From assembly GCF_003660455.1 (NCBI RefSeq), contig NZ_QZVR01000002.1, positions 1 through 64,000 of the forward strand: 64,000 nt of DNA. Direction: 5' to 3'. The position numbers and the translations under genes are program-made. The DNA is from Nocardioides ferulae. GTDB lineage: Bacteria; Actinomycetota; Actinomycetes; Propionibacteriales; Nocardioidaceae. How positions within the stretch are numbered: position 1 is the stretch's first letter; every line of letters starts with the position of its first letter. The notes below the pieces were generated by a model, which saw nothing but the letters and a program-made list of their open reading frames with translations, had not been told where the DNA came from and did no database searches. Below are positions 1 to 64,000 of the stretch, one piece after another.

Positions 1-56
1 GTGATCGCGGTGGCGCATGCCCGGAGCGGATGCTCGCGGGTGCTGGTTGTCGTCAT
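1..56 (-). CDS. N-terminus of a probable DUF222/13E12-type HNH endonuclease family protein (runs off left edge)
   Basis: Only the first 18 codons are in the window, reading leftwards from an ATG at 54-56 and beginning MTTTSTREHPLRACATAI. The HPLRAC-x-x-AI pattern resembles the start of DUF222 (13E12-repeat) proteins, which often carry a C-terminal HNH nuclease domain and are abundant in Nocardioides and mycobacteria. There is no Shine-Dalgarno. Instead TAACGT lies six bases before the ATG, in a DNA-damage-type promoter, with a LexA-like box upstream. The start is well supported by that promoter. The family call rests on very few residues and on the known damage-inducibility of 13E12 genes, so it is tentative. 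Confidence 0.5.
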   Translation of the reverse strand, partial: MTTTSTREHPLRACATAI

Positions 57-62
57 GGCACT

Positions 63-84
63 ACGTTAGAGGCGACCACCGACA
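63..84 (-). promoter_or_regulatory. RecA-NDp (PafBC-type DNA-damage) promoter of the left-edge gene
   Basis: On the minus strand CTGTCGGTG is followed by an 8-base spacer and TAACGT, six bases before the ATG. The known actinobacterial RecA-independent damage promoter is TTGTCRGTG-N8-TAnnnT. Here eight of nine upstream bases match and the spacer is exact. Damage inducibility of this gene is inferred. Confidence 0.65.
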
Positions 85-92
85 GTCGCGTT

Positions 93-106
93 CGAACAGG
101 TGTGCG
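93..106. promoter_or_regulatory. LexA (SOS) box-like sequence, one mismatch
   Basis: CGAAC-AGGT-GTGCG matches the actinobacterial SOS box CGAAC-N4-GTTCG in nine of ten conserved positions. It lies just upstream of the damage promoter of the left-edge gene, a placement that fits LexA repression. The mismatch leaves LexA binding uncertain. Confidence 0.4.
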
Positions 107-232
107 CCTGTAATGAGGCTGTCTGGCAGTCGCTTGTGGAGGGCGAGGCATGCCGCACCGACTACCGCGCTGATGCGTGGGCCTCCGGCGTTGCGTGAGG
201 TGGATGGTGGGGGCGGGCTGCGGCCTCTCAGG

Positions 233-415
233 TCAGCCGTCGAGGACCTCGCGCAGCCTGGCGGCGAACGCCGCGGGGTCGTTCGTGGGCGACATCGGGC
301 TCACGGTGAACCCACCGTGGTCGCCAGGGAACACAACGGGTTCCACGCCCAGCTCGCGGGCGAGCGCCTCGCCGCCGCGCCCGGCGAGGGTGCCCGCCCC
401 CTTTGCCGGACTCAT
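233..415 (-). pseudogene. C-terminal remnant of an alpha/beta hydrolase
   Basis: A 60-residue frame reads like the last strand and helix of an alpha/beta hydrolase: AGRGGEALARELG, then PVVFPGDHGGF with the likely catalytic His, then FAARLREVL. The nucleophile elbow and everything before it are absent. Upstream on the same strand lies an intact MarR gene that ends 13 bases before the fragment's first ATG, so no room remains for the missing 150-200 residues. It is most simply a deletion remnant of a hydrolase that once followed the regulator. No ribosome-binding site stands before the ATG. A small expressed protein is possible but unlikely. The 126 bases to its left (107-232) hold nothing I recognise. 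Confidence 0.5.
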
Positions 416-428
416 CGGTGAGTGATGG

Positions 429-929
429 TCAGCCCGCGCCCGGGCCCCGGATCTCCATCTCGGGGTGAGCGCTGACCAGGTGGTCGGCGACGGCGTTCAT
501 CACCCGGCCGAGGGCGGCGAAGTCGTCGGGGTCGCACAGGTCGACCAGGTGCGCGCGGACCCCCTCGACGTGGGTGGGGGCGCAGCTGGCCAGCAGGTCC
601 CAGCCCTGGTCGGTCATCGTGGCGAGGATGCCGCGACCGTCGTCGGGGGAGTGCGAGCGCTCCACCAGCCCGGACTTCTCCATCCGGGCGATGGTGTGGG
701 TGACCCGGCTGCGACTGTGCGCGAGGGCGTCGGCGAGCTGCGCCATCCGCAGGTGCCGGCCGGGACTCTCGGAGAGCCGGACCAGGATCTCGTACTCGAC
801 GAGGGAGAGGTCGTGGCGCCGTCGCAGCTCGTCGTCGAGGCGGTCCTGGAGCAGCGTCATGCCCATCAACAGGGCTCGCCACGACCGTTGCTGATCCGCG
901 TCGAGCCACCGAGTCTCGTCGTTCGCCAC
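429..929 (-). CDS. MarR-family transcriptional regulator
   Basis: This 166-residue protein has the usual MarR length and layout: an N-terminal dimerisation helix, the segment [20 protein letters not shown], then a winged helix at about residues 55-110 with recognition helix [20 protein letters not shown] and wing [13 protein letters not shown]. MarR proteins are dimeric repressors that release DNA when bound by small aromatic or oxidant signals. The GTG start at 927-929 has TAGACT six bases upstream and no Shine-Dalgarno, so the mRNA is probably leaderless. The adjacent hydrolase remnant may be the former target gene. The ligand is unknown. Confidence 0.88.
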
Positions 930-1001
930 CGCGGCAGTCTATGCCGGGTCCCGGGCGTGGCAGGGCGGAACGCGCCCGCCGACGAGGACCGTCGGAAATG
1001 G

Positions 1002-1037
1002 CCGAACGCCTGGCCGCGGCGGCGACCAGGCGTTCGG
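1002..1037 (-). terminator. Hairpin downstream of the thiolase gene
   Basis: A perfect 12-bp inverted repeat (CCGAACGCCTGG and its complement) with a 12-base loop lies 23 bases after the thiolase stop. It has no strong T-tract, as is common in high-GC actinobacteria. Confidence 0.6.
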
Positions 1038-1059
1038 GTCCGGGAGAGACTCCCAGCGG

Positions 1060-2274
1060 TCAGAGACGCTCGAGGATCAGCGCCATGCCCTGCCCGCCGC
1101 CGACGCACATGGTGATCAGGCCGGTGGACTTGTCGTGCCACTCCAGGGAGTTGATCATCGTGTTCTGCAGCCGGGCGCCGGTCATGCCGAACGGGTGGCC
1201 GACCGCGATCGCGCCGCCGTTGACGTTGAGCCGGTCGAGGTCGATGCCGAGCTCCTGGTAGGACGGCACGACCTGGGCGGCGAACGCCTCGTTGATCTCG
1301 ACCAGGTCGATGTCGCCGATGCTCATGCCGGCGTTGGCCAGGGCCCGCTTCGTCGCCTCGACCGGGCCCAGACCCATGATCTCGGGGGAGAGCCCGCTGA
1401 CGCCGGTCGAGACCACGCGGGCCAGCGGCTTCAGGCCGAGCTCGGCGGCCTTGGTGTCCGACATCAGCACCACCGCGGCGGCGCCGTCGTTGAGCGCGCA
1501 GCAGTTGCCGGCGGTGACGACGCCGTCGGGTCGGAAGACCGGCTGGAGCTGCGAGATCGCGTCGTAGGTGACCCCGGAGCGGGGGCCGTCGTCGGTGGAG
1601 ACGACGGTGCCGTCGGGCAGCGTGACAGGGGTGATCTCACGCGCCCAGAACCCGTCGGCGATGGCCTTCTCGGCGAGGTTCTGCGAGCGGACGCCGAACT
1701 CGTCGAGCTCCTTGCGGTCCAACCCGCGCAGGCGAGCGACGTTCTCGGCGGTCTGGCCCATCGCGATGTAGACGTCGGGCAGGACGCCGTCCTGGCGCGG
1801 GTCGTGCCAGTCCCGGCCGCCCTGGGCGTACTCCTCGGTGCGGGCCTGGGCGTCCTCGAACAGGGGGTTCTTGGTGTCGGGCAGGTGGTCGGAAGTGCCC
1901 TTGCGGAACCGCGAGACCGTCTCGACGCCGGCGGAGATGAAGACGTCGCCCTCGCCGGCCTTGATCGCGTGGAAGGCCATCCGGGTGGTCTGCACCGACG
2001 AGGCGCAGTAGCGGGTGATCGTGGCGGCGGGCACGTCGTCCATGCCGTTGAGCACGTTGACGACGCGACCCATGTTGTTGCCCATCTCGCCGCCGGGCAG
2101 TCCGCAGCCCAGGTAGAGGTCGTCGACCGTGTTGGGGTCCAGGGCCGGGATCTTGTCGAGCGCGGTCTTGACGATCAGCGCGGCCAGGTCGTCGGGCCGG
2201 AAGTCCTTGAGCGAGCCCTTGTTCGCCCGGCCGATGGGCGTGCGAGCAGCAGAAACGATGACGGCCTCGGGCAT
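1060..2274 (-). CDS. Acetyl-CoA acetyltransferase / 3-ketoacyl-CoA thiolase
   Basis: This 404-residue protein has the complete thiolase fold. It starts [15 protein letters not shown], has the nucleophilic Cys at about residue 90 in [13 protein letters not shown], His at about 360 in [16 protein letters not shown], and the second catalytic Cys at about 390 in [10 protein letters not shown]. Thiolases cleave 3-ketoacyl-CoA with CoA in beta-oxidation or condense two acetyl-CoA. The sequence does not show which direction dominates. Upstream on its strand are GGAGAA as Shine-Dalgarno and TAGGGT as a likely -10. The divergent neighbour is an acyl-CoA thioesterase-like gene, consistent with fatty-acid metabolism, although no other beta-oxidation gene is nearby. 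Confidence 0.93.
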
Positions 2275-2425
2275 GGGTTCTCCGATCTGAGGGGATACAG
2301 CGCAGTCACCCTAGACGCTGCCGGGCGACCGGGGGAGTGGCGTGCACCACTCCCGTCCGGCGGGCCCACGTCGGTTGTGCGGACCGCCCGAGTGCGGCCG
2401 CCCTCGGCATGGCAGCATCGCCGGC

Positions 2426-3313
2426 GTGCGCCACCTCTACGAGTGCCCGCTGCGCTGGGCCGACATGGACCTCCTCGGCCACGTCAACAACGTCGTCTAC
2501 GTCGACTACCTCCAAGAGGCCCGCGTCGACATGCTGCGCACCCACCGTCGCTCCGACGCCACCGCCGGGTTGGCGGAGGGTCTGGTCGTGGCCCGCCACG
2601 AGGTGACCTACCTGTCGCCGCTGACCTTCCGGTTCCGCCCGGTGCGCATCGAGTGCTGGGTCACCGAGATCAGGGCAGCCTCCTTCACGATGGCCTACGA
2701 GGTCTTCGACGAGATCGAGGACCCGAACCCCGGGCAGGGGTCGATGCGACGCGTCTATCTGCGCGCCTCGACCGTGCTCACGCCGTACGTCTTCGCCGCG
2801 GAGCGTCCGCGCCGGCTCGACGCCGGGGAGCGGCGATCCCTCGAGGCCTACCTCGAGCCGTCCGAGCGGACCCCCCGGCGGCCGTTCGACACCCCGCGCC
2901 GGGAGCCGGTCAACCACTATCCGGTCCGCGTCCGCTTCTCCGACGTCGACGTCTACGGGCACGTCAACAACGTGAAGTACTTCGAGTACCTCCAGGAGGC
3001 GCGCATCCAGCTCACCGCGCACCTGTGGTCCGACGTGCCCCCGGGGAGCCCGCCGGTGGCGATGGTCGTCGCCCAGACCGACGTCGACTACCTGGCGCCG
3101 CTGATGTTCCGCGCCGAGCCCTACGACTCGTGGTCCTGGATCTCCCATGTCGGGCGCAGCTCCGCGACCATCGAGTCGGAGATCCGTGACGGCGACACCG
3201 TCTATGCCCGGGCGCGCGTCGTGGTGGTCTTCTTCGATCAGGACACGCAGCGGGCCGCCCCGCCGGCGGAGGTCTATCGCGAACCGCTGCTGGCGGCACT
3301 CACCGGAGGCTGA
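2426..3313 (+). CDS. Two-domain hotdog acyl-CoA thioesterase (4-hydroxybenzoyl-CoA thioesterase type)
   Basis: This 295-residue protein carries two hotdog domains in tandem. Each begins with the same signature: WADMDLLGHVNNVVYVDYLQ near residue 14 and FSDVDVYGHVNNVKYFEYLQ near residue 172. The D-x-x-GHVNN Asp/His motif is that of the 4-HBA-CoA thioesterase and YbgC families, which hydrolyse acyl-CoA. An internal duplication gives a pseudo-dimer in one chain. I chose the GTG at 2426 because CAGCAT lies seven bases before it, as for other leaderless genes here; an in-frame ATG exists at 2342. Its 3' end overlaps the convergent sigma-factor gene by 40 bases. The natural acyl substrate is unknown. 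Confidence 0.85.
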   Translation: MRHLYECPLRWADMDLLGHVNNVVYVDYLQEARVDMLRTHRRSDATAGLAEGLVVARHEVTYLSPLTFRFRPVRIECWVTEIRAASFTMAYEVFDEIEDPNPGQGSMRRVYLRASTVLTPYVFAAERPRRLDAGERRSLEAYLEPSERTPRRPFDTPRREPVNHYPVRVRFSDVDVYGHVNNVKYFEYLQEARIQLTAHLWSDVPPGSPPVAMVVAQTDVDYLAPLMFRAEPYDSWSWISHVGRSSATIESEIRDGDTVYARARVVVVFFDQDTQRAAPPAEVYREPLLAALTGG

Positions 3314-3846
3314 CCCCCCGACCCGGCGCGGCGCAGCTTGCGCAGCCCACGATGGTGGGCGACGCGCACCGCGACCGCACTGATGCCCAGCGCCTGGGCC
3401 GTGCTCTCGACGTCGAGGCCGACGACGTCGATGCAGCCGACGACGTCCCGCTCCCGGGCCGAGAGCGATCCCAACGCCTGCTTGACCCAGTCCTGACCGG
3501 CGAGGTAGCCCTCGTGGCCCTCGGTCACCTGGGTGTCCTGGAGGTCCTCGTGGGCGGTGGGGTCGGTCCGGCGACGCAGACTGCGGCGCCGCGAGTTGGC
3601 GTGCAGGTTGCGCGCGATGCCGAACAGCCAACCTGCGAAGTCCGAGGAGTCGCCTCGGAAGTCGACGATCTTCTGCGCCGCGGTGAGCCAGGCCTCGGCG
3701 GCGAGGTCCTCGGCGGTCGAGGCGGTGTCACCGCTCGGGCGGGCCTCCAACCACACGACGAGACGCCCGGCGTGAGCGCGGTACAGCTCTCGCCAGGCGT
3801 CCGGGTCCCCCTGTTTGGCCCGTTGGATCAGCTCGTCGTCGTCCAC
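3274..3846 (-). CDS. ECF-type RNA polymerase sigma factor
   Basis: This 190-residue protein has sigma region 2 at about residues 10-85 (DAWRELYRAHAGRLVVWLE, then AEDLAAEAWLTA and FAGWLFGIARNLHANSRRR) and region 4 at about 115-175 (LGSLSARERDVVGCIDVVGL, then a helix-turn-helix ending VAHHRGLRKLRR). Region 3 is absent, so it belongs to the ECF group that directs RNA polymerase to envelope or stress promoters. The GTG start has AGAGGA a few bases upstream. The gene begins inside the last codons of an upstream single-span membrane protein (19-base overlap), the most likely partner or anti-sigma factor. Its 3' end overlaps the convergent thioesterase gene. Confidence 0.9.
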   Translation of the reverse strand: MDDDELIQRAKQGDPDAWRELYRAHAGRLVVWLEARPSGDTASTAEDLAAEAWLTAAQKIVDFRGDSSDFAGWLFGIARNLHANSRRRSLRRRTDPTAHEDLQDTQVTEGHEGYLAGQDWVKQALGSLSARERDVVGCIDVVGLDVESTAQALGISAVAVRVAHHRGLRKLRRAGSGGQPPVSAASSGSR

Positions 3847-4739
3847 CCTGTCCTCTGGTCGTCCCTCGTCGACCCAGGGGTGCGTCCGGCCTGCCCCCGC
3901 TCCCTCGCCTGCTCGTGGGCACCACCCGCGACTCGGACAGTGCGTGCGCTGCCGCTCCGATCGGCCACGACGCGGTCGCCCTGACCCGGTTTGCCGGTCG
4001 GCTTGCCGCTGGGCTTGCCGCTGGGCCTGTCGGTCGGCTTGCCGCTGGGCTTGTCGTCGGGCTTGCCGCCCCCCTGGCCGGGCTCGCTGCCCTGACCGGG
4101 CTCACCGGCGTGCGGGGGAGCGCCCGGTTCGTCGGCGTGTCCGGGGGGCGTGCCCTGGCCCTGCTCGCCGGGCTCCGAGCCGGGGTTGGTGCCGGGGCTG
4201 CTCCCGGGGTTGGTGCCGGGGTTCGCGCCCGGGTCGGTGCCGGGCTGTCCCTGGCCGCCGTCGTCCGGGCCGTCGGGCGTGCCGTCGTCCGGGCCGGACG
4301 AGGGGCCGGTGCCGTTGCCCTGTCCACCGTCGGGAGGGACGCCGTCGGGACCGCTGCGGCCCGACGGCGTCCCGGAACCGGGAACCGTTCCGCTGCCCGT
4401 CGGCTCGGCGTCGTCCGGGCCGTCCGAACCGTCCGGGCCACCGGGCTCCTCAGAGGGGGAAGCGGGGTCGGTCAGCGGCTCGACCGGGGGCGGAGTGGGG
4501 TCGGAGTCGGTGACGGTGGCGGCCGCCCAGGTGCCGAGTGCGGCGACGCCGACGACCCCGGCCGAGGCCAGTCCGACGCGCCAGCCGGCGGCCGGACGGG
4601 GTCGCTGCGCCCTGGCGTGCGCGGTGGCGGCGGTCTCGGCGAGGCGCGCCACGAACAGGTCGTCGGGCTCGAGCGTGGGGATGTCGGCCCGGAGCGCGTC
4701 GCGCAGCTCGCCGGGTGAGGGCCGGGGGTGCTCAGCCAT
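3828..4739 (-). CDS. Single-span membrane protein with Gly/Pro/Asp-rich external region; candidate anti-sigma factor
   Basis: This 303-residue protein has three parts. A cytoplasmic segment of about 55 residues includes SPGELRDALRADIPTLEPDD and LFVARLAETAATAHARAQR. One membrane span follows (WRVGLASAGVVGVAALGTW). Then comes a long disordered exterior rich in PDGPDDG, PGTNPGS and GKPSGKPTGKP repeats with a basic C-terminus. The topology is that of membrane anti-sigma factors, but I see no zinc-binding anti-sigma motif. The ATG at 4737-4739 follows GGAGGT at five bases; an in-frame GTG two codons upstream would lie inside that ribosome-binding site. It overlaps the sigma-factor start by 19 bases, implying coupling. 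Membrane protein first and sigma second is the reverse of the usual order. Confidence 0.72.
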   Translation of the reverse strand: MAEHPRPSPGELRDALRADIPTLEPDDLFVARLAETAATAHARAQRPRPAAGWRVGLASAGVVGVAALGTWAAATVTDSDPTPPPVEPLTDPASPSEEPGGPDGSDGPDDAEPTGSGTVPGSGTPSGRSGPDGVPPDGGQGNGTGPSSGPDDGTPDGPDDGGQGQPGTDPGANPGTNPGSSPGTNPGSEPGEQGQGTPPGHADEPGAPPHAGEPGQGSEPGQGGGKPDDKPSGKPTDRPSGKPSGKPTGKPGQGDRVVADRSGSARTVRVAGGAHEQARERGQAGRTPGSTRDDQRTGWTTTS

Positions 4740-4844
4740 GAACACCTCCGCACTCGCGCGCGGGAGGATGGGGCTGGAGCCTCACTGCGTCACCTTCTCG
4801 ACCGTCTGGACAGCATGTCCGGTGTGGACACCTGGAGGAACAAC

Positions 4845-4887
4845 AACGGCCCCGACGATTGTAGGGGGGGTCACCGCCGGGGCCGTT
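4845..4887 (-). terminator. Hairpin after the secreted repeat protein
   Basis: AACGGCCCCG and CGGGGCCGTT form a perfect 10-bp stem just beyond the 4905 stop. A second short inverted repeat (ACTCGGG/CCCGAGT, 4898-4918) overlaps the end of the coding sequence. This separates the secreted-protein gene from the downstream membrane-protein and sigma genes. Confidence 0.65.
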
Positions 4888-4904
4888 GAACTGGGGGACT
4901 CGGG

Positions 4905-5459
4905 TCAGCTGCCCGAGTGGGGGCCGCCGGGCTTACCCTGCCCGTGACCCTGGCCGCCGCCGTTGGCGCTGCCCTGGGTGCTGGGGTGGTCTCCGGCGTT
5001 CTCGTTGGGGCCGTGGCCCTCCTTCGGGCCATGACCGCCCTGGTTGCCGTTCGCGGACCCGAGGTAGGCGTGCTCGTTCGGGTGGTCGCCGGCGTTCTCG
5101 TTGGGCCCGTGGCCCTGCTTGCCCTCGTCGGCCGGCACTGGGGTCGGGTCGGCGGTGGCCGTCTCGGTCGGGTCGGCCGTCGCGGTCTCGCTCGGGTCGG
5201 CGGTCTCGGTCGGGTCGGCCGTCTCGCTCGGGTCGGCCGTCGGGGTGGCGGTGGCCTTCGCGCGGGCCTCGGCGGCGCGTGCCTGGCCGAAGGCGGCGTG
5301 CTCGTCGACCTCGTGGCCGGCCTTGTTCACGACAGGCGTTGCGGCGGGGTCGGTCTCCGTGCTGTCCGAGATGCTCCCGGCGGCGAAGGCGCCACCGACG
5401 GACAGGACGGCCAGAGCCGTTCCGGCCACGGCGGCCTTGGCTGCGGTGATGCTGCGCAC
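4905..5459 (-). CDS. Secreted low-complexity repeat protein
   Basis: This 184-residue protein has a signal peptide (AAVAGTALAVLSVGGAFAAG) with likely cleavage near residue 27. It then has a short helical stretch, a Thr/Asp/Glu repeat built from (S/T)ETADPTE units, and a Gly/His/Asn-rich tail. GHGPNENAGDHP occurs twice and GQGHGQGKPGG ends the chain. No enzymatic motif is visible. The composition suggests a cell-wall-associated or metal-binding extracellular protein. The GTG start follows GGAGAG at about five bases. It lies upstream of the membrane-protein/ECF-sigma pair on the same strand but is separated by a hairpin, so it could be a target of that sigma factor. That link is inference. Confidence 0.7.
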   Translation of the reverse strand: MRSITAAKAAVAGTALAVLSVGGAFAAGSISDSTETDPAATPVVNKAGHEVDEHAAFGQARAAEARAKATATPTADPSETADPTETADPSETATADPTETATADPTPVPADEGKQGHGPNENAGDHPNEHAYLGSANGNQGGHGPKEGHGPNENAGDHPSTQGSANGGGQGHGQGKPGGPHSGS

Positions 5460-5601
5460 GTGATCTCTCCTCGATCGGTGTGGGTGGTGGTCAAGTGACC
5501 CCCCGCTCCCTCTCCACCTGCTACCTGTCGCGGTCCCGGGCGGGCGTTACAGCCGATCTGAAGTTTCTCTCCGCGCTCTCGAGCGTGGTCGCCTCGCTCT
5601 G

Positions 5602-5982
5602 CTACTCCAGGGTGTTCACCATGAACTGCGCCGCGTGCGTGACGTAGTCCCAGAACTGCGCGTCCTGCTCGGGGGTCAGCGCGGCGGCGTCCAAGCCGGC
5701 CCGGAAGTGCGTGAGCCACCGCTCCTTGGCCTGCGGGGTCACCGCGAACGGTGCGTGCCGCATCCGCAGTCGCGGGTGGCCCCGGCTCTCGGAGTAGGTG
5801 GTCGGACCTCCCCAGTACTGCACGAGGAACAGCAGGAACCGCTCCTCGGCGGGCCCGAGATCCTCCTCGGGGTACATCGGTCGCAGCACCTCGTCGGTCG
5901 CGACGCCCTCGTAGAACCCCGCGACGATGGTGCGCATCGTCTCGAAGCCGCCGATCTCCTCGTAGAACGTCGTCTCGCTCAC
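5602..5982 (-). CDS. glbO: Group II truncated haemoglobin (HbO type)
   Basis: This 126-residue globin matches the 2-on-2 haemoglobin length. It begins TTFYEEIGGFETMRTIVAGFYEGV and continues LRPMYPEEDLGPAEERFLLFLVQYWGGP. The proximal His F8 is in PRLRMRHAPFAV, and the Trp G8 typical of group II is in RWLTHF. Such proteins bind oxygen and are linked to nitric-oxide, peroxide or oxygen handling. The GTG at 5980-5982 has CAGAAT six bases upstream and no Shine-Dalgarno; the ATG six bases further upstream is followed by an in-frame stop. It is divergent from an OsmC protein, suggesting a shared oxidative-stress role. Confidence 0.92.
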   Translation of the reverse strand: MSETTFYEEIGGFETMRTIVAGFYEGVATDEVLRPMYPEEDLGPAEERFLLFLVQYWGGPTTYSESRGHPRLRMRHAPFAVTPQAKERWLTHFRAGLDAAALTPEQDAQFWDYVTHAAQFMVNTLE

Positions 5983-6117
5983 GGGTCCATTCTGCCGATG
6001 CGGCCCAGCCGGGTTCGACGTGGGCGTGCAAGACTCGCAGGCGTCCCACGGCCCGGTCCGACGACCGCCGGTGGGCCACCCGTCCTGCACCCGTCCCGCA
6101 CAAGGAGTGATCGGCAG

Positions 6118-6543
6118 ATGGCAACCACGCGCAAGGCCACGACGAACTGGGAGGGGACCCTCTTCGAGGGTTCCGGCAAGGTGACCCTCGAGTCCTCCGG
6201 GCTCGGCACCTACGACGTGTCCTGGCCCTCCCGCGCGGAGGAGGCGAACGGCAAGACCAGCCCCGAGGAGCTGATCGCGGCCGCCCACTCGGCCTGCTTC
6301 TCCATGGCGTTCTCCAACGCGCTGGCGAAGAACGACACCCCGGCCACCTCGCTGAAGACCACCGCCGACGTCGAGTTCACGCCCGGCACCGGCATCACCG
6401 GCATCAAGCTGACCGTCGTCGGCACGGTGGAGGGCATCGACGAGGCCACGTTCGTCGAGCTCGCCGAGGGTGCCAAGACCGGCTGCCCGGTGAGCCAGGC
6501 ACTGGCCGGCACCACGATCACGCTCGAGGCATCGCTGGGCTGA
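6118..6543 (+). CDS. osmC: OsmC-family organic-hydroperoxide reductase
   Basis: This 141-residue protein has the OsmC/Ohr layout with both catalytic cysteines: Cys60 in AAAHSACFSMAF and Cys123 in GAKTGCPVSQAL. The Glu before the first helix (SPEELIAAAH) is also present. OsmC proteins reduce organic hydroperoxides and inorganic peroxide through the cysteine pair. In the actinobacteria studied, reducing power comes from lipoylated dihydrolipoamide systems or mycothiol; that part is not visible here. AAGGAG stands nine bases before the ATG. The 3' end converges on mscS, with a hairpin inside the mscS end serving as terminator. Confidence 0.93.
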   Translation: MATTRKATTNWEGTLFEGSGKVTLESSGLGTYDVSWPSRAEEANGKTSPEELIAAAHSACFSMAFSNALAKNDTPATSLKTTADVEFTPGTGITGIKLTVVGTVEGIDEATFVELAEGAKTGCPVSQALAGTTITLEASLG

Positions 6544-6554
6544 CCTCCCGCGGA

Positions 6555-7601
6555 TCAACCGTCGACGGGCTTCTCTCCTGCGGGAGAGGAGCCCGCCGGC
6601 GTTGTGGCTGCCGTCGCCGCCGTGTCACCACGGTGCCAGATCACCCGCTGCGGGAACGGGATCTCGATGCCCTCGAAGTCGAAGCGGGCCTTGATCCGCT
6701 GACGCATCTCGCGGGCCACCGCCCACTGCTCCAACGGTGCGGTCTTCAGCGTCACCCGGACGGCGACGCCGTCGGCGCCGAGCGCCTCGACGCCCCAGAC
6801 CTCCGGCTCCTCAATGATCCGGCCGCGGAAGTCCTCGTCCTCCCACAGGTCGTGGGCGACCTCCTGCAGCACCCGGCGCACCCGGGCGAGGTCCTCGTCG
6901 TAGGCAACCGAGATGTCCAGGACGGTGCGGGCCCAGTTCTGGCTCATGTTGCCCACTCGCAGGATCTCGCCGTTGCGGACGTACCAGACGGTGCCGTTGA
7001 CGTCGCGCAGCCGGGTCACGCGCAGGCTCACCGCCTCGACGGTGCCGCTGGCCTCGCCGAGGTCGACGACGTCGCCGACGCCGTACTGGTCCTCGAAGAT
7101 CATGAAGATGCCCGAGAGGAAGTCCTTGACCAGCGACTGGGCGCCGAAGCCGAGCGCGACGCCCACGATGCCGGCGCTGGCGATGATCGGCGCGATGTCG
7201 ACGCCGAGCTCGCTGAGCATCATCGTGACGACGATCGCGGTCACCAGCCCCGTGATGATGCTCTTGAGCAGGCTGCCCATGGTCTTGGCCCGCTGCACCC
7301 GGCGGGTGGAGGTGGCCAGGTCCAGCGGCGTGGGCGGGGCCTCGCTGCGCTGGTGGCCCAGCGAGAACCGGCCGACCCTGTCGGGCAGCACGCCGTCCTG
7401 GGCGCCGGCCACCAGGCGGTCCACCAGCCGGTGTAGTGCCCAGCGGATCAGCAGCCCCAGCACCAGCAGCCCGGCGATCGCCAGCGGCTTGCCGATGAGC
7501 ACATCGGCGACGTGGGCGGTGGTCTGGTTGTCGGTCAGGTCGTAGACGAAGTTGCAGACCTGCTGGTCCTCGTCGCAGTCACCGGTGCCGAAGGAGAGCA
7601 T
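6555..7601 (-). CDS. mscS: Small-conductance mechanosensitive ion channel (MscS family)
   Basis: This 348-residue protein has one clear span (PLAIAGLLVLGLLIRWAL) near residue 37 and a loop. The conserved MscS core follows: a span TAIVVTMMLSELGVDIAPII, then the pore helix GIVGVALGFGAQSLVKDFLSGIFMIFE, then the beta domain QYGVGDVVDLGEASGTVEAVSLR. The cytoplasmic domain ends in a variable Ala/Thr/Gly tail. The channel opens under membrane tension to release solutes during hypo-osmotic shock. The ATG at 7599-7601 is preceded by TTTACT at seven bases, a plausible leaderless -10, with no good Shine-Dalgarno. It converges on osmC. Confidence 0.92.
   Translation of the reverse strand: MLSFGTGDCDEDQQVCNFVYDLTDNQTTAHVADVLIGKPLAIAGLLVLGLLIRWALHRLVDRLVAGAQDGVLPDRVGRFSLGHQRSEAPPTPLDLATSTRRVQRAKTMGSLLKSIITGLVTAIVVTMMLSELGVDIAPIIASAGIVGVALGFGAQSLVKDFLSGIFMIFEDQYGVGDVVDLGEASGTVEAVSLRVTRLRDVNGTVWYVRNGEILRVGNMSQNWARTVLDISVAYDEDLARVRRVLQEVAHDLWEDEDFRGRIIEEPEVWGVEALGADGVAVRVTLKTAPLEQWAVAREMRQRIKARFDFEGIEIPFPQRVIWHRGDTAATAATTPAGSSPAGEKPVDG
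6566..6595 (+). terminator. Hairpin between convergent osmC and mscS (inside the mscS 3' end)
   Basis: CGGGCTTCTCTCC and GGGAGAGGAGCCCG form an imperfect stem of about 12 bp around a short loop, 23 bases after the osmC stop. It lies within the last codons of mscS. It could end osmC transcription and perhaps act in both directions. Confidence 0.5.
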
Positions 7602-7737
7602 GCGCCACAGTAAACAGGCAGCGACTGGCCTGTTCGAGCCGCGAGAGGAGCGTTGAGCGGGGCGGTGTGACTCGTCTGACGTGACCGGCCCCCGGCCGCC
7701 TGTCGGGACCTTCGGCCCGGGTCGATATCCTCTGGGC

Positions 7738-8088
7738 GTGACCAGCCTCGTGACCGTCCTCCGTCGCTTTGCCGTCGTCCTCGTCGCCGCGGGCGTCCTC
7801 GCGGCCGTCGCCGCCCCGGCCGGGGCGGACACCCCCGAGGGGTGGCCGGCCGAGCCGGACGTCGACGGCCTGCACGCCCTGTTCGTGCTCGGCGCGATCC
7901 CGCTGGGGCTGTGCCTGCTGCTGGCGGCGTTGGTCTACCTGCCGGCGATGGCCCGGGGCGAGCGGGTCGCCCCGGGGGCACCGGAGGTCGAGAACCAGTG
8001 GCTCGGTGGTCCGCGCAAGGAGCCGCACGAGCTCACCGCACCCGAGGCCGAGGACTCCCACACCGGAGGCGCAAGTGCCCGCTGGTGA
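7738..8088 (+). CDS. Small membrane protein of unknown function, upstream of DUF5130 gene
   Basis: This 116-residue protein has an N-terminal signal or anchor (FAVVLVAAGVLAAVAAPAGA, likely cleavage near residue 31). A second span follows (ALFVLGAIPLGLCLLLAALVYL), then a hydrophilic tail ending GGPRKEPHELTAPEAEDSH. I do not recognise a catalytic motif. The GTG at 7738 lies six bases after TATCCT, so I prefer it to the in-frame GTG at 7681. It overlaps the DUF5130 gene by 14 bases, and that gene's ribosome-binding site is inside this one. The two are therefore probably co-translated and may act together at the membrane. Confidence 0.72.
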   Translation: MTSLVTVLRRFAVVLVAAGVLAAVAAPAGADTPEGWPAEPDVDGLHALFVLGAIPLGLCLLLAALVYLPAMARGERVAPGAPEVENQWLGGPRKEPHELTAPEAEDSHTGGASARW

Positions 8089-8455
8089 GCTCAGCCCGTC
8101 GGAGCGGTTCGCCCTCGACGAGGCCATCCGCCGGGCCGAGCAGACCTGCCGCTACGAGTTCTCGGTCTTCGTGGGCCGCGCCGAGGGCGACCCACGCGCC
8201 TTCGCCGGCAGCCTGCACAACTCGCTGGTCGTCCCGGCCCGCAGCATCCTGATCATGGTCGACCCGGCGGCCCGGGCGCTGGAGATCGTCACCGGCAGCG
8301 AGGTCCGCCGCACCCTCTCCGACAACGAGACCGAGCTGGCCGCGCTGCACATGCGCGAGTCGTTCGCCGCCGGCGACCTGGTCGGCGGCCTCAAGCACGG
8401 CATCGGCATGCTCGCCGAGCACGCGCGGCCACCGCACTACCTGCACGCGGACTGA
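8075..8455 (+). CDS. DUF5130 (TPM-like) protein
   Basis: This 126-residue cytosolic protein contains LSPSERFALDEAIRRAEQTC, then FSVFVGRAEGDPRAFAGSLH, ILIMVDPAARALEIVTGSEVRR and DLVGGLKHGIGMLAEH. The pattern matches the actinobacterial DUF5130 family, related to the TPM domain fold. Function is unknown. No signal peptide or membrane span is present. GGAGG stands about six bases before the GTG at 8075, within the preceding small membrane-protein gene. A strong hairpin follows the stop and separates it from the convergent pepN. Confidence 0.78.
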   Translation: MPAGELSPSERFALDEAIRRAEQTCRYEFSVFVGRAEGDPRAFAGSLHNSLVVPARSILIMVDPAARALEIVTGSEVRRTLSDNETELAALHMRESFAAGDLVGGLKHGIGMLAEHARPPHYLHAD

Positions 8456-8474
8456 CCGCCCGACGCCACGGCGT

Positions 8475-8526
8475 ACGACGAAGCGAAAGGCCCGGCGGGA
8501 TCGCTCCCGGCCGGGCCCTTCGTCGT
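8475..8526. terminator. Bidirectional terminator between the DUF5130 gene and pepN
   Basis: Outer arms ACGACGAA/TTCGTCGT and inner arms GGCCCGG/CCGGGCC form an interrupted stem spanning the gap between two convergent genes. A-rich and T-rich flanks appear on opposite sides, as expected for a terminator working in both directions. Confidence 0.75.
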
Positions 8527-8537
8527 GGGCGGGGTGC

Positions 8538-11084
8538 TCAGCCCCGCGCGTCGCGCTCCCGGGCAGCCAGGGCCCGGGCGACGTCGGCGCGGCCCTCGCG
8601 CACGTAGCGCTGCGCGGCCGGGTTGGCCGAGGTGGTCTCGAGCCAGGCGTCGACCCGGTCGAGGAGCTCCTGGCCGACCAGCTGCCGCGGGAAGATGAAC
8701 TCCAGCACGGTCGAGGCGCGCTGGGTGCCCAGCCGCTCCCAGACGTCCTCCGCGGTCTGGAGGTACTTCTCGACGTACGGTGCGAGCACGTCGTCCTGGT
8801 CCGAGCGCTGGAAGGCGAGCACGATCGAGCGGTGCGTCTCGTTCGGCACGTCGTCGCGCACGGTGGCCAGCTCCCACGCCTCGGCCTTGGCCTCCGCGGT
8901 CGGGCGGGCGGCGCGGGCGGCGGCGGCGTGCTCCTGGCCGGAGATCGTGTTGTCCTGCTCCAGCTCGGTGGCGATCCGCTCCTCCTCGGCACGGCTACGC
9001 CCGGCGAGCGCGGTCAGCAGCTGCCAGCGCAGGTCCTGGTCCACCGCGAGCCCCTCGACGGTGAACGATCCGTCGAGCAGCCCGTCGAGGTCGGCCAGCG
9101 CCGCGTCGCTGTGCGCGGCCGCGGCGTAGGAGCGGGCGAAGGTGAGCTGGTGGTCGCTGCCCGGCTCCGCGGCGAGCAGCAGCTCGCGCAGCCCGGCCTC
9201 CCACCGCTGCTGCAGCCCGGCCCGGTTCGCCGGCGCGGCGTACAGGTCAACCGCCTGCGCGGCGTAGGTGGGGATCCGGCTGACGCCCCACGAGTCGGTC
9301 TCGGCACCGATGTTGGCCAGCACCAGCGAGACGAAGTCGGTGGCCGACATCTCCGCGTCGCGGGTCATGTCCCAGGCGGCGCCCCAGACCAGGGCCCGGG
9401 CCAGCGAGTCGTCGAGCCGCGAGAGGCCGCCGACCGCGGTGGCCAGCGAGCGCTCGTCGAGCCGGATCTTGGCGTAGCTCAGGTCGTTGTCGTTGAGCAG
9501 CAGCAGGTCGGGCTGCTCGAGCCCGGCGGCCTCGGCGATCTCGGTCAGCTCGCCGTCGACGTCGACCTCGAGGTAGCGCTCGCGCACCAGGTGTCCGTCC
9601 CGCTCGTGGTAGAACCCGACACCGAGTCGGTGCCGGCGCAGTGTGGGCCAGTCGGGGTGCGCGGTCTGGCGGACGGCGAGCCGGGTGAACCGGCCCTGCT
9701 CGTCGAGCTCGAACTCGGGGGAGAGCGTGTTGACACCCGCGGTCTGCAGCCACTCCTGGGCCCAGCCGGTGAGCTCGCGGCCGGACGCGGTCTCGAGGTG
9801 ACGCAGCAGGTCGGAGAACTCGGAGTTGGCGTACTCGAACTCCTTGAAGTACGCCCGCAGCCCCTTCAGGAACGGCTCGAGGCCCACCCAGGCGACCAGC
9901 TGCTTGAGCACCGACGCGCCCTTGGCGTAGGTGATCATGTCGAAGTTGACCTCGACCGCGCGCAGGTCGACGTTGTCGGCCGCGATCGGGTGGGTGCTGG
10001 GCAGCTGGTCCTGCCGGTAGCCGGTCTGCTTGCGGGCGTTGGCGAACCCGGTCCAGGCGTCGGTGAACTCGGTCGCCTCGGCCTCGCACCAGTAGCAGGC
10101 CCACTCGGCGAACGACTCGTTGAGCCACAGGTCGTCCCACCACTTCATGGTCACCAGGTCGCCGAACCACATGTGCGCCATCTCGTGGGTGATCACCGAG
10201 GTGCGGAACTCGTAGAACGAGCGCGGCTGGCGGCTGCGGGGGAGGTACTCGTCGCGCAGCGTCACGCAGCCGGCGTTCTCCATCGCGCCCATGTTGTACT
10301 CCGGCACGTAGAGCTGGTCGTACTTGCCGAACGGGTAGGGGTAGTCGAACTGCTCCTCGAAGAACGCGAAGCTGCGCTTGGTGGTGTCGACCAGCGCCGC
10401 GGTGTCCATGTGCTCCACCAGCGACTGGCGGCAGTAGTGGCCGAGCGGGATCGTGCCGTGCTTGCCCTCGTAGGTGTCGAACTCGGCGTGGTACTCACCG
10501 GCCACGATCGCGGTGATGTAGGTCGACATCGGCTTCGTGGGCGCGAAGCGCCACATGGCCTTGCCGTCACCGAGCTCCTCCGGCTGCGGGGTGGGGGAGT
10601 TGGAGACGACCTTCCAGTGCGCCGGCGCGGTCACGTTGAAGGTGAACGGCGCCTTGAGGTCGGGCTGCTCGAAGGTCGTGTAGACGCGGCGGGCGTCCGG
10701 CACCTCGAACTGGGAGTAGAGGTAGACCCGGTCGTCGGCCGGGTCGACGAACCGGTGCAGGCCCTCGCCCGTGCGCGAGTAGGTGCAGTCGGCGCGGACC
10801 ACGAGCTCGTTCTCGGCGGCGAGATCGGGCAGCGCGATCCTGCTGTCGGCGTACGCCGTGGCGGGATCGAGCGCGCGCCCGTTGAGGCTGATCTCGTGCA
10901 CGGTCGCGTCGACCAGGTCCGCGAACGTCTCCGCGCCGGGCTCGGTGCAGGTGAAGCGGATCGTGGTGGTCGAGCCGAAGGTCTTCTCGTCCGTCGTGAG
11001 GTCCAGGTCGATGGTGTACGACGAGACGTCCAGGAGGGCGGCGCGGGTGGCGGCCTCGTCCCGGGTCAGGTTGGTTCCAGGCAT
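8538..11084 (-). CDS. pepN: Aminopeptidase N (M1 family zinc metallopeptidase)
   Basis: This 848-residue protein has the usual length of actinobacterial PepN. It contains the exopeptidase motif GAMENAGCVT and the zinc site HEMAHMWFGD followed by WLNESFAEW, giving H-E-x2-H-x18-E. The C-terminal half is the helical ERAP1-like domain. It removes N-terminal residues from peptides in the cytoplasm, completing degradation by Clp or proteasome products. The ATG at 11082-11084 has CAGGAT seven bases upstream and no Shine-Dalgarno; the long in-frame extension before it is non-coding in character. It is divergent from a secreted CHAP protein. Confidence 0.95.
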   Translation of the reverse strand: MPGTNLTRDEAATRAALLDVSSYTIDLDLTTDEKTFGSTTTIRFTCTEPGAETFADLVDATVHEISLNGRALDPATAYADSRIALPDLAAENELVVRADCTYSRTGEGLHRFVDPADDRVYLYSQFEVPDARRVYTTFEQPDLKAPFTFNVTAPAHWKVVSNSPTPQPEELGDGKAMWRFAPTKPMSTYITAIVAGEYHAEFDTYEGKHGTIPLGHYCRQSLVEHMDTAALVDTTKRSFAFFEEQFDYPYPFGKYDQLYVPEYNMGAMENAGCVTLRDEYLPRSRQPRSFYEFRTSVITHEMAHMWFGDLVTMKWWDDLWLNESFAEWACYWCEAEATEFTDAWTGFANARKQTGYRQDQLPSTHPIAADNVDLRAVEVNFDMITYAKGASVLKQLVAWVGLEPFLKGLRAYFKEFEYANSEFSDLLRHLETASGRELTGWAQEWLQTAGVNTLSPEFELDEQGRFTRLAVRQTAHPDWPTLRRHRLGVGFYHERDGHLVRERYLEVDVDGELTEIAEAAGLEQPDLLLLNDNDLSYAKIRLDERSLATAVGGLSRLDDSLARALVWGAAWDMTRDAEMSATDFVSLVLANIGAETDSWGVSRIPTYAAQAVDLYAAPANRAGLQQRWEAGLRELLLAAEPGSDHQLTFARSYAAAAHSDAALADLDGLLDGSFTVEGLAVDQDLRWQLLTALAGRSRAEEERIATELEQDNTISGQEHAAAARAARPTAEAKAEAWELATVRDDVPNETHRSIVLAFQRSDQDDVLAPYVEKYLQTAEDVWERLGTQRASTVLEFIFPRQLVGQELLDRVDAWLETTSANPAAQRYVREGRADVARALAARERDARG

Positions 11085-11296
11085 GGACCCGATCCTGCCA
11101 CCCGGTCCCGGGGCGGGCGATACCGGTGCACGACGGGGCCGGTGGGCCGCGACCGCTGGACGCGCGGCGACGTCGCGGGCATGCTGAGGTGCCTGGGGCG
11201 TCTGTGACCGGCGTGGCCACCGAGGCCGATGCGAAAATTGAGACACTTTTCGCCGAATCGGCGTGTCGGTGCTTGACATCCACTACCGTCCGGGTC

Positions 11297-12991
11297 GTGC
11301 TGCTGTCCGCGCGATGCCGTCGCGCCATGCTCGTGAGTGGGCTGGCGCTGCTGCTGGCACCCCTCGGGCTGCTGGCGCCGACGTCGTCCGCGGCCCTCGA
11401 CGGCGCCGACCGCGACGGGCGCGCCGAGCGCGGCGCCCTGACCCGCACGGTGATCCCCGAGCGATCCAGCTCCTACCTGTGCACCGGCTATGACGCGTGC
11501 TCGGACGCCGGCTACTCCCACTTCGGTTACAAGCGGGCCGGACGCCAGATGTGGTGGCGGATGTATGCCGGGCACAACTGCACCAACTACGTCGCCTACC
11601 GCATGGTCAAGGCCGGCATGTCCGAGGAGCGTCCCTGGGACGGCAGCGGCATGGCCTACCACTGGGGTGTCGCGATGGCCGACATCACCGACCAGACGCC
11701 GCGGGTCGGCGCGGTCGCGTGGTGGAAGAAGGGGTCCGCCTGGGCGCCGTCCAGCGGGCACGTCGCCTACGTCGAGAAGGTGGTCTCCGAGGACGAGATC
11801 CTCGTCTCCGAGGACAGCTGGAGCGGTGACTTCCACTGGCGCCGCGTGGTCAGGGGCACCAGTGGCTGGCCATCGGGGTTCATCCACTTCATCGACGAGG
11901 CGCCGAAGGAGATCACCGTCGAGCGGCCGCCATCGGTGAATGGCACCCCCGAGGTGGGCGCCCCCCTGGTCGCGTCGCCCGGCTCGTTCAAGCCGGCGGC
12001 GAAGGTGAAGGTCAGCTACCGCTGGACGGTCGGCGGAGAGCCGGTCGAGGGGGCGAACGCCAGCACCTTCACGCCACGGCCCGCCGACAAGGGCCGCGCG
12101 GTGAGCGTCGAGGTCACGGCCAAGCGCAAGGGCTACACCCCCGCATCGGCTGCCGCCCCGGTGGGCAAGGTCCGCGCCGGCACCATGGTGCTCGACGCCG
12201 ATCCGGTGGTGACCGGCACGCCCGAGGTCGACGGGGTCCTCACGCTCTCGGCTCCGCCGATGACGCCCTCACCGCAGACGACCAGCGTGAAGTGGTTCGT
12301 CGACGGCTCGCCGCTCACCGGCGCGGACGGGTGGTCGTTGCCGCTCGACCAGTCCCTGATCGGAGCCACCGTCTCGGCGCGGGTCGTCGCCCGGGCCGAG
12401 GGCTACCGCAAGATCGCGGTCGACACCGACCCGATCGGCCCGGTGCGCGCCGGCACCATCGACGTCACCGAGCCGTTCACGGTCTCCGGCACCCCGCGCT
12501 ACGGCGAGGTGCTGCGGGTCGAGCCCGGCCGCTTCACACCGGCCGACGCCTGGATCTCCTACACCTGGACCCGCGACGGCGAGCCGGTCGCCGGGGCCAC
12601 CGGAGACAGCTATCCGCTGGGGGTCGACGACGTCGGCCACCGGATCGCGGTCGAGGTCGCGATGCGCCGCAACGGCTACCGCGACCACGCGTTCACCGTG
12701 CGCACCGGCGCCAAGGTCACCACCCGTCCGCTGCTGGCCGTCCGGGCCCTCGGCAAGACCAAGCGCGCCGTCGTCGTGCTGCGGATCTCCGCCCCCGGCG
12801 TGGCCGACCCGGGTGGACGCTTCACGGTCCGCGCCGCCGGCCGCGAGGTCTCCGGCAGGTTCGTCGACGGCAAGGCCCGCGTCGTGGTGCCCGATCTGCG
12901 TCCGGGGGAGCGCACCGTGCGGGTCGACTACGCCGGCGCCGGGATGGTCGAGGCCGCCCGTGCGCGCACCACCGTCACCGTGCTGCGCTGA
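11297..12991 (+). CDS. Secreted CHAP-domain protein with three Ig-like repeats
   Basis: This 564-residue exported protein starts with a signal peptide (basic RCRR, then MLVSGLALLLAPLGLLAPTS). A CHAP amidase domain follows at about residues 50-195, with the nucleophile in GHNCTNYVAYRM, His in SSGHVAYVEKV and the segment GAVAWWKKGS. Three repeats of about 90 residues come next, each starting near (V/S)xGTPEVG or GTPRYGEVL and containing W-x-(V/R)-DG-x-P(L/V)-x-GA. A last beta domain resembles surface adhesion modules. CHAP domains cleave peptidoglycan amide bonds, so a wall hydrolase is likely. TACCGT lies seven bases before the GTG, supporting this start; an ATG at 11327 is the alternative. 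Confidence 0.85.
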   Translation: MLLSARCRRAMLVSGLALLLAPLGLLAPTSSAALDGADRDGRAERGALTRTVIPERSSSYLCTGYDACSDAGYSHFGYKRAGRQMWWRMYAGHNCTNYVAYRMVKAGMSEERPWDGSGMAYHWGVAMADITDQTPRVGAVAWWKKGSAWAPSSGHVAYVEKVVSEDEILVSEDSWSGDFHWRRVVRGTSGWPSGFIHFIDEAPKEITVERPPSVNGTPEVGAPLVASPGSFKPAAKVKVSYRWTVGGEPVEGANASTFTPRPADKGRAVSVEVTAKRKGYTPASAAAPVGKVRAGTMVLDADPVVTGTPEVDGVLTLSAPPMTPSPQTTSVKWFVDGSPLTGADGWSLPLDQSLIGATVSARVVARAEGYRKIAVDTDPIGPVRAGTIDVTEPFTVSGTPRYGEVLRVEPGRFTPADAWISYTWTRDGEPVAGATGDSYPLGVDDVGHRIAVEVAMRRNGYRDHAFTVRTGAKVTTRPLLAVRALGKTKRAVVVLRISAPGVADPGGRFTVRAAGREVSGRFVDGKARVVVPDLRPGERTVRVDYAGAGMVEAARARTTVTVLR

Positions 12992-13003
12992 CCCCGCCCG
13001 CCC

Positions 13004-13060
13004 GGTGGTCGAGCCTGGTCCGGTGGTCGAGCCTGTCCGGTGGTCGAGCCTGCCGAGACC
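13004..13060 (+). repeat. Three tandem copies of GGTGGTCGAGCCTG
   Basis: The 14-base unit occurs at 13004-13017, 13022-13035 and 13039-13052, and the third copy continues into CCGAGACC. A relative at 48469-48504 has three GGTGGTC units and then GCGCCTGCCGAGACC. Both lie after a stop codon, outside genes, and look like members of a dispersed intergenic repeat family. Confidence 0.8.
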
Positions 13061-13092
13061 GTGTTCACCTGGGTCCGGCACACTGCGCCGCC

Positions 13093-14235
<1,143 letters not shown>

Positions 14236-14295
14236 GGCGAGACGAGCAACCGGGCCCGCGGGAATGGGCGGGCCGGTGCGCGGGTTCCGGAGGGC

Positions 14296-14895
14296 ATGAC
14301 CAACGCCGACTTCTGGTTCGACCCCGCCTGCCCGTTCGCCTGGATCACCTCGCGCTGGATCCTGGAGGTGGAGCAGGTCCGTGACATCGAGGTCACCTGG
14401 CACATCATGAGCCTGGCCTACCTCAACCAGGACAAGGACATCCCCGACGACTATCGCGAGTTCCTCAAGACCGCCTGGGAGCCGGTGCGGGTGCTGATGG
14501 CCGCCGAGCAGCAGCACGGCAAGGAGGTGCTGCTCCCGCTCTACACCGCGATGGGCACCCGCATCCACGTCGAGAAGCAGGAGAAGGACCGGGCCATGAT
14601 CGAGGGGGCCCTGGCCGACGCCGGCCTCCCGGTCGAGCTGGCCGACGCGATGCACGACTCCTCCCTCGACGAGGCCGTCGCCGCCTCCCACCACCGCGGC
14701 ATGGACCAGGTCGGCGACGACGTCGGCACCCCCACGATCGCGATCGAGGGCACCGCGTTCTTCGGGCCGGTGCTGACCTCGATCCCGCGCGGCGAGGAGG
14801 CCGGCAAGGTCTGGGACGGCGCCGTACTGCTCGCGGGCTACCCGTACTTCTTCGAGCTCAAGCGCAGCCGCACCGCGCCGCTCGACTTCAGCTAG
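14296..14895 (+). CDS. Mycothiol-dependent nitroreductase-like (Rv2466c family) DsbA-fold protein with a single active-site Cys
   Basis: This 199-residue thioredoxin-fold protein starts [21 protein letters not shown] and has the DsbA-type helical insert. The cis-Pro segment is [16 protein letters not shown]. In M. tuberculosis Rv2466c, as I recall, the corresponding motif is CPWC and mycothiol reduces the enzyme; here it is CPFA, so the resolving Cys is missing. A single-cysteine enzyme could still work through mixed disulfides with mycothiol. GGAGGGC stands just before the ATG. Neighbours (chromate transporter, chemoreceptor) give no pathway hint. The fold is confident, the substrate unknown. 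Confidence 0.85.
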
Positions 14896-14998
14896 CGCGC
14901 GATCGTGGGGAAGGTCTCGAGGTCATGGGCTAAGCAGCGCGGTCCTCGCTGCCGATGAGCTCAGTGTCACCCTCGTCGAGCAGAGAGAGAGATCCGCC

Positions 14999-16138
14999 AT
15001 GCCGGTCTTCGCAAGGCTGTTCCGTCGCGCGAGCGGCGAGGGCGACGCGCCCCCCCTGCTGCGCTCGGCAGCCACCCTGGTCGCGGCTCTCGACGGACTG
15101 CCGAGCGAGCTGCTGATCACCGACCCCGCCGGCGAGATCGTCTACCGCAACGCCGCCGCCACCGCGATGGCGGTCAAGACGGCCACCGCGCACGGGCCGG
15201 AGTCCCTGGACATGCTGCGCTCGGTCCTCAAACGGCTGATCCGCGACTCCAGGTCCTTCCCGAGCAGCGAGCTGGTCTCGGCCGGCATCGGCGCGGAGAC
15301 GATGTACGTCGAGGTGACCGTCGCCCAGATGCCCGGGGGCTACACGGTGAGCTGGCGCGACGCCACCGACGAGGTCCGTGGCAACCAGCTCAACCACGAG
15401 CTCGCCGAGCGGCTGGCCGAGGCCTCGTCGTCACTGACCGAGATGGGCGAGGTGCTCACCCGCTCGGCCGGGGAGACCTCCGGTCAGGCCGAGGCGCTCT
15501 CCAGCGGCTCCAGCGAGATGGCCCAGAGTGTCGGCGAGATCGCCAGCCGTGCGACCACCGCGGCCAGCAGCACCGGCACCGCCGTCGAGTCCGCGCGGAA
15601 CGCCAGCGACAACATGGCCAAGCTGCAGCAGTCCAGCGAGGAGATCGGCAGCATCACCCGGCTGATCACCGGGATCGCCGAGCAGACCAAGCTGCTCGCG
15701 CTCAACGCCACCATCGAGGCGGCCCGCGCCGGCGAGGCCGGCAAGGGCTTCGCGGTGGTCGCCAGCGAGGTCAAGGAGCTGGCCGCACGCACCGCCGAGG
15801 CCACCCAGCAGATCACCCGGATGATCGACGCGATCCAGGGCGAGAGCAGCCAGGCGATGGAGGCCATCAACGGCATCGTCGAGCTGGTCACCGACGTGGC
15901 CGACCAGCAGACGATGATCGCCAGCGCGGTCGAGGAGCAGAGCGCCACCAGCAACGAGATGTCCGGGTGGATCCGCGACGTCGCCCGGTCCGTGCACGGA
16001 TCCGCCGACGCGGCCGACTCCGTGCGCGAGGCCGCCCGCACGATCAGCGAGCAGGTGGCGTCGCTGCGGCAGCGGGTCGCCGCGGCCTACGACACCGAGC
16101 GGGCCGACGCCCGGGGGGCCAGCCTCGGGGCGAGGTAG
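14999..16138 (+). CDS. Soluble methyl-accepting chemotaxis protein with N-terminal PAS-like domain
   Basis: This 379-residue protein has no membrane span. Residues of about 20-125 form a PAS-like sensor ([25 protein letters not shown] and then [14 protein letters not shown]). The rest is a coiled-coil signalling domain with the MCP hairpin tip [40 protein letters not shown]. It would form trimers of dimers with CheW and CheA and sense an intracellular cue, perhaps redox or ligand. GAGAGAGA precedes the ATG by about six bases. No che or flagellar gene is adjacent, so it is an orphan receptor. A FliA/WhiG-like sigma factor at 37.3 kb suggests the strain may be motile. Confidence 0.9.
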
Positions 16139-16143
16139 GGCCG

Positions 16144-16180
16144 GTCAGCCGCCGTCAGTCGCCGTCAGTCGCCGTCAGCC
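16144..16180 (+). repeat. Short tandem repeat, 10-bp unit GCCGTCAGTC
   Basis: About 3.7 copies of GCCGTCAG(T/C)C lie between the chemoreceptor and the DUF2254 gene and overlap the DUF2254 stop codon. Each unit carries a TCA, so the complement has a TGA in every copy. This is likely simple slippage. Confidence 0.75.
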
Positions 16181-17431
16181 GCCGTCGAACGGCGTCGCCG
16201 GGGTCGCCGCGGTGACCTGGGCCAGCTTCGCGTCGACCGTCGGCCGATGCTCGGGAAGGGCCGCGGCGCGCAGGTCGTGCAGGAGTCTCCGCAGGCGACG
16301 CGGCACCTGAAGGCTCTCGGCACCCCAGTGGGCCAGCTCGTCGACGGCGAGGTCGAGCAGGTCGGCGAAGCGGTGCGGGCGCAGCACCACCCGTCCCGCG
16401 CCGTCCTCGCCGGCGGCGACGGCCGCCGGGTCGGGCGCGCCCGCGAGCCTGCGGAGGAGGTCGTGGAGCTGGTCGATCACCTGGACGGCGGTGGTCGGGT
16501 CGTTGGTGCCCGGGGAGAGGGCTCGCTCGCCGATGTCGACCATCCTGCGGAACCCGAACGAGACGTCCTGCTGCAGCGTGCGCTCGCCCCGCAGGTGGAG
16601 GTGGCTGCGGACCGGCTCGTCCCACGCGGTGGTGCCCGGCCCGGCGCCGTGCACGACCGCCAGCGGCGAGCCCTCGACGACGAAGGTGCCGAGTGGATGG
16701 AGGACGTCGACCCACGCCTGCTGTGCCTCGACACACCGGACCAGCGGCGCGAGGTCGACCACGTCGAGGTAGCCGGAGCACGCGGCCGTGACGACGTGCT
16801 CGCCGGGGGCGTCGGGCAGCTGCGCCGTCGGGGGGCGCTCGGCCCGGGCCGCGACGTCGGCGACGAGAAGCGCCCGGGTCTCGCCGGCGGTGCGCCGCAC
16901 GATCGTGTCCACCGCGATCGACCGGGTGATGTGGTGGATGAACGCCAAGAACATGCCTACCGCGCCCAGCACCCACAGGTACGACGCCGTGACCGCCAGC
17001 TGCGGCACCGCGCGCCCCTCGACGTCCACGATCGAGCGCAGCACCGTGAGGGAGTAGAGGAAGGAGGCGGCGAAGACCCCGAGGGTGTGCTGGGTGACGC
17101 GGTCCTCCAGGAACGTGCCGAGAACGCGCGGACTGAACTGGCTGCTGGCCAGCTGCAGCACGACGATCGTGATCGAGAAGACCAGCCCGGTCACCGAGAT
17201 CATCGCGCCGGCGACGCTCGAGAGGACCGTGCGGGCGCCCTCCGGCCCGCCCTGGAAGAGCAGCGGCATCCACGACGCCGTGCCCTCGTCGAGCTCCGGC
17301 AGGACCAGCCCGAGGCCCACCGCGCCGATGCACCACAGCGACGGCACCACCCAGAACGGTCCGAGCGAGGCGCGCACGAGCCGGTGCGCGCGGCCGGGCG
17401 CCTCCGGTCCGGAGCCGCGGCCGACGGTCAC
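16175..17431 (-). CDS. DUF2254 family membrane protein
   Basis: This 418-residue protein has about four N-terminal membrane spans (PFWVVPSLWCIGAVGLGLVLP, then SVAGAMISVTGLVFSITIVVLQL, LGVFAASFLYSLTVL and VTASYLWVLGAVGMFLAFI). A soluble C-terminal half contains TAACSGYLDVVDL, LGTFVVEGSPLAVV and the very conserved RMVDIGERALSPGTNDPTTAVQVIDQL. These features define DUF2254, whose function is unknown. The GTG at 17429-17431 overlaps the stop of the upstream GPP34 gene (GTGA), so the two are translationally coupled. The stop lies in a short tandem repeat. Confidence 0.85.
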   Translation of the reverse strand: MTVGRGSGPEAPGRAHRLVRASLGPFWVVPSLWCIGAVGLGLVLPELDEGTASWMPLLFQGGPEGARTVLSSVAGAMISVTGLVFSITIVVLQLASSQFSPRVLGTFLEDRVTQHTLGVFAASFLYSLTVLRSIVDVEGRAVPQLAVTASYLWVLGAVGMFLAFIHHITRSIAVDTIVRRTAGETRALLVADVAARAERPPTAQLPDAPGEHVVTAACSGYLDVVDLAPLVRCVEAQQAWVDVLHPLGTFVVEGSPLAVVHGAGPGTTAWDEPVRSHLHLRGERTLQQDVSFGFRRMVDIGERALSPGTNDPTTAVQVIDQLHDLLRRLAGAPDPAAVAAGEDGAGRVVLRPHRFADLLDLAVDELAHWGAESLQVPRRLRRLLHDLRAAALPEHRPTVDAKLAQVTAATPATPFDGG

Positions 17432-18108
17432 GACGACCCGGCCACGGCGCCTCCCGCGGCGACCGCCGCGGTCATCGCGGCGATCGAGGCTGCGACGGCG
17501 TCCTTGACCGCCTTCGCCGCCCACTGCCCCTCGGCCACCTCCTTGGCGCGTCGGCGCACCTCGCCGGCGGAGCGACCCTGGCGGTCGACGACCTTGTGCG
17601 CCTGCCCGATCGCGTGCAGCAGCGCGACCAGCGCCCCGGTGCGGGCGTCGGGGTCGAGCCCCTGCACGAGCGTCGCGGCCAGCGCGCGGCGTACCTCCTC
17701 CTCGTGGCGGGAGTCGACGGCGGGCCAGCGGGTGCGGGGGAACAACCCCAGCACCCGGTCGTCCCGCCGCTCCAGCACCCCGCGGTCGGCGAGGCGCGTC
17801 GCCAGCGTGTCGCGCACGCCCTTGCCCAGCCGGTTGACGAGGTCCTGGGCGGTGCGGGGCTTCTCCGCCACGGTCGCGAGCGCCTGAGCCAGCAGGGGGT
17901 CCGCGGGTGCGGTCGCCCCGGGGCCGGGGTGGACCTTCGCGGTGCTCCACATGCCGGCGGGCTTCTCGACGGTCACCAGGTCGGCCATCGCCAGCTCGAC
18001 CAGCAGCGCGCCGCCGAGCGCGGGCTGGGCGTAGGTGCTGGCGGTGAGCGCTCCCGAGTCGTCGTCGAGCAGCAGGAGCAGCAGGTCCTCGGCGATCAAG
18101 GTGTCCAC
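17428..18108 (-). CDS. GPP34 (Golgi phosphoprotein 3-like) family protein
   Basis: This 226-residue soluble protein starts [20 protein letters not shown], followed by [19 protein letters not shown] and later [29 protein letters not shown]. That is the GPP34 layout. Eukaryotic GOLPH3 binds phosphatidylinositol-4-phosphate and membranes; actinobacterial members are common but uncharacterised. The GTG at 18106-18108 has TACGGT six bases upstream and no Shine-Dalgarno. It is coupled by a 4-base overlap to a DUF2254 membrane protein, so a peripheral/integral membrane pair is likely. It is divergent from metG. Confidence 0.88.
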
Positions 18109-18176
18109 GTGCCGACCGTAGCGTCCGGCCCGCCCGGCGCACGGGAGCCCGGGGGGTGGCTCCTAGGATTCACCCC

Positions 18177-19970
18177 ATGACCCGAGTCCTGTCCGCCGTC
18201 GCCTGGCCGTACGCCAACGGCCCGCGCCACATCGGCCACGTGGCCGGTTTCGGCGTGCCCTCCGACGTGTTCAGCCGATACATGCGGATGGCGGGCCACG
18301 ACGTGCTCATGGTCTCCGGCTCCGACGAGCACGGCACCCCGATCCTGATCGCCGCCGACGAGGAGGGGCTGACCCCCCAGGCGCTGGCCGACCGCAACCA
18401 CCGGATCATCGCCGAGGACCTCGCCGCCCTCGGCTGCACCTACGACCTCTACACCCGCACCACCACCCGCAACCACCACGCGGTGGTGCAGGAGCTGTTC
18501 CTCGGCGTCTACGAGAACGGCTACTTCGTGGAGCAGACGACGTACGGCGCGATCTCGCCGTCGACCGGACGCACCCTGCCCGACCGCTACATCGAGGGCA
18601 CCTGCCCGATCTGCGGCGCCGACGGCGCCCGGGGCGACCAGTGCGACAACTGCGGCAACCAGCTCGACCCGGCCGACCTGGTGAACCCCCGGTCCCGCAT
18701 CAACGGGGAGACCCCGGAGTTCATCGAGACCCAGCACTTCTTCCTCGACCTGCCGGCGCTGGCCGACGCGCTCGGAGAGTGGCTCGACGGGCGCGCCGCC
18801 ACCGGTCTGTGGCGGCCGAACGTGATCCGGTTCAGCCAGAACATCCTCTCCGAGATCCGGCCGCGGGCGATGACCCGCGACATCGACTGGGGCATCGCGG
18901 TGCCCCTCGACGGCTGGCGCGAGAACCCCACCAAGAAGCTCTACGTGTGGTTCGACGCCGTCATCGGCTACCTGTCCGCCTCGATCGAGTGGGCCCGCCG
19001 GCTCGGCGAGCCAGAGCGCTGGCGCGACTGGTGGAACGACCCCGAGGCGCTGTCCTACTACTTCATGGGCAAGGACAACATCACCTTCCACTCCCAGATC
19101 TGGCCGGCCGAGCTGCTGGCCTACTCCGGGAAGGGCGCCAAGGGCGGCACCCCGCGACAGTACGGCGAGCTGAACCTGCCCACCGAGGTGGTCAGCTCGG
19201 AGTTCCTCACGATGGAGGGGCGCAAGTTCTCCTCCTCCAAGAAGGTCGTCATCTACGTGCGCGACCTGCTCAGCCGCTACCAGGCCGATGCATTCCGCTA
19301 CTTCGTCGCCGCCGCCGGCCCGGAGAACCAGGACGCCGACTTCACCTGGGCCGAGTTCGTGCGCCGCACCAACGACGAGCTGGTGGCCGGCTGGGGCAAC
19401 CTGGTCAACCGCACCGCCACGCTGGTCGCGAAGAACTTCGGCGCGATCCCCGCCGCGGGCGAGCTCATCGACGCCGACCGGGCGGTGCTCGACACGGTGG
19501 CCGCCTCCTTCGACACCGTCGGCGACCTGATCGCCCGGCACCGCCAGAAGCAGGCCGTCGGCGAGGCGATGCGCGCGGTCGCGGAGGTCAACAAGTACGT
19601 CTCCGACTCCGAGCCCTGGAAGCTCAAGGGCGACGACCAGCGCGACCGGCTCGCGACGGTCCTGCACGTGATGGCGCAGTGCGTCGCCGACCTCAACCTG
19701 GTGCTCAGCCCGTTCCTGCCCCACTCGGCCAACGAGGTCGACCGGGTCTTCGGCGGCACCGGCGAGGTCGCCCCCATGCCCCGCATCGTCGAGGTCGACG
19801 ACCTCGACGGCGGCCCGGCGTACCCCATCATCACCGGCGAGTACTCCTCGTTCCCGGCCTGGGAGCGCCGCCCGGTCGTCGTCGGCACCGCCGTCGCGAA
19901 GCCCAGCCCGATCTTCCGCAAGCTCGACCCGTCGGTGGTCGAGGAGGAGCTGGCCCGACTCGGCGCTTGA
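18177..19970 (+). CDS. metG: Methionyl-tRNA synthetase
   Basis: This 597-residue class I synthetase has the HIGH motif in [16 protein letters not shown] near residue 15. A zinc knuckle follows ([18 protein letters not shown], around 140-160). The KMSKS equivalent is KFSSSKK at about residue 350. The anticodon-binding helical bundle follows. It charges initiator and elongator tRNA-Met. The C-terminal dimerisation domain seen in some bacteria is absent. TAGGAT lies seven bases before the ATG with no Shine-Dalgarno, so I used this start over a GTG seven codons upstream. A palindromic repeat begins directly after the stop. Confidence 0.97.
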
Positions 19971-20018
19971 CGCCGGGGGTCACTGGTTCCCGCGGCGTGT
20001 CGCGGAAAGGTCGACGCC
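19971..20018 (+). repeat. Palindromic intergenic element, copy A (after metG)
   Basis: It begins directly after the metG stop and contains GGCGTGTCGCGGAA flanked by TTCCCGCG, so the centre folds as a hairpin. The same core follows the stop of the alcohol dehydrogenase (copy B) and of the 52633 gene (copy C), in the same orientation relative to the upstream gene. It may act as a terminator or mRNA 3'-end element. Confidence 0.7.
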
Positions 20019-20024
20019 TCGACG

Positions 20025-20312
20025 TCAGGTGAGAGACCGGGTCGAGGTGACGTCGTGCTCGGCGACCGATGCCGACTCGACGAGCGGGCCGAGGTCGTCG
20101 GGGATGCCGCTGCCGCGGAACGCGTCGACCGCCTCCTGAGACTCCCAGCACTCGAGGACGTTCACGCGGTCGGGGTCGAGCAGGTCCGGCGAGATCGCGA
20201 AGTCGAGGCAGCCCGGGGCGCTCCGGCCCTGCTCGACGATCGGCCGGCAGGAGGAGAGGAAGGCCTCGCGCCGGTGCTCGGCGACGACCAGGTGTCCGCT
20301 GACGATGACCAT
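20025..20312 (-). CDS. Antibiotic biosynthesis monooxygenase (ABM) domain protein
   Basis: This 95-residue protein is a single ABM ferredoxin-like fold: MVIVSGHLVVAEHRREAFLS, then GCLDFAISPDLLDPDRVNVLECW and SQEAVDAFR. ABM-domain proteins include quinone-forming oxygenases, haem-degrading enzymes and many of unknown role. The characteristic CWESQEAVDAF segment supports the family but does not give a substrate. The ATG at 20310-20312 lacks a clear Shine-Dalgarno. It converges on metG across repeat copy A and is divergent from the LURP-like gene. Confidence 0.82.
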   Translation of the reverse strand: MVIVSGHLVVAEHRREAFLSSCRPIVEQGRSAPGCLDFAISPDLLDPDRVNVLECWESQEAVDAFRGSGIPDDLGPLVESASVAEHDVTSTRSLT

Positions 20313-20373
20313 GGTGGTGCCGACCCGCCGGGCGCCCCGGACTCATCGGTCGCGACACCCTAGGGTCGTGCCC

Positions 20374-20943
20374 ATGAGCGCCCCGATGTACCTCCCCACG
20401 TTCTACGTCCGCCAGAAGTTCGCGATGACCACGAACCGCTACGAGCTGTACGCCGTCGCGCCCGACGGCGGCTTCGGGCAGCTGATGGGCGTGGCGCAGC
20501 AGAAGCGGCTGGCGTTCAAGGAGGAGGTCGTCTTCTTCTCCGACGAGTCGCGCAGCCGCCGCGTCTTCTCGTTCAAGGCCCGCTCGGTGATGGACCTCAA
20601 CGCCGGCTACGACGTCTACGACGAGAACGGCGTGCAACTGGGCTTCTTCCGCAAGGACTTCAAGGCGAGCCTGCTCCGCTCGACGTTCCACCTGGAAGGG
20701 CCGGGCTACACCGCGGTCGGCCAGGAGCGCAGCCAGGCGGTGGCACTGATCCGCCGGTTCATGGACATCCCGTTCCTGCCGATCCACTTCGACTTCACCG
20801 ACCCCGGCGGCCAGGTGCTGCTCTCCAGCGAGCGACAGGCCAGCGTGCGGGACCGCTACACCGTCTCGGTGCCCGACCCGCGGGTCGACTTCCGCGTCGC
20901 CGCGGCAGTGGCGGTCGGCCTCGACGCGCTGATGCAGCGCTGA
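20374..20943 (+). CDS. LURP-one-related / scramblase-like protein
   Basis: This 189-residue protein has the tubby-like pattern MYLPTFYVRQKFAMTTNRYEL, then GQLMGVAQQKRLAFKEEVVFF, RVFSFKARSVMDLNAGYDVYDENG and LGFFRKDFKASLLRSTFHLEGPG. A beta-barrel wrapped round a hydrophobic helix is expected; the C-terminal helix is DFRVAAAVAVGLDALM. LURP-one and scramblase proteins bind membranes or nucleic acids, but the bacterial role is unknown. TAGGGT lies seven bases before the ATG at 20374, supporting a leaderless start; a longer in-frame start exists at 20305. Confidence 0.78.
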   Translation: MSAPMYLPTFYVRQKFAMTTNRYELYAVAPDGGFGQLMGVAQQKRLAFKEEVVFFSDESRSRRVFSFKARSVMDLNAGYDVYDENGVQLGFFRKDFKASLLRSTFHLEGPGYTAVGQERSQAVALIRRFMDIPFLPIHFDFTDPGGQVLLSSERQASVRDRYTVSVPDPRVDFRVAAAVAVGLDALMQR

Positions 20944-20970
20944 CGCCGTCGAGCCAGGCGCGAGCGACCC

Positions 20971-21858
20971 ATGCTGTTCCCCGACGCCCGTCGAGCGGTC
21001 GAGGCGACCGCCGGCGAGCTGCCCGTCCACGACCCGGCGTACGACGTGGCGGCCGCCCGCGAGGAGGCGCGGCGGGCGGCGCTGGCCGAGCCCCGCGAGG
21101 AGGTCGGCGAGGTGGTCGACCTCGACGTCGACGGGGTGCGGTGCCGTCTCTACCGGCCGCGGGAGGCCGCCGGCCACGGACTGGTCGTGCACCTGCACGG
21201 TGGCGGCTTCGTGTTCAACGACGTGGAGGTGCACGACCCGAGTGCCCGGCGCCTGGCCAACCGCAGCGGTCTCGCCGTGCTCAGCGTCGACTACCGTCGG
21301 CCGCCCGAGCACCGCTTCCCCGCCGCCCCCGACGATGTCGACCGGGTCCTGGGCTGGCTGGACCGCGAGGCCGGCCGCTGGGGGATCACCGGGCCGGCCT
21401 ACGCCCACGGCGACAGCGCCGGGGCGAACCTGGCCCTGGTCGCGGCGCTGCGGCACCCCGGACGGTTCCGGGCCCTGGCTCTGATCTACCCCTTCCTGGA
21501 CCCCACCCAGGCCTTCGACTCCTATCGCACCGCCTCCGAGACCTTCGACCAGGCCGAGGCCGCCTGGTACTGGCGGCAGTACGCCGCCACGCCGGCCGAC
21601 CTGGAACACCCCGATCTGGCTCCGCTCCGCTCGGATCGGCTCGGCACCCTGCCGCCGACCCTGGTGGTCAGCGCCGAGCACGACCCGCTGCGTGACGAGG
21701 CCGAGGAACTGGCCAGGCGGCTGGCCGTGCTGGAGGTGCCGGTCGTGGCCACCCGCTACCTCGGGCAGGTGCACGGGTTCTGGCGGCACGCGTCGGCCTT
21801 CGTCGCGGCGGAGCCGCTGATGGCGCAGGTGGCGGGGTTCCTGCGGCTGCATCGGTGA
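20971..21858 (+). CDS. Alpha/beta hydrolase, hormone-sensitive-lipase-type esterase
   Basis: This 295-residue esterase has the oxyanion-hole motif HLHGGGFVF near residue 75, nucleophile Ser in AHGDSAGANLAL near 148, the acid in VVSAEHDPLRDEAE near 233 and His in LGQVHGFWRH near 267. These define the HSL (family IV) group, which hydrolyses short acyl esters. There is no signal peptide, so it acts in the cytoplasm. Only 27 bases separate it from the upstream LURP-like gene, so they may be co-transcribed. No clear ribosome-binding site is visible before the ATG. The substrate is unknown. Confidence 0.9.
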   Translation: MLFPDARRAVEATAGELPVHDPAYDVAAAREEARRAALAEPREEVGEVVDLDVDGVRCRLYRPREAAGHGLVVHLHGGGFVFNDVEVHDPSARRLANRSGLAVLSVDYRRPPEHRFPAAPDDVDRVLGWLDREAGRWGITGPAYAHGDSAGANLALVAALRHPGRFRALALIYPFLDPTQAFDSYRTASETFDQAEAAWYWRQYAATPADLEHPDLAPLRSDRLGTLPPTLVVSAEHDPLRDEAEELARRLAVLEVPVVATRYLGQVHGFWRHASAFVAAEPLMAQVAGFLRLHR

Positions 21859-21924
21859 GGACCGGCGCCGTGCTGCGCGCCGGGCCCCGATCCGGTGCGG
21901 TGCGGGCTCTGGGATGATCGGCCC

Positions 21925-22434
21925 ATGCGCGTGCACCTCGGCTCCGACCATGCCGGCCTCGACCTGAAGAACCACCTGCTGGCCTGGCTGGGCGAGCACG
22001 GCTACGAGCCGATCGACCACGGTCCGTTCGTCTACGACGCCCTCGACGACTACCCGGTGTTCTGCCTGCGGGCCGCCGAGGCCGTGGCCGCCGAGCGAGC
22101 GGCGGGCACCGACAGCCTCGGTGTGGTGATCGGCGGGTCGGGCAACGGCGAGCAGATGGCGGCCAACAAGGTCCTCGGGGTCCGGTGCGCCCTCGTCTGG
22201 TCCGAGGAGACCGCGGTGCTGGCCCGGGAGCACAACGACGCGAACGTCGTGTCGGTGGGTGGCCGGATGCACTCCCTGGAGGAGATGACCCGGTTCGTCG
22301 AGGTGTTCTTGTCGACCGGCTTCCCCGGCGACGAGCGGCACGTGCGCCGGATCGGCCAGCTGGCCTCCTACGAGCAGACCCGCGTGTTGCCGCCCCTGCC
22401 CGACTCGGCGGCCGGACTCGGCCCGGATGCCTGA
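21925..22434 (+). CDS. rpiB: Ribose-5-phosphate isomerase B
   Basis: This 169-residue protein has the RpiB/LacAB fold. It begins MRVHLGSDHAGLDLKNHLLAWL and carries IGGSGNGEQMAANKVLGVRCALV. The catalytic base is Glu76, as in the M. tuberculosis enzyme, rather than the Cys of E. coli RpiB. It interconverts ribose-5-phosphate and ribulose-5-phosphate in the pentose phosphate pathway. GATGAT lies six bases before the ATG, and there is no Shine-Dalgarno. Its last eight bases overlap the start of the DNA glycosylase gene, implying coupled translation. Confidence 0.95.
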   Translation: MRVHLGSDHAGLDLKNHLLAWLGEHGYEPIDHGPFVYDALDDYPVFCLRAAEAVAAERAAGTDSLGVVIGGSGNGEQMAANKVLGVRCALVWSEETAVLAREHNDANVVSVGGRMHSLEEMTRFVEVFLSTGFPGDERHVRRIGQLASYEQTRVLPPLPDSAAGLGPDA

Positions 22435-23281
22435 GGGGCACACCCTCCACCGGCTCGCCCGGGAGCTCACCGGCACCTTCGGCGGCCGCGCCGTGCGGGT
22501 GAGCAGCCCGCAGGGCCGGTTCGCCGAGGCCGCCGCGTTGCTCGACGGCTCCGCCGTACTGGACGCCGACGCGTGGGGCAAGCAGCTGTTCGTCGGGTTC
22601 GAGGGCGAGCGCTTCGTCCACGTCCACCTGGGCCTCTACGGCAAGTTCGACGTGCACGCCGGCGTGGCCGAGCTGCCGGACCCGGTCGGACAGGTCCGGC
22701 TGCGCCTGGCGGTCGAGGACACGCTGGCCGGCGACGTGGCCTACGCGGACCTGCGCGGCGCCACCACCTGCGCGCTCGTGACGCGTGCCCAGCGCGACGC
22801 CGTCGTGGCCCGCTCCGGGCCGGACCCGTTGCGCCCCGATGCCGACCCGTCCAGGGCCTGGGAGCGCATCCGTCGCAGCCGGTCTCCGATCGGGGGGCTG
22901 CTGATGGACCAGAGCGTGCTGGCCGGCGTCGGCAACGTCTACCGCGCCGAGTTGCTGTTCCGGCACCGGATGCATCCGCTGCGCCCGGGACGCACCCTCC
23001 GGGTGGGCCAGTGGCGGGCGATGTGGGACGACCTGGTCGAGCTGATGGCCGAGGGGGTCCGACTGGGCCGGATCGACACGGTGCGGCCCGAGCACACGCC
23101 CGAGGCCATGGGCCGGCCCCCGCGGCGGGACGACCACGGCGGAGAGGTCTACGTCTACCGGCGCACCGGCCAGCCCTGCCACGTCTGCGGCTCGGCGGTG
23201 CGCACCGACGTCCTCCAGGCGCGCAACGTCTTCTGGTGCCCGCGTTGCCAGCCGACGTTCCGCTCCCGAGCCGTACAGTGA
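22427..23281 (+). CDS. Fpg/Nei-family DNA glycosylase/AP lyase (Nei2-like)
   Basis: This 284-residue base-excision repair enzyme keeps the N-terminal MPEGHT, where Pro2 is the Schiff-base nucleophile and Glu3 the acid. The central helix-two-turn-helix is GLLMDQSVLAGVGNVYRAELLF. The C-terminal zinc finger is CHVCG ... CPRC. The MPEGHTLHRLA opening is typical of actinobacterial Nei2, which removes oxidised pyrimidines, rather than of MutM (MPELPE). It overlaps rpiB by eight bases, an arrangement common in actinobacteria. The following phosphatase gene may start at a GTG overlapping its stop. Confidence 0.93.
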   Translation: MPEGHTLHRLARELTGTFGGRAVRVSSPQGRFAEAAALLDGSAVLDADAWGKQLFVGFEGERFVHVHLGLYGKFDVHAGVAELPDPVGQVRLRLAVEDTLAGDVAYADLRGATTCALVTRAQRDAVVARSGPDPLRPDADPSRAWERIRRSRSPIGGLLMDQSVLAGVGNVYRAELLFRHRMHPLRPGRTLRVGQWRAMWDDLVELMAEGVRLGRIDTVRPEHTPEAMGRPPRRDDHGGEVYVYRRTGQPCHVCGSAVRTDVLQARNVFWCPRCQPTFRSRAVQ

Positions 23282-23310
23282 GCGCACAGATGAGCGCGAG
23301 GACGGACCCC

Positions 23311-24405
23311 ATGACCGCTGCGGACGGCGCCGCTCGGGCGCAGTCGCCCGCCACCCGTCATCCCTGGCGGACCCTGCGGCGCGGCCTGGCGCACGAGACC
23401 AGGGTGGTCGGCGTCCTCGCCGCGCTGGCGGCGGCGTGCACGATCGCGGTGGCGCTGTGGCCCGAGGGCATGCCGATGGTCACGCTGATGGTGCCGCTGC
23501 TGCTCGGCAGCCTGGTGCTGGGCCCACGGCAGCTGCCGTGGTTCGTGATCTTCGTGATGCTGATGCTGATGATCGCGCTGCTCGCGCAGACCGAGATCAC
23601 CCTGCGGCTGGTGGGCACGGTGGCGACCGAGTTCCTGATGGGCTTCATCGTGCTGCTCACCTCGTTCCGCCGCTCGCGCCTCGGCGTGGCGGGGGTGATG
23701 GGTGAGTCGATGCTGATCGACCTTCGGGACCGCATCCTCGGTCAGGGTGGGGTGCCGGAGATGCCGGCCGGCTGGCACGTCGACTCCGCGCTCCGCTCCG
23801 CCGGTGGCACCCCCTTCGCGGGCGACTTCTTCGTCACCAGCAACCCCGAGCCCGATCGGCTCGAGGTCGTGCTGGTCGACGTCTCCGGCAAGGGCGAGCA
23901 GGCCGGCACCCGCGCGCTGCTGCTCTCGGGCGCGTTCGGTGGGCTCTTGGGCGCGCTGCCCACCGATCGGTTCCTCCCGGCGGCCAACGACTACCTGCTG
24001 CGGCAGGGCTGGGACGAGGGCTTCGCCACCGCGATCCACCTCAGCCTGCACCTCGACACCGGGGAGTTCGAGATCCGTACGGCGGGCCACCCGCCGGCCG
24101 CTCACCGCACGGCAGGCTCGGGGCGCTGGCAGGTGCTGGAGTCGTCCGGACCGGTCCTGGGCCTGATCGAGGACGCCGAGTTCGCGGTGGTGACCGGAGT
24201 GCTCCGTCCGGGCGACGCGGTGCTGCTCTACACCGACGGCATGGTGGAGCAGCCGCAGCGCGACATCGAGCTCGGCATCGACCGGATGCTCGGCGAGGCG
24301 GAGTCGCTGCTGCGCGGGAACTTCGAGAACGCCGCTCTCCGGATGGTCGAGGCGGTCGGGTCCCGCGACGACGACCGGGCCATGGTCGTGCTGCACCGGC
24401 GCTGA
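23311..24405 (+). CDS. Membrane-anchored PP2C-type (SpoIIE-like) serine phosphatase
   Basis: This protein of about 364 residues has three or four N-terminal spans (VVGVLAALAAACTIAVALW, then MPMVTLMVPLLLGSLVLG, WFVIFVMLMLMIALLA and TEFLMGFIVLLTSF). A cytoplasmic SpoIIE domain follows, with the metal-binding pattern GGTPFAGDFF, VVLVDVSGKGEQAGTRA, GHPPAAHR and VLLYTDGMVE. Such phosphatases usually dephosphorylate anti-anti-sigma proteins. No STAS or anti-sigma gene is adjacent, so the partner is elsewhere. I chose the ATG at 23311 because GAGGA stands eight bases upstream; GTG 23278, overlapping the previous stop, and ATG 23290 are alternatives. Confidence 0.88.
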   Translation: MTAADGAARAQSPATRHPWRTLRRGLAHETRVVGVLAALAAACTIAVALWPEGMPMVTLMVPLLLGSLVLGPRQLPWFVIFVMLMLMIALLAQTEITLRLVGTVATEFLMGFIVLLTSFRRSRLGVAGVMGESMLIDLRDRILGQGGVPEMPAGWHVDSALRSAGGTPFAGDFFVTSNPEPDRLEVVLVDVSGKGEQAGTRALLLSGAFGGLLGALPTDRFLPAANDYLLRQGWDEGFATAIHLSLHLDTGEFEIRTAGHPPAAHRTAGSGRWQVLESSGPVLGLIEDAEFAVVTGVLRPGDAVLLYTDGMVEQPQRDIELGIDRMLGEAESLLRGNFENAALRMVEAVGSRDDDRAMVVLHRR

Positions 24406-24530
24406 GCCCAGCGGCAACCACCAGTGGGGCCCGTCGGCGGCGCCCGTTCCTGGGCGGGCGCTCCCTCGGTTGGGGTGCGGCCCCCGTGATGTGGCACCAT
24501 GACCCTCGCGCGAGGCAGGTTCTCGCGCGC

Positions 24531-24604
24531 GCGGATGTAGCTCAATGGTAGAGCCCCAGTCTTCCAAACTGGCTACGCGGGTTCGATTCCCGTCATCCGC
24601 TCCA
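24531..24604 (+). tRNA. tRNA-Gly (anticodon TCC)
   Basis: A cloverleaf is visible. The acceptor stem is GCGGATG/CATCCGC and the D arm contains AGCTCAATGGTAGAGC. The anticodon stem CCAGT/ACTGG encloses loop CTTCCAA with anticodon TCC, and the T loop is GTTCGATTC. Discriminator T is followed by an encoded CCA. It reads GGA codons. TTGGGG (24470) and CACCAT (24495) with a 19-base spacer are a possible promoter. Confidence 0.97.
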
Positions 24605-24649
24605 AGGAGCCGTGCCCACCGGGAGACCGGCGGGGTGCCGGCTGCTTGG

Positions 24650-24722
24650 CGGGGCGTAGCGTAGTGGCTAGCGCGCCTGCTTTGGGAGCAGGAGATCGCA
24701 GGTTCGAGTCCTGTCGCCCCGA
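24650..24722 (+). tRNA. tRNA-Pro (anticodon TGG)
   Basis: The acceptor stem is CGGGGCG/CGCCCCG with discriminator A. The D arm includes AGCGTAGTGGCTAGCG. The anticodon stem CCTGC/GCAGG surrounds TTTGGGA with anticodon TGG, and the T loop is GTTCGAGTC. CCA is not encoded and would be added after transcription. It lies 45 bases after tRNA-Gly, so a joint transcript is likely. Confidence 0.97.
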
Positions 24723-24826
24723 CGGCCACCAGCGATCCGCCGACCCCGGTGACAGCCGGGCCCGGGGCCCGCGACCACGACACCAACCGGACCACCTCGT
24801 GCCGGACGACCAGTAGGAGACCACCT

Positions 24827-26224
24827 GTGAAGAGCGCCGTCGAGACCTTGAGCCCGACTCGGGCCAAGCTGACCGTCGAGGTGCCCTTCGAGGAGCTCAA
24901 GCCGAGCCTCGACGCGGCGTACAAGCAGATTGCCCAGCAGATCAACGTCCCGGGCTTCCGGCGCGGCAAGGTGCCGCCGATGGTGATCGACCGTCAGGTC
25001 GGCCGTGGCGCCGTGCTCGACCAGGCGATCAACGACGTGCTGCCCAAGAAGTACGTCGAGGCGCTGCAGGCCAACGACCTGCAGCCGCTGGCCCAGCCGG
25101 AGATCGAGGTGACCAAGTTCGAGGACAACCAGACCCTGGAGTTCACCGCCGAGGTCGAGGTCCGTCCCGAGATCGAGCTGCCCGACTACGACGGGCTCGA
25201 GGCCCAGGTCGACGACGTCACCGTCACCGACGAGGACGTCGAGGAGCAGGTGCAGTCGCTGCGCGAGCGGTTCGGCACCCTCGTCGACGTCGAGCGCGCC
25301 GCCGCCGAGAACGACTTCGTGGTGCTCGACCTCAAGGCCAGCAAGGACGGCGAGGTGCTCGAGGGCGCCGAGGTCTCCGGCATGAGCTACCAGGTCGGCC
25401 GCGGCGGCATGATCGACGGGCTCGACGAGGCCCTGACCGGGATGTCCGCGGGCGAGGACAAGACCTTCGCCTCCCAGCTGGTCGGCGGTGACCTGGTCGG
25501 CGAGGAGGTCCAGGTCGAGGTGACCGTCAGCCAGGTGCAGGAGCAGCAGCTGCCCGAGGTCGACGACGAGTTCGCCCAGCTCGCCTCCGAGTTCGACACC
25601 GTCGAGGAGCTCACCGCCGACGTGCGTGAGCGGCTGGGCCGGGGCAAGCGCCTCGAGCAGGCCGCCGAGGCCCGCGACGCGGTGCTGGAGGCCCTGCTCG
25701 ACAAGGTCGAGGTCCCGCTGCCCGAGCACGTCGTCACCGACGAGCTCAACGCCCGCCGCCAGAACATCGAGCAGCAGCTGATGATGGCCGGCATCACGAT
25801 GGAGAAGTTCCTCGAGGACGAGGGGCAGACCATCGAGGAGTTCGAGGCCGACCTGGACCGCCGGGTCCGTGACGCCGTCGCCGCGCAGTTCGTGCTCGAC
25901 GAGGTCGCGAAGAAGGAGGAGTTCGGGGTCAGCCAGCAGGAGCTGTCCGAGCACCTGGTGCGGCGCGCCCAGCAGTCGGGCCAGAACCCGCAGGAGTTCG
26001 CCAACCACATGTTCGAGCACAACCACATCCCCGAGCTGGTGCAGGAGGTGCTGCGCGGCAAGGCGCTGGCCCGCATCGTCGAGGCGGCCGTGGTCAAGGA
26101 CGCCTCGGGCAACGTGGTCGAGTTGAAGAACCTGCGGCCCGACGGCACCATCGGCGAGCCTGAGGACGAGGGCGCCGAGGCCGAGCAGGCCGACGAGTCC
26201 GCCGAGGAGCAGACCGAGGCGTGA
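24827..26224 (+). CDS. tig: Trigger factor (ribosome-associated chaperone, peptidyl-prolyl isomerase)
   Basis: This 465-residue protein has the ribosome-binding signature NVPGFRRGKVPPMVI near residues 40-55. An FKBP-type PPIase domain at about 155-245 contains NDFVVLDLKASKDG and then IDGLDEALTGMSAGE. The long helical C-terminal chaperone domain ends in an acidic Glu/Ala-rich tail. It binds nascent chains at the ribosome exit. TAGGAG stands seven bases before the GTG, unlike many leaderless neighbours. It lies upstream of clpP1P2 and clpX as in most bacteria, here separated from clpP1 by one hydrolase gene. A strong hairpin follows. Confidence 0.96.
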   Translation: MKSAVETLSPTRAKLTVEVPFEELKPSLDAAYKQIAQQINVPGFRRGKVPPMVIDRQVGRGAVLDQAINDVLPKKYVEALQANDLQPLAQPEIEVTKFEDNQTLEFTAEVEVRPEIELPDYDGLEAQVDDVTVTDEDVEEQVQSLRERFGTLVDVERAAAENDFVVLDLKASKDGEVLEGAEVSGMSYQVGRGGMIDGLDEALTGMSAGEDKTFASQLVGGDLVGEEVQVEVTVSQVQEQQLPEVDDEFAQLASEFDTVEELTADVRERLGRGKRLEQAAEARDAVLEALLDKVEVPLPEHVVTDELNARRQNIEQQLMMAGITMEKFLEDEGQTIEEFEADLDRRVRDAVAAQFVLDEVAKKEEFGVSQQELSEHLVRRAQQSGQNPQEFANHMFEHNHIPELVQEVLRGKALARIVEAAVVKDASGNVVELKNLRPDGTIGEPEDEGAEAEQADESAEEQTEA

Positions 26225-26258
26225 CGCCGCGGAGCCCCTGGCTTCACCCTGACGATCG

Positions 26259-26289
26259 AGCTCCCGCCGGGCCCCGCCCGGCGGGAGCT
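26259..26289 (+). terminator. Strong GC-rich terminator after tig
   Basis: AGCTCCCGCCGGG and its exact complement form a 13-bp stem with a five-base loop, 35 bases after the tig stop. Flanking GACGA/TCGTC extends the pairing. It separates tig from the hydrolase gene. Confidence 0.8.
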
Positions 26290-26343
26290 TCGTCGTCCGG
26301 GAGGGTTCCGCGCGACCCCTGCGACGTCGTAGCGTTCGGCCGC

Positions 26344-27555
26344 ATGAGCGCCGCGACCAGCCCGCCCGCGCACGAGCCCGGCGTCCTCGACGCGCTGGCG
26401 CTGCTGGGCCACGCGACCGAGGAGTTGCTCGTCGGCGGCATCCGCGACACCCACCATGCCTGGGCCGACCGCGTGCACGGCGTCGTGCGCGAGGCCACCG
26501 GTGGCGCCTCGGCGGTGCCGGAGCTGGCGCACCGCGCGATCTCCTCGGCGGTCTTCGCCGGTGTCGGCGCTGGTCTGCGCACCGCCTCCCACGGCCTGGA
26601 CCGGCTCGGTCGTCGCGGGCACGGGCCCCGGCTCGAGGCCACCCCGCGGGGCAGGTTCGTCAGCTCGGCGGTCAACGGGTTGATCGGCGACCGGCTCGTG
26701 CGGGAGCGGCCGCACCTGGCGTTCCCGATGGCGGTCCGCAGCGAGGGGCGCGACGTCCCGCTCGAGCCGGCGGCGCTGGCCCGGGCCTTCCCCGAGGCCG
26801 CCCAGCGGATCGTGGTCTTCGTGCACGGGCTCTGCGAGAACGAGAGCTACTGGCGGCACCGGCGGGCCGAGCGGGGCCCGACGTACGCCGAGGCGCTGGG
26901 CGCCGAGGGCTGGACACCGGTGATGCTGCGCGCCAACACCGGGCTGGGGGTCCGCGAGAACGGGGTCGCGCTCTCGTCGCTGATGCAGCGGCTGGTCGAG
27001 CACTGGCCGACCGAGGTCGCGCGGATCGCGATGATCGGGCACTCGATGGGCGGCCTGGTGATCCGGGCGGCCGGCGCGGTGGTCGACGCGGAGCCGGGGG
27101 AGCGGCGCGGGCCGGCTGGGGCCACGGACTGGACCCGGCTGGTGAGCGACGTGGTCACGCTGGGCACTCCCCACCTGGGTGCGCCGATCGCGCGGGGCAT
27201 CGGCCACGGCAGCCGGGCGTTGAGCCGGCTGCCGGAGACGGCGGCGATCGGCCGGTTCCTCGACTGGCGGTCGGCGGGGGTGCACGACCTGGTCGCCGGG
27301 CTCGCCGCGGACGTTCCGCCGATGCCCCGGGCGCGCTACCGGCTGGTGGCGGCCACGGTCACGGGATCCCCGCGGCACCCCGTCGGGCACGTGGTCGGTG
27401 ACCTGCTGGTGCGGGTGCCGTCGGCCTGCGGGCACGACCGGCACGGCGTCGAGCTGTTCCCGGGGGCGGAGGTCCTCCACGTGGGCCGAGCCGACCACTT
27501 CGATCTGCTCAACCACGCCCACGTGCATCGAGCCCTGCGGTCGTGGCTGGGCTGA
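26344..27555 (+). CDS. Alpha/beta hydrolase, lipase/PGAP1-like
   Basis: This 403-residue protein has a predicted helical N-terminal region of about 150 residues. A lipase core follows: IVVFVHGLCENESYW with the oxyanion His-Gly, nucleophile Ser in IAMIGHSMGGLVIRAA near residue 233, then VVTLGTPHLGAPIARG, and the terminal His in HVGRADHFDLLNH. Similarity in pattern is to PGAP1-like esterases acting on lipids or polyesters. No signal peptide is present. TAGCGT lies eight bases before the ATG, so the transcript may be leaderless. It sits between tig and clpP1; whether it belongs to protein quality control is unknown. Confidence 0.85.
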   Translation: MSAATSPPAHEPGVLDALALLGHATEELLVGGIRDTHHAWADRVHGVVREATGGASAVPELAHRAISSAVFAGVGAGLRTASHGLDRLGRRGHGPRLEATPRGRFVSSAVNGLIGDRLVRERPHLAFPMAVRSEGRDVPLEPAALARAFPEAAQRIVVFVHGLCENESYWRHRRAERGPTYAEALGAEGWTPVMLRANTGLGVRENGVALSSLMQRLVEHWPTEVARIAMIGHSMGGLVIRAAGAVVDAEPGERRGPAGATDWTRLVSDVVTLGTPHLGAPIARGIGHGSRALSRLPETAAIGRFLDWRSAGVHDLVAGLAADVPPMPRARYRLVAATVTGSPRHPVGHVVGDLLVRVPSACGHDRHGVELFPGAEVLHVGRADHFDLLNHAHVHRALRSWLG

Positions 27556-27592
27556 CAGGCTCGGGGGTGTACGGGGCGGCGTCGATGAAATC

Positions 27593-27606
27593 CGCTGTCG
27601 GCGAAC
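27593..27606 (+). promoter_or_regulatory. ClgR-type operator upstream of clpP1
   Basis: On the minus strand the site reads GTTCGC-CGACA-GCG, matching the actinobacterial ClgR pattern GTTCGC-N5-GCG. GATACT, a good -10, lies at 27614-27619, so a bound activator would sit near -35 of an upstream clpP1 promoter. Confidence 0.65.
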
Positions 27607-27627
27607 AGGGGCGGATACTCCGTGGAG

Positions 27628-27650
27628 TTGTCGGTGACTGCGGCTAGGGT
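27628..27650 (+). promoter_or_regulatory. clpP1: RecA-NDp (PafBC-type DNA-damage) promoter of clpP1
   Basis: TTGTCGGTG, eight bases, then TAGGGT match TTGTCRGTG-N8-TAnnnT in every specified position. The -10 ends seven bases before the GTG start, so this promoter would give a leaderless clpP1 mRNA. Damage induction is inferred from the motif. Confidence 0.75.
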
Positions 27651-27657
27651 CGCAAGC

Positions 27658-28314
27658 GTGAACCAGAACCTCAGCGACTCCCTCGACGCCCGGAGCGCCC
27701 AGATGAACGGGGCGGCGGGCCTAGGCGTCCTCGACGACCACATCTACCAGCGCCTGCTGCGCGAGCGCATCGTGTTCCTCGGCTCCGAGGTGCGCGACCA
27801 GAACGCCAACGCGATCTGCGCGCAGCTGCTGCTGCTCTCGGCGGAGGACCCCGAGGCCGACATCTTCTTGCACATCAACAGCCCGGGCGGCTCCGTCGAC
27901 GCCGGCATGGCGATCTACGACACGATGAACTACATCCCCAACGACGTGGCCACGGTCGCGATGGGGTTGGCGGCCTCGATGGGCCAGTTCCTGCTCTGCG
28001 CCGGCACCAAGGGCAAGCGCTACGCGCTGCCGCACGCGCGGATCATGATGCACCAGCCCTCCTCGGGCATGGGCGGCTCCGCCTCCGACATCAAGATCCA
28101 GGCCCAGCAGTCGCTGCACATCAAGCAGGTGCTGCTCGACCTGATCGCCGAGCACACCGGCCAGTCGCGCGAGCAGGTCGAGACCGACGCCGACCGCGAC
28201 CGCTGGTTCACCGCCGACCAGGCCCGCGAGTACGGCCTGGTCGACCAAGTCATCAAGAGCGCACGCGAAGCAGCCGACGACGGCCGCCCGGCCCGGCAGA
28301 AGGACTCGAAGTGA
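27658..28314 (+). CDS. clpP1: ATP-dependent Clp protease proteolytic subunit ClpP1
   Basis: This 218-residue serine peptidase has Ser107 in [14 protein letters not shown], His132 in [14 protein letters not shown] and an Asp near 181 (TDADRDRW), the complete ClpP triad. Actinobacteria use two ClpP proteins forming a mixed 14-mer with ClpX or ClpC. The GTG at 27658 lies seven bases after TAGGGT in a damage-type promoter; an ATG at 27703 is an alternative giving a shorter propeptide. A ClgR-type box and second -10 lie further upstream. Its stop overlaps the clpP2 start by four bases, so the two subunits are co-translated. Confidence 0.96.
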
Positions 28315-28919
28315 ACTACTACATCCCCCAGTGGGAAGAGCGCACCTCCTACGGCTTCCGGCGCATCGACCCCTACGCCAAGCTCTTCGAGGACCGCATC
28401 ATCTACCTCGGCACCCCGATCTCCGACGACGTCGCCAACGCGGTCATCGCCCAGCTCATGTGCCTGGAGTCGATGAACCCCGACCAGGACGTCCAGATCT
28501 ACATCAACTCCCCGGGCGGCTCGTTCACGGCGCTGACCGCGATCTACGACACGATGAACTTCATCAAGCCCGACGTGCAGACCGTGTGCATCGGGCAGGC
28601 CGCCTCGGCGGCCGCGATCCTGCTCGCCGCCGGCACCCGCGGCAAGCGGATGGCGCTGCCGAACAGCCGCATCCTGATCCACCAGCCCTACACCGAGGGC
28701 ACCTTCGGCCAGACCTCCGACATCGAGATCCAGGCCAATGAGATCCTGCGGATGCGCGAGCTGCTGGAGAAGATGATCGCCGACCACAGCGGCCGCTCGG
28801 CCGAGCAGGTCAGCCACGACATCGAGCGCGACAAGATCTTGACCGCGGCGCAGGCCGTCGACTACGGCCTGATCGACACCGTGATCGAGTCCCGCAAGGG
28901 CACTCCGGCCCTGGCCTGA
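28311..28919 (+). CDS. clpP2: ATP-dependent Clp protease proteolytic subunit ClpP2
   Basis: This 202-residue subunit has Ser99 in [14 protein letters not shown], His near 124 in [11 protein letters not shown] and the Asp in [12 protein letters not shown]. It starts at a GTG overlapping the clpP1 stop (GTGA), ensuring equal expression. In mycobacteria ClpP1 and ClpP2 are both needed for the active complex, and ClpP2 is the ring that docks the ATPase. The short N-terminal extension ([21 protein letters not shown]) is usual for the second paralogue. clpX follows 192 bases later. Confidence 0.96.
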
Positions 28920-28973
28920 GCCGCCACCCGACGGCCTGCCTCCCCGTGCTCGACTCACGGTTCTCTCGTGTCC

Positions 28974-28990
28974 GCCGCCCATCGGGCGGC
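28974..28990 (+). terminator. Hairpin between clpP2 and clpX
   Basis: GCCGCCC-ATC-GGGCGGC forms a perfect 7-bp stem, 54 bases after clpP2. TACCGT at 29000-29005 could be a separate clpX -10. The hairpin may end or attenuate the clpP1P2 transcript so that clpX is controlled independently. Confidence 0.45.
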
Positions 28991-29111
28991 GGCACGAGGT
29001 ACCGTCGTGAGTGTGAGGGAGGTCTGTCCGACCGACTGACCGCACTGCGGCTGGCCGCATCGACGTTGGACCCCGGCACCCGGTTGCCGGTGATGAGGAG
29101 GATGACCGCCC

Positions 29112-30395
29112 GTGGCACGCATCGGTGACGGAGGCGACCTGCTGAAGTGCTCTTTCTGCGGCAAGAGCCAGAAGCAGGTCAAGAAGCTGATCGCCGGCCC
29201 CGGCGTCTACATCTGCGACGAGTGCATCGACCTGTGCAACGAGATCATCGAAGAGGAGCTCAGCGAGGGCAGCGAGGTCGGTCTCGAGGAGCTGCCGAAG
29301 CCCCGCGAGATCTTCGAGTTCCTCAACTCCTACGTGATCGGCCAGGAGCAGGCGAAGAAGTCCCTCGCCGTCGCGGTCTACAACCACTACAAGCGGGTGC
29401 AGGCCGGGCTCCAGCCGGTGGCCGGCAAGCACAGCAAGGACGAGTCGGTCGAGGTCGCCAAGTCCAACATCTTGGTCATCGGGCCGACCGGCTGCGGCAA
29501 GACCTACCTCGCCCAGACGCTGGCTCGCATGCTCAACGTGCCGTTCGCGATCGCCGACGCGACCGCGCTCACCGAAGCCGGCTACGTCGGTGAGGACGTC
29601 GAGAACATCCTGCTGAAGCTGATCCAGGCCGCCGACTACGACGTCAAGAAGGCCGAGACCGGCATCATCTACATCGACGAGATCGACAAGGTGGCCCGCA
29701 AGGCGGAGAACCCCTCGATCACGCGAGACGTCTCCGGCGAGGGCGTCCAGCAGGCACTGCTGAAGATCATCGAGGGCACCACCGCCTCGGTGCCGCCCCA
29801 GGGCGGACGCAAGCACCCGCACCAGGAGTTCATCCAGATCGACACCACGAACATCCTGTTCGTCGTCGGCGGCGCGTTCTCCGGGCTCGAGCACATCGTC
29901 GAGCAGCGGGTCGGCAAGAAGACGCTCGGCTTCACCGCCGAGGTGCGCGCCCACGCCGAGGACGAGGCCGACGACCTGCTGGCCCAGGTGCGCCCCGAGG
30001 ACCTCACCAAGTTCGGCCTGATCCCCGAGTTCATCGGCCGGCTGCCGCTGATCGCCAGTGTCACCAAGCTCGACCAGGAGGCTCTGGTCCAGATCCTCAC
30101 CGAGCCCCGCAACGCGCTGGTCAAGCAGTACCAGAAGCTCTTCGAGCTCGATGGGGTCGAGCTGGAGTTCACCGACGACGCGATCGCGGCGGTCGCCGAC
30201 AAGGCCATGGAGCGCGGCACCGGCGCTCGCGGCCTGCGGGCGATCATCGAGGAGGTCCTGCTGCACGTGATGTACGACGTGCCCTCGCGCGGCGACGTCG
30301 GCAAGGTCATCGTGTCCGGTGAGGTGGTCGAGGGCCGAGAGGCCCCCACCCTGGTCCTGCGCGAGTCCGAGACGAAGAAGAAGAAGTCGGCCTGA
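29112..30395 (+). CDS. clpX: ATP-dependent Clp protease ATP-binding subunit ClpX
   Basis: This 427-residue AAA+ unfoldase starts with the ClpX zinc-binding domain (Cys13, Cys16, Cys35, Cys38 in CSFC ... CDECIDLC). Walker A is GPTGCGKT near residue 122 and Walker B is IIYIDEIDK. The RKH region [20 protein letters not shown] lines the pore, and [10 protein letters not shown] precedes the sensor-2 domain. It unfolds tagged proteins and feeds them to ClpP1P2. GAGGAGG lies about ten bases before the GTG. It is separated from clpP2 by 192 bases with a hairpin, so it is probably transcribed separately. Confidence 0.97.
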
Positions 30396-30401
30396 CCGGC
30401 G

Positions 30402-30419
30402 CAGGCCCACCGGGGCCTG
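30402..30419 (+). terminator. Terminator after clpX
   Basis: CAGGCCC and GGGCCTG pair around a four-base loop, starting seven bases after the clpX stop. Confidence 0.6.
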
Positions 30420-30549
30420 TCCGACCGGGCTAGGCCGTCTAGTCCCTTCGGGCCATTTTGTCCGCTGGGGGTCGAAACGAGCCGTCGAGCCCGCAAGACT
30501 CGATCGCGACATCTCGTCGTTCCTGAATCGGGCAGGAAGGGGTCGAGCC

Positions 30550-31206
30550 GTGGGCTCGAGGCACAAGGCGCCGCTGTATGTCTTCGTGATGCTCGCGATC
30601 GCCTGCAGCTTCATCCTGGTCAGCGACCTACGCGGCAGCGCCATCATCGGCGGCACCCGGGCTCCCAGCCATCCGGTCGGCGCGGCGCTCGGCGGCCCCG
30701 CCCAGTCGGGCGGCCAGCCGCACGCCACGACGCCGTCCCCGGTCCCTCACGTCCCGGCGGCCAGCACGCCCACGTGGGCGGAGCCGTCCGTGGTGTCGAG
30801 AGAGCGGGTCGCGGCGGCGCCGGCCGCCCCACAGAGCGGCCCGTTGATCGGAGTGGCGACGAGCGCCACCGTGCCGCAGCCCGGGTCGACCGGCAGCACC
30901 CTCACACCCGTGGACGTCGTGGGGGCGGCGGAGCCGATCCCCACGTCCGGGCAGGAGGCGCCCGACGCCGCCGATGGGGAGGAGCCCGACAGCCAGCCGG
31001 GAGGCCCCAAGCCGGGATCGCCGGCCTTCGGCTTCGCCGAGCTCTGGACACTGCCGCCGGCACCGCCGGCACCGCCCGCCGGCCAGCCGAGCCCGGGGCC
31101 GGTGACGCCGACCGTGCCCGAGGCGACGCCGACCGGGCCCGACGACCCGGCGTCCGAGGACGCCCGGCCGGACCCCGCACCCGCCCCGGAGCCGGCGACG
31201 CCGTAG
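30550..31206 (+). CDS. Membrane-anchored Pro/Ala-rich protein of unknown function
   Basis: This 218-residue protein has a short basic N-terminus and one span ([20 protein letters not shown]), then about 180 residues of Pro/Ala/Gly/Ser-rich disordered sequence. It includes [16 protein letters not shown] and many (P/A)PP(A/E) runs. No enzymatic motif is visible. The layout suggests a protein anchored in the membrane that reaches into the cell wall. GGAAGGGG stands about seven bases before the GTG. It converges on valS 28 bases away. Function cannot be assigned. Confidence 0.65.
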
Positions 31207-31234
31207 CGCGCCGCCGGCCGAGGGACTACTCGGA

Positions 31235-33850
31235 CTACTCGGACTGCTCGGCCAGCTCCGCGGTGACCGAGAGCTCGGTCGCCGACTCGTCCGCGGCGAA
31301 GACCAGCTCGCCGACGACCTTGCCGGTCTTGCGCAGGTCCTCGGCGGCCAGCTCGGCAGCCCGCACCAACGTCTCGGGGCCGCTCACCCGCGCGTGGGCG
31401 AGCTGGGCGCGCATCGACACCTTGGCCTGCGACTTCACGCCACGCAGCCCGGCCAGTGCCGACGCCACCGCGTCGACGGTGGCGGCCTCCGCCGCGGCGG
31501 CCGAGCCCAGCTCGACCGGCTCGGGCCAGGAGGCGCGGTGCACCGACCCCTCCTGCCACCACGACCAGACCTCTTCGGTCACGTAGGGCAGGAACGGCGC
31601 CAGGAGTCGCAGCTGCACGTGCAGGGCGATGGCGAGAGTCGCCTTCGCCGAGACGGTCGCGGCGCCGCCGTCCTCGGCGTACGCCCGCTCCTTGACCAGC
31701 TCGAGGTAGTCGTCGCAGAAGGACCAGAAGAACTTCTCGGACGCCTCCAGCGCCGTGGTGTAGTCGTAGCCTTCGAAGGCGTCGGTGGCCTTCTCGATCA
31801 CCTCGGCGAGCCGGGCGAGCAGGGCGCAGTCGATCGGGTCGGAGACCTCGAACGGGTTGGGCTCGGTCGCGCCGACGCCGCCGAGCACGAACTTGGACGC
31901 GTTGAGCACCTTCATCGCCAACCGGCGCCCGACCTTCATCTGGGTCTCGTCGAAGGGGGAGTCGAGGCCGGGGCGGGCCATCGCGGCCCGCCAGCGCACC
32001 GCGTCGGAGCCGAACTTGTCGAGGATCTCGGTCGGGACGACCACGTTGCCCTTCGACTTCGACATCTTCTTGCGGTCCGGGTCGAGGATCCAGCCCGAGA
32101 GCATGGCGTGCGACCACGGCACCCGGCCGTTCTCGAAGTGCGCGCGCACCACCCGGCCGAACAGCCAGGTGCGGATGATGTCGTGGCCCTGCGTGCACAG
32201 GTCCATCGGGAAGACCCGCTCGAACAGGTCGGGGTCGCTCTCCCAGCCGCCGGCGATGTGCGGTGTCAGCGACGAGGTGGCCCAGGTGTCCATCACGTCG
32301 GGGTCGCCGACGAAGCCGCCCGGCTTGCCCCGCTGGCCCTCGTCGTAGCCGCGCGGAGCGTCGGTGGACGGGTCGACCGGCAGCTCGGCCTCGCTCGGCA
32401 GGAGCGGGTGGTCGTAGTCGGGCTCCCCCTCGGCGTCGAGCGGGTACCAGACGGGGAACGGGATGCCGAAGAACCGCTGCCGGCTGATCAGCCAGTCACC
32501 GTTGAGTCCACCGACCCAGTTGTCGTAGCGGTGCTGCATGTGCGCGGGGATCCAGGTGATCGACGCGCCGTCGTCGATCAGCTCCTTGCGCAGGCCGGCA
32601 TCGCGGCCGCCGTTGCGGATGTACCACTGCCGGGTGGCGACGATCTCGAGCGGCTTGTCGCCACGCTCGTAGAAGTTGGCCATCCGCTGGGTGGGCTTCG
32701 GCTCGCCGTCCAGGTCGCCGGACTCGCGGAGCTTGGCCACCATCGCCTCACGGGCGGAGAAGGCGGTCTTGCCCTTGAGGTCCTCGTAGGCCGCGGCGGC
32801 GCGGTCGGAGGCGAGCCACTCCGGGGTCTCCCGGGTCATCCGTCCGTCGCGGCCGATCAACGTGCGCACCGGCAGTTGGAGCTCACGCCACCAGGTGACG
32901 TCGGTGAGGTCGCCGAACGTGCAGCACATGGCGATGCCGGCACCCTTGTCCATCTCGGCGGCCGGGTGGGCCAGCACCGGGATCTCGACGCCGAACACCG
33001 GGCTGGTGACCGTGCTGCCGAACAGCGGCTGGTAGCGCTCGTCGTCGGGGTGCGCGATCAGCGCCACGACCGAGGGGATCAGCTCGGGTCGGGTGGTCTC
33101 GATGTGGACCGGCTGCCCGTCGGGACGGCGGAAGGCCACCCGGTGGTAGGCGCCGGCGTACTCCCGGGCCTCCAGCTCGGCCTGGGCGACCGCGGTCTGG
33201 AAGGTGACGTCCCACAGCGTGGGCGCCTCCTGCAGGTAGGCCTCGCCCCGGGCGTAGTTGCGCAGGAAGGCGCGCTGGCTGGCGGTGCGGGCCTTGGCGC
33301 CGATCGTCGTGTAGTGCTGCTTCCAGTCGACCGAGAGGCCCAGGGTGCGCCACAGCTGCTCGAAGACCTGCTCGTCCTGCTCGACGAGCCGCTCGCAGAG
33401 CTCGACGAAGTTCGGGCGGCTGATCGGCACCTGCTTCTTGGGGTCCGGCTTCTCCGGCGGGGTGAAGTCGGGGTCGTAGGGCAGGCTCGGGTCGCAGCGC
33501 ACCCCGTAGTAGTTCTGCACGCGCCGCTCGGTGGGCAGGCCGTTGTCGTCCCAGCCCATCGGGTAGAAGACGCTCTTGCCGCGCATCCGCTGGAAGCGGG
33601 CGACCAGGTCGGTGTGGGTGTAGGAGAAGACATGGCCGACGTGCAGGCTGCCGCTCACCGTCGGCGGGGGAGTGTCGATCGAGTAGACGCTCTCCCGCGG
33701 CTGGGTGCGGTCGAAGGCGTAGGTGTCGTCGGCCTTCCACCGCTCGGCCCACTTGGCCTCCAGGCCCTCCAGCGCCGGCTTGTCCGGTACGACGACGGCG
33801 GCGGGCGCGCTCGTCGTATCGGTGGCCTGGGGCTGCTGGGTGTCGGTCAT
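31235..33850 (-). CDS. valS: Valyl-tRNA synthetase
   Basis: This 871-residue class I synthetase has the HIGH motif in [17 protein letters not shown] near residue 64, the editing (CP1) domain with [20 protein letters not shown], and KMSKS in [15 protein letters not shown]. The HVGH and ETTRPE signatures distinguish it from IleRS and LeuRS. It charges tRNA-Val and edits Thr. The ATG at 33848-33850 has TAGGAT seven bases upstream with no Shine-Dalgarno, and a 16-bp palindrome directly beyond that -10. I see no T-box leader. The stop lies in a triplicated 9-base repeat. Confidence 0.97.
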
Positions 33851-33857
33851 GGGCGAA

Positions 33858-33880
33858 ATCCTAGGGTGAGCGTGCTCACC
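33858..33880 (-). promoter_or_regulatory. valS: valS leaderless promoter with adjacent palindrome
   Basis: TAGGAT (minus strand) lies seven bases before the valS ATG. One base further upstream the inverted repeat GGTGAGC-GT-GCTCACC (33865-33880) occupies the -10/-35 spacer, a typical place for a repressor operator. No regulator is identified. Confidence 0.5.
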
Positions 33881-33932
33881 TGCGGAAACCGGTCGCCCTG
33901 CTCGGACGCGAGCCTCCGGGTGCTCCCTCCCA

Positions 33933-33996
33933 CGCCGAGGGGTCGATCGTTCCGCGACACGCCGAGAACCGGCGGGGAATGGGGGACCCCTCGGCG
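33933..33996 (-). repeat. Palindromic intergenic element, copy B (after the alcohol dehydrogenase)
   Basis: Arms CGCCGAGGGGTC and GACCCCTCGGCG (12 bp, perfect) enclose the shared core GGCGTGTCGCGGAA on the minus strand. It abuts the alcohol dehydrogenase stop directly and lies between that gene and valS. It is related to copies A (19971) and C (52998). Confidence 0.75.
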
Positions 33997-35097
33997 TCAA
34001 TCCCAGAGCAGCACCGGCTTGATCACCGCACCCGCGAGCACGTCGGCCACGGCGGTGCGGATCTCGGTGAAGGGGTAGCTGCGGACCAGCTCGGCGACGG
34101 GGAAGCGGCCCTCCGCGGCCAGGCGCAGCAGGCGAGGGACCATCTCCTGGGGGTCGGAGTCGCCCTCGATCGAGCCCATCACCCGCTTCCCGTTCTGCAG
34201 CAGGTCGATGGCGTCGAGGGTGTACTCCTCGGCGCCGAGGCCCAGGGCGACCAGCGTGCCGCGCGGCGCCAGCGACTGCTGCGCCTGCTTGACCACCGCG
34301 GGCACCGCGGTGGTGTCGATCGCGAAGGAGGCGCCACCCCCGGTCAGGCCCTTGACCGCCTCGACGACCGCCGCGCCGTCGAGCCCGGTGGCGTCCACGG
34401 TGAGCGCGCCGTGCTTCTGTGCGATCTGCAGCCGGCCCGGCTGCAGGTCGACGGCGACGACGGTGGCGACCTCGGTGGTGGCGGCCGCCATGACCGCGGC
34501 CAGGCCGACCGCGCCGGCGCCGTACACGACCAGGCTGTCCTCGGGCCCGGGCCGGAGCACGTTCAGCACGGTGCCGGCCCCGGTCTGGAAGCCGCAGCCG
34601 TAGGGGGCGGCGAGGCAGAGGTCGACGTCCTTGTCGACCACCACGCAGTTGTCGGCCGAGGCGATCGCGTGCCGGCTGAAGCTGGACTGGCCGAAGAACG
34701 AGCCGAACACCGGCTGTCCGTCGCGCCGGTAGGTGGTCGAGCCGTCCAGGCGCATGCCCATGTAGTTGAGCATCAGGTGGGACTCGCAGTAGCCGACCCG
34801 CCCGGCCCGGCAGGGTGCGCAGCCGCGGCAGGAGCGGAAGCTGAGCAGCACGTGGTCGCCGACCGCGATGCCGGAGACGTCGGCGCCGACCTGCTCGACC
34901 ACGCCCGCCCCCTCGTGGCCGAACACGTTCGGGAACATCTCCTCCGGCAGGAAGGAGCGCAGCGTGATGTCGGTGTGGCAGAGCCCGGCGGCCACGATCC
35001 GCACCAGCACCTCGTCGGCGCGGGGCCCGTCGAGCTCGACCTCCTCGATCGAGAAGTCCTGTCCCTGGCCGTTCACGACGGCGACCGTGGTCCTCAT
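33997..35097 (-). CDS. Zinc-dependent (aryl-)alcohol dehydrogenase, MDR superfamily
   Basis: This 366-residue medium-chain dehydrogenase has the catalytic zinc ligands in AAGLCHTD (Cys near 40) and GHEGAGVVE (His near 61). The structural zinc Cys cluster is [15 protein letters not shown], and the Rossmann motif is [12 protein letters not shown]. The pattern [16 protein letters not shown] is typical of aryl-alcohol and class III-like enzymes. It oxidises an alcohol with NAD(P)+; the substrate is unknown. The ATG at 35095-35097 has TAGTCT six bases upstream and no Shine-Dalgarno. A palindromic element starts directly at its stop. It is divergent from folC. Confidence 0.92.
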
Positions 35098-35204
35098 GAA
35101 CGGAGACTAGAACGTGTTCCAGCTCACTGTCCCGGGCGCGTCCCGTTCGGGCGGTCCGTCCGCCCCGCCGGCGTCTCGTCGGGCCGCATAGACTCGGCTC
35201 CGCC

Positions 35205-36569
35205 ATGAGCGAACCCCCCGCCGCCCGCCTCGCCCAGACCGCCGCCGAGGTCGAGGACGCCCTGCTCTCCCGCTGGCCCGAGACCAGGCTCGAGCCCTCG
35301 CTGGACCGGATCCGCGCGTTCGCGGAGCTGCTCGGCGACCCGCAGCGCGCCTATCCGGTCATCCATCTCACCGGCACCAACGGCAAGACCTCCACCTCGC
35401 GGATGATCGACACGCTGCTGCGGGCGCTCGACCTGCGCACCGGTCGGTTCACCAGCCCGCACGTCGAGCGGATGGCGGAGCGGATCGCGGTCGACGGCGA
35501 GCCGCTCGACGACGAGGCGTTCGTGCGCGCGTTCAACGACGTCGCGCCCTACACCCACCTCGTCGACGCGGACGCAGGCCACCCGCTCTCCTTCTTCGAG
35601 ACCGTGGTGGGCATGGCCTACGCCGCCTTCGCCGACGCCCCGGTCGATGTCGCCGTGGTCGAGGTCGGGATGGGCGGGTCCTGGGACGCCACCAACATCG
35701 TGGACGCCAAGGTCGCGGTCGTGCTGCCGGTGGCCGTCGACCACGCCCGCTACCTCGGCGGCACGCCCGCCGCGATCGCGGAGGAGAAGGCCGGGATCAT
35801 CAAGCCGGGCTCGGTGGTGGTGATGGCCGAGCAGTCGCCCGAGGCGGCCGAGGTGCTGCTGCGCCGCGCCGTCGAGGCCGGCGTCACCGTCGCCCGCGAG
35901 GGCGTGGAGTTCGGCGTCGTCTCGCGAGTGCCCGCGGTCGGTGGCCAGGTGGTCTCGCTGCAGGGACTGCGCGCGCGCTACGACGAGGTGTTCCTGCCGC
36001 TCCACGGCGCCCACCAGGCCCAGAACGCCGCGGTCGCCCTCGCCTCCGTGGAGGCGTTCCTCGGCGAGCAGCCCCTCGAGGACGAGCTGGTCCGTGCCGC
36101 GTTCGCGGAGGTCACCTCGCCAGGCCGCCTCGAGGTGGTCCGGCGCAGCCCGACGATCGTGCTCGACGCCGCCCACAACCCGCACGGCGCCGCGGCGACG
36201 GCCGCGGCACTCGAGGACTCCTTCGCGTTCGCCCCGCTGATCGGTGTGGTCGCGGTGATGGGCGACAAGGACCACGAGGGCCTGCTGGCGGCGTTCGAGC
36301 CGCACCTGGCCCACCTGATCTGCACCCAGAACTCCACCGACCGTGCGCTCCCGGCGGAGCGGCTCGCCGCCGCCGCCCGCGAGATCTTCGACCCCGAGCG
36401 GGTCACGGTCGTGCCGGACCTCTCCGACGCGATCGACCAGGCCGCGGCCCTCGCCGAGGCCGGCGAGGCGTTCGGCGACCCGCTCGGCTCAGGGGCGGTG
36501 CTGGTCACCGGCTCGGTCGTCACGGTCGGTGAGGCCCGCTCGCTGCTGGTCCGGGAGCGCGACCGGTGA
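35205..36569 (+). CDS. folC: Bifunctional folylpolyglutamate synthase / dihydrofolate synthase
   Basis: This 454-residue Mur-ligase-type enzyme has the P-loop in [16 protein letters not shown] near residue 53. It also has [39 protein letters not shown] with the conserved carbamylated-Lys region, and [11 protein letters not shown]. It adds glutamate to dihydropteroate or folate. TAGACT lies ten bases before the ATG. The position after valS and before the DUF4233 gene is the standard actinobacterial order, although here an alcohol dehydrogenase separates it from valS and the two are divergent. It overlaps the DUF4233 start by four bases. Confidence 0.96.
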
Positions 36570-37000
36570 GCGGCGCCGAGCCCGGAGCCGAGAACGAGGC
36601 GGCGCAGGGGCGGGATCCGGCGCCCGGCGGCCCGGCCGGGCAGCGGTCGCCGCGCCGCGGGATGTGTGCGGCCGTGCTCTCGCTCGAGGCGATCACCCTC
36701 GGCCTCACCACGCCCGTGATGGTGACGATCGCCGACGTGCGGCTGGGTGCGGCCCTCACCGTCGGCCTGGGGCTCACCGTGCTCTGTCTGCTCGTCGCCG
36801 GGGCCCTCCGCTCGGAGTGGGGCTTCCGCGCCGGCTGGGCGATCCAGGTGGCGGCGGTCGGCCTGGGCTTCGTGGTGCCGCTGATGTTCTTCCTGGGCGG
36901 CGTCTTCGCGCTGCTGTGGGGGACGGCCGACTGGCTCGGACGCAAGATCGAACGCGAGCGGGCCGCCGCGTGGGCCGCCTACCTCCCCGATCAGGACTGA
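36566..37000 (+). CDS. DUF4233 membrane protein
   Basis: This 144-residue protein has a hydrophilic N-terminus of about 30 residues. Four spans follow (MCAAVLSLEAITLGLTTPVMV, then ALTVGLGLTVLCLLVAGAL, WAIQVAAVGLGFVVPLMFF and GVFALLWGTADWLG). The family is a constant companion of folC in actinobacteria and has no known function. The GTG start overlaps the folC stop (GTGA), so translation is coupled. In most actinobacteria ndk follows directly; here a sigma-factor gene intervenes. A role linked to folate or nucleotide metabolism is only a guess from position. Confidence 0.85.
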   Translation: MSGAEPGAENEAAQGRDPAPGGPAGQRSPRRGMCAAVLSLEAITLGLTTPVMVTIADVRLGAALTVGLGLTVLCLLVAGALRSEWGFRAGWAIQVAAVGLGFVVPLMFFLGGVFALLWGTADWLGRKIERERAAAWAAYLPDQD

Positions 37001-37271
37001 CGACGACGTCCACCGGCGGCCCACGACAGTGGAACCGGTGATCCACCTCTCATCCACAAACGGGCCACTATTTGGCACGAACGGGCCCATTCGGGCATCG
37101 GAAATGGCGTTCGGTCCAAGCGGATAGCCCATCTGGGCCATGCTCCGATAGTCCGCGATCTGCCGACTTCAGGTAGTTCGACAGGTCCGTAGTGATCATT
37201 CCAGTTTGAATGCGCCGGGATGGGACCAAAGACCCTGCGGACCCATGGGTTGTTCGCTCAAACTCTGTCTC

Positions 37272-38099
37272 GTGAACGCTAACAACGTCGAAGAGCTGGT
37301 GCACCAGCACCTGCCGCTGGTCGGCCACATCGTCCGCGAGACCCTGAGCCGGGTTCCCAGCCACGTGGACCGGGACGACCTCACCTCCGCCGGCCTGTTC
37401 GCGCTGGCCCAGGCCGCCCAGGGCTTCGACGCCGAGCGCGGCGTCCCGTTCACCGCGTACGCCGCTCAGCGGATCCGCGGCGGGATCCTCGACGAGCTCC
37501 GTGGTCGCGACTGGGCGTCGCGGTCGGTGCGCCGCCGGGCCCGCGAGCTCGAGGTCACCCGCTCCCAGCTGGCGGTCACCTTGGGACGGGTCCCCACCAA
37601 CGCGGACGTCGCCAGTGCCACCGGCCTGAGCGAGCAGCAGGTCGCCGAGAGCGACGACGACGTCTCGCGGGCCCAGGTGTTCTCGCTGGACGCCGGGGAG
37701 GGCGCCCTCGCCGAGGTCCTGATCAGCGCGTTCCCCGACCCGGCCGCCGCCGCCGAGCACCAGGAGCGGCTCACCTACCTCGTGGCCGCGATCGCCGAGC
37801 TCCCGGACCGGATGCGCACGGTGGTCGAGGAGTACTTCCTCGCGGAGCGCCCGATGGCCGAGATCGCCGCCGAGCTGGGCGTCACCGAGTCCCGGATCTC
37901 GCAGATCCGGGCCGAGGCGCTGGTGCTGCTGCGCGAGGTCTTCGCCCGCGAGCTGGAGCCCGGGATCGCGACCGCCCCGGCGCCGCGCCCGGGTGGCTGC
38001 GCCGCCCGCCGTCGCGAGGCCTACCACGACGCCGTCCGGGCCCGCCTGGCCGGCTCCAGCGATTCTCGCGCCGCCCGGCCGCTGGCGGCGACGGCCTGA
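37272..38099 (+). CDS. FliA/WhiG-like (sigma-28 type) RNA polymerase sigma factor
   Basis: This 275-residue sigma factor has region 2 (LVHQHLPLVGHIV, then DDLTSAGLFALAQAAQGFDAE and FTAYAAQRIRGGILDELRGRDWASRSVRR), region 3 (RSQLAVTLGRVPTNADVASATGL) and region 4 (LPDRMRTVVEEYFLAERPMAEIAAELGVTESRISQIRAEALVLL). These match sigma-28 proteins that control flagellar genes in motile bacteria and sporulation (WhiG) in Streptomyces. CAAACT lies seven bases before the GTG. The 271-base upstream region contains no other gene I can see. It sits between DUF4233 and ndk, an unusual place, so it was probably inserted. An orphan soluble chemoreceptor at 15 kb fits a motility role. Confidence 0.88.
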   Translation: MNANNVEELVHQHLPLVGHIVRETLSRVPSHVDRDDLTSAGLFALAQAAQGFDAERGVPFTAYAAQRIRGGILDELRGRDWASRSVRRRARELEVTRSQLAVTLGRVPTNADVASATGLSEQQVAESDDDVSRAQVFSLDAGEGALAEVLISAFPDPAAAAEHQERLTYLVAAIAELPDRMRTVVEEYFLAERPMAEIAAELGVTESRISQIRAEALVLLREVFARELEPGIATAPAPRPGGCAARRREAYHDAVRARLAGSSDSRAARPLAATA

Positions 38100-38191
38100 T
38101 CGCACCCCGCGCACGCCGGCGACGACCGTGGCGAGCGCCGGGTCCAGCTGTGCGTGAAGTGGCCGCGACGCCGGACGCTAGGGTCAGGCTC

Positions 38192-38611
38192 ATGAGCGGA
38201 ACGACTGCCGAGCGCACCCTGGTCCTCCTCAAGCCCGACGCCGTCGCACGCGGGCTGTCCGGGCGGATCCTGGCGCGTTACGAGGACAAGGGACTGCGGA
38301 TCGTCGCGATGGAGCAGCGCACCATCGACGCCGCCGTCGCCGACCGGCACTACGCCGAGCACGTCGAGAAGGCGTTCTACCCGCCGCTGCGCGACTTCGT
38401 CACCAGCGGCCCGCTCGTCGCGGTGGTGCTCGAGGGTGAGCACGCGGTCGAGATCGTGCGCGCGCTCAACGGCGCCACCGACGGCAGCAAGGCCGCTCCG
38501 GGCACGATCCGCGGAGACCTCTCGCTCTCCAACCGCGAGAACCTCGTGCACGGCTCCGACTCGACCGAGTCCGCCGCCCGCGAGATCGGGATCTGGTTCC
38601 CCGGGCTCTGA
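38192..38611 (+). CDS. ndk: Nucleoside diphosphate kinase
   Basis: This 139-residue enzyme matches the family length. It has TLVLLKPDAVARGLSGRILARYEDKG, then PLVAVVLEG, and the active-site His in RENLVHGSDSTESAAREI. It transfers the gamma-phosphate of ATP to NDPs through phospho-His. TAGGGT lies seven bases before the ATG at 38192 and there is no Shine-Dalgarno, so a leaderless mRNA is likely. It stands upstream of the mre cluster in the usual actinobacterial order. Confidence 0.96.
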   Translation: MSGTTAERTLVLLKPDAVARGLSGRILARYEDKGLRIVAMEQRTIDAAVADRHYAEHVEKAFYPPLRDFVTSGPLVAVVLEGEHAVEIVRALNGATDGSKAAPGTIRGDLSLSNRENLVHGSDSTESAAREIGIWFPGL

Positions 38612-38784
38612 CCTGCTGAACTCAGCCGTCTCCCCGCGGCAGCCCGATCCGGGCTGATCCGTCGCGCCCGGCCCGCGGGCGTGTCCTGCCGCTCGCGCGC
38701 GCCCGCGCTGCCTAGCCTATGAGTCACTCCACTCACAGGGCTCACACGAGTTCTCACCAGCACCAGGGCACCCGAGGCGGCACC

Positions 38785-39813
38785 ATGGCGAACAGCTTCA
38801 TCGGCCGGGACATGGCCGTTGACCTCGGCACCGCCAACACGCTCGTCTACGTGCGCGGCAAGGGGGTGCTGCTCGACGAGCCGAGCGTGGTCGCCCTCAA
38901 CTCCGGCAGCGGCGAGATCCTCGCGGTCGGCCACGAGGCCAAGCGGATGATCGGGCGCACGCCCGACAACATCACCGCGATCCGGCCGCTCAAGGACGGC
39001 GTGATCGCCGACTTCGAGGCCACCGAGCAGATGCTGCGGTTCTTCATCACCCGCGTGCACCGCCGCCGCTACTTCGCCAAGCCGCGGATGGTCATCTGCG
39101 TGCCGAGCGGCATCACCGCGGTCGAGCAGCGCGCGGTCAAGGAGGCCGGCTACCAGGCCGGCGCCCGGCGGGTCTACATCGTCGAGGAGCCGATGGCCGC
39201 CGCGATCGGGGCCGGCCTGCCGGTGCACCAGGCCACCGGCAACATGGTCGTCGACGTCGGCGGCGGCACCACGGAGGTCGCGGTGATCTCCCTGGGCGGC
39301 ATCGTCACCTCGCTGTCGATCCGCACCGCCGGCGACGACCTCGACGCCGCGATCGTGGCGTGGATGAAGAAGGAGTACTCCCTCATGCTCGGCGAGCGCA
39401 CCGCCGAGGAGGTCAAGATGACGCTCGGCTCGGCGTTCCCGCTCGCCGACGAGCCCGAGGCCGAGATCCGCGGCCGCGACATGGTCTCCGGGCTGCCGCG
39501 CACCGTGGTGGTCTCCAGCGCCGAGGTCCGCCAAGCGCTCGAGGAGCCGCTGCACGCGATCGTCGACGCGGTCCGCACCACCCTCGACCAGACACCGCCT
39601 GAGCTGGCCGGAGACATCATGGACCGCGGCATCGTGCTCACCGGCGGCGGCGCGCTGCTGCGCGGGCTCGACGAGCGGCTGCGTCACGAGACCGGCATGC
39701 CGGTGCACATCGCCGAGGACCCGCTCTCCTCGGTCGCGCTCGGCGCCGGCAAGTGCGTCGAGGAGTTCGAGGCGCTCCAGCAGGTGCTGGTCACCGAGCC
39801 GAGGCGCTACTGA
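38785..39813 (+). CDS. mreB: Rod-shape-determining protein MreB
   Basis: This 342-residue actin homologue starts with the N-terminal membrane-binding and phosphate-1 region FIGRDMAVDLGTANTLVYV. It has phosphate-2 MVVDVGGGTTEVAVISLGG, the adenosine motif GIVLTGGGALLRGLDERL, and connect motifs such as YIVEEPMAAAIGAGLP. MreB filaments direct lateral wall synthesis or, in many actinobacteria, sporulation. TAGCCT at 38713-38718 is a likely -10 with a leader of about 60 bases, and GAGG precedes the ATG. It overlaps mreC by one base, beginning a tightly packed elongation operon. Confidence 0.96.
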   Translation: MANSFIGRDMAVDLGTANTLVYVRGKGVLLDEPSVVALNSGSGEILAVGHEAKRMIGRTPDNITAIRPLKDGVIADFEATEQMLRFFITRVHRRRYFAKPRMVICVPSGITAVEQRAVKEAGYQAGARRVYIVEEPMAAAIGAGLPVHQATGNMVVDVGGGTTEVAVISLGGIVTSLSIRTAGDDLDAAIVAWMKKEYSLMLGERTAEEVKMTLGSAFPLADEPEAEIRGRDMVSGLPRTVVVSSAEVRQALEEPLHAIVDAVRTTLDQTPPELAGDIMDRGIVLTGGGALLRGLDERLRHETGMPVHIAEDPLSSVALGAGKCVEEFEALQQVLVTEPRRY

Positions 39814-40745
39814 TGACCGCACCCGACCGGCGCGAGCGCCGCTGGCGTGCCACCGATCGCCCCGACGACCGCGGACGTCCGCCCGGCTCGCTCGTCGTGG
39901 CGCTGCTGCTGGCCTGCGCCACGCTGATCACCCTCGACTACCGCGGCGGCGCCGACTCGCCGCTCGAACCGGCCCGCCGCGCACTCGGCGAGGTCGTGGG
40001 CCCCGCAGAGACCGCCGCCGCGGCCGCGGTGCGCCCCTTCACCGCCGTACCCGACTGGTTTCGCAGCCACGACTCGCTCCGCGAGGACCTCGACGACCTC
40101 GAGGCCGAGAACGCGGCCCTACGTGCCCAGCTGCGCAGCTCCGGCGTCGACCGCAACCGCCTCGAGGAGTACGACGGCCTGACCACCGCCGCGCGCGACC
40201 TCGGCAGGGCGCTGGTCCCGGCGCGGGTGGTCGGCATGGGCCCCTCGCAGTCGTTCTCGCGCACCGTGACCATCGACGCGGGCTCCGAGGCCGGGCTGAC
40301 CCCCGACCTCACCGTGCTCAACGACGACGGCCTGGTCGGTCGCATCCTGCGGGTCACCCGCACCACGGCGACCGTGCTCCTGATCGTCGACCCCGGCTCC
40401 ACCGTCGGCGGCCGGGTGGGCGACAGCATGGAGGTCGGCTTCCTCACCGGCCGTGACGAGATCGGCGACGGCGGGCTGCTCGACCTCGAGCTCGTCGACG
40501 AGTCGGTGGTGCCGGCCCGCGATGCCCCCGTGCTGACCTGGGGCAGCGAGGGCGGCGCGCCCTATGTCGCCGGGGTGCCGATCGGGCGGGTCACCCGGGT
40601 CTACAGCGACGTGCGCGAGACCACTCAGCGCGCGGTGATCGAGCCCTACGTCGACTTCGGCGCCCTCGACGTCGTCGGGGTCGTGGTCGCCTCGGGCAGC
40701 GACTCCGACCGGGCCGTGGTCGAGGCCGACGGGAGCCTGCGATGA
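39813..40745 (+). CDS. mreC: Rod-shape-determining protein MreC
   Basis: This 310-residue protein has one N-terminal span (SLVVALLLACATLITLDY) and a coiled coil (LREDLDDLEAENAALRAQL). The MreC beta-barrel domains follow: VVGMGPSQSFSRTVTIDAGSEAG, NDDGLVGRILRVT and VLLIVDPGSTVGGRV. It scaffolds MreB, MreD and the PBP2-RodA synthase in the periplasmic space. The ATG shares one base with the mreB stop. Its own stop overlaps the ATG of a 37-codon ORF (ATGA), which in turn overlaps mreD, so the operon stays translationally continuous. Confidence 0.95.
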   Translation: MTAPDRRERRWRATDRPDDRGRPPGSLVVALLLACATLITLDYRGGADSPLEPARRALGEVVGPAETAAAAAVRPFTAVPDWFRSHDSLREDLDDLEAENAALRAQLRSSGVDRNRLEEYDGLTTAARDLGRALVPARVVGMGPSQSFSRTVTIDAGSEAGLTPDLTVLNDDGLVGRILRVTRTTATVLLIVDPGSTVGGRVGDSMEVGFLTGRDEIGDGGLLDLELVDESVVPARDAPVLTWGSEGGAPYVAGVPIGRVTRVYSDVRETTQRAVIEPYVDFGALDVVGVVVASGSDSDRAVVEADGSLR

Positions 40746-40855
40746 AGCACCCCGCGACGCCGCTCGCGTCCCCCGCTGCGCTCCTCCCGCTCACGCCGCC
40801 GCGGGGACCCCGGAACCACCCCACGATGCTGGCCGGGCGGGTGAGCCAGCGGTGA
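40742..40855 (+). CDS. Small ORF (37 aa) bridging mreC and mreD
   Basis: ATG at 40742 overlaps the mreC stop as ATGA. The frame runs 37 codons without interruption and its TGA (40853-40855) overlaps the mreD GTG as GTGA. The product is Pro-rich and basic (MKHPATPLASPAALLPLTPP, then RGPRNHP and a GRVSQR end) with no predicted span or known domain. Every other junction from mreB through mrdA overlaps by one to four bases, so this frame exactly restores coupling across an otherwise odd 106-base gap. It may be a real peptide or only a coupling bridge. Its GC-repeat-like DNA could be a decayed intergenic repeat. Confidence 0.45.
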   Translation: MKHPATPLASPAALLPLTPPRGPRNHPTMLAGRVSQR

Positions 40856-41364
40856 CGGGCGTGCGGATCGTGCTCTCCGCGCTCGCGCTGGCCGTGGCAC
40901 TGGTGCTGCAGGTCACGGTCTTCTCCCACCTGGCCTGGCAGGGGGTGGTGCCCAACCTGTGTCTGCTGCTGGTGGTCGCCACCGCCCTCGTCCGCGGCGC
41001 CCAGCCCGCCATGCTGCTCGGCTTCGCCGGCGGACTGCTGCTCGACCTCGCCCCACCCGCCGACCACGTCGCCGGCCGCTGGGCGCTGGCGCTGGTCCTG
41101 GTCGGCTACGTCGCGGGCCGGATGCGTCAGGACACCCGGCCCACCGCCGTCGCGGTGGTCGCGACCGTGGCTGCCTGCTCGTTCGTGGGCACGTCGGTGT
41201 TCGCGCTCTCCGGGCTGCTCCTCGAGCCGCACGCACCCGGCGTCCCGCACCTGCTCGCCGTGATCGGCGTGGCCGTGGTCTGGGACGTCGCACTGACGCC
41301 CTTCGTGCTGCCCGCCGCGATGGCCGGCTTCCGACGGCTCGACCCGCAGCGGGTGCCCGCCTGA
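40852..41364 (+). CDS. mreD: Rod-shape-determining protein MreD
   Basis: This 170-residue integral membrane protein has about five spans (VRIVLSALALAVALVLQVTVF, then VVPNLCLLLVVATALV, MLLGFAGGLLLDLAPP with the typical MreD GLLLDL motif, WALALVLVGYVAG and VVATVAACSFVGTSVFAL). It is part of the elongasome with MreB, MreC, PBP2 and RodA. The GTG overlaps the stop of the small ORF and the gene shares one base with mrdA. Length and position are standard. Confidence 0.92.
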   Translation: MTGVRIVLSALALAVALVLQVTVFSHLAWQGVVPNLCLLLVVATALVRGAQPAMLLGFAGGLLLDLAPPADHVAGRWALALVLVGYVAGRMRQDTRPTAVAVVATVAACSFVGTSVFALSGLLLEPHAPGVPHLLAVIGVAVVWDVALTPFVLPAAMAGFRRLDPQRVPA

Positions 41365-43511
41365 TGGCCGCCCGGCCCGACCCGGGCACCGCGTCGCGCA
41401 AGAGCCGCCTGCGCCTGGTCGTGGTGCAGGCCCTGGTGTTCTCGCTGTTCGCCACGCTGTTCGCGCGGCTCTACTACCTCCAGGTGGTCAGCGGTGAGGA
41501 GTACACCGCCCAGGCCGCCTCGCAGTCGGTGCGCGACATCGTCGTGCAGCCGCAGCGCGGGCTGATCGTCGACGCCCAGGGCCGCCCGCTGGTCACCAAC
41601 CGCACCGCGTGGGCGGTCTCGGTCGACCGCACCGTACTCGGCAAGCTCGACGAGGCCAAGCAGGCCAAGCTCCTCGACCGGCTCGGCGAGGTCGTCGGCG
41701 TGCGCCCGTCGCGCATCGCCGCCCGGCTGCTCGACTGCGGAGACGACGGCAGCACCCCCGGCACCTGCTGGAACGGCTCGCCCTACCAGCCCGTCCCGGT
41801 GGCCACCGACGTCGACAAGGCCGTCGCACTGCGCATCCGTGAGCAGCCCGAGGACTTCCCGGCGGTGCTGGCCGAGGAGCAGACGGTCCGCGACTACCCG
41901 CGCCCCTTCGGCCTCAACGCGGCCCACCTGCTCGGCTACCTCAGCCCGATCACCGAGGAGGAGTTCGACGCCGCCCAGGAGTCCGGCGACCGCTCGGTCA
42001 ACGGGGCCTCCGCCGTCGGCCGCGCGGGCCTGGAGAAGCAGTACGACCGCTGGCTGCGCGGCATGCCCGGCTACCGCAGCGTCGCGGTCGACTCGATGGG
42101 CCGGGTGCTCGGCGACGACGGCGAGGTCGAGAGCCAGCCCGGCGACACCCTGGTCACCTCGATCGACGCCAAGGTCCAGGGCGTGGTCGAGCGTCAGCTG
42201 GCCGACACCATCACCACCGCACGGCAGACCCGCGACACCGTCACCGGCCGCAACTACGTGGCCGACTCCGGCGCTGCCGTGGTGCTGGAGGCGCGCACCG
42301 GCAGGGTGGTCGCGATGGCCAGCCAGCCGACGTACGACCCCGGCGTGTGGGTGGGGGGCATCTCCGAGCGGCAGCTGCGCCGGCTCTACTCCGAGGCCGC
42401 CGGCACCCCGCTGCTGTCCCGAGCCACCCAGGGCCAGTTCGCGCCCGGCTCGACCTGGAAGCCGTTCATGACCGCGGGCGCCCTCACCAACGGCTACGGC
42501 ACCGACACCCGGCTCGACTGCTCCTCGGGCTTCGCCGTGGGCAACCGGGTGTTCAAGAACTACGAGTCCGGTGCCTACGGCTACATCGGCTTCGACAAGG
42601 CCCTCGAGGTCTCGTGCAACACCTTCTTCTACCGCGTCGGCTTCGACTTCTGGCAGCGGTTCGGCTCCGACGTGGCCGACGTCGACGCCCGTGACCCGCT
42701 CGTCGAGGAGGCCCAGGAGTTCGGCTTCGGCGCCGAGACCGGCATCGACCTGCCCGGCGAGGCCCCCGGCCGGATCGCCGACCGGCAGTGGAAGCGCGAC
42801 TACTACGAGTCGATGAAGGACTACTACTGCGGCATCGCCGAGCAGCCGCAGGACCACCCCGACAACGAGGGGATCAGCGACTTCGTCTACCTGTTCGCGC
42901 GAGAGTTCTGCGTCGAGGGCTACGCCTACCGGGCCGGCGACGCGGTCAACTTCTCGATCGGCCAGGGCGACACGATCGTCACGCCGCTCCAGCTGGCCCG
43001 GGCGTACGCCGCGCTGGTCAACGGCGGCGACCTCTACGCGCCGCGGGTGGCCAAGGCGATCGTCGCCGCCGATGGGCGGCTGCTGCGACGGGTGCCGCCG
43101 AAGAAGGTCGGCACCGTCGACGTCCCGCAGCGGGTGCTCGACTACATCGACACCGCCCTGAAGGGCGTCACCCGGCAGGGCACGATGGCCTGGCGGATGG
43201 GCGGCTTCCCGCTCGACGACGTGGTGGTCCGCTCCAAGACGGGCTCGGCCGAGGTGCACGGCAAGCAGTCGACGTCGTGGGTGGCGTCGTACTCCGAGGA
43301 CTACGTCGTGGTGATGATGGTCAGCCAGGGCGGCACCGGCTCCGGCACCTCCGGCCCGGCGGTCCGGGCGATCTGGGAGGCGCTCTACGGCATCGAGGGC
43401 GATCAGGTGCGCCCGGAGCGGGCCGCGATCCCCGGCGTGGTCGCCTCCGACCGGCTGCCGACGTTCCTGCGCGACGGCTCGATCATGCCGCCCGCGCGGC
43501 GGGAGGACTGA
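41364..43511 (+). CDS. mrdA: Penicillin-binding protein 2, elongation transpeptidase
   Basis: This 715-residue class B PBP has one N-terminal span (LVVVQALVFSLFATLFARLYYL), a pedestal domain (QPQRGLIVDAQGRPLVTNRT), and a transpeptidase domain with Ser363 in APGSTWKPF, the SxN motif in VSCNTFFYRVG near 418 and KTG at 625-627 in SKTGSAEVHG. It cross-links peptidoglycan with RodA during elongation. An extra stretch around residues 475-520 (KDYYCGIAEQPQDHPDNEG) between SxN and KTG contains two Cys and looks like a lineage-specific loop. The ATG shares one base with the mreD stop. Confidence 0.95.
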   Translation: MAARPDPGTASRKSRLRLVVVQALVFSLFATLFARLYYLQVVSGEEYTAQAASQSVRDIVVQPQRGLIVDAQGRPLVTNRTAWAVSVDRTVLGKLDEAKQAKLLDRLGEVVGVRPSRIAARLLDCGDDGSTPGTCWNGSPYQPVPVATDVDKAVALRIREQPEDFPAVLAEEQTVRDYPRPFGLNAAHLLGYLSPITEEEFDAAQESGDRSVNGASAVGRAGLEKQYDRWLRGMPGYRSVAVDSMGRVLGDDGEVESQPGDTLVTSIDAKVQGVVERQLADTITTARQTRDTVTGRNYVADSGAAVVLEARTGRVVAMASQPTYDPGVWVGGISERQLRRLYSEAAGTPLLSRATQGQFAPGSTWKPFMTAGALTNGYGTDTRLDCSSGFAVGNRVFKNYESGAYGYIGFDKALEVSCNTFFYRVGFDFWQRFGSDVADVDARDPLVEEAQEFGFGAETGIDLPGEAPGRIADRQWKRDYYESMKDYYCGIAEQPQDHPDNEGISDFVYLFAREFCVEGYAYRAGDAVNFSIGQGDTIVTPLQLARAYAALVNGGDLYAPRVAKAIVAADGRLLRRVPPKKVGTVDVPQRVLDYIDTALKGVTRQGTMAWRMGGFPLDDVVVRSKTGSAEVHGKQSTSWVASYSEDYVVVMMVSQGGTGSGTSGPAVRAIWEALYGIEGDQVRPERAAIPGVVASDRLPTFLRDGSIMPPARRED

Positions 43512-43512
43512 G

Positions 43513-44706
43513 ATGGCTGCTCCACGACCAGCTGCGCGCATCGCTCGGCTGCGTGCCCCCGGCGTCGACTGGCTGCTGATGCTGGCCACCTCGGCGCTCG
43601 TGGTGGTCGGCACGCTGCTGGTGTGGTCGGCCACCAGCAACCGCGATGCGCTCACCGGGGGCGACCCGCGCGCCTATCTGGAGAAGCACGTCGTGAACGT
43701 GGCCATCGGCGTGGTGCTGATGGTGCTGGTGATGGCCACCGACCACCGCTGGGTGCGGATCGTCGCGCCGCTGGTCTACCTCGCCTCGCTGGTGGGACTG
43801 GTGCTCGTGCTGACCATGGGCACCACGATCAACGGTTCGCGTTCGTGGGTGCAGGTGGCCGGCATGTCGATCCAGCCCTCGGAGTTCGCCAAGCTCGCGG
43901 TGGTCATCGGCATGGCGCTGGTCGTCGCCGAGCGGGCCGAGGGCCGGTGGCGGGCGCGGGTGGGCAGTGTCGAGGTGCTCGGCATGCTGGCGATCGCGGC
44001 GGTCCCGACCGTGCTGATCCTGCTCCAGCCCGACCTCGGCACGATGCTGGTGCTCTCGGCCACGGTGTTCGGGGTGCTCGCGGTGGCCGGCGCGCCGCGG
44101 CGCTGGCTGCTGCTGTTGGCCGGCGGCGGGGCGGCCGCGGCCGTGGCCGCCGTCGCGGCGGGAGTGCTCGAGGACTACCAGGTCGACCGGTTCCTCGCGT
44201 TCACCGACCCCGACCTCGACCCCCGTGGCGCCGGCTACAACGTCGAGCAGGCACGCATCGCGGTCGGCAACGGCGGCCTGTTCGGCCAGGGCCTCTTCGA
44301 CGGGTCGCAGACCCGAGCCGGCTTCGTGCCCGAGCAGCACACCGACTTCATTTTCACCGTCGCGGGGGAGGAGCTCGGCCTGGTCGGCGCCGGAGCCCTG
44401 ATCGGGCTGCTGGTGGTCGTGCTGTGGCGGGCGCTCGCCATCGCCTACCGCACCGACGACGTGTTCGGCCGGGTGGCCGCGGCCGGGATCGCCTGCTGGT
44501 TCGGCTTCCAGGCCTTCCAGAACATCGGCATGTGCCTGGGCATCATGCCGGTCACCGGCGTGCCGCTGCCGTTCGTGTCCTACGGCGGCAGCTCGATGTT
44601 CGCCAGTCTCCTCGCGGTGGGGCTGCTGCAGAACATCCACCTGCGCAGCACGACCCCCGAGCCGGCCCGCTACACCGCGGCGCCCCGGGTGCTCACCGTC
44701 CGCTGA
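43513..44706 (+). CDS. rodA: Peptidoglycan glycosyltransferase RodA (SEDS family)
   Basis: This 397-residue protein has about ten spans and the SEDS signatures SWVQVAGMSIQPSEFAKLAVVIGMAL, LLQPDLGTMLVLSATVFGVL, GLFGQGLFDGSQTRAGFVPEQHTDFIF with the catalytic-loop Glu/Gln/His, and GVPLPFVSYGGSSMFASLLAVGLL. With PBP2 it polymerises glycan strands for elongation. It starts two bases after mrdA and closes the operon. The last 14 bases overlap the 3' end of the convergent hydrolase gene. Confidence 0.95.
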   Translation: MAAPRPAARIARLRAPGVDWLLMLATSALVVVGTLLVWSATSNRDALTGGDPRAYLEKHVVNVAIGVVLMVLVMATDHRWVRIVAPLVYLASLVGLVLVLTMGTTINGSRSWVQVAGMSIQPSEFAKLAVVIGMALVVAERAEGRWRARVGSVEVLGMLAIAAVPTVLILLQPDLGTMLVLSATVFGVLAVAGAPRRWLLLLAGGGAAAAVAAVAAGVLEDYQVDRFLAFTDPDLDPRGAGYNVEQARIAVGNGGLFGQGLFDGSQTRAGFVPEQHTDFIFTVAGEELGLVGAGALIGLLVVVLWRALAIAYRTDDVFGRVAAAGIACWFGFQAFQNIGMCLGIMPVTGVPLPFVSYGGSSMFASLLAVGLLQNIHLRSTTPEPARYTAAPRVLTVR

Positions 44707-45445
44707 GCCCGGAGCCGGTCGAGGCCTGGCCGGCGACCGCCAGCAGCCGGGCCAGCTCGGCTGGACGACTGAACATCGGCCAGTGGCCCGAGTCGAGGTC
44801 GACCAGCTCCACCTGGTGCGCGGCGGCCAGCTCGGGGACGTCGCCGGAGTCGATCCACGCCCGCGCCTGCTCGGGGGAGAACTCCGGGCAGACCACGACC
44901 ACCGGTACGTCGAACCGGCGCTCGTCGCGCAGCCGGACCAGCCCCTTGGTCACGCTGGCCGGCACCGGGACCGCCCGGGCCTCGAACCGGCGCCGTGCGC
45001 TCTCGTCGAGGTCGGCGGAGTCGGGGCCCTCGAACGGCTCCCAGCCGGGGAAGGGCACCAGCCCGTCCACCGGCTCGAAGAAGTCGGCGTAGGGCTGGCC
45101 GTCGGTCCACGGGAAGCCCCCGATCAGCACGACCGCGCCCACCTTGTCCGGCCGGGCGTCGGCCGCCATCCAGGCCAGCGAGCACGCGGCGGAGTGTCCG
45201 ACCAGCACCGGGCGTCCGGAGGCGGCGTCCACGGCGGCGACCACAGCCGCCACCTGGTCCTCGAGGGTGGCTGCCCCGGGCCCGGCGCCCTGGCCGGGAA
45301 GGTCGACGGGGACGCCGCGCACGCCGGCCGCCGCGAGCGGCGGCAGCACGTCGTCCCATGCGGTCGCGTCGAGCCACAACCCGGCGATCAGGAGCACCTC
45401 CGGGTGCGCGCGGCGGTCGGTCTGGTGGGGGGTCGTCTCGGTCAT
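44693..45445 (-). CDS. Alpha/beta hydrolase
   Basis: This 250-residue protein has the canonical fold: VLLIAGLWLDATAWDDVLPPL, nucleophile Ser in PVLVGHSAACSLAWMAA near residue 96, the acid in VVVVCPEFSPEQAR and the His in LVDLDSGHWPMFSRPAEL near the end. It resembles small esterases such as proline iminopeptidase or haloperoxidase-like enzymes; the substrate is unknown. The ATG at 45443-45445 lies seven bases after TAGCGT, so I preferred it to the GTG three codons upstream. It is divergent from a YafY/WYL regulator with only 71 bases between starts, suggesting local control. Confidence 0.88.
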   Translation of the reverse strand: MTETTPHQTDRRAHPEVLLIAGLWLDATAWDDVLPPLAAAGVRGVPVDLPGQGAGPGAATLEDQVAAVVAAVDAASGRPVLVGHSAACSLAWMAADARPDKVGAVVLIGGFPWTDGQPYADFFEPVDGLVPFPGWEPFEGPDSADLDESARRRFEARAVPVPASVTKGLVRLRDERRFDVPVVVVCPEFSPEQARAWIDSGDVPELAAAHQVELVDLDSGHWPMFSRPAELARLLAVAGQASTGSGLSGR

Positions 45446-45452
45446 GACACCC

Positions 45453-45510
45453 ACGCTAGGGGTGGTTGCGGACGTTCTGCTTCCGGTATGTCCGGAGCTG
45501 GTCCTATCGT
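45453..45510. promoter_or_regulatory. Divergent leaderless promoters of the hydrolase and YafY-like regulator
   Basis: TAGCGT on the minus strand (45453-45458) and TATCGT on the plus strand (45505-45510) are the two -10 hexamers, seven and six bases before their starts. The 46 bases between must hold both -35 regions and contain the repeated TCCGG in TCCGGTATGTCCGGA, a candidate operator for the regulator. Confidence 0.55.
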
Positions 45511-45516
45511 GAGGGG

Positions 45517-46488
45517 GTGCCGGCCGAGGTCAGTCCCACCGCCCGTGCCCTGCGCTGCTTGGCGCTGCTGCAGAGCCGCCCCGGGGTCACCGCCGCCGAG
45601 ATCGCCGAGCGGCTGGGCGTCACCGACCGGGCCGCGCGCCGCTACGTGCAGATCCTGCGCGAGGCCGAGGTCCCGATCGAGTCGGTCCGCGGACCGCATG
45701 GCGGCTATCGGCTGGGCCGCGGCGTCCGGCTCCCACCGGTGCTGTTCACCCAGTCCGAGGCGTTGGCACTCGTGATGGCGCTGCTCGACGGCCGCCGGGG
45801 GCCCGAAGGCGAGGGCGATCTGGTCGACGACGCCATGGGCAAGGTGGTGCGGGCCCTGCCCGAGGCGGTCGGGCGGGAGGCGGCGACCCTGCGCGCCTAC
45901 GCGGCGGCGACGCCGGAGCGGCACTGGAACCGGCCGGATCCGTCGGTGGCCAGCGACCTCGTGGCCGCGCTCGCGGCCCGACGCCGGGTTCGGCTGACCT
46001 ACCGGGGCGAGTCCGGCACGGAGCGCGAGCTGGAGGTCGAGCCCTGGGCGGTCGTGGCCAGGCACGGACGGTGGTACCTGCTGGGGCACTCCCTGAGCGC
46101 CGCAGCGACCCGCACCTATCGCCTCGACCGGGTCCACGCGGTCGCCCAGACCGACCACCCGTGCCGACCTCCCGACGGGCTCGACCCGGTGGCGGCGCTC
46201 GAGGAGCAGCTGACCCGTGGCTGGGGGACGCCGACGAGGGTGGTGTTCGAGGCATCCGCCGAGCAGGTGGCGCCGTGGGTGTTCCCGGCCATGGGCCGGC
46301 TCGATCCACTGCCCGGCTCCCAGGGCCGGCGGTGCGTGCTCGTCGGCAGCACGCGCAACCCCGCCATGTACGCCGGCGAGTGGCTGGCCCGGGTGCCGTT
46401 CGACTTCCGGGTGGAGGGCGGCCCGGAGCTCACCGCGGCGGTCCAGGCGCTCGCCGGGCGGCTGGTTCGGGCGGTCGAGTCACCGTGA
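45517..46488 (+). CDS. YafY-type transcriptional regulator with HTH and WYL domains
   Basis: This 323-residue protein has an N-terminal winged helix (TARALRCLALLQSRPGVTAAEIAERLGVTDRAARRYVQILREAEVPIES) with the GPHGGYRLGRG wing. The WYL domain is near residues 145-220 (RRVRLTYRGESGTERELEVEPWAVVARHGRWYLLGH, then RTYRLDRVHAV), followed by the WCX C-terminal extension. WYL proteins sense nucleic acids or small ligands; PafB and PafC belong here, but those occur as a pair or fusion. This single gene next to a hydrolase looks like a local regulator. The GTG lies six bases after TATCGT. Confidence 0.9.
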   Translation: MPAEVSPTARALRCLALLQSRPGVTAAEIAERLGVTDRAARRYVQILREAEVPIESVRGPHGGYRLGRGVRLPPVLFTQSEALALVMALLDGRRGPEGEGDLVDDAMGKVVRALPEAVGREAATLRAYAAATPERHWNRPDPSVASDLVAALAARRRVRLTYRGESGTERELEVEPWAVVARHGRWYLLGHSLSAAATRTYRLDRVHAVAQTDHPCRPPDGLDPVAALEEQLTRGWGTPTRVVFEASAEQVAPWVFPAMGRLDPLPGSQGRRCVLVGSTRNPAMYAGEWLARVPFDFRVEGGPELTAAVQALAGRLVRAVESP

Positions 46489-46651
46489 CGGCCGGACGAT
46501 CTCCTGCGTGGCGCCACTTCTGCACAAATGTGCGGTGCATGAAGTTGCCGATAGGCCAGGTCCTCCGCGGCTCGCTAGGTTCGCGGCGGGTGCCAACTCG
46601 GGCAGCCACCCGACGCGGTCGCGACCCGACCGCGTGATGATCGGAGAACAC

Positions 46652-48388
<1,737 letters not shown>

Positions 48389-48421
48389 TGCGGACCTGAG
48401 CCACAGCCACCACCACGGGCG

Positions 48422-48451
48422 GGGCCCGGCGGCACACCAGCCGCCGGGCCC
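48422..48451 (+). terminator. Terminator after the S8 protease
   Basis: GGGCCCGGCGGC and its exact complement (12 bp) pair around a six-base loop, 33 bases after the stop, followed by TGTCTG. Confidence 0.8.
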
Positions 48452-48468
48452 TGTCTGACGCCCGGGCC

Positions 48469-48504
48469 GGTGGTCGGTGGTCGGTGGTCGCGCCTGCCGA
48501 GACC
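48469..48504 (+). repeat. Dispersed intergenic repeat: three GGTGGTC units plus GCCTGCCGAGACC
   Basis: Three adjacent 7-base GGTGGTC units are followed by GCGCCTGCCGAGACC. The same motif, with GAGCCTG in place of GCGCCTG, forms tandem copies at 13004-13060. Here it lies between the protease terminator and the end of the antiporter gene. Confidence 0.7.
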
Positions 48505-48508
48505 CGGT

Positions 48509-49624
48509 CTACGGCTGCACGGACAGGAAGAGGAACGCGGCGAAGAGCACCAGGTGGACGACTCCCTGGAGGGTCTTGGCCCGGCCCTGCACGACCGTGA
48601 GCACGCTGACCACCACCGAGAGCGCGAGCAGCACCAGGTGGGTCGGCTCCAGCCCCAGCACCAGCGGGCCCTCGAGCCAGATCATCGCGATCGCGATCGT
48701 GGGGATGGTCAGCCCGATCGAGGCCATCGCCGAGCCGTAGGCGAGGTTCAGGCTGATCTGCACCCGGTCGCGCGCCGCGTTGCGGACCGCGGCGATCGAC
48801 TCCGGGGCCAGGACCAGCAGCGCGATCACGACGCCGACCACGGCGTAGGGCAACCCCAGGGCGCCCACGGCGTCCTCGATGGTGGGGGAGAGGAGCTTGG
48901 CCAGCCCGACGACCGCGACCAGCGACACCAGCAGCAGTCCGAGGCTGATCAGCGCGTCGCGGGTGGGCGGCGGGTCGGCGTGCTGGTCGCCGTCCTCGTC
49001 GAGCAGGCCGGTCATCCGGCCGTACTCGTCGCTGGTGACCGGCACGAAGAAGTCACGGTGCCGCACGGTCTGGGTGAACACGAACGCGCCGTAGAGCATC
49101 AGCGACGCGACGGCGGCGAAGGCCAGCTGGGAGGCGGAGTACTCGAGTCCGGCGCCGGAGGTGGTGAAGCTCGGCAGCACCAGGGTGACCCCCGCGAGCG
49201 CGATCACGGTCGAGAGCGCGGCGCCGGTGCCGGAGGCGTTGAAGCTGACGAGGTGGTGCTTGAGGGCGCCGATGAGCAGCGAGATGCCGACGATGCCGTT
49301 GACGGTGATCATCACCGCCGCGAAGACGGTGTCGCGGGCGTAGGTGCTGGCGCCGGACCCGCCGCCGGTCATCAGCATCACGATCAGGCCGACCTCGATC
49401 ACGGTGACCGCGACCGCGAGGATCAGTGAGCCGTAGGGCTCACCGACCTTGTGCGCCACCACCTCGGCGTGGTGGACCGCCGCCAGCACGCTGCCGACGA
49501 GCGCGGCCGCGATCGCCACGCGCACCACCACCGGGTCGTGCTCGACCCAGGTGACGGCCAGCAGCAGCAGCGCGACCACCGGCACCACGAGCGTCCAGCT
49601 GAACCTGCCGCGCACCCCGGTCAT
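48509..49624 (-). CDS. Calcium:proton antiporter (ChaA-type, CaCA superfamily)
   Basis: This 371-residue membrane protein has about eleven spans in two homologous halves. The first half has the acidic CaCA motif in HHAEVVAHKVGEPYGSLILAVAVTVIEVGLIV; the second has LLVLAPESIAAVRNAARDRVQISLNLAYGSAMASIGLTIP. Between them lies an acidic cytoplasmic loop (DEDGDQHADPP). Members exchange Ca2+, Na+ or K+ for protons and protect against cation or alkaline stress. The ATG at 49622-49624 is directly preceded by the palindrome CACCACGTGGTG. No strong ribosome-binding site is visible. It is divergent from the TIGR03960 radical-SAM gene. Confidence 0.9.
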   Translation of the reverse strand: MTGVRGRFSWTLVVPVVALLLLAVTWVEHDPVVVRVAIAAALVGSVLAAVHHAEVVAHKVGEPYGSLILAVAVTVIEVGLIVMLMTGGGSGASTYARDTVFAAVMITVNGIVGISLLIGALKHHLVSFNASGTGAALSTVIALAGVTLVLPSFTTSGAGLEYSASQLAFAAVASLMLYGAFVFTQTVRHRDFFVPVTSDEYGRMTGLLDEDGDQHADPPPTRDALISLGLLLVSLVAVVGLAKLLSPTIEDAVGALGLPYAVVGVVIALLVLAPESIAAVRNAARDRVQISLNLAYGSAMASIGLTIPTIAIAMIWLEGPLVLGLEPTHLVLLALSVVVSVLTVVQGRAKTLQGVVHLVLFAAFLFLSVQP

Positions 49625-49636
49625 CACCACGTGGTG
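49625..49636. promoter_or_regulatory. 12-bp palindrome CACCACGTGGTG at the antiporter start
   Basis: A perfect palindrome adjoins the antiporter ATG. TACATT, a possible -10 on the minus strand, lies immediately upstream of it. A protein bound here could control translation or transcription of the antiporter. This is position-based inference only. Confidence 0.35.
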
Positions 49637-49759
49637 AATGTAGGGCCGAGCGCCAAGGCGGCGGCCGAGGGGGCGAGGGTCCGCGGGGACTGCGTCCGTT
49701 GGCCTCCGGCGCGTACCCTTGGCGGCGCTCCCCGACCCCGATCCCACGAGGAAACACCT

Positions 49760-51760
49760 GTGTCCGTGACCGGTCTCGACACCCGAGCGCCCGAGTCCGT
49801 CTTCCCGCGGCTCGAGCCCAAGCTGCCGGGAGTGTCCAAGCCGATCCAGTACGTCGGCGGCGAGCTGAACTCGACCGTCAAGGACTGGGACTGCGGCGCC
49901 GGCGACTCCGGCGAGGGGCAGACCGTCCGGTGGGCGCTGATGTACCCCGACGCCTACGAGGTGGGGTTGCCCAACCAGGGCGTGCAGATCCTCTACGAGG
50001 TGCTCAACGAGCGCGACTGGATCATCGCCGAGCGCACCTACGCCGTGTGGCCCGACATGGAGAAGGTGATGCGGGAGGGCGACCAGCAGGGGCCGATCCC
50101 GCAGTTCACCGTCGACGGGCACCGCCCGGTCGCCGCCTTCGACGTCTTCGGGCTCAGTTTCTCCACCGAGCTGGGCTACACCAACATGCTCAACGCACTC
50201 GACCTGGCCGGCATCCCGCTGCACGCCGCCGACCGCACCGACGAGCACCCGGTGGTGCTGGCCGGCGGTCACGCCGCGTTCAACCCCGAGCCGATCGCCG
50301 ACTTCCTCGACGCCGCCGTGCTCGGCGACGGTGAGGAGGTCGTGCTGGCGATCTCCGAGGTGGTGCGCGAGTGGAAGGCCGAGGGGCGTCCGGGCGGGCG
50401 CGAGGAGCTGCTGCGCCGGCTCGCGGTCAGCGGTGGCGTCTACGTGCCGCGCTTCTACGACGTGGCCTACGGCGAGGACGGCGCGATCGAGGCGGTCGTG
50501 CCGAACCGGCCGGGCATCCCGTTCCGGGTGCGCAAGCACACCCTGATGGACCTCGACGCGTGGCCCTACCCGCGCAAGCCGCTGGTGCCGCTGGCCGAGA
50601 CCGTGCACGAGCGGTTCAGCGTCGAGATCTTCCGCGGCTGCACCCGCGGCTGCCGGTTCTGCCAGGCCGGCATGATCACCCGCCCGGTGCGGGAGCGCTC
50701 GATCTCCACGATCGGCGACATGGTCGAGAACGGCGTCCGCTCCACCGGCTTCGAGGAGGTGGGACTGCTCTCGCTCTCCAGCGCCGACCACACCGAGATC
50801 GGCGACGTCGCCAAGGGCCTGGCCGACCGCTACGACGGCACCAACGTCTCGCTGTCGCTGCCCAGCACCCGGGTCGACGCCTTCAACATCACCCTGGCCA
50901 ACGAGTTCTCCCGCAACGGGCGGCGGTCGGGTCTGACCTTCGCCCCGGAGGGCGGGTCGGAGCGGATGCGCAAGGTGATCAACAAGATGGTCACCGAGGA
51001 CGACCTGATCCGCACCGTCGCCGCGGCGTACTCCCACGGCTGGCGGCAGGTGAAGCTCTACTTCATGTGCGGGCTGCCGACCGAGACCGACGAGGACGTG
51101 CTGCAGATCGCCGAGCTGGCCAAGCGGGTGATCGCGACCGGCCGCGAGGTCTCGGGCCGCAACGACATCCGCTGCACCGTCTCGATCGGCGGGTTCGTGC
51201 CCAAGGCGCACACGCCGTTCCAGTGGGCCGCGCAGCTCGACCACGAGACCACCGACGAGCGGCTGAAGAAGCTGCGCGACACCGTCCGCGACGACAAGCG
51301 GTTCGGGCGCGCCATCGGCTTCCGCTACCACGACGGCAAGCCCGGCGTCATCGAGGGCCTGCTCTCGCGCGGCGACCGTCGGGTCGGCCGGATCCTCGAG
51401 GAGGTGTGGCGCGACGGCGGGCGGTTCGACGGCTGGAGCGAGCACTTCTCCTTCGACCGGTGGGTGGCCGCCGCCGAGCGGGCTCTCGCCGGCACCGTCG
51501 TCGACCTCGACTGGTTCACCATCCGCGAGCGCGACTACGACGAGGTGCTGCCCTGGGACCACCTCGACTCCGGTCTCGACAAGGACTGGCTGTGGAGTGA
51601 CTGGGAGGACGCCCTCGCGGTCGCCGACGGCAGCGCCGACATCGAGGTCGAGGACTGTCGCTGGACGCCGTGCTACGACTGCGGTGTCTGCCCGGAGATG
51701 AACACCGAGATCCAGATCGGCCCGACCGGGCAGAAGCTGCTGCCGCTCAGCGTGGTGTAG
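49760..51760 (+). CDS. TIGR03960-family radical SAM protein with B12-binding-like domain
   Basis: This 666-residue protein has an N-terminal cobalamin-binding-like domain (VRWALMYPDAYEVGLPNQGVQ, then DVFGLSFSTELGYTNMLNAL and VLAGGHAAFNPEPIADFLDA). The radical SAM core has Cys294, Cys298 and Cys301 in FRGCTRGCRFCQAG. The C-terminal region contains WTPCYDCGVCP, a possible extra metal site. The family nearly always occurs with TIGR03936 and often near RNase E; its reaction is not established. GAGGA stands eight bases before the GTG. Here its partner TIGR03936 lies 3.4 kb away, separated by four other genes. Confidence 0.92.
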   Translation: MSVTGLDTRAPESVFPRLEPKLPGVSKPIQYVGGELNSTVKDWDCGAGDSGEGQTVRWALMYPDAYEVGLPNQGVQILYEVLNERDWIIAERTYAVWPDMEKVMREGDQQGPIPQFTVDGHRPVAAFDVFGLSFSTELGYTNMLNALDLAGIPLHAADRTDEHPVVLAGGHAAFNPEPIADFLDAAVLGDGEEVVLAISEVVREWKAEGRPGGREELLRRLAVSGGVYVPRFYDVAYGEDGAIEAVVPNRPGIPFRVRKHTLMDLDAWPYPRKPLVPLAETVHERFSVEIFRGCTRGCRFCQAGMITRPVRERSISTIGDMVENGVRSTGFEEVGLLSLSSADHTEIGDVAKGLADRYDGTNVSLSLPSTRVDAFNITLANEFSRNGRRSGLTFAPEGGSERMRKVINKMVTEDDLIRTVAAAYSHGWRQVKLYFMCGLPTETDEDVLQIAELAKRVIATGREVSGRNDIRCTVSIGGFVPKAHTPFQWAAQLDHETTDERLKKLRDTVRDDKRFGRAIGFRYHDGKPGVIEGLLSRGDRRVGRILEEVWRDGGRFDGWSEHFSFDRWVAAAERALAGTVVDLDWFTIRERDYDEVLPWDHLDSGLDKDWLWSDWEDALAVADGSADIEVEDCRWTPCYDCGVCPEMNTEIQIGPTGQKLLPLSVV

Positions 51761-51787
51761 CCGCCGGGACGTGCCAGAATCCCGGCC

Positions 51788-52636
51788 GTGCCCCACCTGA
51801 GGGATCTCGCGTCCCGGAAGCTCTGGCGGCTCACCGGCCGGGAAGTCGATCTCGGGGACGGTGAGGCCTGGCTCAACGCCCCGATGAGCCGCTCGGAGCG
51901 GGTCGCGGACGGCTGGCTCGAGGCCGAGGCGGCTCACCGCGGCTGGTCGCTGGAGCCCGACGACCCGCGCGCGGGTCTGCTGCCGTCGATGGCGGCGCTG
52001 GACGGGCCCGGCTTCGACTCCACCCGCCTCCGGCCCGAGATCCGCGACTTCTACGAGCACACCGCGATGTGGGACATGGAGGTGTGGAGCAGCTGGTCGC
52101 CGCTTCTCTGGCCCGCCGGGGAGCTGATCGCACGCCTCTACAGCCGGCGGGTGGAGCAGCTCGCACTGCCGATGCGGCCCCTCGACGTCGCCCACGGCAT
52201 GGACAGCCGGGTCACCGTGGTCCGCGACCGTGACGGCCGCCAGGTCTCGGCCGCCTGGCTGCGCACGCTGCGCAGCAGCGGCCGCCACGTCTTCAGCGGC
52301 AACTACGCGACGCGCACCCTGCCCGGCGCCGACCGGCCCAGCGTGCACGTCGCGTTCCCGCTCGAGTCGGGCAACGTGCAGGTCTTCCTGCACCCCTCGG
52401 TCACCGACGGCGGCGGGTTGCTCCTCGAGTCGCCGCGGGGCCGGTTCGGGCAGGACGGCGCCTACGTCGTGGTGCGCGACGGCCGGGACGGCCGGCACTT
52501 CGCGGCCCGGGTGCCGCTGCACGAGACCTTCCACGTCCACGTCGACGCGCGGGGCGTGCTGCGCACCGACCACGAGCTGCGCTTGCGTGCGATGCCGGCG
52601 GCGCGGCTCCACTACAAGCTGGAGCCGGCGTCGTGA
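51788..52636 (+). CDS. Conserved actinobacterial protein of unknown function
   Basis: This 282-residue soluble protein contains LASRKLWRLTGREVDLGDGEAW, GLLPSMAALDGPGFDSTRLRPEIRDFYEHT, MEVWSSWSPLLWPAGELIARLYSRRVEQLALP, DVAHGMDSRVTVVRD, and HVAFPLESGNVQVFLHPSV. I recall similar unassigned proteins in other actinobacteria but no tested function, and I see no catalytic motif. CAGAAT lies seven bases before the GTG, so it appears to have its own leaderless promoter. Its stop overlaps the next gene by four bases (GTGA), making a coupled pair. The pair lies between two genes that are normally adjacent (TIGR03960 and TIGR03936). Confidence 0.75.
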   Translation: MPHLRDLASRKLWRLTGREVDLGDGEAWLNAPMSRSERVADGWLEAEAAHRGWSLEPDDPRAGLLPSMAALDGPGFDSTRLRPEIRDFYEHTAMWDMEVWSSWSPLLWPAGELIARLYSRRVEQLALPMRPLDVAHGMDSRVTVVRDRDGRQVSAAWLRTLRSSGRHVFSGNYATRTLPGADRPSVHVAFPLESGNVQVFLHPSVTDGGGLLLESPRGRFGQDGAYVVVRDGRDGRHFAARVPLHETFHVHVDARGVLRTDHELRLRAMPAARLHYKLEPAS

Positions 52637-52986
52637 GCATCCACTCGTTCCACCTCGCCGAGCTGCCCCGCCGGATGACGGCGCGGGCGCTCGTGCGCCC
52701 GCCGTCCGGTCGATCCGTCCCGGGTCTGGATGCGTCCGAGCCGCTCGCGTTGATGCGGCTGGGAGCGCCGACGGTGTCGCCGGACCGCCTGCAGTTGGGC
52801 CGCATCGCCGTCTTCGCCCAGTGGCGCGACGAGGCTGCGCTCGAGCGATTCCTGGCCGAGGACGCCCTCGGGCGCCACCTCGCCGGGGGCTGGCACGTGC
52901 GGCTGGAGTTCCTGCGCCGCTGGTCGGCGCTGAAGGCGTTGCCCGACCTGCCGGCGCGGACCGGCATCGTTCCGCCGGCCCGGTGA
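52633..52986 (+). CDS. Small protein of unknown function, possibly truncated monooxygenase-like relative
   Basis: This 117-residue protein starts SIHSFHLAELPRRMTARALV and contains LMRLGAPTVSPDRLQLGRIAVFAQWRDEAALERFLAEDALG and GGWHVRLEFLRRWSALKALPDLP. The FAQWRDEAALERFL segment resembles ferredoxin-fold monooxygenase-like proteins, for example the CrtA-like group. From memory, relatives continue for roughly another 100 residues, so this copy may lack its C-terminal half. A palindromic repeat (copy C) begins 12 bases after the stop. The GTG overlaps the preceding stop, so translation is coupled to the 51788 gene. Function is unknown. Confidence 0.65.
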   Translation: MSIHSFHLAELPRRMTARALVRPPSGRSVPGLDASEPLALMRLGAPTVSPDRLQLGRIAVFAQWRDEAALERFLAEDALGRHLAGGWHVRLEFLRRWSALKALPDLPARTGIVPPAR

Positions 52987-52997
52987 GTCACCGCGCC

Positions 52998-53053
52998 GAC
53001 CCGTCGATCGTTCCCGCGGGACACGGCGTGTCGCGGGGAATGATCGACGGGTC
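52998..53053 (+). repeat. Palindromic intergenic element, copy C
   Basis: Perfect 12-bp outer arms GACCCGTCGATC/GATCGACGGGTC enclose TTCCCGCG, an inner hairpin GACAC-GGC-GTGTC, and GCGGGGAA. The core CGGCGTGTCGCGG is shared with copies A and B. This is the most symmetrical copy. It lies between two convergent genes and could terminate both. Confidence 0.8.
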
Positions 53054-53062
53054 GCGGGCCGG

Positions 53063-53863
53063 CTACTCGCCGATCGGGCCGTCGAGCTTCGAGCCGTCGG
53101 TGGGGGCGGCCATGCAGGCCAGCTTGTCCCCGCTCTCGGGCTCGTCGGAGTCGGCGAAGGCGATGTAGAAGAGGTCGCCGGCGGCCAGCTGCGGCTGGGC
53201 CTCGGGGCTCTGGTCGAGGATCGCCTCGAGGCACAGGTCGATCGCGACGTCCTCGGTGTAGTCCGCGACGTCGTCGTCGCCCAGGCTGACCTGGGCGAGG
53301 ATCTCGGCGTCGTGGCTGCTCGAGCAGGACACCTCCTCGATGTCGCTGAGCTCGGCGACGTCCTTGTCGTCGTGGAGGCCGCTGGCGTTGACGCAGTCAC
53401 CGTCCTTGAGGTCGGCAGCCGAGGGGGTGTTGATGCCCACCACGACGGCCAGCACCACGAACCCGATCAGGGCCAGGGCCCACAGTGCGTCGATGATCAG
53501 CGCGGTGATAGCCAGCCCCTTGCCGCCGGCCTGGCCCTTCTTGACCCGGACCAGCACCAGGATGGCCAGCACGATCGAGACGATCCACGAGATGCCGACG
53601 CAACCGAAGATCGCCAGCACCAGCGCGGCGATCGCCAGACCCTTGGAGGGCTCGCCGCCGGAGGTGCCGCCGTACCCGGGCGGCGGGGGCGCGCCGTACC
53701 CGCCCGGCTGCGGTGGGCCGTAGGGGTTGTCCGCGGGCGAACCGTAGGCCGGCTGGCCGTACGGCTGCCCGTAGGGGGGCTGGCCGGGCTGAGGCTGCCC
53801 GTACGGCGGCTGCCCGCCCGGAGGCGGCTCGGAGGGCGGCGGCGGCGGAGGTGTGTTCGTCAT
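53063..53863 (-). CDS. DUF4190-domain membrane protein with Pro/Gly/Tyr-rich N-terminus and extracytoplasmic domain
   Basis: This 266-residue protein begins with about 70 residues of PPYGQP-type low complexity. A DUF4190 double span follows (GLAIAALVLAIFGCVGISWIVSIVLAILVLVRVKKGQAGGKGLAITALIID), then a third span (LALIGFVVLAVVVGIN). The outside domain of about 115 residues contains DLKDGDCVNASG, VSCSSSHDAEILAQV and IDLCLEAIL, with paired Cys. That domain resembles septum-formation or DUF4352/4333-like modules of actinobacteria. Function is unknown. TATCCT lies seven bases before the ATG, giving a leaderless start. Confidence 0.8.
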   Translation of the reverse strand: MTNTPPPPPPSEPPPGGQPPYGQPQPGQPPYGQPYGQPAYGSPADNPYGPPQPGGYGAPPPPGYGGTSGGEPSKGLAIAALVLAIFGCVGISWIVSIVLAILVLVRVKKGQAGGKGLAITALIIDALWALALIGFVVLAVVVGINTPSAADLKDGDCVNASGLHDDKDVAELSDIEEVSCSSSHDAEILAQVSLGDDDVADYTEDVAIDLCLEAILDQSPEAQPQLAAGDLFYIAFADSDEPESGDKLACMAAPTDGSKLDGPIGE

Positions 53864-53894
53864 CGCGTGCAGGATAGGGCCGAAGTGCCCGAGA

Positions 53895-55103
53895 TCATCG
53901 AGAAACGGCGCCGGACGCGCCGGAGCGCATCCCGAGCTCGTCCTCGACGAAGCCCGGCCGCGCCGCTCGCAGCCCCACGGCCACCAGCGGCACGACCAGC
54001 GCGAGGAGCAGCAGCAGCGGCCAGGTCCAGCCGCCGGTGGCCTCGTGCACCGCGCCCACCGCGAACGGGCCGGGCGCCGCCAGCAGGTAGCCGGCCGACT
54101 GGGTGAAGCCCGACAGCGCCGCGGTGCCCGCAGCGGTGCGCGAGCGCAGCCCGATGAGCGTCAGCACCAGCGGGAACGTGACGGTGCCGATGCCGATCAG
54201 CACCGCGGCGGGCACCGCCAGCGAGTACGGCGCGAGCAGCAGCAGCACGTAGCCGGCCGGGTAGCAGCCCATCACCGCCGCGAGCACCGCCCGCGGGTCA
54301 CGACGGCGGGCGGTGGCTGCCGGCAGCCAGAGCGACAACGGGATCGAGGTGGCCGCGACCAGGCCGACCAGGGCGCCGGCCGCCCCGGCGCCGTGGCCCG
54401 CGTCGCGCCACAGGGTGGCGAACCAGCCGAAGATCGCGTAGGCCTGCAGCGACTGGAGCCCGAAGAACGCCGCCATCGCCCACCCGAGTCGGGTGCTGGC
54501 CACCTCGGCGAAGCGGACGTCGTGTGGCGCGCGGTCCGGTGCGCGGTCGTGGGCGACGAGCGGCACCCAGGGGAGGGCGGCGAGAAGCGCGAGCGCCGCC
54601 CATGCCCCGAGACCGGCCCGCCAGCCCCCGAACCCCTCGGCCATCGGCACCGTCAGCGTCAGCGCTGCGGTCAGCCCCACCGCCAGCGCGGCGGTGTAGA
54701 GCGCGGTGACTGGGCCGACGCGGTCGGGGAAGTGCAGCTTGACCAGCGAGGGGAGTAGCACGTTGGCCACCGCCATGCCGGCGAGGGCCAGCATGGAGAG
54801 TGCGAGGAAGGCAGGCGCACCGCCCACCAGTACCCGGCCCAGCAGTCCGCCGACGACGGCCAGCAGCGCGAGCAGGGTCACCCGGTGGACGCCCACCACC
54901 CGGGCGGCGAGCGGCGCCAGCGCCCCGAAGCAGGCGAAGGCCAGGACGGGGAGCGAGGTGAGCAGCCCCGCCGAGGCGGCTGACATGCCCAGGCCGGCGC
55001 GGACCTCGGCGAGCACCGGCCCGACGCTCACGGCGGCCGGCCTGAGGTTGAGTGAGAGGAGCAGCAGCCCGGCGATCAGGAGGGCGGCGCTGCGACGGGT
55101 CAC
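53895..55103 (-). CDS. Major facilitator superfamily transporter, CynX/NimT type
   Basis: This 402-residue protein has twelve spans. It begins SAALLIAGLLLLSLNLRPAAVSVGPVLAEVRAGLGMSAASAGLLTSLPVLAFACFG, where the NLRPA and GPVL motifs mark the CynX/NimT group. Members transport cyanate, nitroimidazoles or other small compounds; the substrate is not deducible here. I chose the GTG at 55101-55103 because CACCAT lies seven bases upstream and the hydrophobic first span starts seven residues in. It is divergent from the TIGR03936 gene, with 42 bases between starts. No cyanase gene is nearby. Confidence 0.88.
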   Translation of the reverse strand: MTRRSAALLIAGLLLLSLNLRPAAVSVGPVLAEVRAGLGMSAASAGLLTSLPVLAFACFGALAPLAARVVGVHRVTLLALLAVVGGLLGRVLVGGAPAFLALSMLALAGMAVANVLLPSLVKLHFPDRVGPVTALYTAALAVGLTAALTLTVPMAEGFGGWRAGLGAWAALALLAALPWVPLVAHDRAPDRAPHDVRFAEVASTRLGWAMAAFFGLQSLQAYAIFGWFATLWRDAGHGAGAAGALVGLVAATSIPLSLWLPAATARRRDPRAVLAAVMGCYPAGYVLLLLAPYSLAVPAAVLIGIGTVTFPLVLTLIGLRSRTAAGTAALSGFTQSAGYLLAAPGPFAVGAVHEATGGWTWPLLLLLALVVPLVAVGLRAARPGFVEDELGMRSGASGAVSR

Positions 55104-55145
55104 CTGCCTGATGGTGGCAGGAGGGGTCTCACCTACCCTGTGCGG

Positions 55146-55862
55146 GTGCGTGAGCAGCCCGAGCAACAGGCCCCACCGGCGCAGCGTCTGCGCATCCGGT
55201 ACGCCAAGCGCGGGCGGCTCCGGTTCACCAGCCACCGCGACTTCAGCCGGGCCTTCGAGCGGGCGGTGGTCCGGGCCCGGATCCCGATGGCCTACTCCTC
55301 CGGGTTCAACCCCCATCCCCGCATCTCCTATGCCAACGCCGCCCCCACCGGGGCGGCCAGCGAGGCGGAGTACCTCGAGATCGGGCTGGCGCAGGTGCTG
55401 GACCCGGCGGCGGTCCAGGAGTCGCTGGCCGAGGCACTGCCAGACGGCCTCGACGTCGTGGAGGTCGTGGAGTCCCCGGGCGGCGCGCTGGCCGACCGGC
55501 TCGAGGCCAGCCGGTGGTGGGTGGACCTGGTTGCGCCCCCGCTGGAGGCCGAGGCCGCGGTGGTGACCTTCCTGGCCGCCGAGTCCGTGCCGGTCGAGCG
55601 GATGACCAAGAAGGGGCTGCGCCAGTTCGACTGCCGTGCCGCGGTGGTGGCCCTGGGCGTCGAGCCACGCGACACGGGATCGCGGCTCGACCTGGTCCTC
55701 CGGCACGGCACCCCGTCGGTGCGGCCCGACGACGTGCTGTCCGGCCTGGCGAGCGTCTCCGGCCTCGAGATCGGGTCGGCGCCGCTGCTCACGAGGCTCG
55801 CCCAGGGGCCCCTGGACCCCACCACCGGCGAGGTCGGCGACCCGCTGCACTCGCCGCGATAA
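55146..55862 (+). CDS. TIGR03936 family (DUF2344) radical-SAM-associated protein
   Basis: This 238-residue protein has the family pattern RLRIRYAKRGRLRFTSHRDFSRAFERAVVRARIPMAYSSGFNPHPRISYANAAPTG, followed by YLEIGL and MTKKGLRQFDCRAAVV. It is the usual partner of the TIGR03960 radical SAM protein and in some genomes is fused to it, so the two probably act on the same substrate, possibly RNA. That function is not proven. TACCCT lies six bases before the GTG at 55146, which favours it over the GTG at 55140. RNase E follows, the standard order. Confidence 0.9.
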   Translation: MREQPEQQAPPAQRLRIRYAKRGRLRFTSHRDFSRAFERAVVRARIPMAYSSGFNPHPRISYANAAPTGAASEAEYLEIGLAQVLDPAAVQESLAEALPDGLDVVEVVESPGGALADRLEASRWWVDLVAPPLEAEAAVVTFLAAESVPVERMTKKGLRQFDCRAAVVALGVEPRDTGSRLDLVLRHGTPSVRPDDVLSGLASVSGLEIGSAPLLTRLAQGPLDPTTGEVGDPLHSPR

Positions 55863-56226
55863 CCGCTTGCGCCGACGCCGTGTGCGATACTCGCCGTGGT
55901 CGATGACCCGCGACACGCCCCCGGGTGCGCCGCACGACTCGACCCGACGACGTTCTCGCCGGTCCATGCCGCCTCGTGCGGCCGGGATCGGCACAGTGGA
56001 GACGCGTCGTCGCCAGACCGCGACGCGGCCGGCGGCTCCGTGACAGGGAGTCGTCCGAAGGTCCCACCGGACCCGGCCCGGCGACCGCGGCAGGCGACGC
56101 AGCGTTCCCAGTGACGCACCGCGGAGGGTGTCGCCGCCACACGAAGGCTTAGCGTCGCGTGCACCCGCCCGCCGGGGTCGCGGCGTCCGACACGCCCGAC
56201 CGCCAGGTCGGGTCGAGGAGCAGCAC
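55863..56226 (+). promoter_or_regulatory. rne: 364-base gap before rne: likely promoter and long 5' leader
   Basis: No gene is supported here. TGCGATACT at 55883-55891 is an extended -10, which would give an RNase E leader of about 330 bases. Short hairpins are visible inside, such as GCCGC/GCGGC near 55970 and GGTCC-CACC-GGACC near 56060. Long rne leaders are known in enterobacteria, where they allow autoregulation, and in mycobacteria, so a similar role is possible. I see no riboswitch signature. Confidence 0.5.
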
Positions 56227-59200
56227 ATGGCTGACGACGAGCTCCAGACCGGGTCCGGACCCGAGGAGACCGCCGGGGAGGACGCCTCCGAGCGCCCGAC
56301 CCGCAAGACCGCGGCGAAGAAGACCGCCGCCAAGAAGGCCCCGGCCAAGAAGGCCACCGCGAAGAAGGCGACGGCCAAGAAGACCGCCGCGAAGAGGACG
56401 ACGGCCAAGAAGGCCGCCGCCGAGGAGCCGGCCGCTCCCGAAGGCGCAGCGCCCGAGACCGCCCCGGCGGCCGCCGAGGCTGCGGAGCCCGAAGCGCCCG
56501 CCGCCGAGTCGCCGGCACCGGCCAAGCGCGCCCGCAAGGCGCCCGCGAAGAAGACCTCCGCGCGCACCACGAAGAAGGCGGCCGCGGCTGCGGCGGACGA
56601 GCCCGACCAGCCCGCGCTGCCCGGCACCGACGCCGTGCCGCCGGCGGAGGCCGAGCCCGTCGAGCGACCCGCGGTCGCCCCGCTCTTCCAGGCGCCGGCC
56701 GCCAAGGCACCCGCCCGCCGGCGCACGCGCAAGACCGCAGAGCCCGCTCCCGCCGACCCGGCCGCAGCCGACCAGGCGGCCACCGCGGAGACCGCTCCCG
56801 GTGACGCCACCGCGTCCGAGGCCGGGTCCGACAACGGGCCCGAGACCGCCCCGGTCGTCCGGTCCACCCGCACGCGCAAGACCAGCAGCCGCCGCTCGGC
56901 AGCTGCCGCCGAGCAGACGGGGGAGCAGGCGGAGCCGGCAGCGCCCGCCGAGGACGAGGCCGGAGCGGACGCCCAGACCACGACCGAGCCGACGGCCCGG
57001 CAGTCGACGGGCCGCCAGCGGTCCGCGCGCAAGTCCGCGGCGGCCCCGGCCGACGAGCAGGACCGCGACGGCGAGGACCAGGACAGCCAGGACGACCAGG
57101 ACCAGGACGAGCAGGAACAGGACCAGGACGACCAGTCCGGCGAGGGCACCGGCAGCGGCCGCCGCCGGCGTCGTCGCGGTGGCCGCCGGCGCCGCAAGTC
57201 CGGAGGCTCCGGCGAGGGCGAGGACTCCGCGTCCGGCACGGAGACCTCCGACGACAGCGAGCCCGCCGACGCTGATGGCGACCCGGCCGCGTCCACGGAC
57301 GCGGGCGACAAGGGCGATGCCGGCGACCAGGCCGGCGGCCAGGCCGGCGAGAACGGCGACAGCGCCGAGGGCGAGGGCAGCTCGCGCCGCCGCCGGCGGC
57401 GGCGCCGCGCCGGGGACAACGGCGACGGTGGCGACGGCGACCAGTCGGGCGGCTCCGGCGGCACGAGCCGGGCCCGCAAGCCCCGCTCCGCCGAGGACGA
57501 GATCACCGCGGTCTCCGGTTCGACCCGCCTCGAGGCGAAGAAGCAGCGCCGCCGGGAGGGCCGGGAGGCCGGACGCCGGCGGGCGCCGATCGTCAGCGAG
57601 GCCGAGTTCCTGGCCCGCCGCGAGTCGGTCGACCGGGTCATGGTCGTGCGACAGCGCGGCGACCTGACCCAGATCGGCGTGCTGGAGGACAAGGTCCTCG
57701 TCGAGCACTACGTGGCCCGCGAGTCGCAGACCTCGCTGATCGGCAACGTCTACCTCGGCCGCGTGCAGAACGTGCTGCCCTCCATGGAGGCGGCGTTCAT
57801 CGACATCGGCAAGGGCCGCAACGCGGTGCTCTACGCCGGCGAGGTGAACTGGTCCGCCTTGGGCCACAAGGAGGGCCAGCCCCGCAAGATCGAGTCGGTG
57901 CTCAGCTCGGGCCAGTCGGTGCTCGTGCAGGTCACCAAGGACCCGATCGGCCACAAGGGCGCCCGGCTCACCAGCCAGGTCAGCCTCGCCGGCCGGTTCC
58001 TGGTCTACGTCCCCGACGGCACCACCAGCGGGATCTCCCGCAAGCTGCCCGACACCGAGCGCTCGCGGCTGAAGTCGCTGCTCAAGGAGATCGTCCCCGA
58101 CACCGCGGGCGTGATCGTCCGCACCGCCGCGGAGGGTGCCAGCGAGGACGAGCTGACCCGCGACGTCGAGCGGCTCAAGGCCCGTTGGGAGGACATCGAG
58201 AAGAAGTCCAAGGGCAGCTCGCCGCAGCTGCTCTACGGCGAGCCGGACCTCACCCTCAAGGTCGTGCGGGACCTGTTCACCGAGGACTTCAGCAAGCTGG
58301 TCATCCAGGGCGACGAAGCGTGGGAGACCGTCGAGGGCTACGTCGAGCACGTCGCCCCCGACCTCAAGGACCGCCTCGAGCGCTACACGCCCGAGGATGG
58401 GCGCGACATCTTCGCGACCTACCGCATCGACGAGCAGATCGCCAAGGGCCTCGACCGCAAGGTGTGGCTGCCCTCCGGCGGCTCGCTGGTGATCGACCGC
58501 ACCGAGGCGATGACCGTCGTCGACGTGAACACCGGCAAGTTCACCGGGTCGGGCGGCAACCTCGAGGAGACCGTCACCAAGAACAACCTCGAGGCGGCCG
58601 AGGAGATCGTGCGCCAGCTGCGGCTGCGCGACATCGGCGGCATCATCGTCGTCGACTTCATCGACATGGTGCTCGAGTCCAACCGTGACCTGGTGCTGCG
58701 ACGCCTGGTCGAGTGCCTCGGCCGCGACCGCACCCGCCACCAGGTGGCGGAGGTGACCTCGCTCGGCCTGGTCCAGATGACCCGCAAGCGGATCGGCACC
58801 GGCCTGCTCGAGGCGTTCAGCGAGACCTGCGAGCACTGCGGCGGGCGTGGCCTGACCCTGCACGACATGCCGGTCGAGCCGCGCAAGTCCGACGACGACC
58901 GCCGCGGCGGCTCGAGCAGTCGTGGACGCGGCAGGGGCCGGAAGGGATCCGACGACGGCGAGCGCGGGCAGGAGCAGGGCCGGAGCGCGCCCAAGCCGCC
59001 CCCGTCGCCCAAGGACATCGCGGCGATGGCCAAGCCCCCGGTCGACGAGCCGGCCGTCTCGGAGGTCACCGCCGCCGAGGCCACCGAGGAGCCGTCCGAG
59101 GTCGCACCGCGGCGGGCCCTGGCCTCGGTCGAGACCACGCCCGAGATGGCGCCGGAGCCGGAGGTCGCTCCGCTGGACGCCGAGGCGACACCCGAGGCGC

Positions 59201-59877
59201 CCCGGGTGGTGACCCGCACCCGGCGCCGGTCGGCGAGCCGACCGGCCGAGCCCGAGGTGGTCGCCCCCGAGGAGGCTGCGCCCGAGGCGTCCGCTCCGGC
59301 CGCGTCCGCTGAGGCCGCGGAGCCGGAGGCAGCCGCGGAGCCGGCCTCGCCCGAGCCGCCGCGGGTGGTGACCCGCACCCGGCGCCGGTCGGCGAGCCGA
59401 CCGGCCGAGCCCGCGGGCACCGCCGAGCCGGTGGTGGTCGAGCCCCAGGACGTGCCCACCGCCACCGACGCCGGCTCTCTGCCGGCGGAGACCGTCGCAG
59501 CCGGGCAGACCGAGGCGGTGGCGCCCGATCCGCCGCGCGTGGTCACCCGCACCCGGCGCCGGGCGGCCAGCCGCCCCGCCGAGGCCCCGGCCGCCGTGGA
59601 GCCCGCGCCTGCCGCCGCGCCGGAGGCGTCCGCGCCCGACCCGGCACCGGCCGAGCCGATGCCCGAGCCGGCCACCGACGTGAGCGTGCCCGAGCCGCCG
59701 CGCGTGGTGACCCGCACCCGCCGGCGGGCCGCCAGTCGGCCCGCCGGACCGCCGGCCGCGGAGACCGACGCTGCGGTCGGGCAGGGCACCCCGGAGTCGC
59801 CGTCCGACGACGCGGAGGGCGACCAGACGGCGGTCGAGCATGTGCCGGTGAAGAAGAAGGGCACCCGCAAGCGGTGA
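56227..59877 (+). CDS. rne: Ribonuclease E/G family endoribonuclease with long basic N- and C-terminal arms
   Basis: This 1216-residue protein has a central catalytic core at about residues 455-900. It includes an S1 domain (QTSLIGNVYLGRVQNVLPSMEAAFIDIGKGRNAVLYAGEV), the DNase I-like active site with Asp in VVDVNTGKFTG and in GGIIVVDFIDM, and the zinc-link CEHCGG near 868. The 450-residue N-terminal arm has a lysine/alanine repeat (KKTAAKKAPAKKATAKKA), acidic tracts and Arg clusters. The 340-residue C-terminal arm carries four copies of PRVVTRTRRR(S/A)ASRPA. RNase E initiates mRNA decay and rRNA processing. GAGGAG precedes the ATG by seven bases. Confidence 0.96.
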   Translation: MADDELQTGSGPEETAGEDASERPTRKTAAKKTAAKKAPAKKATAKKATAKKTAAKRTTAKKAAAEEPAAPEGAAPETAPAAAEAAEPEAPAAESPAPAKRARKAPAKKTSARTTKKAAAAAADEPDQPALPGTDAVPPAEAEPVERPAVAPLFQAPAAKAPARRRTRKTAEPAPADPAAADQAATAETAPGDATASEAGSDNGPETAPVVRSTRTRKTSSRRSAAAAEQTGEQAEPAAPAEDEAGADAQTTTEPTARQSTGRQRSARKSAAAPADEQDRDGEDQDSQDDQDQDEQEQDQDDQSGEGTGSGRRRRRRGGRRRRKSGGSGEGEDSASGTETSDDSEPADADGDPAASTDAGDKGDAGDQAGGQAGENGDSAEGEGSSRRRRRRRRAGDNGDGGDGDQSGGSGGTSRARKPRSAEDEITAVSGSTRLEAKKQRRREGREAGRRRAPIVSEAEFLARRESVDRVMVVRQRGDLTQIGVLEDKVLVEHYVARESQTSLIGNVYLGRVQNVLPSMEAAFIDIGKGRNAVLYAGEVNWSALGHKEGQPRKIESVLSSGQSVLVQVTKDPIGHKGARLTSQVSLAGRFLVYVPDGTTSGISRKLPDTERSRLKSLLKEIVPDTAGVIVRTAAEGASEDELTRDVERLKARWEDIEKKSKGSSPQLLYGEPDLTLKVVRDLFTEDFSKLVIQGDEAWETVEGYVEHVAPDLKDRLERYTPEDGRDIFATYRIDEQIAKGLDRKVWLPSGGSLVIDRTEAMTVVDVNTGKFTGSGGNLEETVTKNNLEAAEEIVRQLRLRDIGGIIVVDFIDMVLESNRDLVLRRLVECLGRDRTRHQVAEVTSLGLVQMTRKRIGTGLLEAFSETCEHCGGRGLTLHDMPVEPRKSDDDRRGGSSSRGRGRGRKGSDDGERGQEQGRSAPKPPPSPKDIAAMAKPPVDEPAVSEVTAAEATEEPSEVAPRRALASVETTPEMAPEPEVAPLDAEATPEAPRVVTRTRRRSASRPAEPEVVAPEEAAPEASAPAASAEAAEPEAAAEPASPEPPRVVTRTRRRSASRPAEPAGTAEPVVVEPQDVPTATDAGSLPAETVAAGQTEAVAPDPPRVVTRTRRRAASRPAEAPAAVEPAPAAAPEASAPDPAPAEPMPEPATDVSVPEPPRVVTRTRRRAASRPAGPPAAETDAAVGQGTPESPSDDAEGDQTAVEHVPVKKKGTRKR

Positions 59878-59878
59878 C

Positions 59879-59926
59879 CGGTTCGGGTCCGGCCGGGGTC
59901 GTTTTGCCCTCTCCGGACCCGAGCCG
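59879..59926 (+). terminator. Hairpin after rne
   Basis: CGGTTCGGGTCCGG and CCGGACCCGAGCCG pair at 13 of 14 positions around a 20-base loop, starting two bases after the rne stop. The rplU promoter lies partly within it. Confidence 0.6.
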
Positions 59927-59932
59927 TAGTAT
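59904..59932 (+). promoter_or_regulatory. rplU: rplU-rpmA promoter
   Basis: TTGCCC and TAGTAT are separated by 17 bases, one of the best housekeeping-type promoters in the window. It would give a leader of about 140 bases before rplU. Confidence 0.65.
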
Positions 59933-60081
59933 TGATCTTCGGTGCGCTCCGGCGCGCCTTCTCTGTGCGGCTCCGCCCGACGCCCCCGGTCAACCTCCGA
60001 TCGAGGTCGTGCTCTGCCCGGCAGGCGCCCCAGACCCCCAGCAAGAAGCACGCAGAAGCAGCAACGACGAAGGAGACCGCG

Positions 60082-60384
60082 GTGTACGCGATCGTGCGCG
60101 CAGGCGCCAAGCAGCAGAAGGTGGCCGTCGGCGACGTCATCGAGATCGACAAGGTCGCGACGGCGGTCGGTGAGTCCGTGACGCTGCCCGTGGTCATGCT
60201 CGTCGACGGCGAGAAGGTCACCGCGACCGGTCTCGACAAGGCGTCGGTGACCGCCGAGGTCCTCGGTGCCACCAAGGGCCCGAAGATCGTCATCCAGAAG
60301 TACAAGAACAAGACCGGCTACAAGAAGCGCCAGGGTCACCGCCAGAAGTACACCCAGGTCAAGGTCACCGACATCTCCGCCTGA
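60082..60384 (+). CDS. rplU: 50S ribosomal protein L21
   Basis: This 100-residue protein has the L21 pattern [23 protein letters not shown], then [40 protein letters not shown]. It binds 23S rRNA in the large subunit. AGGAGA lies six bases before the GTG. rpmA follows 37 bases later with its own ribosome-binding site, in the usual L21-L27-Obg order. Confidence 0.98.
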
Positions 60385-60421
60385 GCTCGCTCACGGCACC
60401 CTTTCGCAAAGGACTGAACTG

Positions 60422-60676
60422 ATGGCTCACAAGAAGGGCGCGGCGTCCACCAAGAACGGCCGCGACTCCAACTCGCAGCGTCTGGGCGTCAAGCGCTACG
60501 GCGGCCAGGTCGTCAACGCCGGCGAGATCATCGTCCGCCAGCGTGGCACCCACTTCCACCCGGGCAGCGGCGTCGGACGGGGTGGCGACGACACCCTGTT
60601 CGCGCTGGTTCCCGGCGCGGTCGAGTTCGGCACCCGCCGTGGCCGGCGCGTCGTCAACATCGTCCCGGGCGAGTGA
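60422..60676 (+). CDS. rpmA: 50S ribosomal protein L27
   Basis: This 84-residue protein begins [29 protein letters not shown] and contains [25 protein letters not shown], the L27 signature. Its N-terminal tail reaches the peptidyl transferase centre. The N-terminus starts directly with AHKK, so there is no Firmicutes-type cleavable extension. AAAGGA precedes the ATG. A hairpin ends the rplU-rpmA unit. Confidence 0.98.
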
Positions 60677-60705
60677 CCTGACGCTCGCTGCGCGACCCAG
60701 CATCC

Positions 60706-60736
60706 GGAGGGCGTCCCCACATCGGGGTCGCCCTCC
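60706..60736 (+). terminator. Terminator after rpmA
   Basis: GGAGGGCGTCCCC and GGGGTCGCCCTCC pair at 12 of 13 positions around a five-base loop, 29 bases after the rpmA stop, followed by GTGCATTTGTC. obg would then need its own promoter; TACCAT at 60807-60812 is a candidate -10. Confidence 0.75.
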
Positions 60737-60848
60737 GTGCATTTGTCGGCCTCCGGCGTGAGCTGGAGGCACCTGTCGAGCTCCACCCCGGCCGGCGCGC
60801 CGGCAGTACCATCCACCGGCCTCCGGGCCGACAGCGAGAGGCACCCAC

Positions 60849-62420
60849 ATGGCCGTCCCCACATTCGTCGACCGGGTGACGCTGCTCGTCACCGCCGGAC
60901 GCGGGGGCAACGGCGTCGCGTCGGTGCACCGTGAGAAGTTCAAGCCGCTGGGCGGCCCCGACGGCGGCAACGGCGGTCCTGGCGGCTCGGTGATCCTGCG
61001 CGTCGACCCCGACGTGACCACGCTGGTCGACTACCACCACAGCCCCCACCGGCGCGCCGAGCACGGTGGCCACGGCGCCGGCGCCCACCGCAACGGCGGG
61101 CACGGCAGCGACCTGGTGCTTCCGGTGCCCTCCGGCACCGTCGTCAAGGACCCCCGCGGCGAGGTGCTCGCCGACCTGGTGGGCACCGGCACCGAGCTGG
61201 TGGTCGCCGAGGGCGGGCGCGGCGGACTCGGCAACGCGGCGCTGGCCTCGGCCAAGCGCAAGGCGCCGGGCTTCGCACTGCTCGGCGAGCCCGGTGACGA
61301 GGTCGAGATCGTGCTCGAGCTCAAGGTGGTCGCCGACATCGGCCTGGTCGGGTTCCCCAGCGCCGGCAAGTCGAGCCTGATCGCGGCGATGTCGCGGGCC
61401 CGGCCCAAGATCGCCGACTATCCGTTCACCACCCTGGTGCCCAACCTCGGTGTGGTCACCGCCGGCGACACCACGTTCACGGTCGCCGACGTGCCCGGCC
61501 TGATCGAGGGTGCCAGCGAAGGACGCGGTCTGGGCCACGACTTCCTGCGTCACATCGAGCGCTGCGCGGCGCTGGTGCACGTGATCGACACCGCCTCGAT
61601 CGAGCCCGGCCGCAACCCCGCCGACGACCTCGACGTCATCGAGAACGAGCTGCACCGCTACGGTGGGCTCGACGACCGGCCGCGGCTGGTCGCCCTGAAC
61701 AAGATCGACGTGCCCGACGGCCGCGACATCGCCGACATCACCATCGACGACCTGCGGGGTCGCGGGCTGCGGGTGATCCCGGTCTCGGCCGCCTCCGGCG
61801 AGGGGATGCGCGAGCTGACCTTCGCGATGGCCGAGATCGTGGCGGCCTCGCGCACCCACGTGGCCGAGGCGCCGGCCCAGCGCATCGTGCTGCGCCCTGC
61901 CGGTGTCGACGGCGGCGAGGACTTCACCGTCAAGCAGACCGGCGAGGGCTGGCGGGTCCGTGGCACCAAGCCCGAGCGCTGGGTGAGGCAGACCGACTTC
62001 AGCAACGACGAGGCCGTCGGCTTCCTCGCCGACCGGCTCAACCGGCTCGGCGTCGAGAAGCGGCTGCTCGAGCTGGGCGCCGAGGAGGGCGACACGGTGC
62101 TGATCGGCGACCCCGACAACTCGGTGGTCTTCGACTTCCGTCCCGGCCTGGACGCCGCCGCCGAGGTGCTCAGCCGGCGCGGCGAGGACAACCGCTTCGA
62201 CGAGGCCCGGCCGGCCGCGCGGCGGCGCCGTGCCATCGACGAGGCCATGGGAGACCGCGCCGAGAACGAGACCCGCGCCGACGTGGCGCGCCGCCTCGAC
62301 CAGCCCGAGCGCTACGGCCCCACGTCCTACGAGATCGGCGGTGCCGACGACCCTGACTGGGCCGAGGACGACCCGGGCCTGGCGAACGGCCTGGACGACG
62401 GCGTGGAGGACGGCCGCTGA
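60849..62420 (+). CDS. obg: GTPase Obg/CgtA
   Basis: This 523-residue GTPase has the glycine-rich Obg domain ([27 protein letters not shown], then [19 protein letters not shown]). The G domain has G1 in [12 protein letters not shown]2/switch I in [13 protein letters not shown] and G3 in [15 protein letters not shown] and SAASGEG complete the nucleotide pocket, and a C-terminal OCT domain follows. It associates with the 50S subunit and links ribosome assembly to growth state. The long acidic tail is common in actinobacteria. The perfect palindrome GCCGGCGCGCCGGC lies at 60791-60804, upstream. The stop shares one base with proB. Confidence 0.97.
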
Positions 62421-63535
62421 TGGAGCCCCGGCAGCTCGTGCTGGGCGCCCGGCGCGTCGTGGTGAAGGTTGGGTCCTCGTCGCTGACCAGCGCCGCCGGC
62501 GGCATCGACCCCGAGCGGGTCCGGGCGCTGGTCGAGGTGCTGGTCGCCGCCCGGGAGCGCGGGGCCGAGGTCGTCCTGGTCTCCTCCGGGGCGATCGCCG
62601 CCGGGCTCGCGCCGCTCGGGCTGCGCCGGCGGCCGCGGGCGCTGCCGGTGCAGCAGGCGGCCGCCTCGGTCGGCCAGGGGCTGCTGGTGCACCGCTACAA
62701 CGAGGAGCTGGCCCGGCACGGCGTGGTCGCCGGGCAGGTGCTGCTCACCGTCGACGACGTGACCCGCCGCGCGCACTACCGCAACGCCTTCCAGACCCTC
62801 GCCAAGCTCCTCGACCTCGGGGTGCTCCCGATCGTCAACGAGAACGACACGGTCGCGACGTCCGAGATCCGGTTCGGCGACAACGACCGGCTGGCCGCGC
62901 TGGTCGCCCACCTGGTGCGCGCCGACCTGCTGGTGCTGCTCTCCGACGTCGACGGGCTCTACGACGCCGACCCGTCGGCCCCCGGCTCCTCGATGCTGCG
63001 CGAGGTGCGCGATGCCGACGACCTCGACGGCGTGCGCATCGGCAAGGCCGGCGCCGCGGGGGTCGGCACCGGCGGCATGCAGACCAAGGTCGAGGCAGCC
63101 CGGATCGCCACCGGCGCGGGCATCCCGGTGGTGCTCACCTCCGCCGACCAGGCCGCCGCGGCGCTGGCCGGAGAGCCGGTCGGCACCGTGTTCCACGCCA
63201 CCGGGCGTCGCCGGCCCACGCGGCTGCTGTGGCTGCGCCACGCCACCGAGCCGAAGGGCGCGTTGCTGCTCGACGCCGGCGCAGTGCGTGCCGTGGTGGA
63301 GCGAAGGGCCTCTCTGCTCGCTGCCGGCGTCACCGGGGTGACCGGCACCTTCACGGCGGGCGATCCGGTCGACCTCGCCGGACCCGACGGGGTGCCGGTG
63401 GCCCGCGGACTGGTCAACTTCGACTCCGCCGAGGTGCCGACGCTCGTGGGCCGCTCGACCAAGGAGCTCAAGCGCGAGTTGGGCACCGCCTACGAGCGCG
63501 AGGTCGTGCACCGCGACGACCTCGTGCTCCTGTAG
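62420..63535 (+). CDS. proB: Glutamate 5-kinase
   Basis: This 371-residue enzyme has an amino-acid kinase domain (ARRVVVKVGSSSLTSAAGG, VVLVSSGAIAAGLAPLG, LGVLPIVNENDTVATSEIRFGDNDRLAALVA and VGTGGMQTKVEAARIA) and a C-terminal PUA domain (GALLLDAGAVRAVVERRASLLAAGVTGVTGTF). It phosphorylates glutamate in the first step of proline synthesis. The ATG shares one base with the obg stop, so the two are translationally coupled, as in many actinobacteria. proA is not in the window and probably lies further right. Confidence 0.97.
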   Translation: MEPRQLVLGARRVVVKVGSSSLTSAAGGIDPERVRALVEVLVAARERGAEVVLVSSGAIAAGLAPLGLRRRPRALPVQQAAASVGQGLLVHRYNEELARHGVVAGQVLLTVDDVTRRAHYRNAFQTLAKLLDLGVLPIVNENDTVATSEIRFGDNDRLAALVAHLVRADLLVLLSDVDGLYDADPSAPGSSMLREVRDADDLDGVRIGKAGAAGVGTGGMQTKVEAARIATGAGIPVVLTSADQAAAALAGEPVGTVFHATGRRRPTRLLWLRHATEPKGALLLDAGAVRAVVERRASLLAAGVTGVTGTFTAGDPVDLAGPDGVPVARGLVNFDSAEVPTLVGRSTKELKRELGTAYEREVVHRDDLVLL

Positions 63536-63545
63536 GTCCGCCGGC

Positions 63546-64000
63546 GTGCGCCGGGGCACGGTCGCGCTCTGGGTGCCGCTGCTCGCCCTGCTCGCGGCGG
63601 CGCTGCCGGTGACCGCCGTCCGGTTGCTCGAGCCCGAGGCAGGTCCGGCGGTCCGCCTGGTGGCGTTCACGCCCGTCGCCCTGCCGGCGTACGCCGTGGT
63701 GCTGGGGGTGGCGCTCCCGGCGCTGCTGCGGCGCCGCGGGGTTCGCTCGCCGCTGATCGTCCTGTCCCTGGTCGCGGCGCTCGGCCTCGGGCTGCACGCG
63801 TGGTGGTTCGCGCCGATGGTGCTGGGGCCCAATCCGCCGCCGTCGTCCGAGGCCGACCCCTTCGTCGTGGTGACCGCCAACATCTACGGCGGTGAGGGAG
63901 ACGTCGTCGAGCTGGTCCGGCTGGTCAGCAGCGAGCGCGCCGACCTGCTCGTCGTCGCCGAGGCGAACTCCGCCACCGTGGAGCGGATGGAGAGCGCGGG
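63546..64000 (+). CDS. Endonuclease/exonuclease/phosphatase family membrane protein, N-terminal part (runs off right edge)
   Basis: The frame from GTG 63546 is open to the window end (151 codons). Three hydrophobic segments are visible (VALWVPLLALLAAALPVTAV, then LVAFTPVALPAYAVVLGVALPALL and SPLIVLSLVAALGLGLHAWWF). After them the start of an EEP domain appears: FVVVTANIYGGEGDVVELVRLV and ERADLLVVAEANSATVERM, where the Asn and Glu of TANI and VVAEA are the conserved metal-site positions. Such proteins hydrolyse phosphodiesters outside the membrane. It begins ten bases after proB and is probably in the same operon. The C-terminal catalytic His is beyond the edge. Confidence 0.82.
   Translation, partial: MRRGTVALWVPLLALLAAALPVTAVRLLEPEAGPAVRLVAFTPVALPAYAVVLGVALPALLRRRGVRSPLIVLSLVAALGLGLHAWWFAPMVLGPNPPPSSEADPFVVVTANIYGGEGDVVELVRLVSSERADLLVVAEANSATVERMESA

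Follow-up and report, generated by a model that had tools for sequence, protein, structure and literature searches.

The clpP1P2 operon of Nocardioides ferulae appears to be served by a single leaderless promoter that would be controlled by ClgR and that, in this species, would also receive an input from PafBC; we give this model as a whole a probability of roughly two in three. In the mechanism that we propose, ClgR would bind a GTTCGC-N5-GCG box near position −60 and help the housekeeping RNA polymerase at a promoter that has a TAGGGT −10 element and no canonical −35 element, with the mRNA beginning at or next to the GTG start codon. The spacer contains a PafBC −26 element that is complete and exactly in register with TAGGGT, and PafBC activated by single-stranded DNA would probably act as a second, damage-dependent input at the clpP1 start site.

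The promoter lies in a window of 64,000 nucleotides, the whole stretch of DNA analysed here, which corresponds to positions 1–64000 of contig C2 in a genome of 4.75 Mb and 68 contigs; judged by ClpP1, the closest named relatives belong to Nocardioides. Three genes on the plus strand follow it: clpP1 (27658–28314), with its GTG at the predicted start site of a leaderless mRNA and a family match, and clpP2 (28311–28919) and clpX (29112–30395), each recognised by an open reading frame and a family match. Family searches placed a gene for a DUF676-type alpha/beta hydrolase (26221–27555) between tig and clpP1; for M. tuberculosis, the cited portion of PMC3613350 gives tig as the neighbour of clpP1.

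On re-reading of the sequence, all of the letters and coordinates that an initial annotation had assigned within 27593–27660 were in place. The ClgR-type operator (27589–27607, minus strand) contains GTTCGC-N5-GCG at 27593–27606, reads CCGCTGTCGGCGAACA on the plus strand at 27592–27607, and has its centre ~60 bp upstream of where transcription is predicted to start. Downstream of it on the plus strand, the sequence CGTGGAG (27621–27627), which includes a CGTGG block that was family-specific in our samples, occupies the place of a −35 element, and is followed by the −26 element TTGTCGGTG (27628–27636), an exact match to the complete RecA-NDp/PafBC sequence. The −10 element TAGGGT (27645–27650), recognised by its conservation in the genus and by comparison with the TAGTGT of M. 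tuberculosis, completes the arrangement TTGTCGGTG-N8-TAGGGT, which spans 27628–27650, and the GTG (27658–27660) lies seven bases after TAGGGT, as had been claimed. No promoter of the TTGACA/TATAAT type was found in 27500–27720.

We compared clpP1 upstream regions at three levels. From the genus we took 110 of the 116 genomes with a clpP1 match (leaving out G004, G027, G031, G048, G102, G107 and the second copy in G017); L114 had no anchor and its stand-in L184 was anchored in clpP2, which left 109 anchored regions, in all of which the promoter was located. The family sample comprised 26 of the 50 genomes outside the genus with a match (L191, anchored in clpP2, was dropped), and for the class we used the best-scoring 23 of the 79 matching genomes from beyond the family. 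The −10 element was sought 35–52 nt from the ClgR box with a preference for TAGNGTC-like sites, a procedure that favours agreement but not one particular spacing. One region was not located at each of the two wider levels: L187 in the family, within the 35–52 nt allowed and though the letters of both the box and the −10 element are present, and L234 in the class, where the contig begins.

The ClgR-type box proved to hold a nearly fixed place at all three levels, which bears out its assignment in the initial annotation. The sequence GCGAACA occurs in 108 of the 109 genus regions, as does YGC-N5-GCG, and the strict form CGC-N5-GCG in 72, the source genome among them. The distance from GCGAAC to the −10 element is 44 nt in 107/109 genus regions and 43 nt in the other 2; measured from GCGAACA, it is 44 nt in 22 and 43 nt in 3 of the 26 family regions, and 44 nt in 13, 45 nt in 8 and 38 nt in 1 weak case of the 23 class regions. 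In the 109 genus regions, the −10 element itself is TAGTGT (55 regions), TAGGGT (38) or a different TANNNT (16), and the GGC immediately 5′ of it is conserved at 99% in genus columns. The columns of the CGTGG block are conserved at 93–100% in the genus and 92–100% in the family, and are unconserved in the class sample. Support for the ClgR box comes from this conservation, since matches to the bare ClgR core do not exceed chance in the window (4 versus a mean of 2.99 in shuffled sequences). By our own comparison, the box departs at one position from the consensus given in the cited part of PMC2905415; searched across the genome with up to two mismatches, the box pattern gave 551 matches versus 143 for the control and is too loose for a regulon list. 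In M. tuberculosis, mutagenesis described in the portion of PMC3613350 cited here indicated TAGTGT as the −10 element of clpP1P2 and CGC-N5-GCG as an activating site. The simplest reading of these patterns is a single ClgR-driven clpP1 promoter that would have become leaderless in Nocardioidaceae, and a ClgR promoter with TAGGGT as its −10 element and a start at the GTG is, on the sequence evidence, very probable in the source species.

The same comparison bears on two other promoter assignments. The initial annotation had proposed two stacked promoters, in which the ClgR box and a GATACT −10 element (27614–27619, plus strand) are separate from the damage promoter. Although GATACT is indeed present, the exact hexamer occurs in 1 of the 109 genus regions, at least four of six matches to TATAAT are found at that place in 3/109 and TANNNT in 0/109; moreover, the ClgR box would sit at about −26 of a start site set by GATACT, and its spacing is instead nearly fixed to the downstream −10 element. 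We judge GATACT to be no promoter element and stacked promoters to be extremely improbable. Because GATACT is found only in the source genome and the box is fixed to the downstream −10 element, both inputs would share one start site. An ECF sigma factor promoter (of the SigH/SigR type, GGAA...GTT), as for the clp genes of Corynebacterium glutamicum, is also very improbable. GGAA occupies −21 to −18 relative to the −10 element in 66/109 genus regions, and SigH controls clp genes in C. glutamicum according to the title of a cited paper; against this, the source genome has GTGGAG and not GGAA, and the TAGTGT of M. tuberculosis was matched to the housekeeping sigma factor (PMC3613350, in the part cited). 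GTT occurs around the −10 element in only 1/109 regions, on which count we ruled this candidate out.

The start codon of clpP1 keeps a similarly tight relation to the −10 element, lying 7 nt beyond it in 96, 6 nt in 12 and 5 nt in 1 of the 109 genus regions. The stretch from the start codon to the conserved ClpP1 core ranges from 63 to 108 nt, with 16 different lengths, and is a multiple of three in 108 of the 109 regions, with a stop codon in 1; the one exception in frame is apparently L131, where a TTG located two bases upstream of the GTG was taken as the start. That the distance stays a multiple of three despite 16 different lengths establishes that the stretch from the GTG is coding. In the family, the start codon lies 5–8 nt past the −10 element in 25/25 located regions; in the class it is this near in 2 of the 22 located regions only. 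A leaderless clpP1 GTG, as had been put forward for the source species, is thus supported in the genus and the family, not in the class, with the transcription start site predicted at the GTG from the −10 element seven bases away. Alternatively, clpP1 might not be leaderless and might instead begin at an in-frame ATG (27703) behind a 45-nt leader. A GGAG does precede that ATG, and some in-frame ATG lies between start and core in 96/109 genus regions, but the stretch upstream of it is coding by the argument given above, and CTC replaces the ATG in some relatives (for example, L040–L044). We rejected ATG 27703 on these two grounds and consider a start there highly unlikely.

The source genome carries genes for both of the regulators that the single-promoter model invokes. 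The ClgR candidate (L170:1468–1788) is encoded directly 3′ of a CinA gene and matches ClgR structures in the PDB (5woq, E 5.8e-24; 3f51, E 6.6e-18), with a score of 110.5 bits against the NCBIfam ClgR model, which is under the cut-off of 170; no clgR gene was seen in the 18 kb around recA. PafB is likewise encoded (PDB 9fnd, E 7e-60; 6sj9, PafBC, E 1.8e-43), and a second WYL match ~0.8 kb past pafB was read as pafC from its frame. According to the part of PMC11804915 cited here, the PafB subunit of PafBC contacts the −26 motif and the PafC subunit contacts sigma domain 4. PafB is encoded in 118 of 118 genus genomes.

Other Clp genes of the source genome have regulatory sequences of their own. 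Upstream of clpC (L387, C3:75670), GTTCGCTGTGAGCG precedes TAGGCT with no −26 TGTC, and the ClgR-type box GTTCGC-N5-GCG there has the opposite orientation to the clpP1 box. A second clpP pair (C1:280747–281903) adjoins a gene for an XRE regulator (L149:3963–4319, on C1, minus strand), the protein product of which ends in LAA and shows a weaker likeness to ClgR (75.3 bits versus 110.5 for the ClgR candidate). We take this regulator to be PopR-like. Its own upstream region contains the palindrome GTTCGCCCACCGCGAAC, then TAGCGT, and then an ATG six bases on.

The damage element before clpP1 is complete in the source genome, as the initial annotation had stated, and the match is beyond chance: TTGTCRGTG-N8-TANNNT occurs 3 times in 4.75 Mb versus 0 times for a reversed-pattern control. 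Such genome-wide odds overstate the rarity of the element at clpP1, whose promoter family often contains TGTC and TAGGGT in any case. With the leading T omitted, the pattern TGTCRGTG-N8-TANNNT has 13 exact sites in the genome; with one mismatch allowed, it has 100 versus 10 for the control, which was run for this shorter pattern only at that setting. Within the window, 2 RecA-NDp elements with at most one mismatch were found versus a mean of 0.28.

Eleven of the 13 exact sites lie 6–8 nt before a start codon, the genes concerned being clpP1, uvrB, dnaX, an ABC transporter gene, a PD-(D/E)XK nuclease gene, a glyoxalase-like gene and five DUF222-type genes; the other two lie 75–80 nt before genes for a solute-binding protein and dnaB. 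(Family searches supplied the names of the nuclease gene, the glyoxalase-like gene and one DUF222 gene; the other genes at these sites were named from sequence.) One-mismatch sites precede putative uvrC, recA, SbcD-like and radical SAM genes, again read from sequence. So far as can be judged from sequence, RecA-NDp sites in the source genome look like a class of leaderless promoters. The putative dnaB and dnaX genes (L007, L018) have their exact sites 80 nt and 6 nt before a start codon, respectively, hinting that these replication genes may belong to the damage regulon of this genome. The sites before the five DUF222-type genes, which are presumably 13E12-like, are near-identical to one another (window positions 63–84 on the minus strand, C1:377872, C4:248548, C8:63 and C20:35618). 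Two of the five are at contig ends that truncate their genes, identified here from the initial bases; the repeats may be a cause of breaks in the assembly.

Among clpP1 orthologues, the two motifs of the initial annotation fared differently: the ClgR motif was kept, but the full damage motif was not. At the −26 position, TGTC is present in 75, TGTCRG in 20 and complete TGTCRGTG in 7 of the 109 genus regions (L038, L039, L054, L088, L101, L120 and L134). As a benchmark we used the uvrB promoter, with uvrB named from sequence; a match was present in 115 genus genomes, of which 70 were taken, and the spacer is 9 nt in 2/70. There, TGTC is in register in 68/70, TGTCRG in 67/70 and the complete element in 48/70. 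The fractions 7/109 at clpP1 and 48/70 at uvrB differ with Fisher P 4.5e-19 (relatedness ignored), and since PafB is encoded in all 118 genus genomes, a lost regulator is not the reason why the element is unconserved. The four TGTC columns (81, 91, 72 and 87%) contrast with the spacer behind them, and TGTC is found at −26 in 11/25 located family regions and 0/22 located class regions, two class members having near forms in register (CGTCGGTG in L212 and GGTCGGTG in L229). In a further set of 80 named loci, of which 47 were located, 30 were weak and 3 had no anchor, and some of which are records of genomes already counted (L320 is, by its length, the same contig as L120), the complete element occurs in Nocardioides sp. 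B-3 (L317) and isolate RYN_210 (L320), and TGTC in Kribbella antiqua (L331) and Planosporangium (L385). The −26 TGTC is probably functional in Nocardioidaceae, where it may serve as a weak contact for PafBC, be read by some other factor or act at the level of the polymerase.

Among the 75 promoters with TGTC, the RGTG half is poorly kept (A or G in 32%, then G in 76%, T in 44% and G in 36%), and because it is unconserved, the PafBC part of the model could reflect the chance completion of a common TGTC. The promoter might then be one for ClgR only, with TGTC serving the ClgR/housekeeping promoter or another factor and the complete TGTCGGTG conferring little response to PafBC. Independent columns would yield 2.9 complete elements in 75, and the complete elements are scattered, their 7 cases needing 6 changes on a tree that is weak (134 rows of 105–540 bases each) and on which TGTC itself changes 25 times. 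Yet the 7 complete elements seen are a mild excess over 2.9 (P 0.026, relatedness ignored), the match at clpP1 in the source genome extends to the exact register and the leading T, and a complete element would be expected to be read by PafBC whatever its origin. We regard chance completion at a ClgR-only promoter as a serious possibility, if on balance a doubtful one.

Another explanation is that the −26 TGTC is a second contact for ClgR, which would itself read the RecA-NDp motif. Such a role was reported for mycobacteria (Wang et al. 2011, as cited in the relevant parts of PMC5656591 and PMC3776920), and CTGTCGG recurs in both the ClgR box and the −26 element of some promoters, such as L048 and L052. 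However, clpC of the source genome combines GTTCGC-N5-GCG and TAGGCT with no −26 TGTC, the located class regions keep a ClgR-like box in the absence of TGTC, and the portion of a later review cited here assigns RecA-NDp to PafBC (PMC8223512). We consider a second ClgR contact unlikely, and rejected the view that ClgR promoters in general include TGTC, on the evidence of clpC and the 22 located class regions.

We return to a ClgR promoter with an added PafBC input. Such an input at clpP1 is plausible in the source species and would be at most optional in the genus; taken by itself, we put a real response of clpP1 to PafBC in the source species at even odds, judging from sequence. A broader proposal, which we make only tentatively and think rather improbable, is that TGTC, as the core of a PafBC −26 element, is under selection at the clpP1 promoters of Nocardioidaceae, that a few substitutions would switch damage control of Clp proteolysis on or off between species, and that it is on here, where ClgR and PafBC would co-activate the leaderless start.

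In the literature collection searched, no paper joins Nocardioides, clpP1 and promoter. Control of Clp by ClgR and the damage response of PafBC are already known separately, and the sources in the parts cited here offer one overlap, M. smegmatis ClpP1. Proteome data for M. smegmatis with pafBC deleted give ClpP1 at −1.6, and ~80% of the changed proteins were independent of the damage promoter (PMC5656591, in the portions cited); the cited portion of the M. tuberculosis clpP1P2 promoter study leaves mitomycin unmentioned (PMC3613350). If ClgR and PafBC share one start site, Clp-mediated protein quality control would be wired directly to DNA damage. Independently of this, two blocks specific to the family, CGTGG and TGTC, belong to this ClgR-type clpP1 promoter and go without mention in the portions of the M. 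tuberculosis literature cited here.

The arrangement described here resembles three known or related systems in part. The clpP1P2 promoter of M. tuberculosis shares a ClgR-type CGC-N5-GCG box 5′ of a TAGTGT −10 element (PMC3613350 and PMC2905415, in the parts cited); its box lies ~96–100 bp from the start codon, as compared with ~60 bp here, and, unlike at that promoter, the start codon here falls almost on the predicted start site and there is a TGTC at −26. The uvrB promoter of the same genus shares with clpP1 a leaderless-like organisation and the pattern TGTC-N12-TANNNT. Mycobacterial RecA-NDp/PafBC promoters such as recA P1 share tTGTCRgtg-N8-TAnnnT in exact register, PafB, and the lack of a canonical −35 element. 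Unlike promoters of the recA P1 type, the promoter described here has an RGTG half that is unconserved among orthologues, contains a ClgR box, and has a protease operon as its target.
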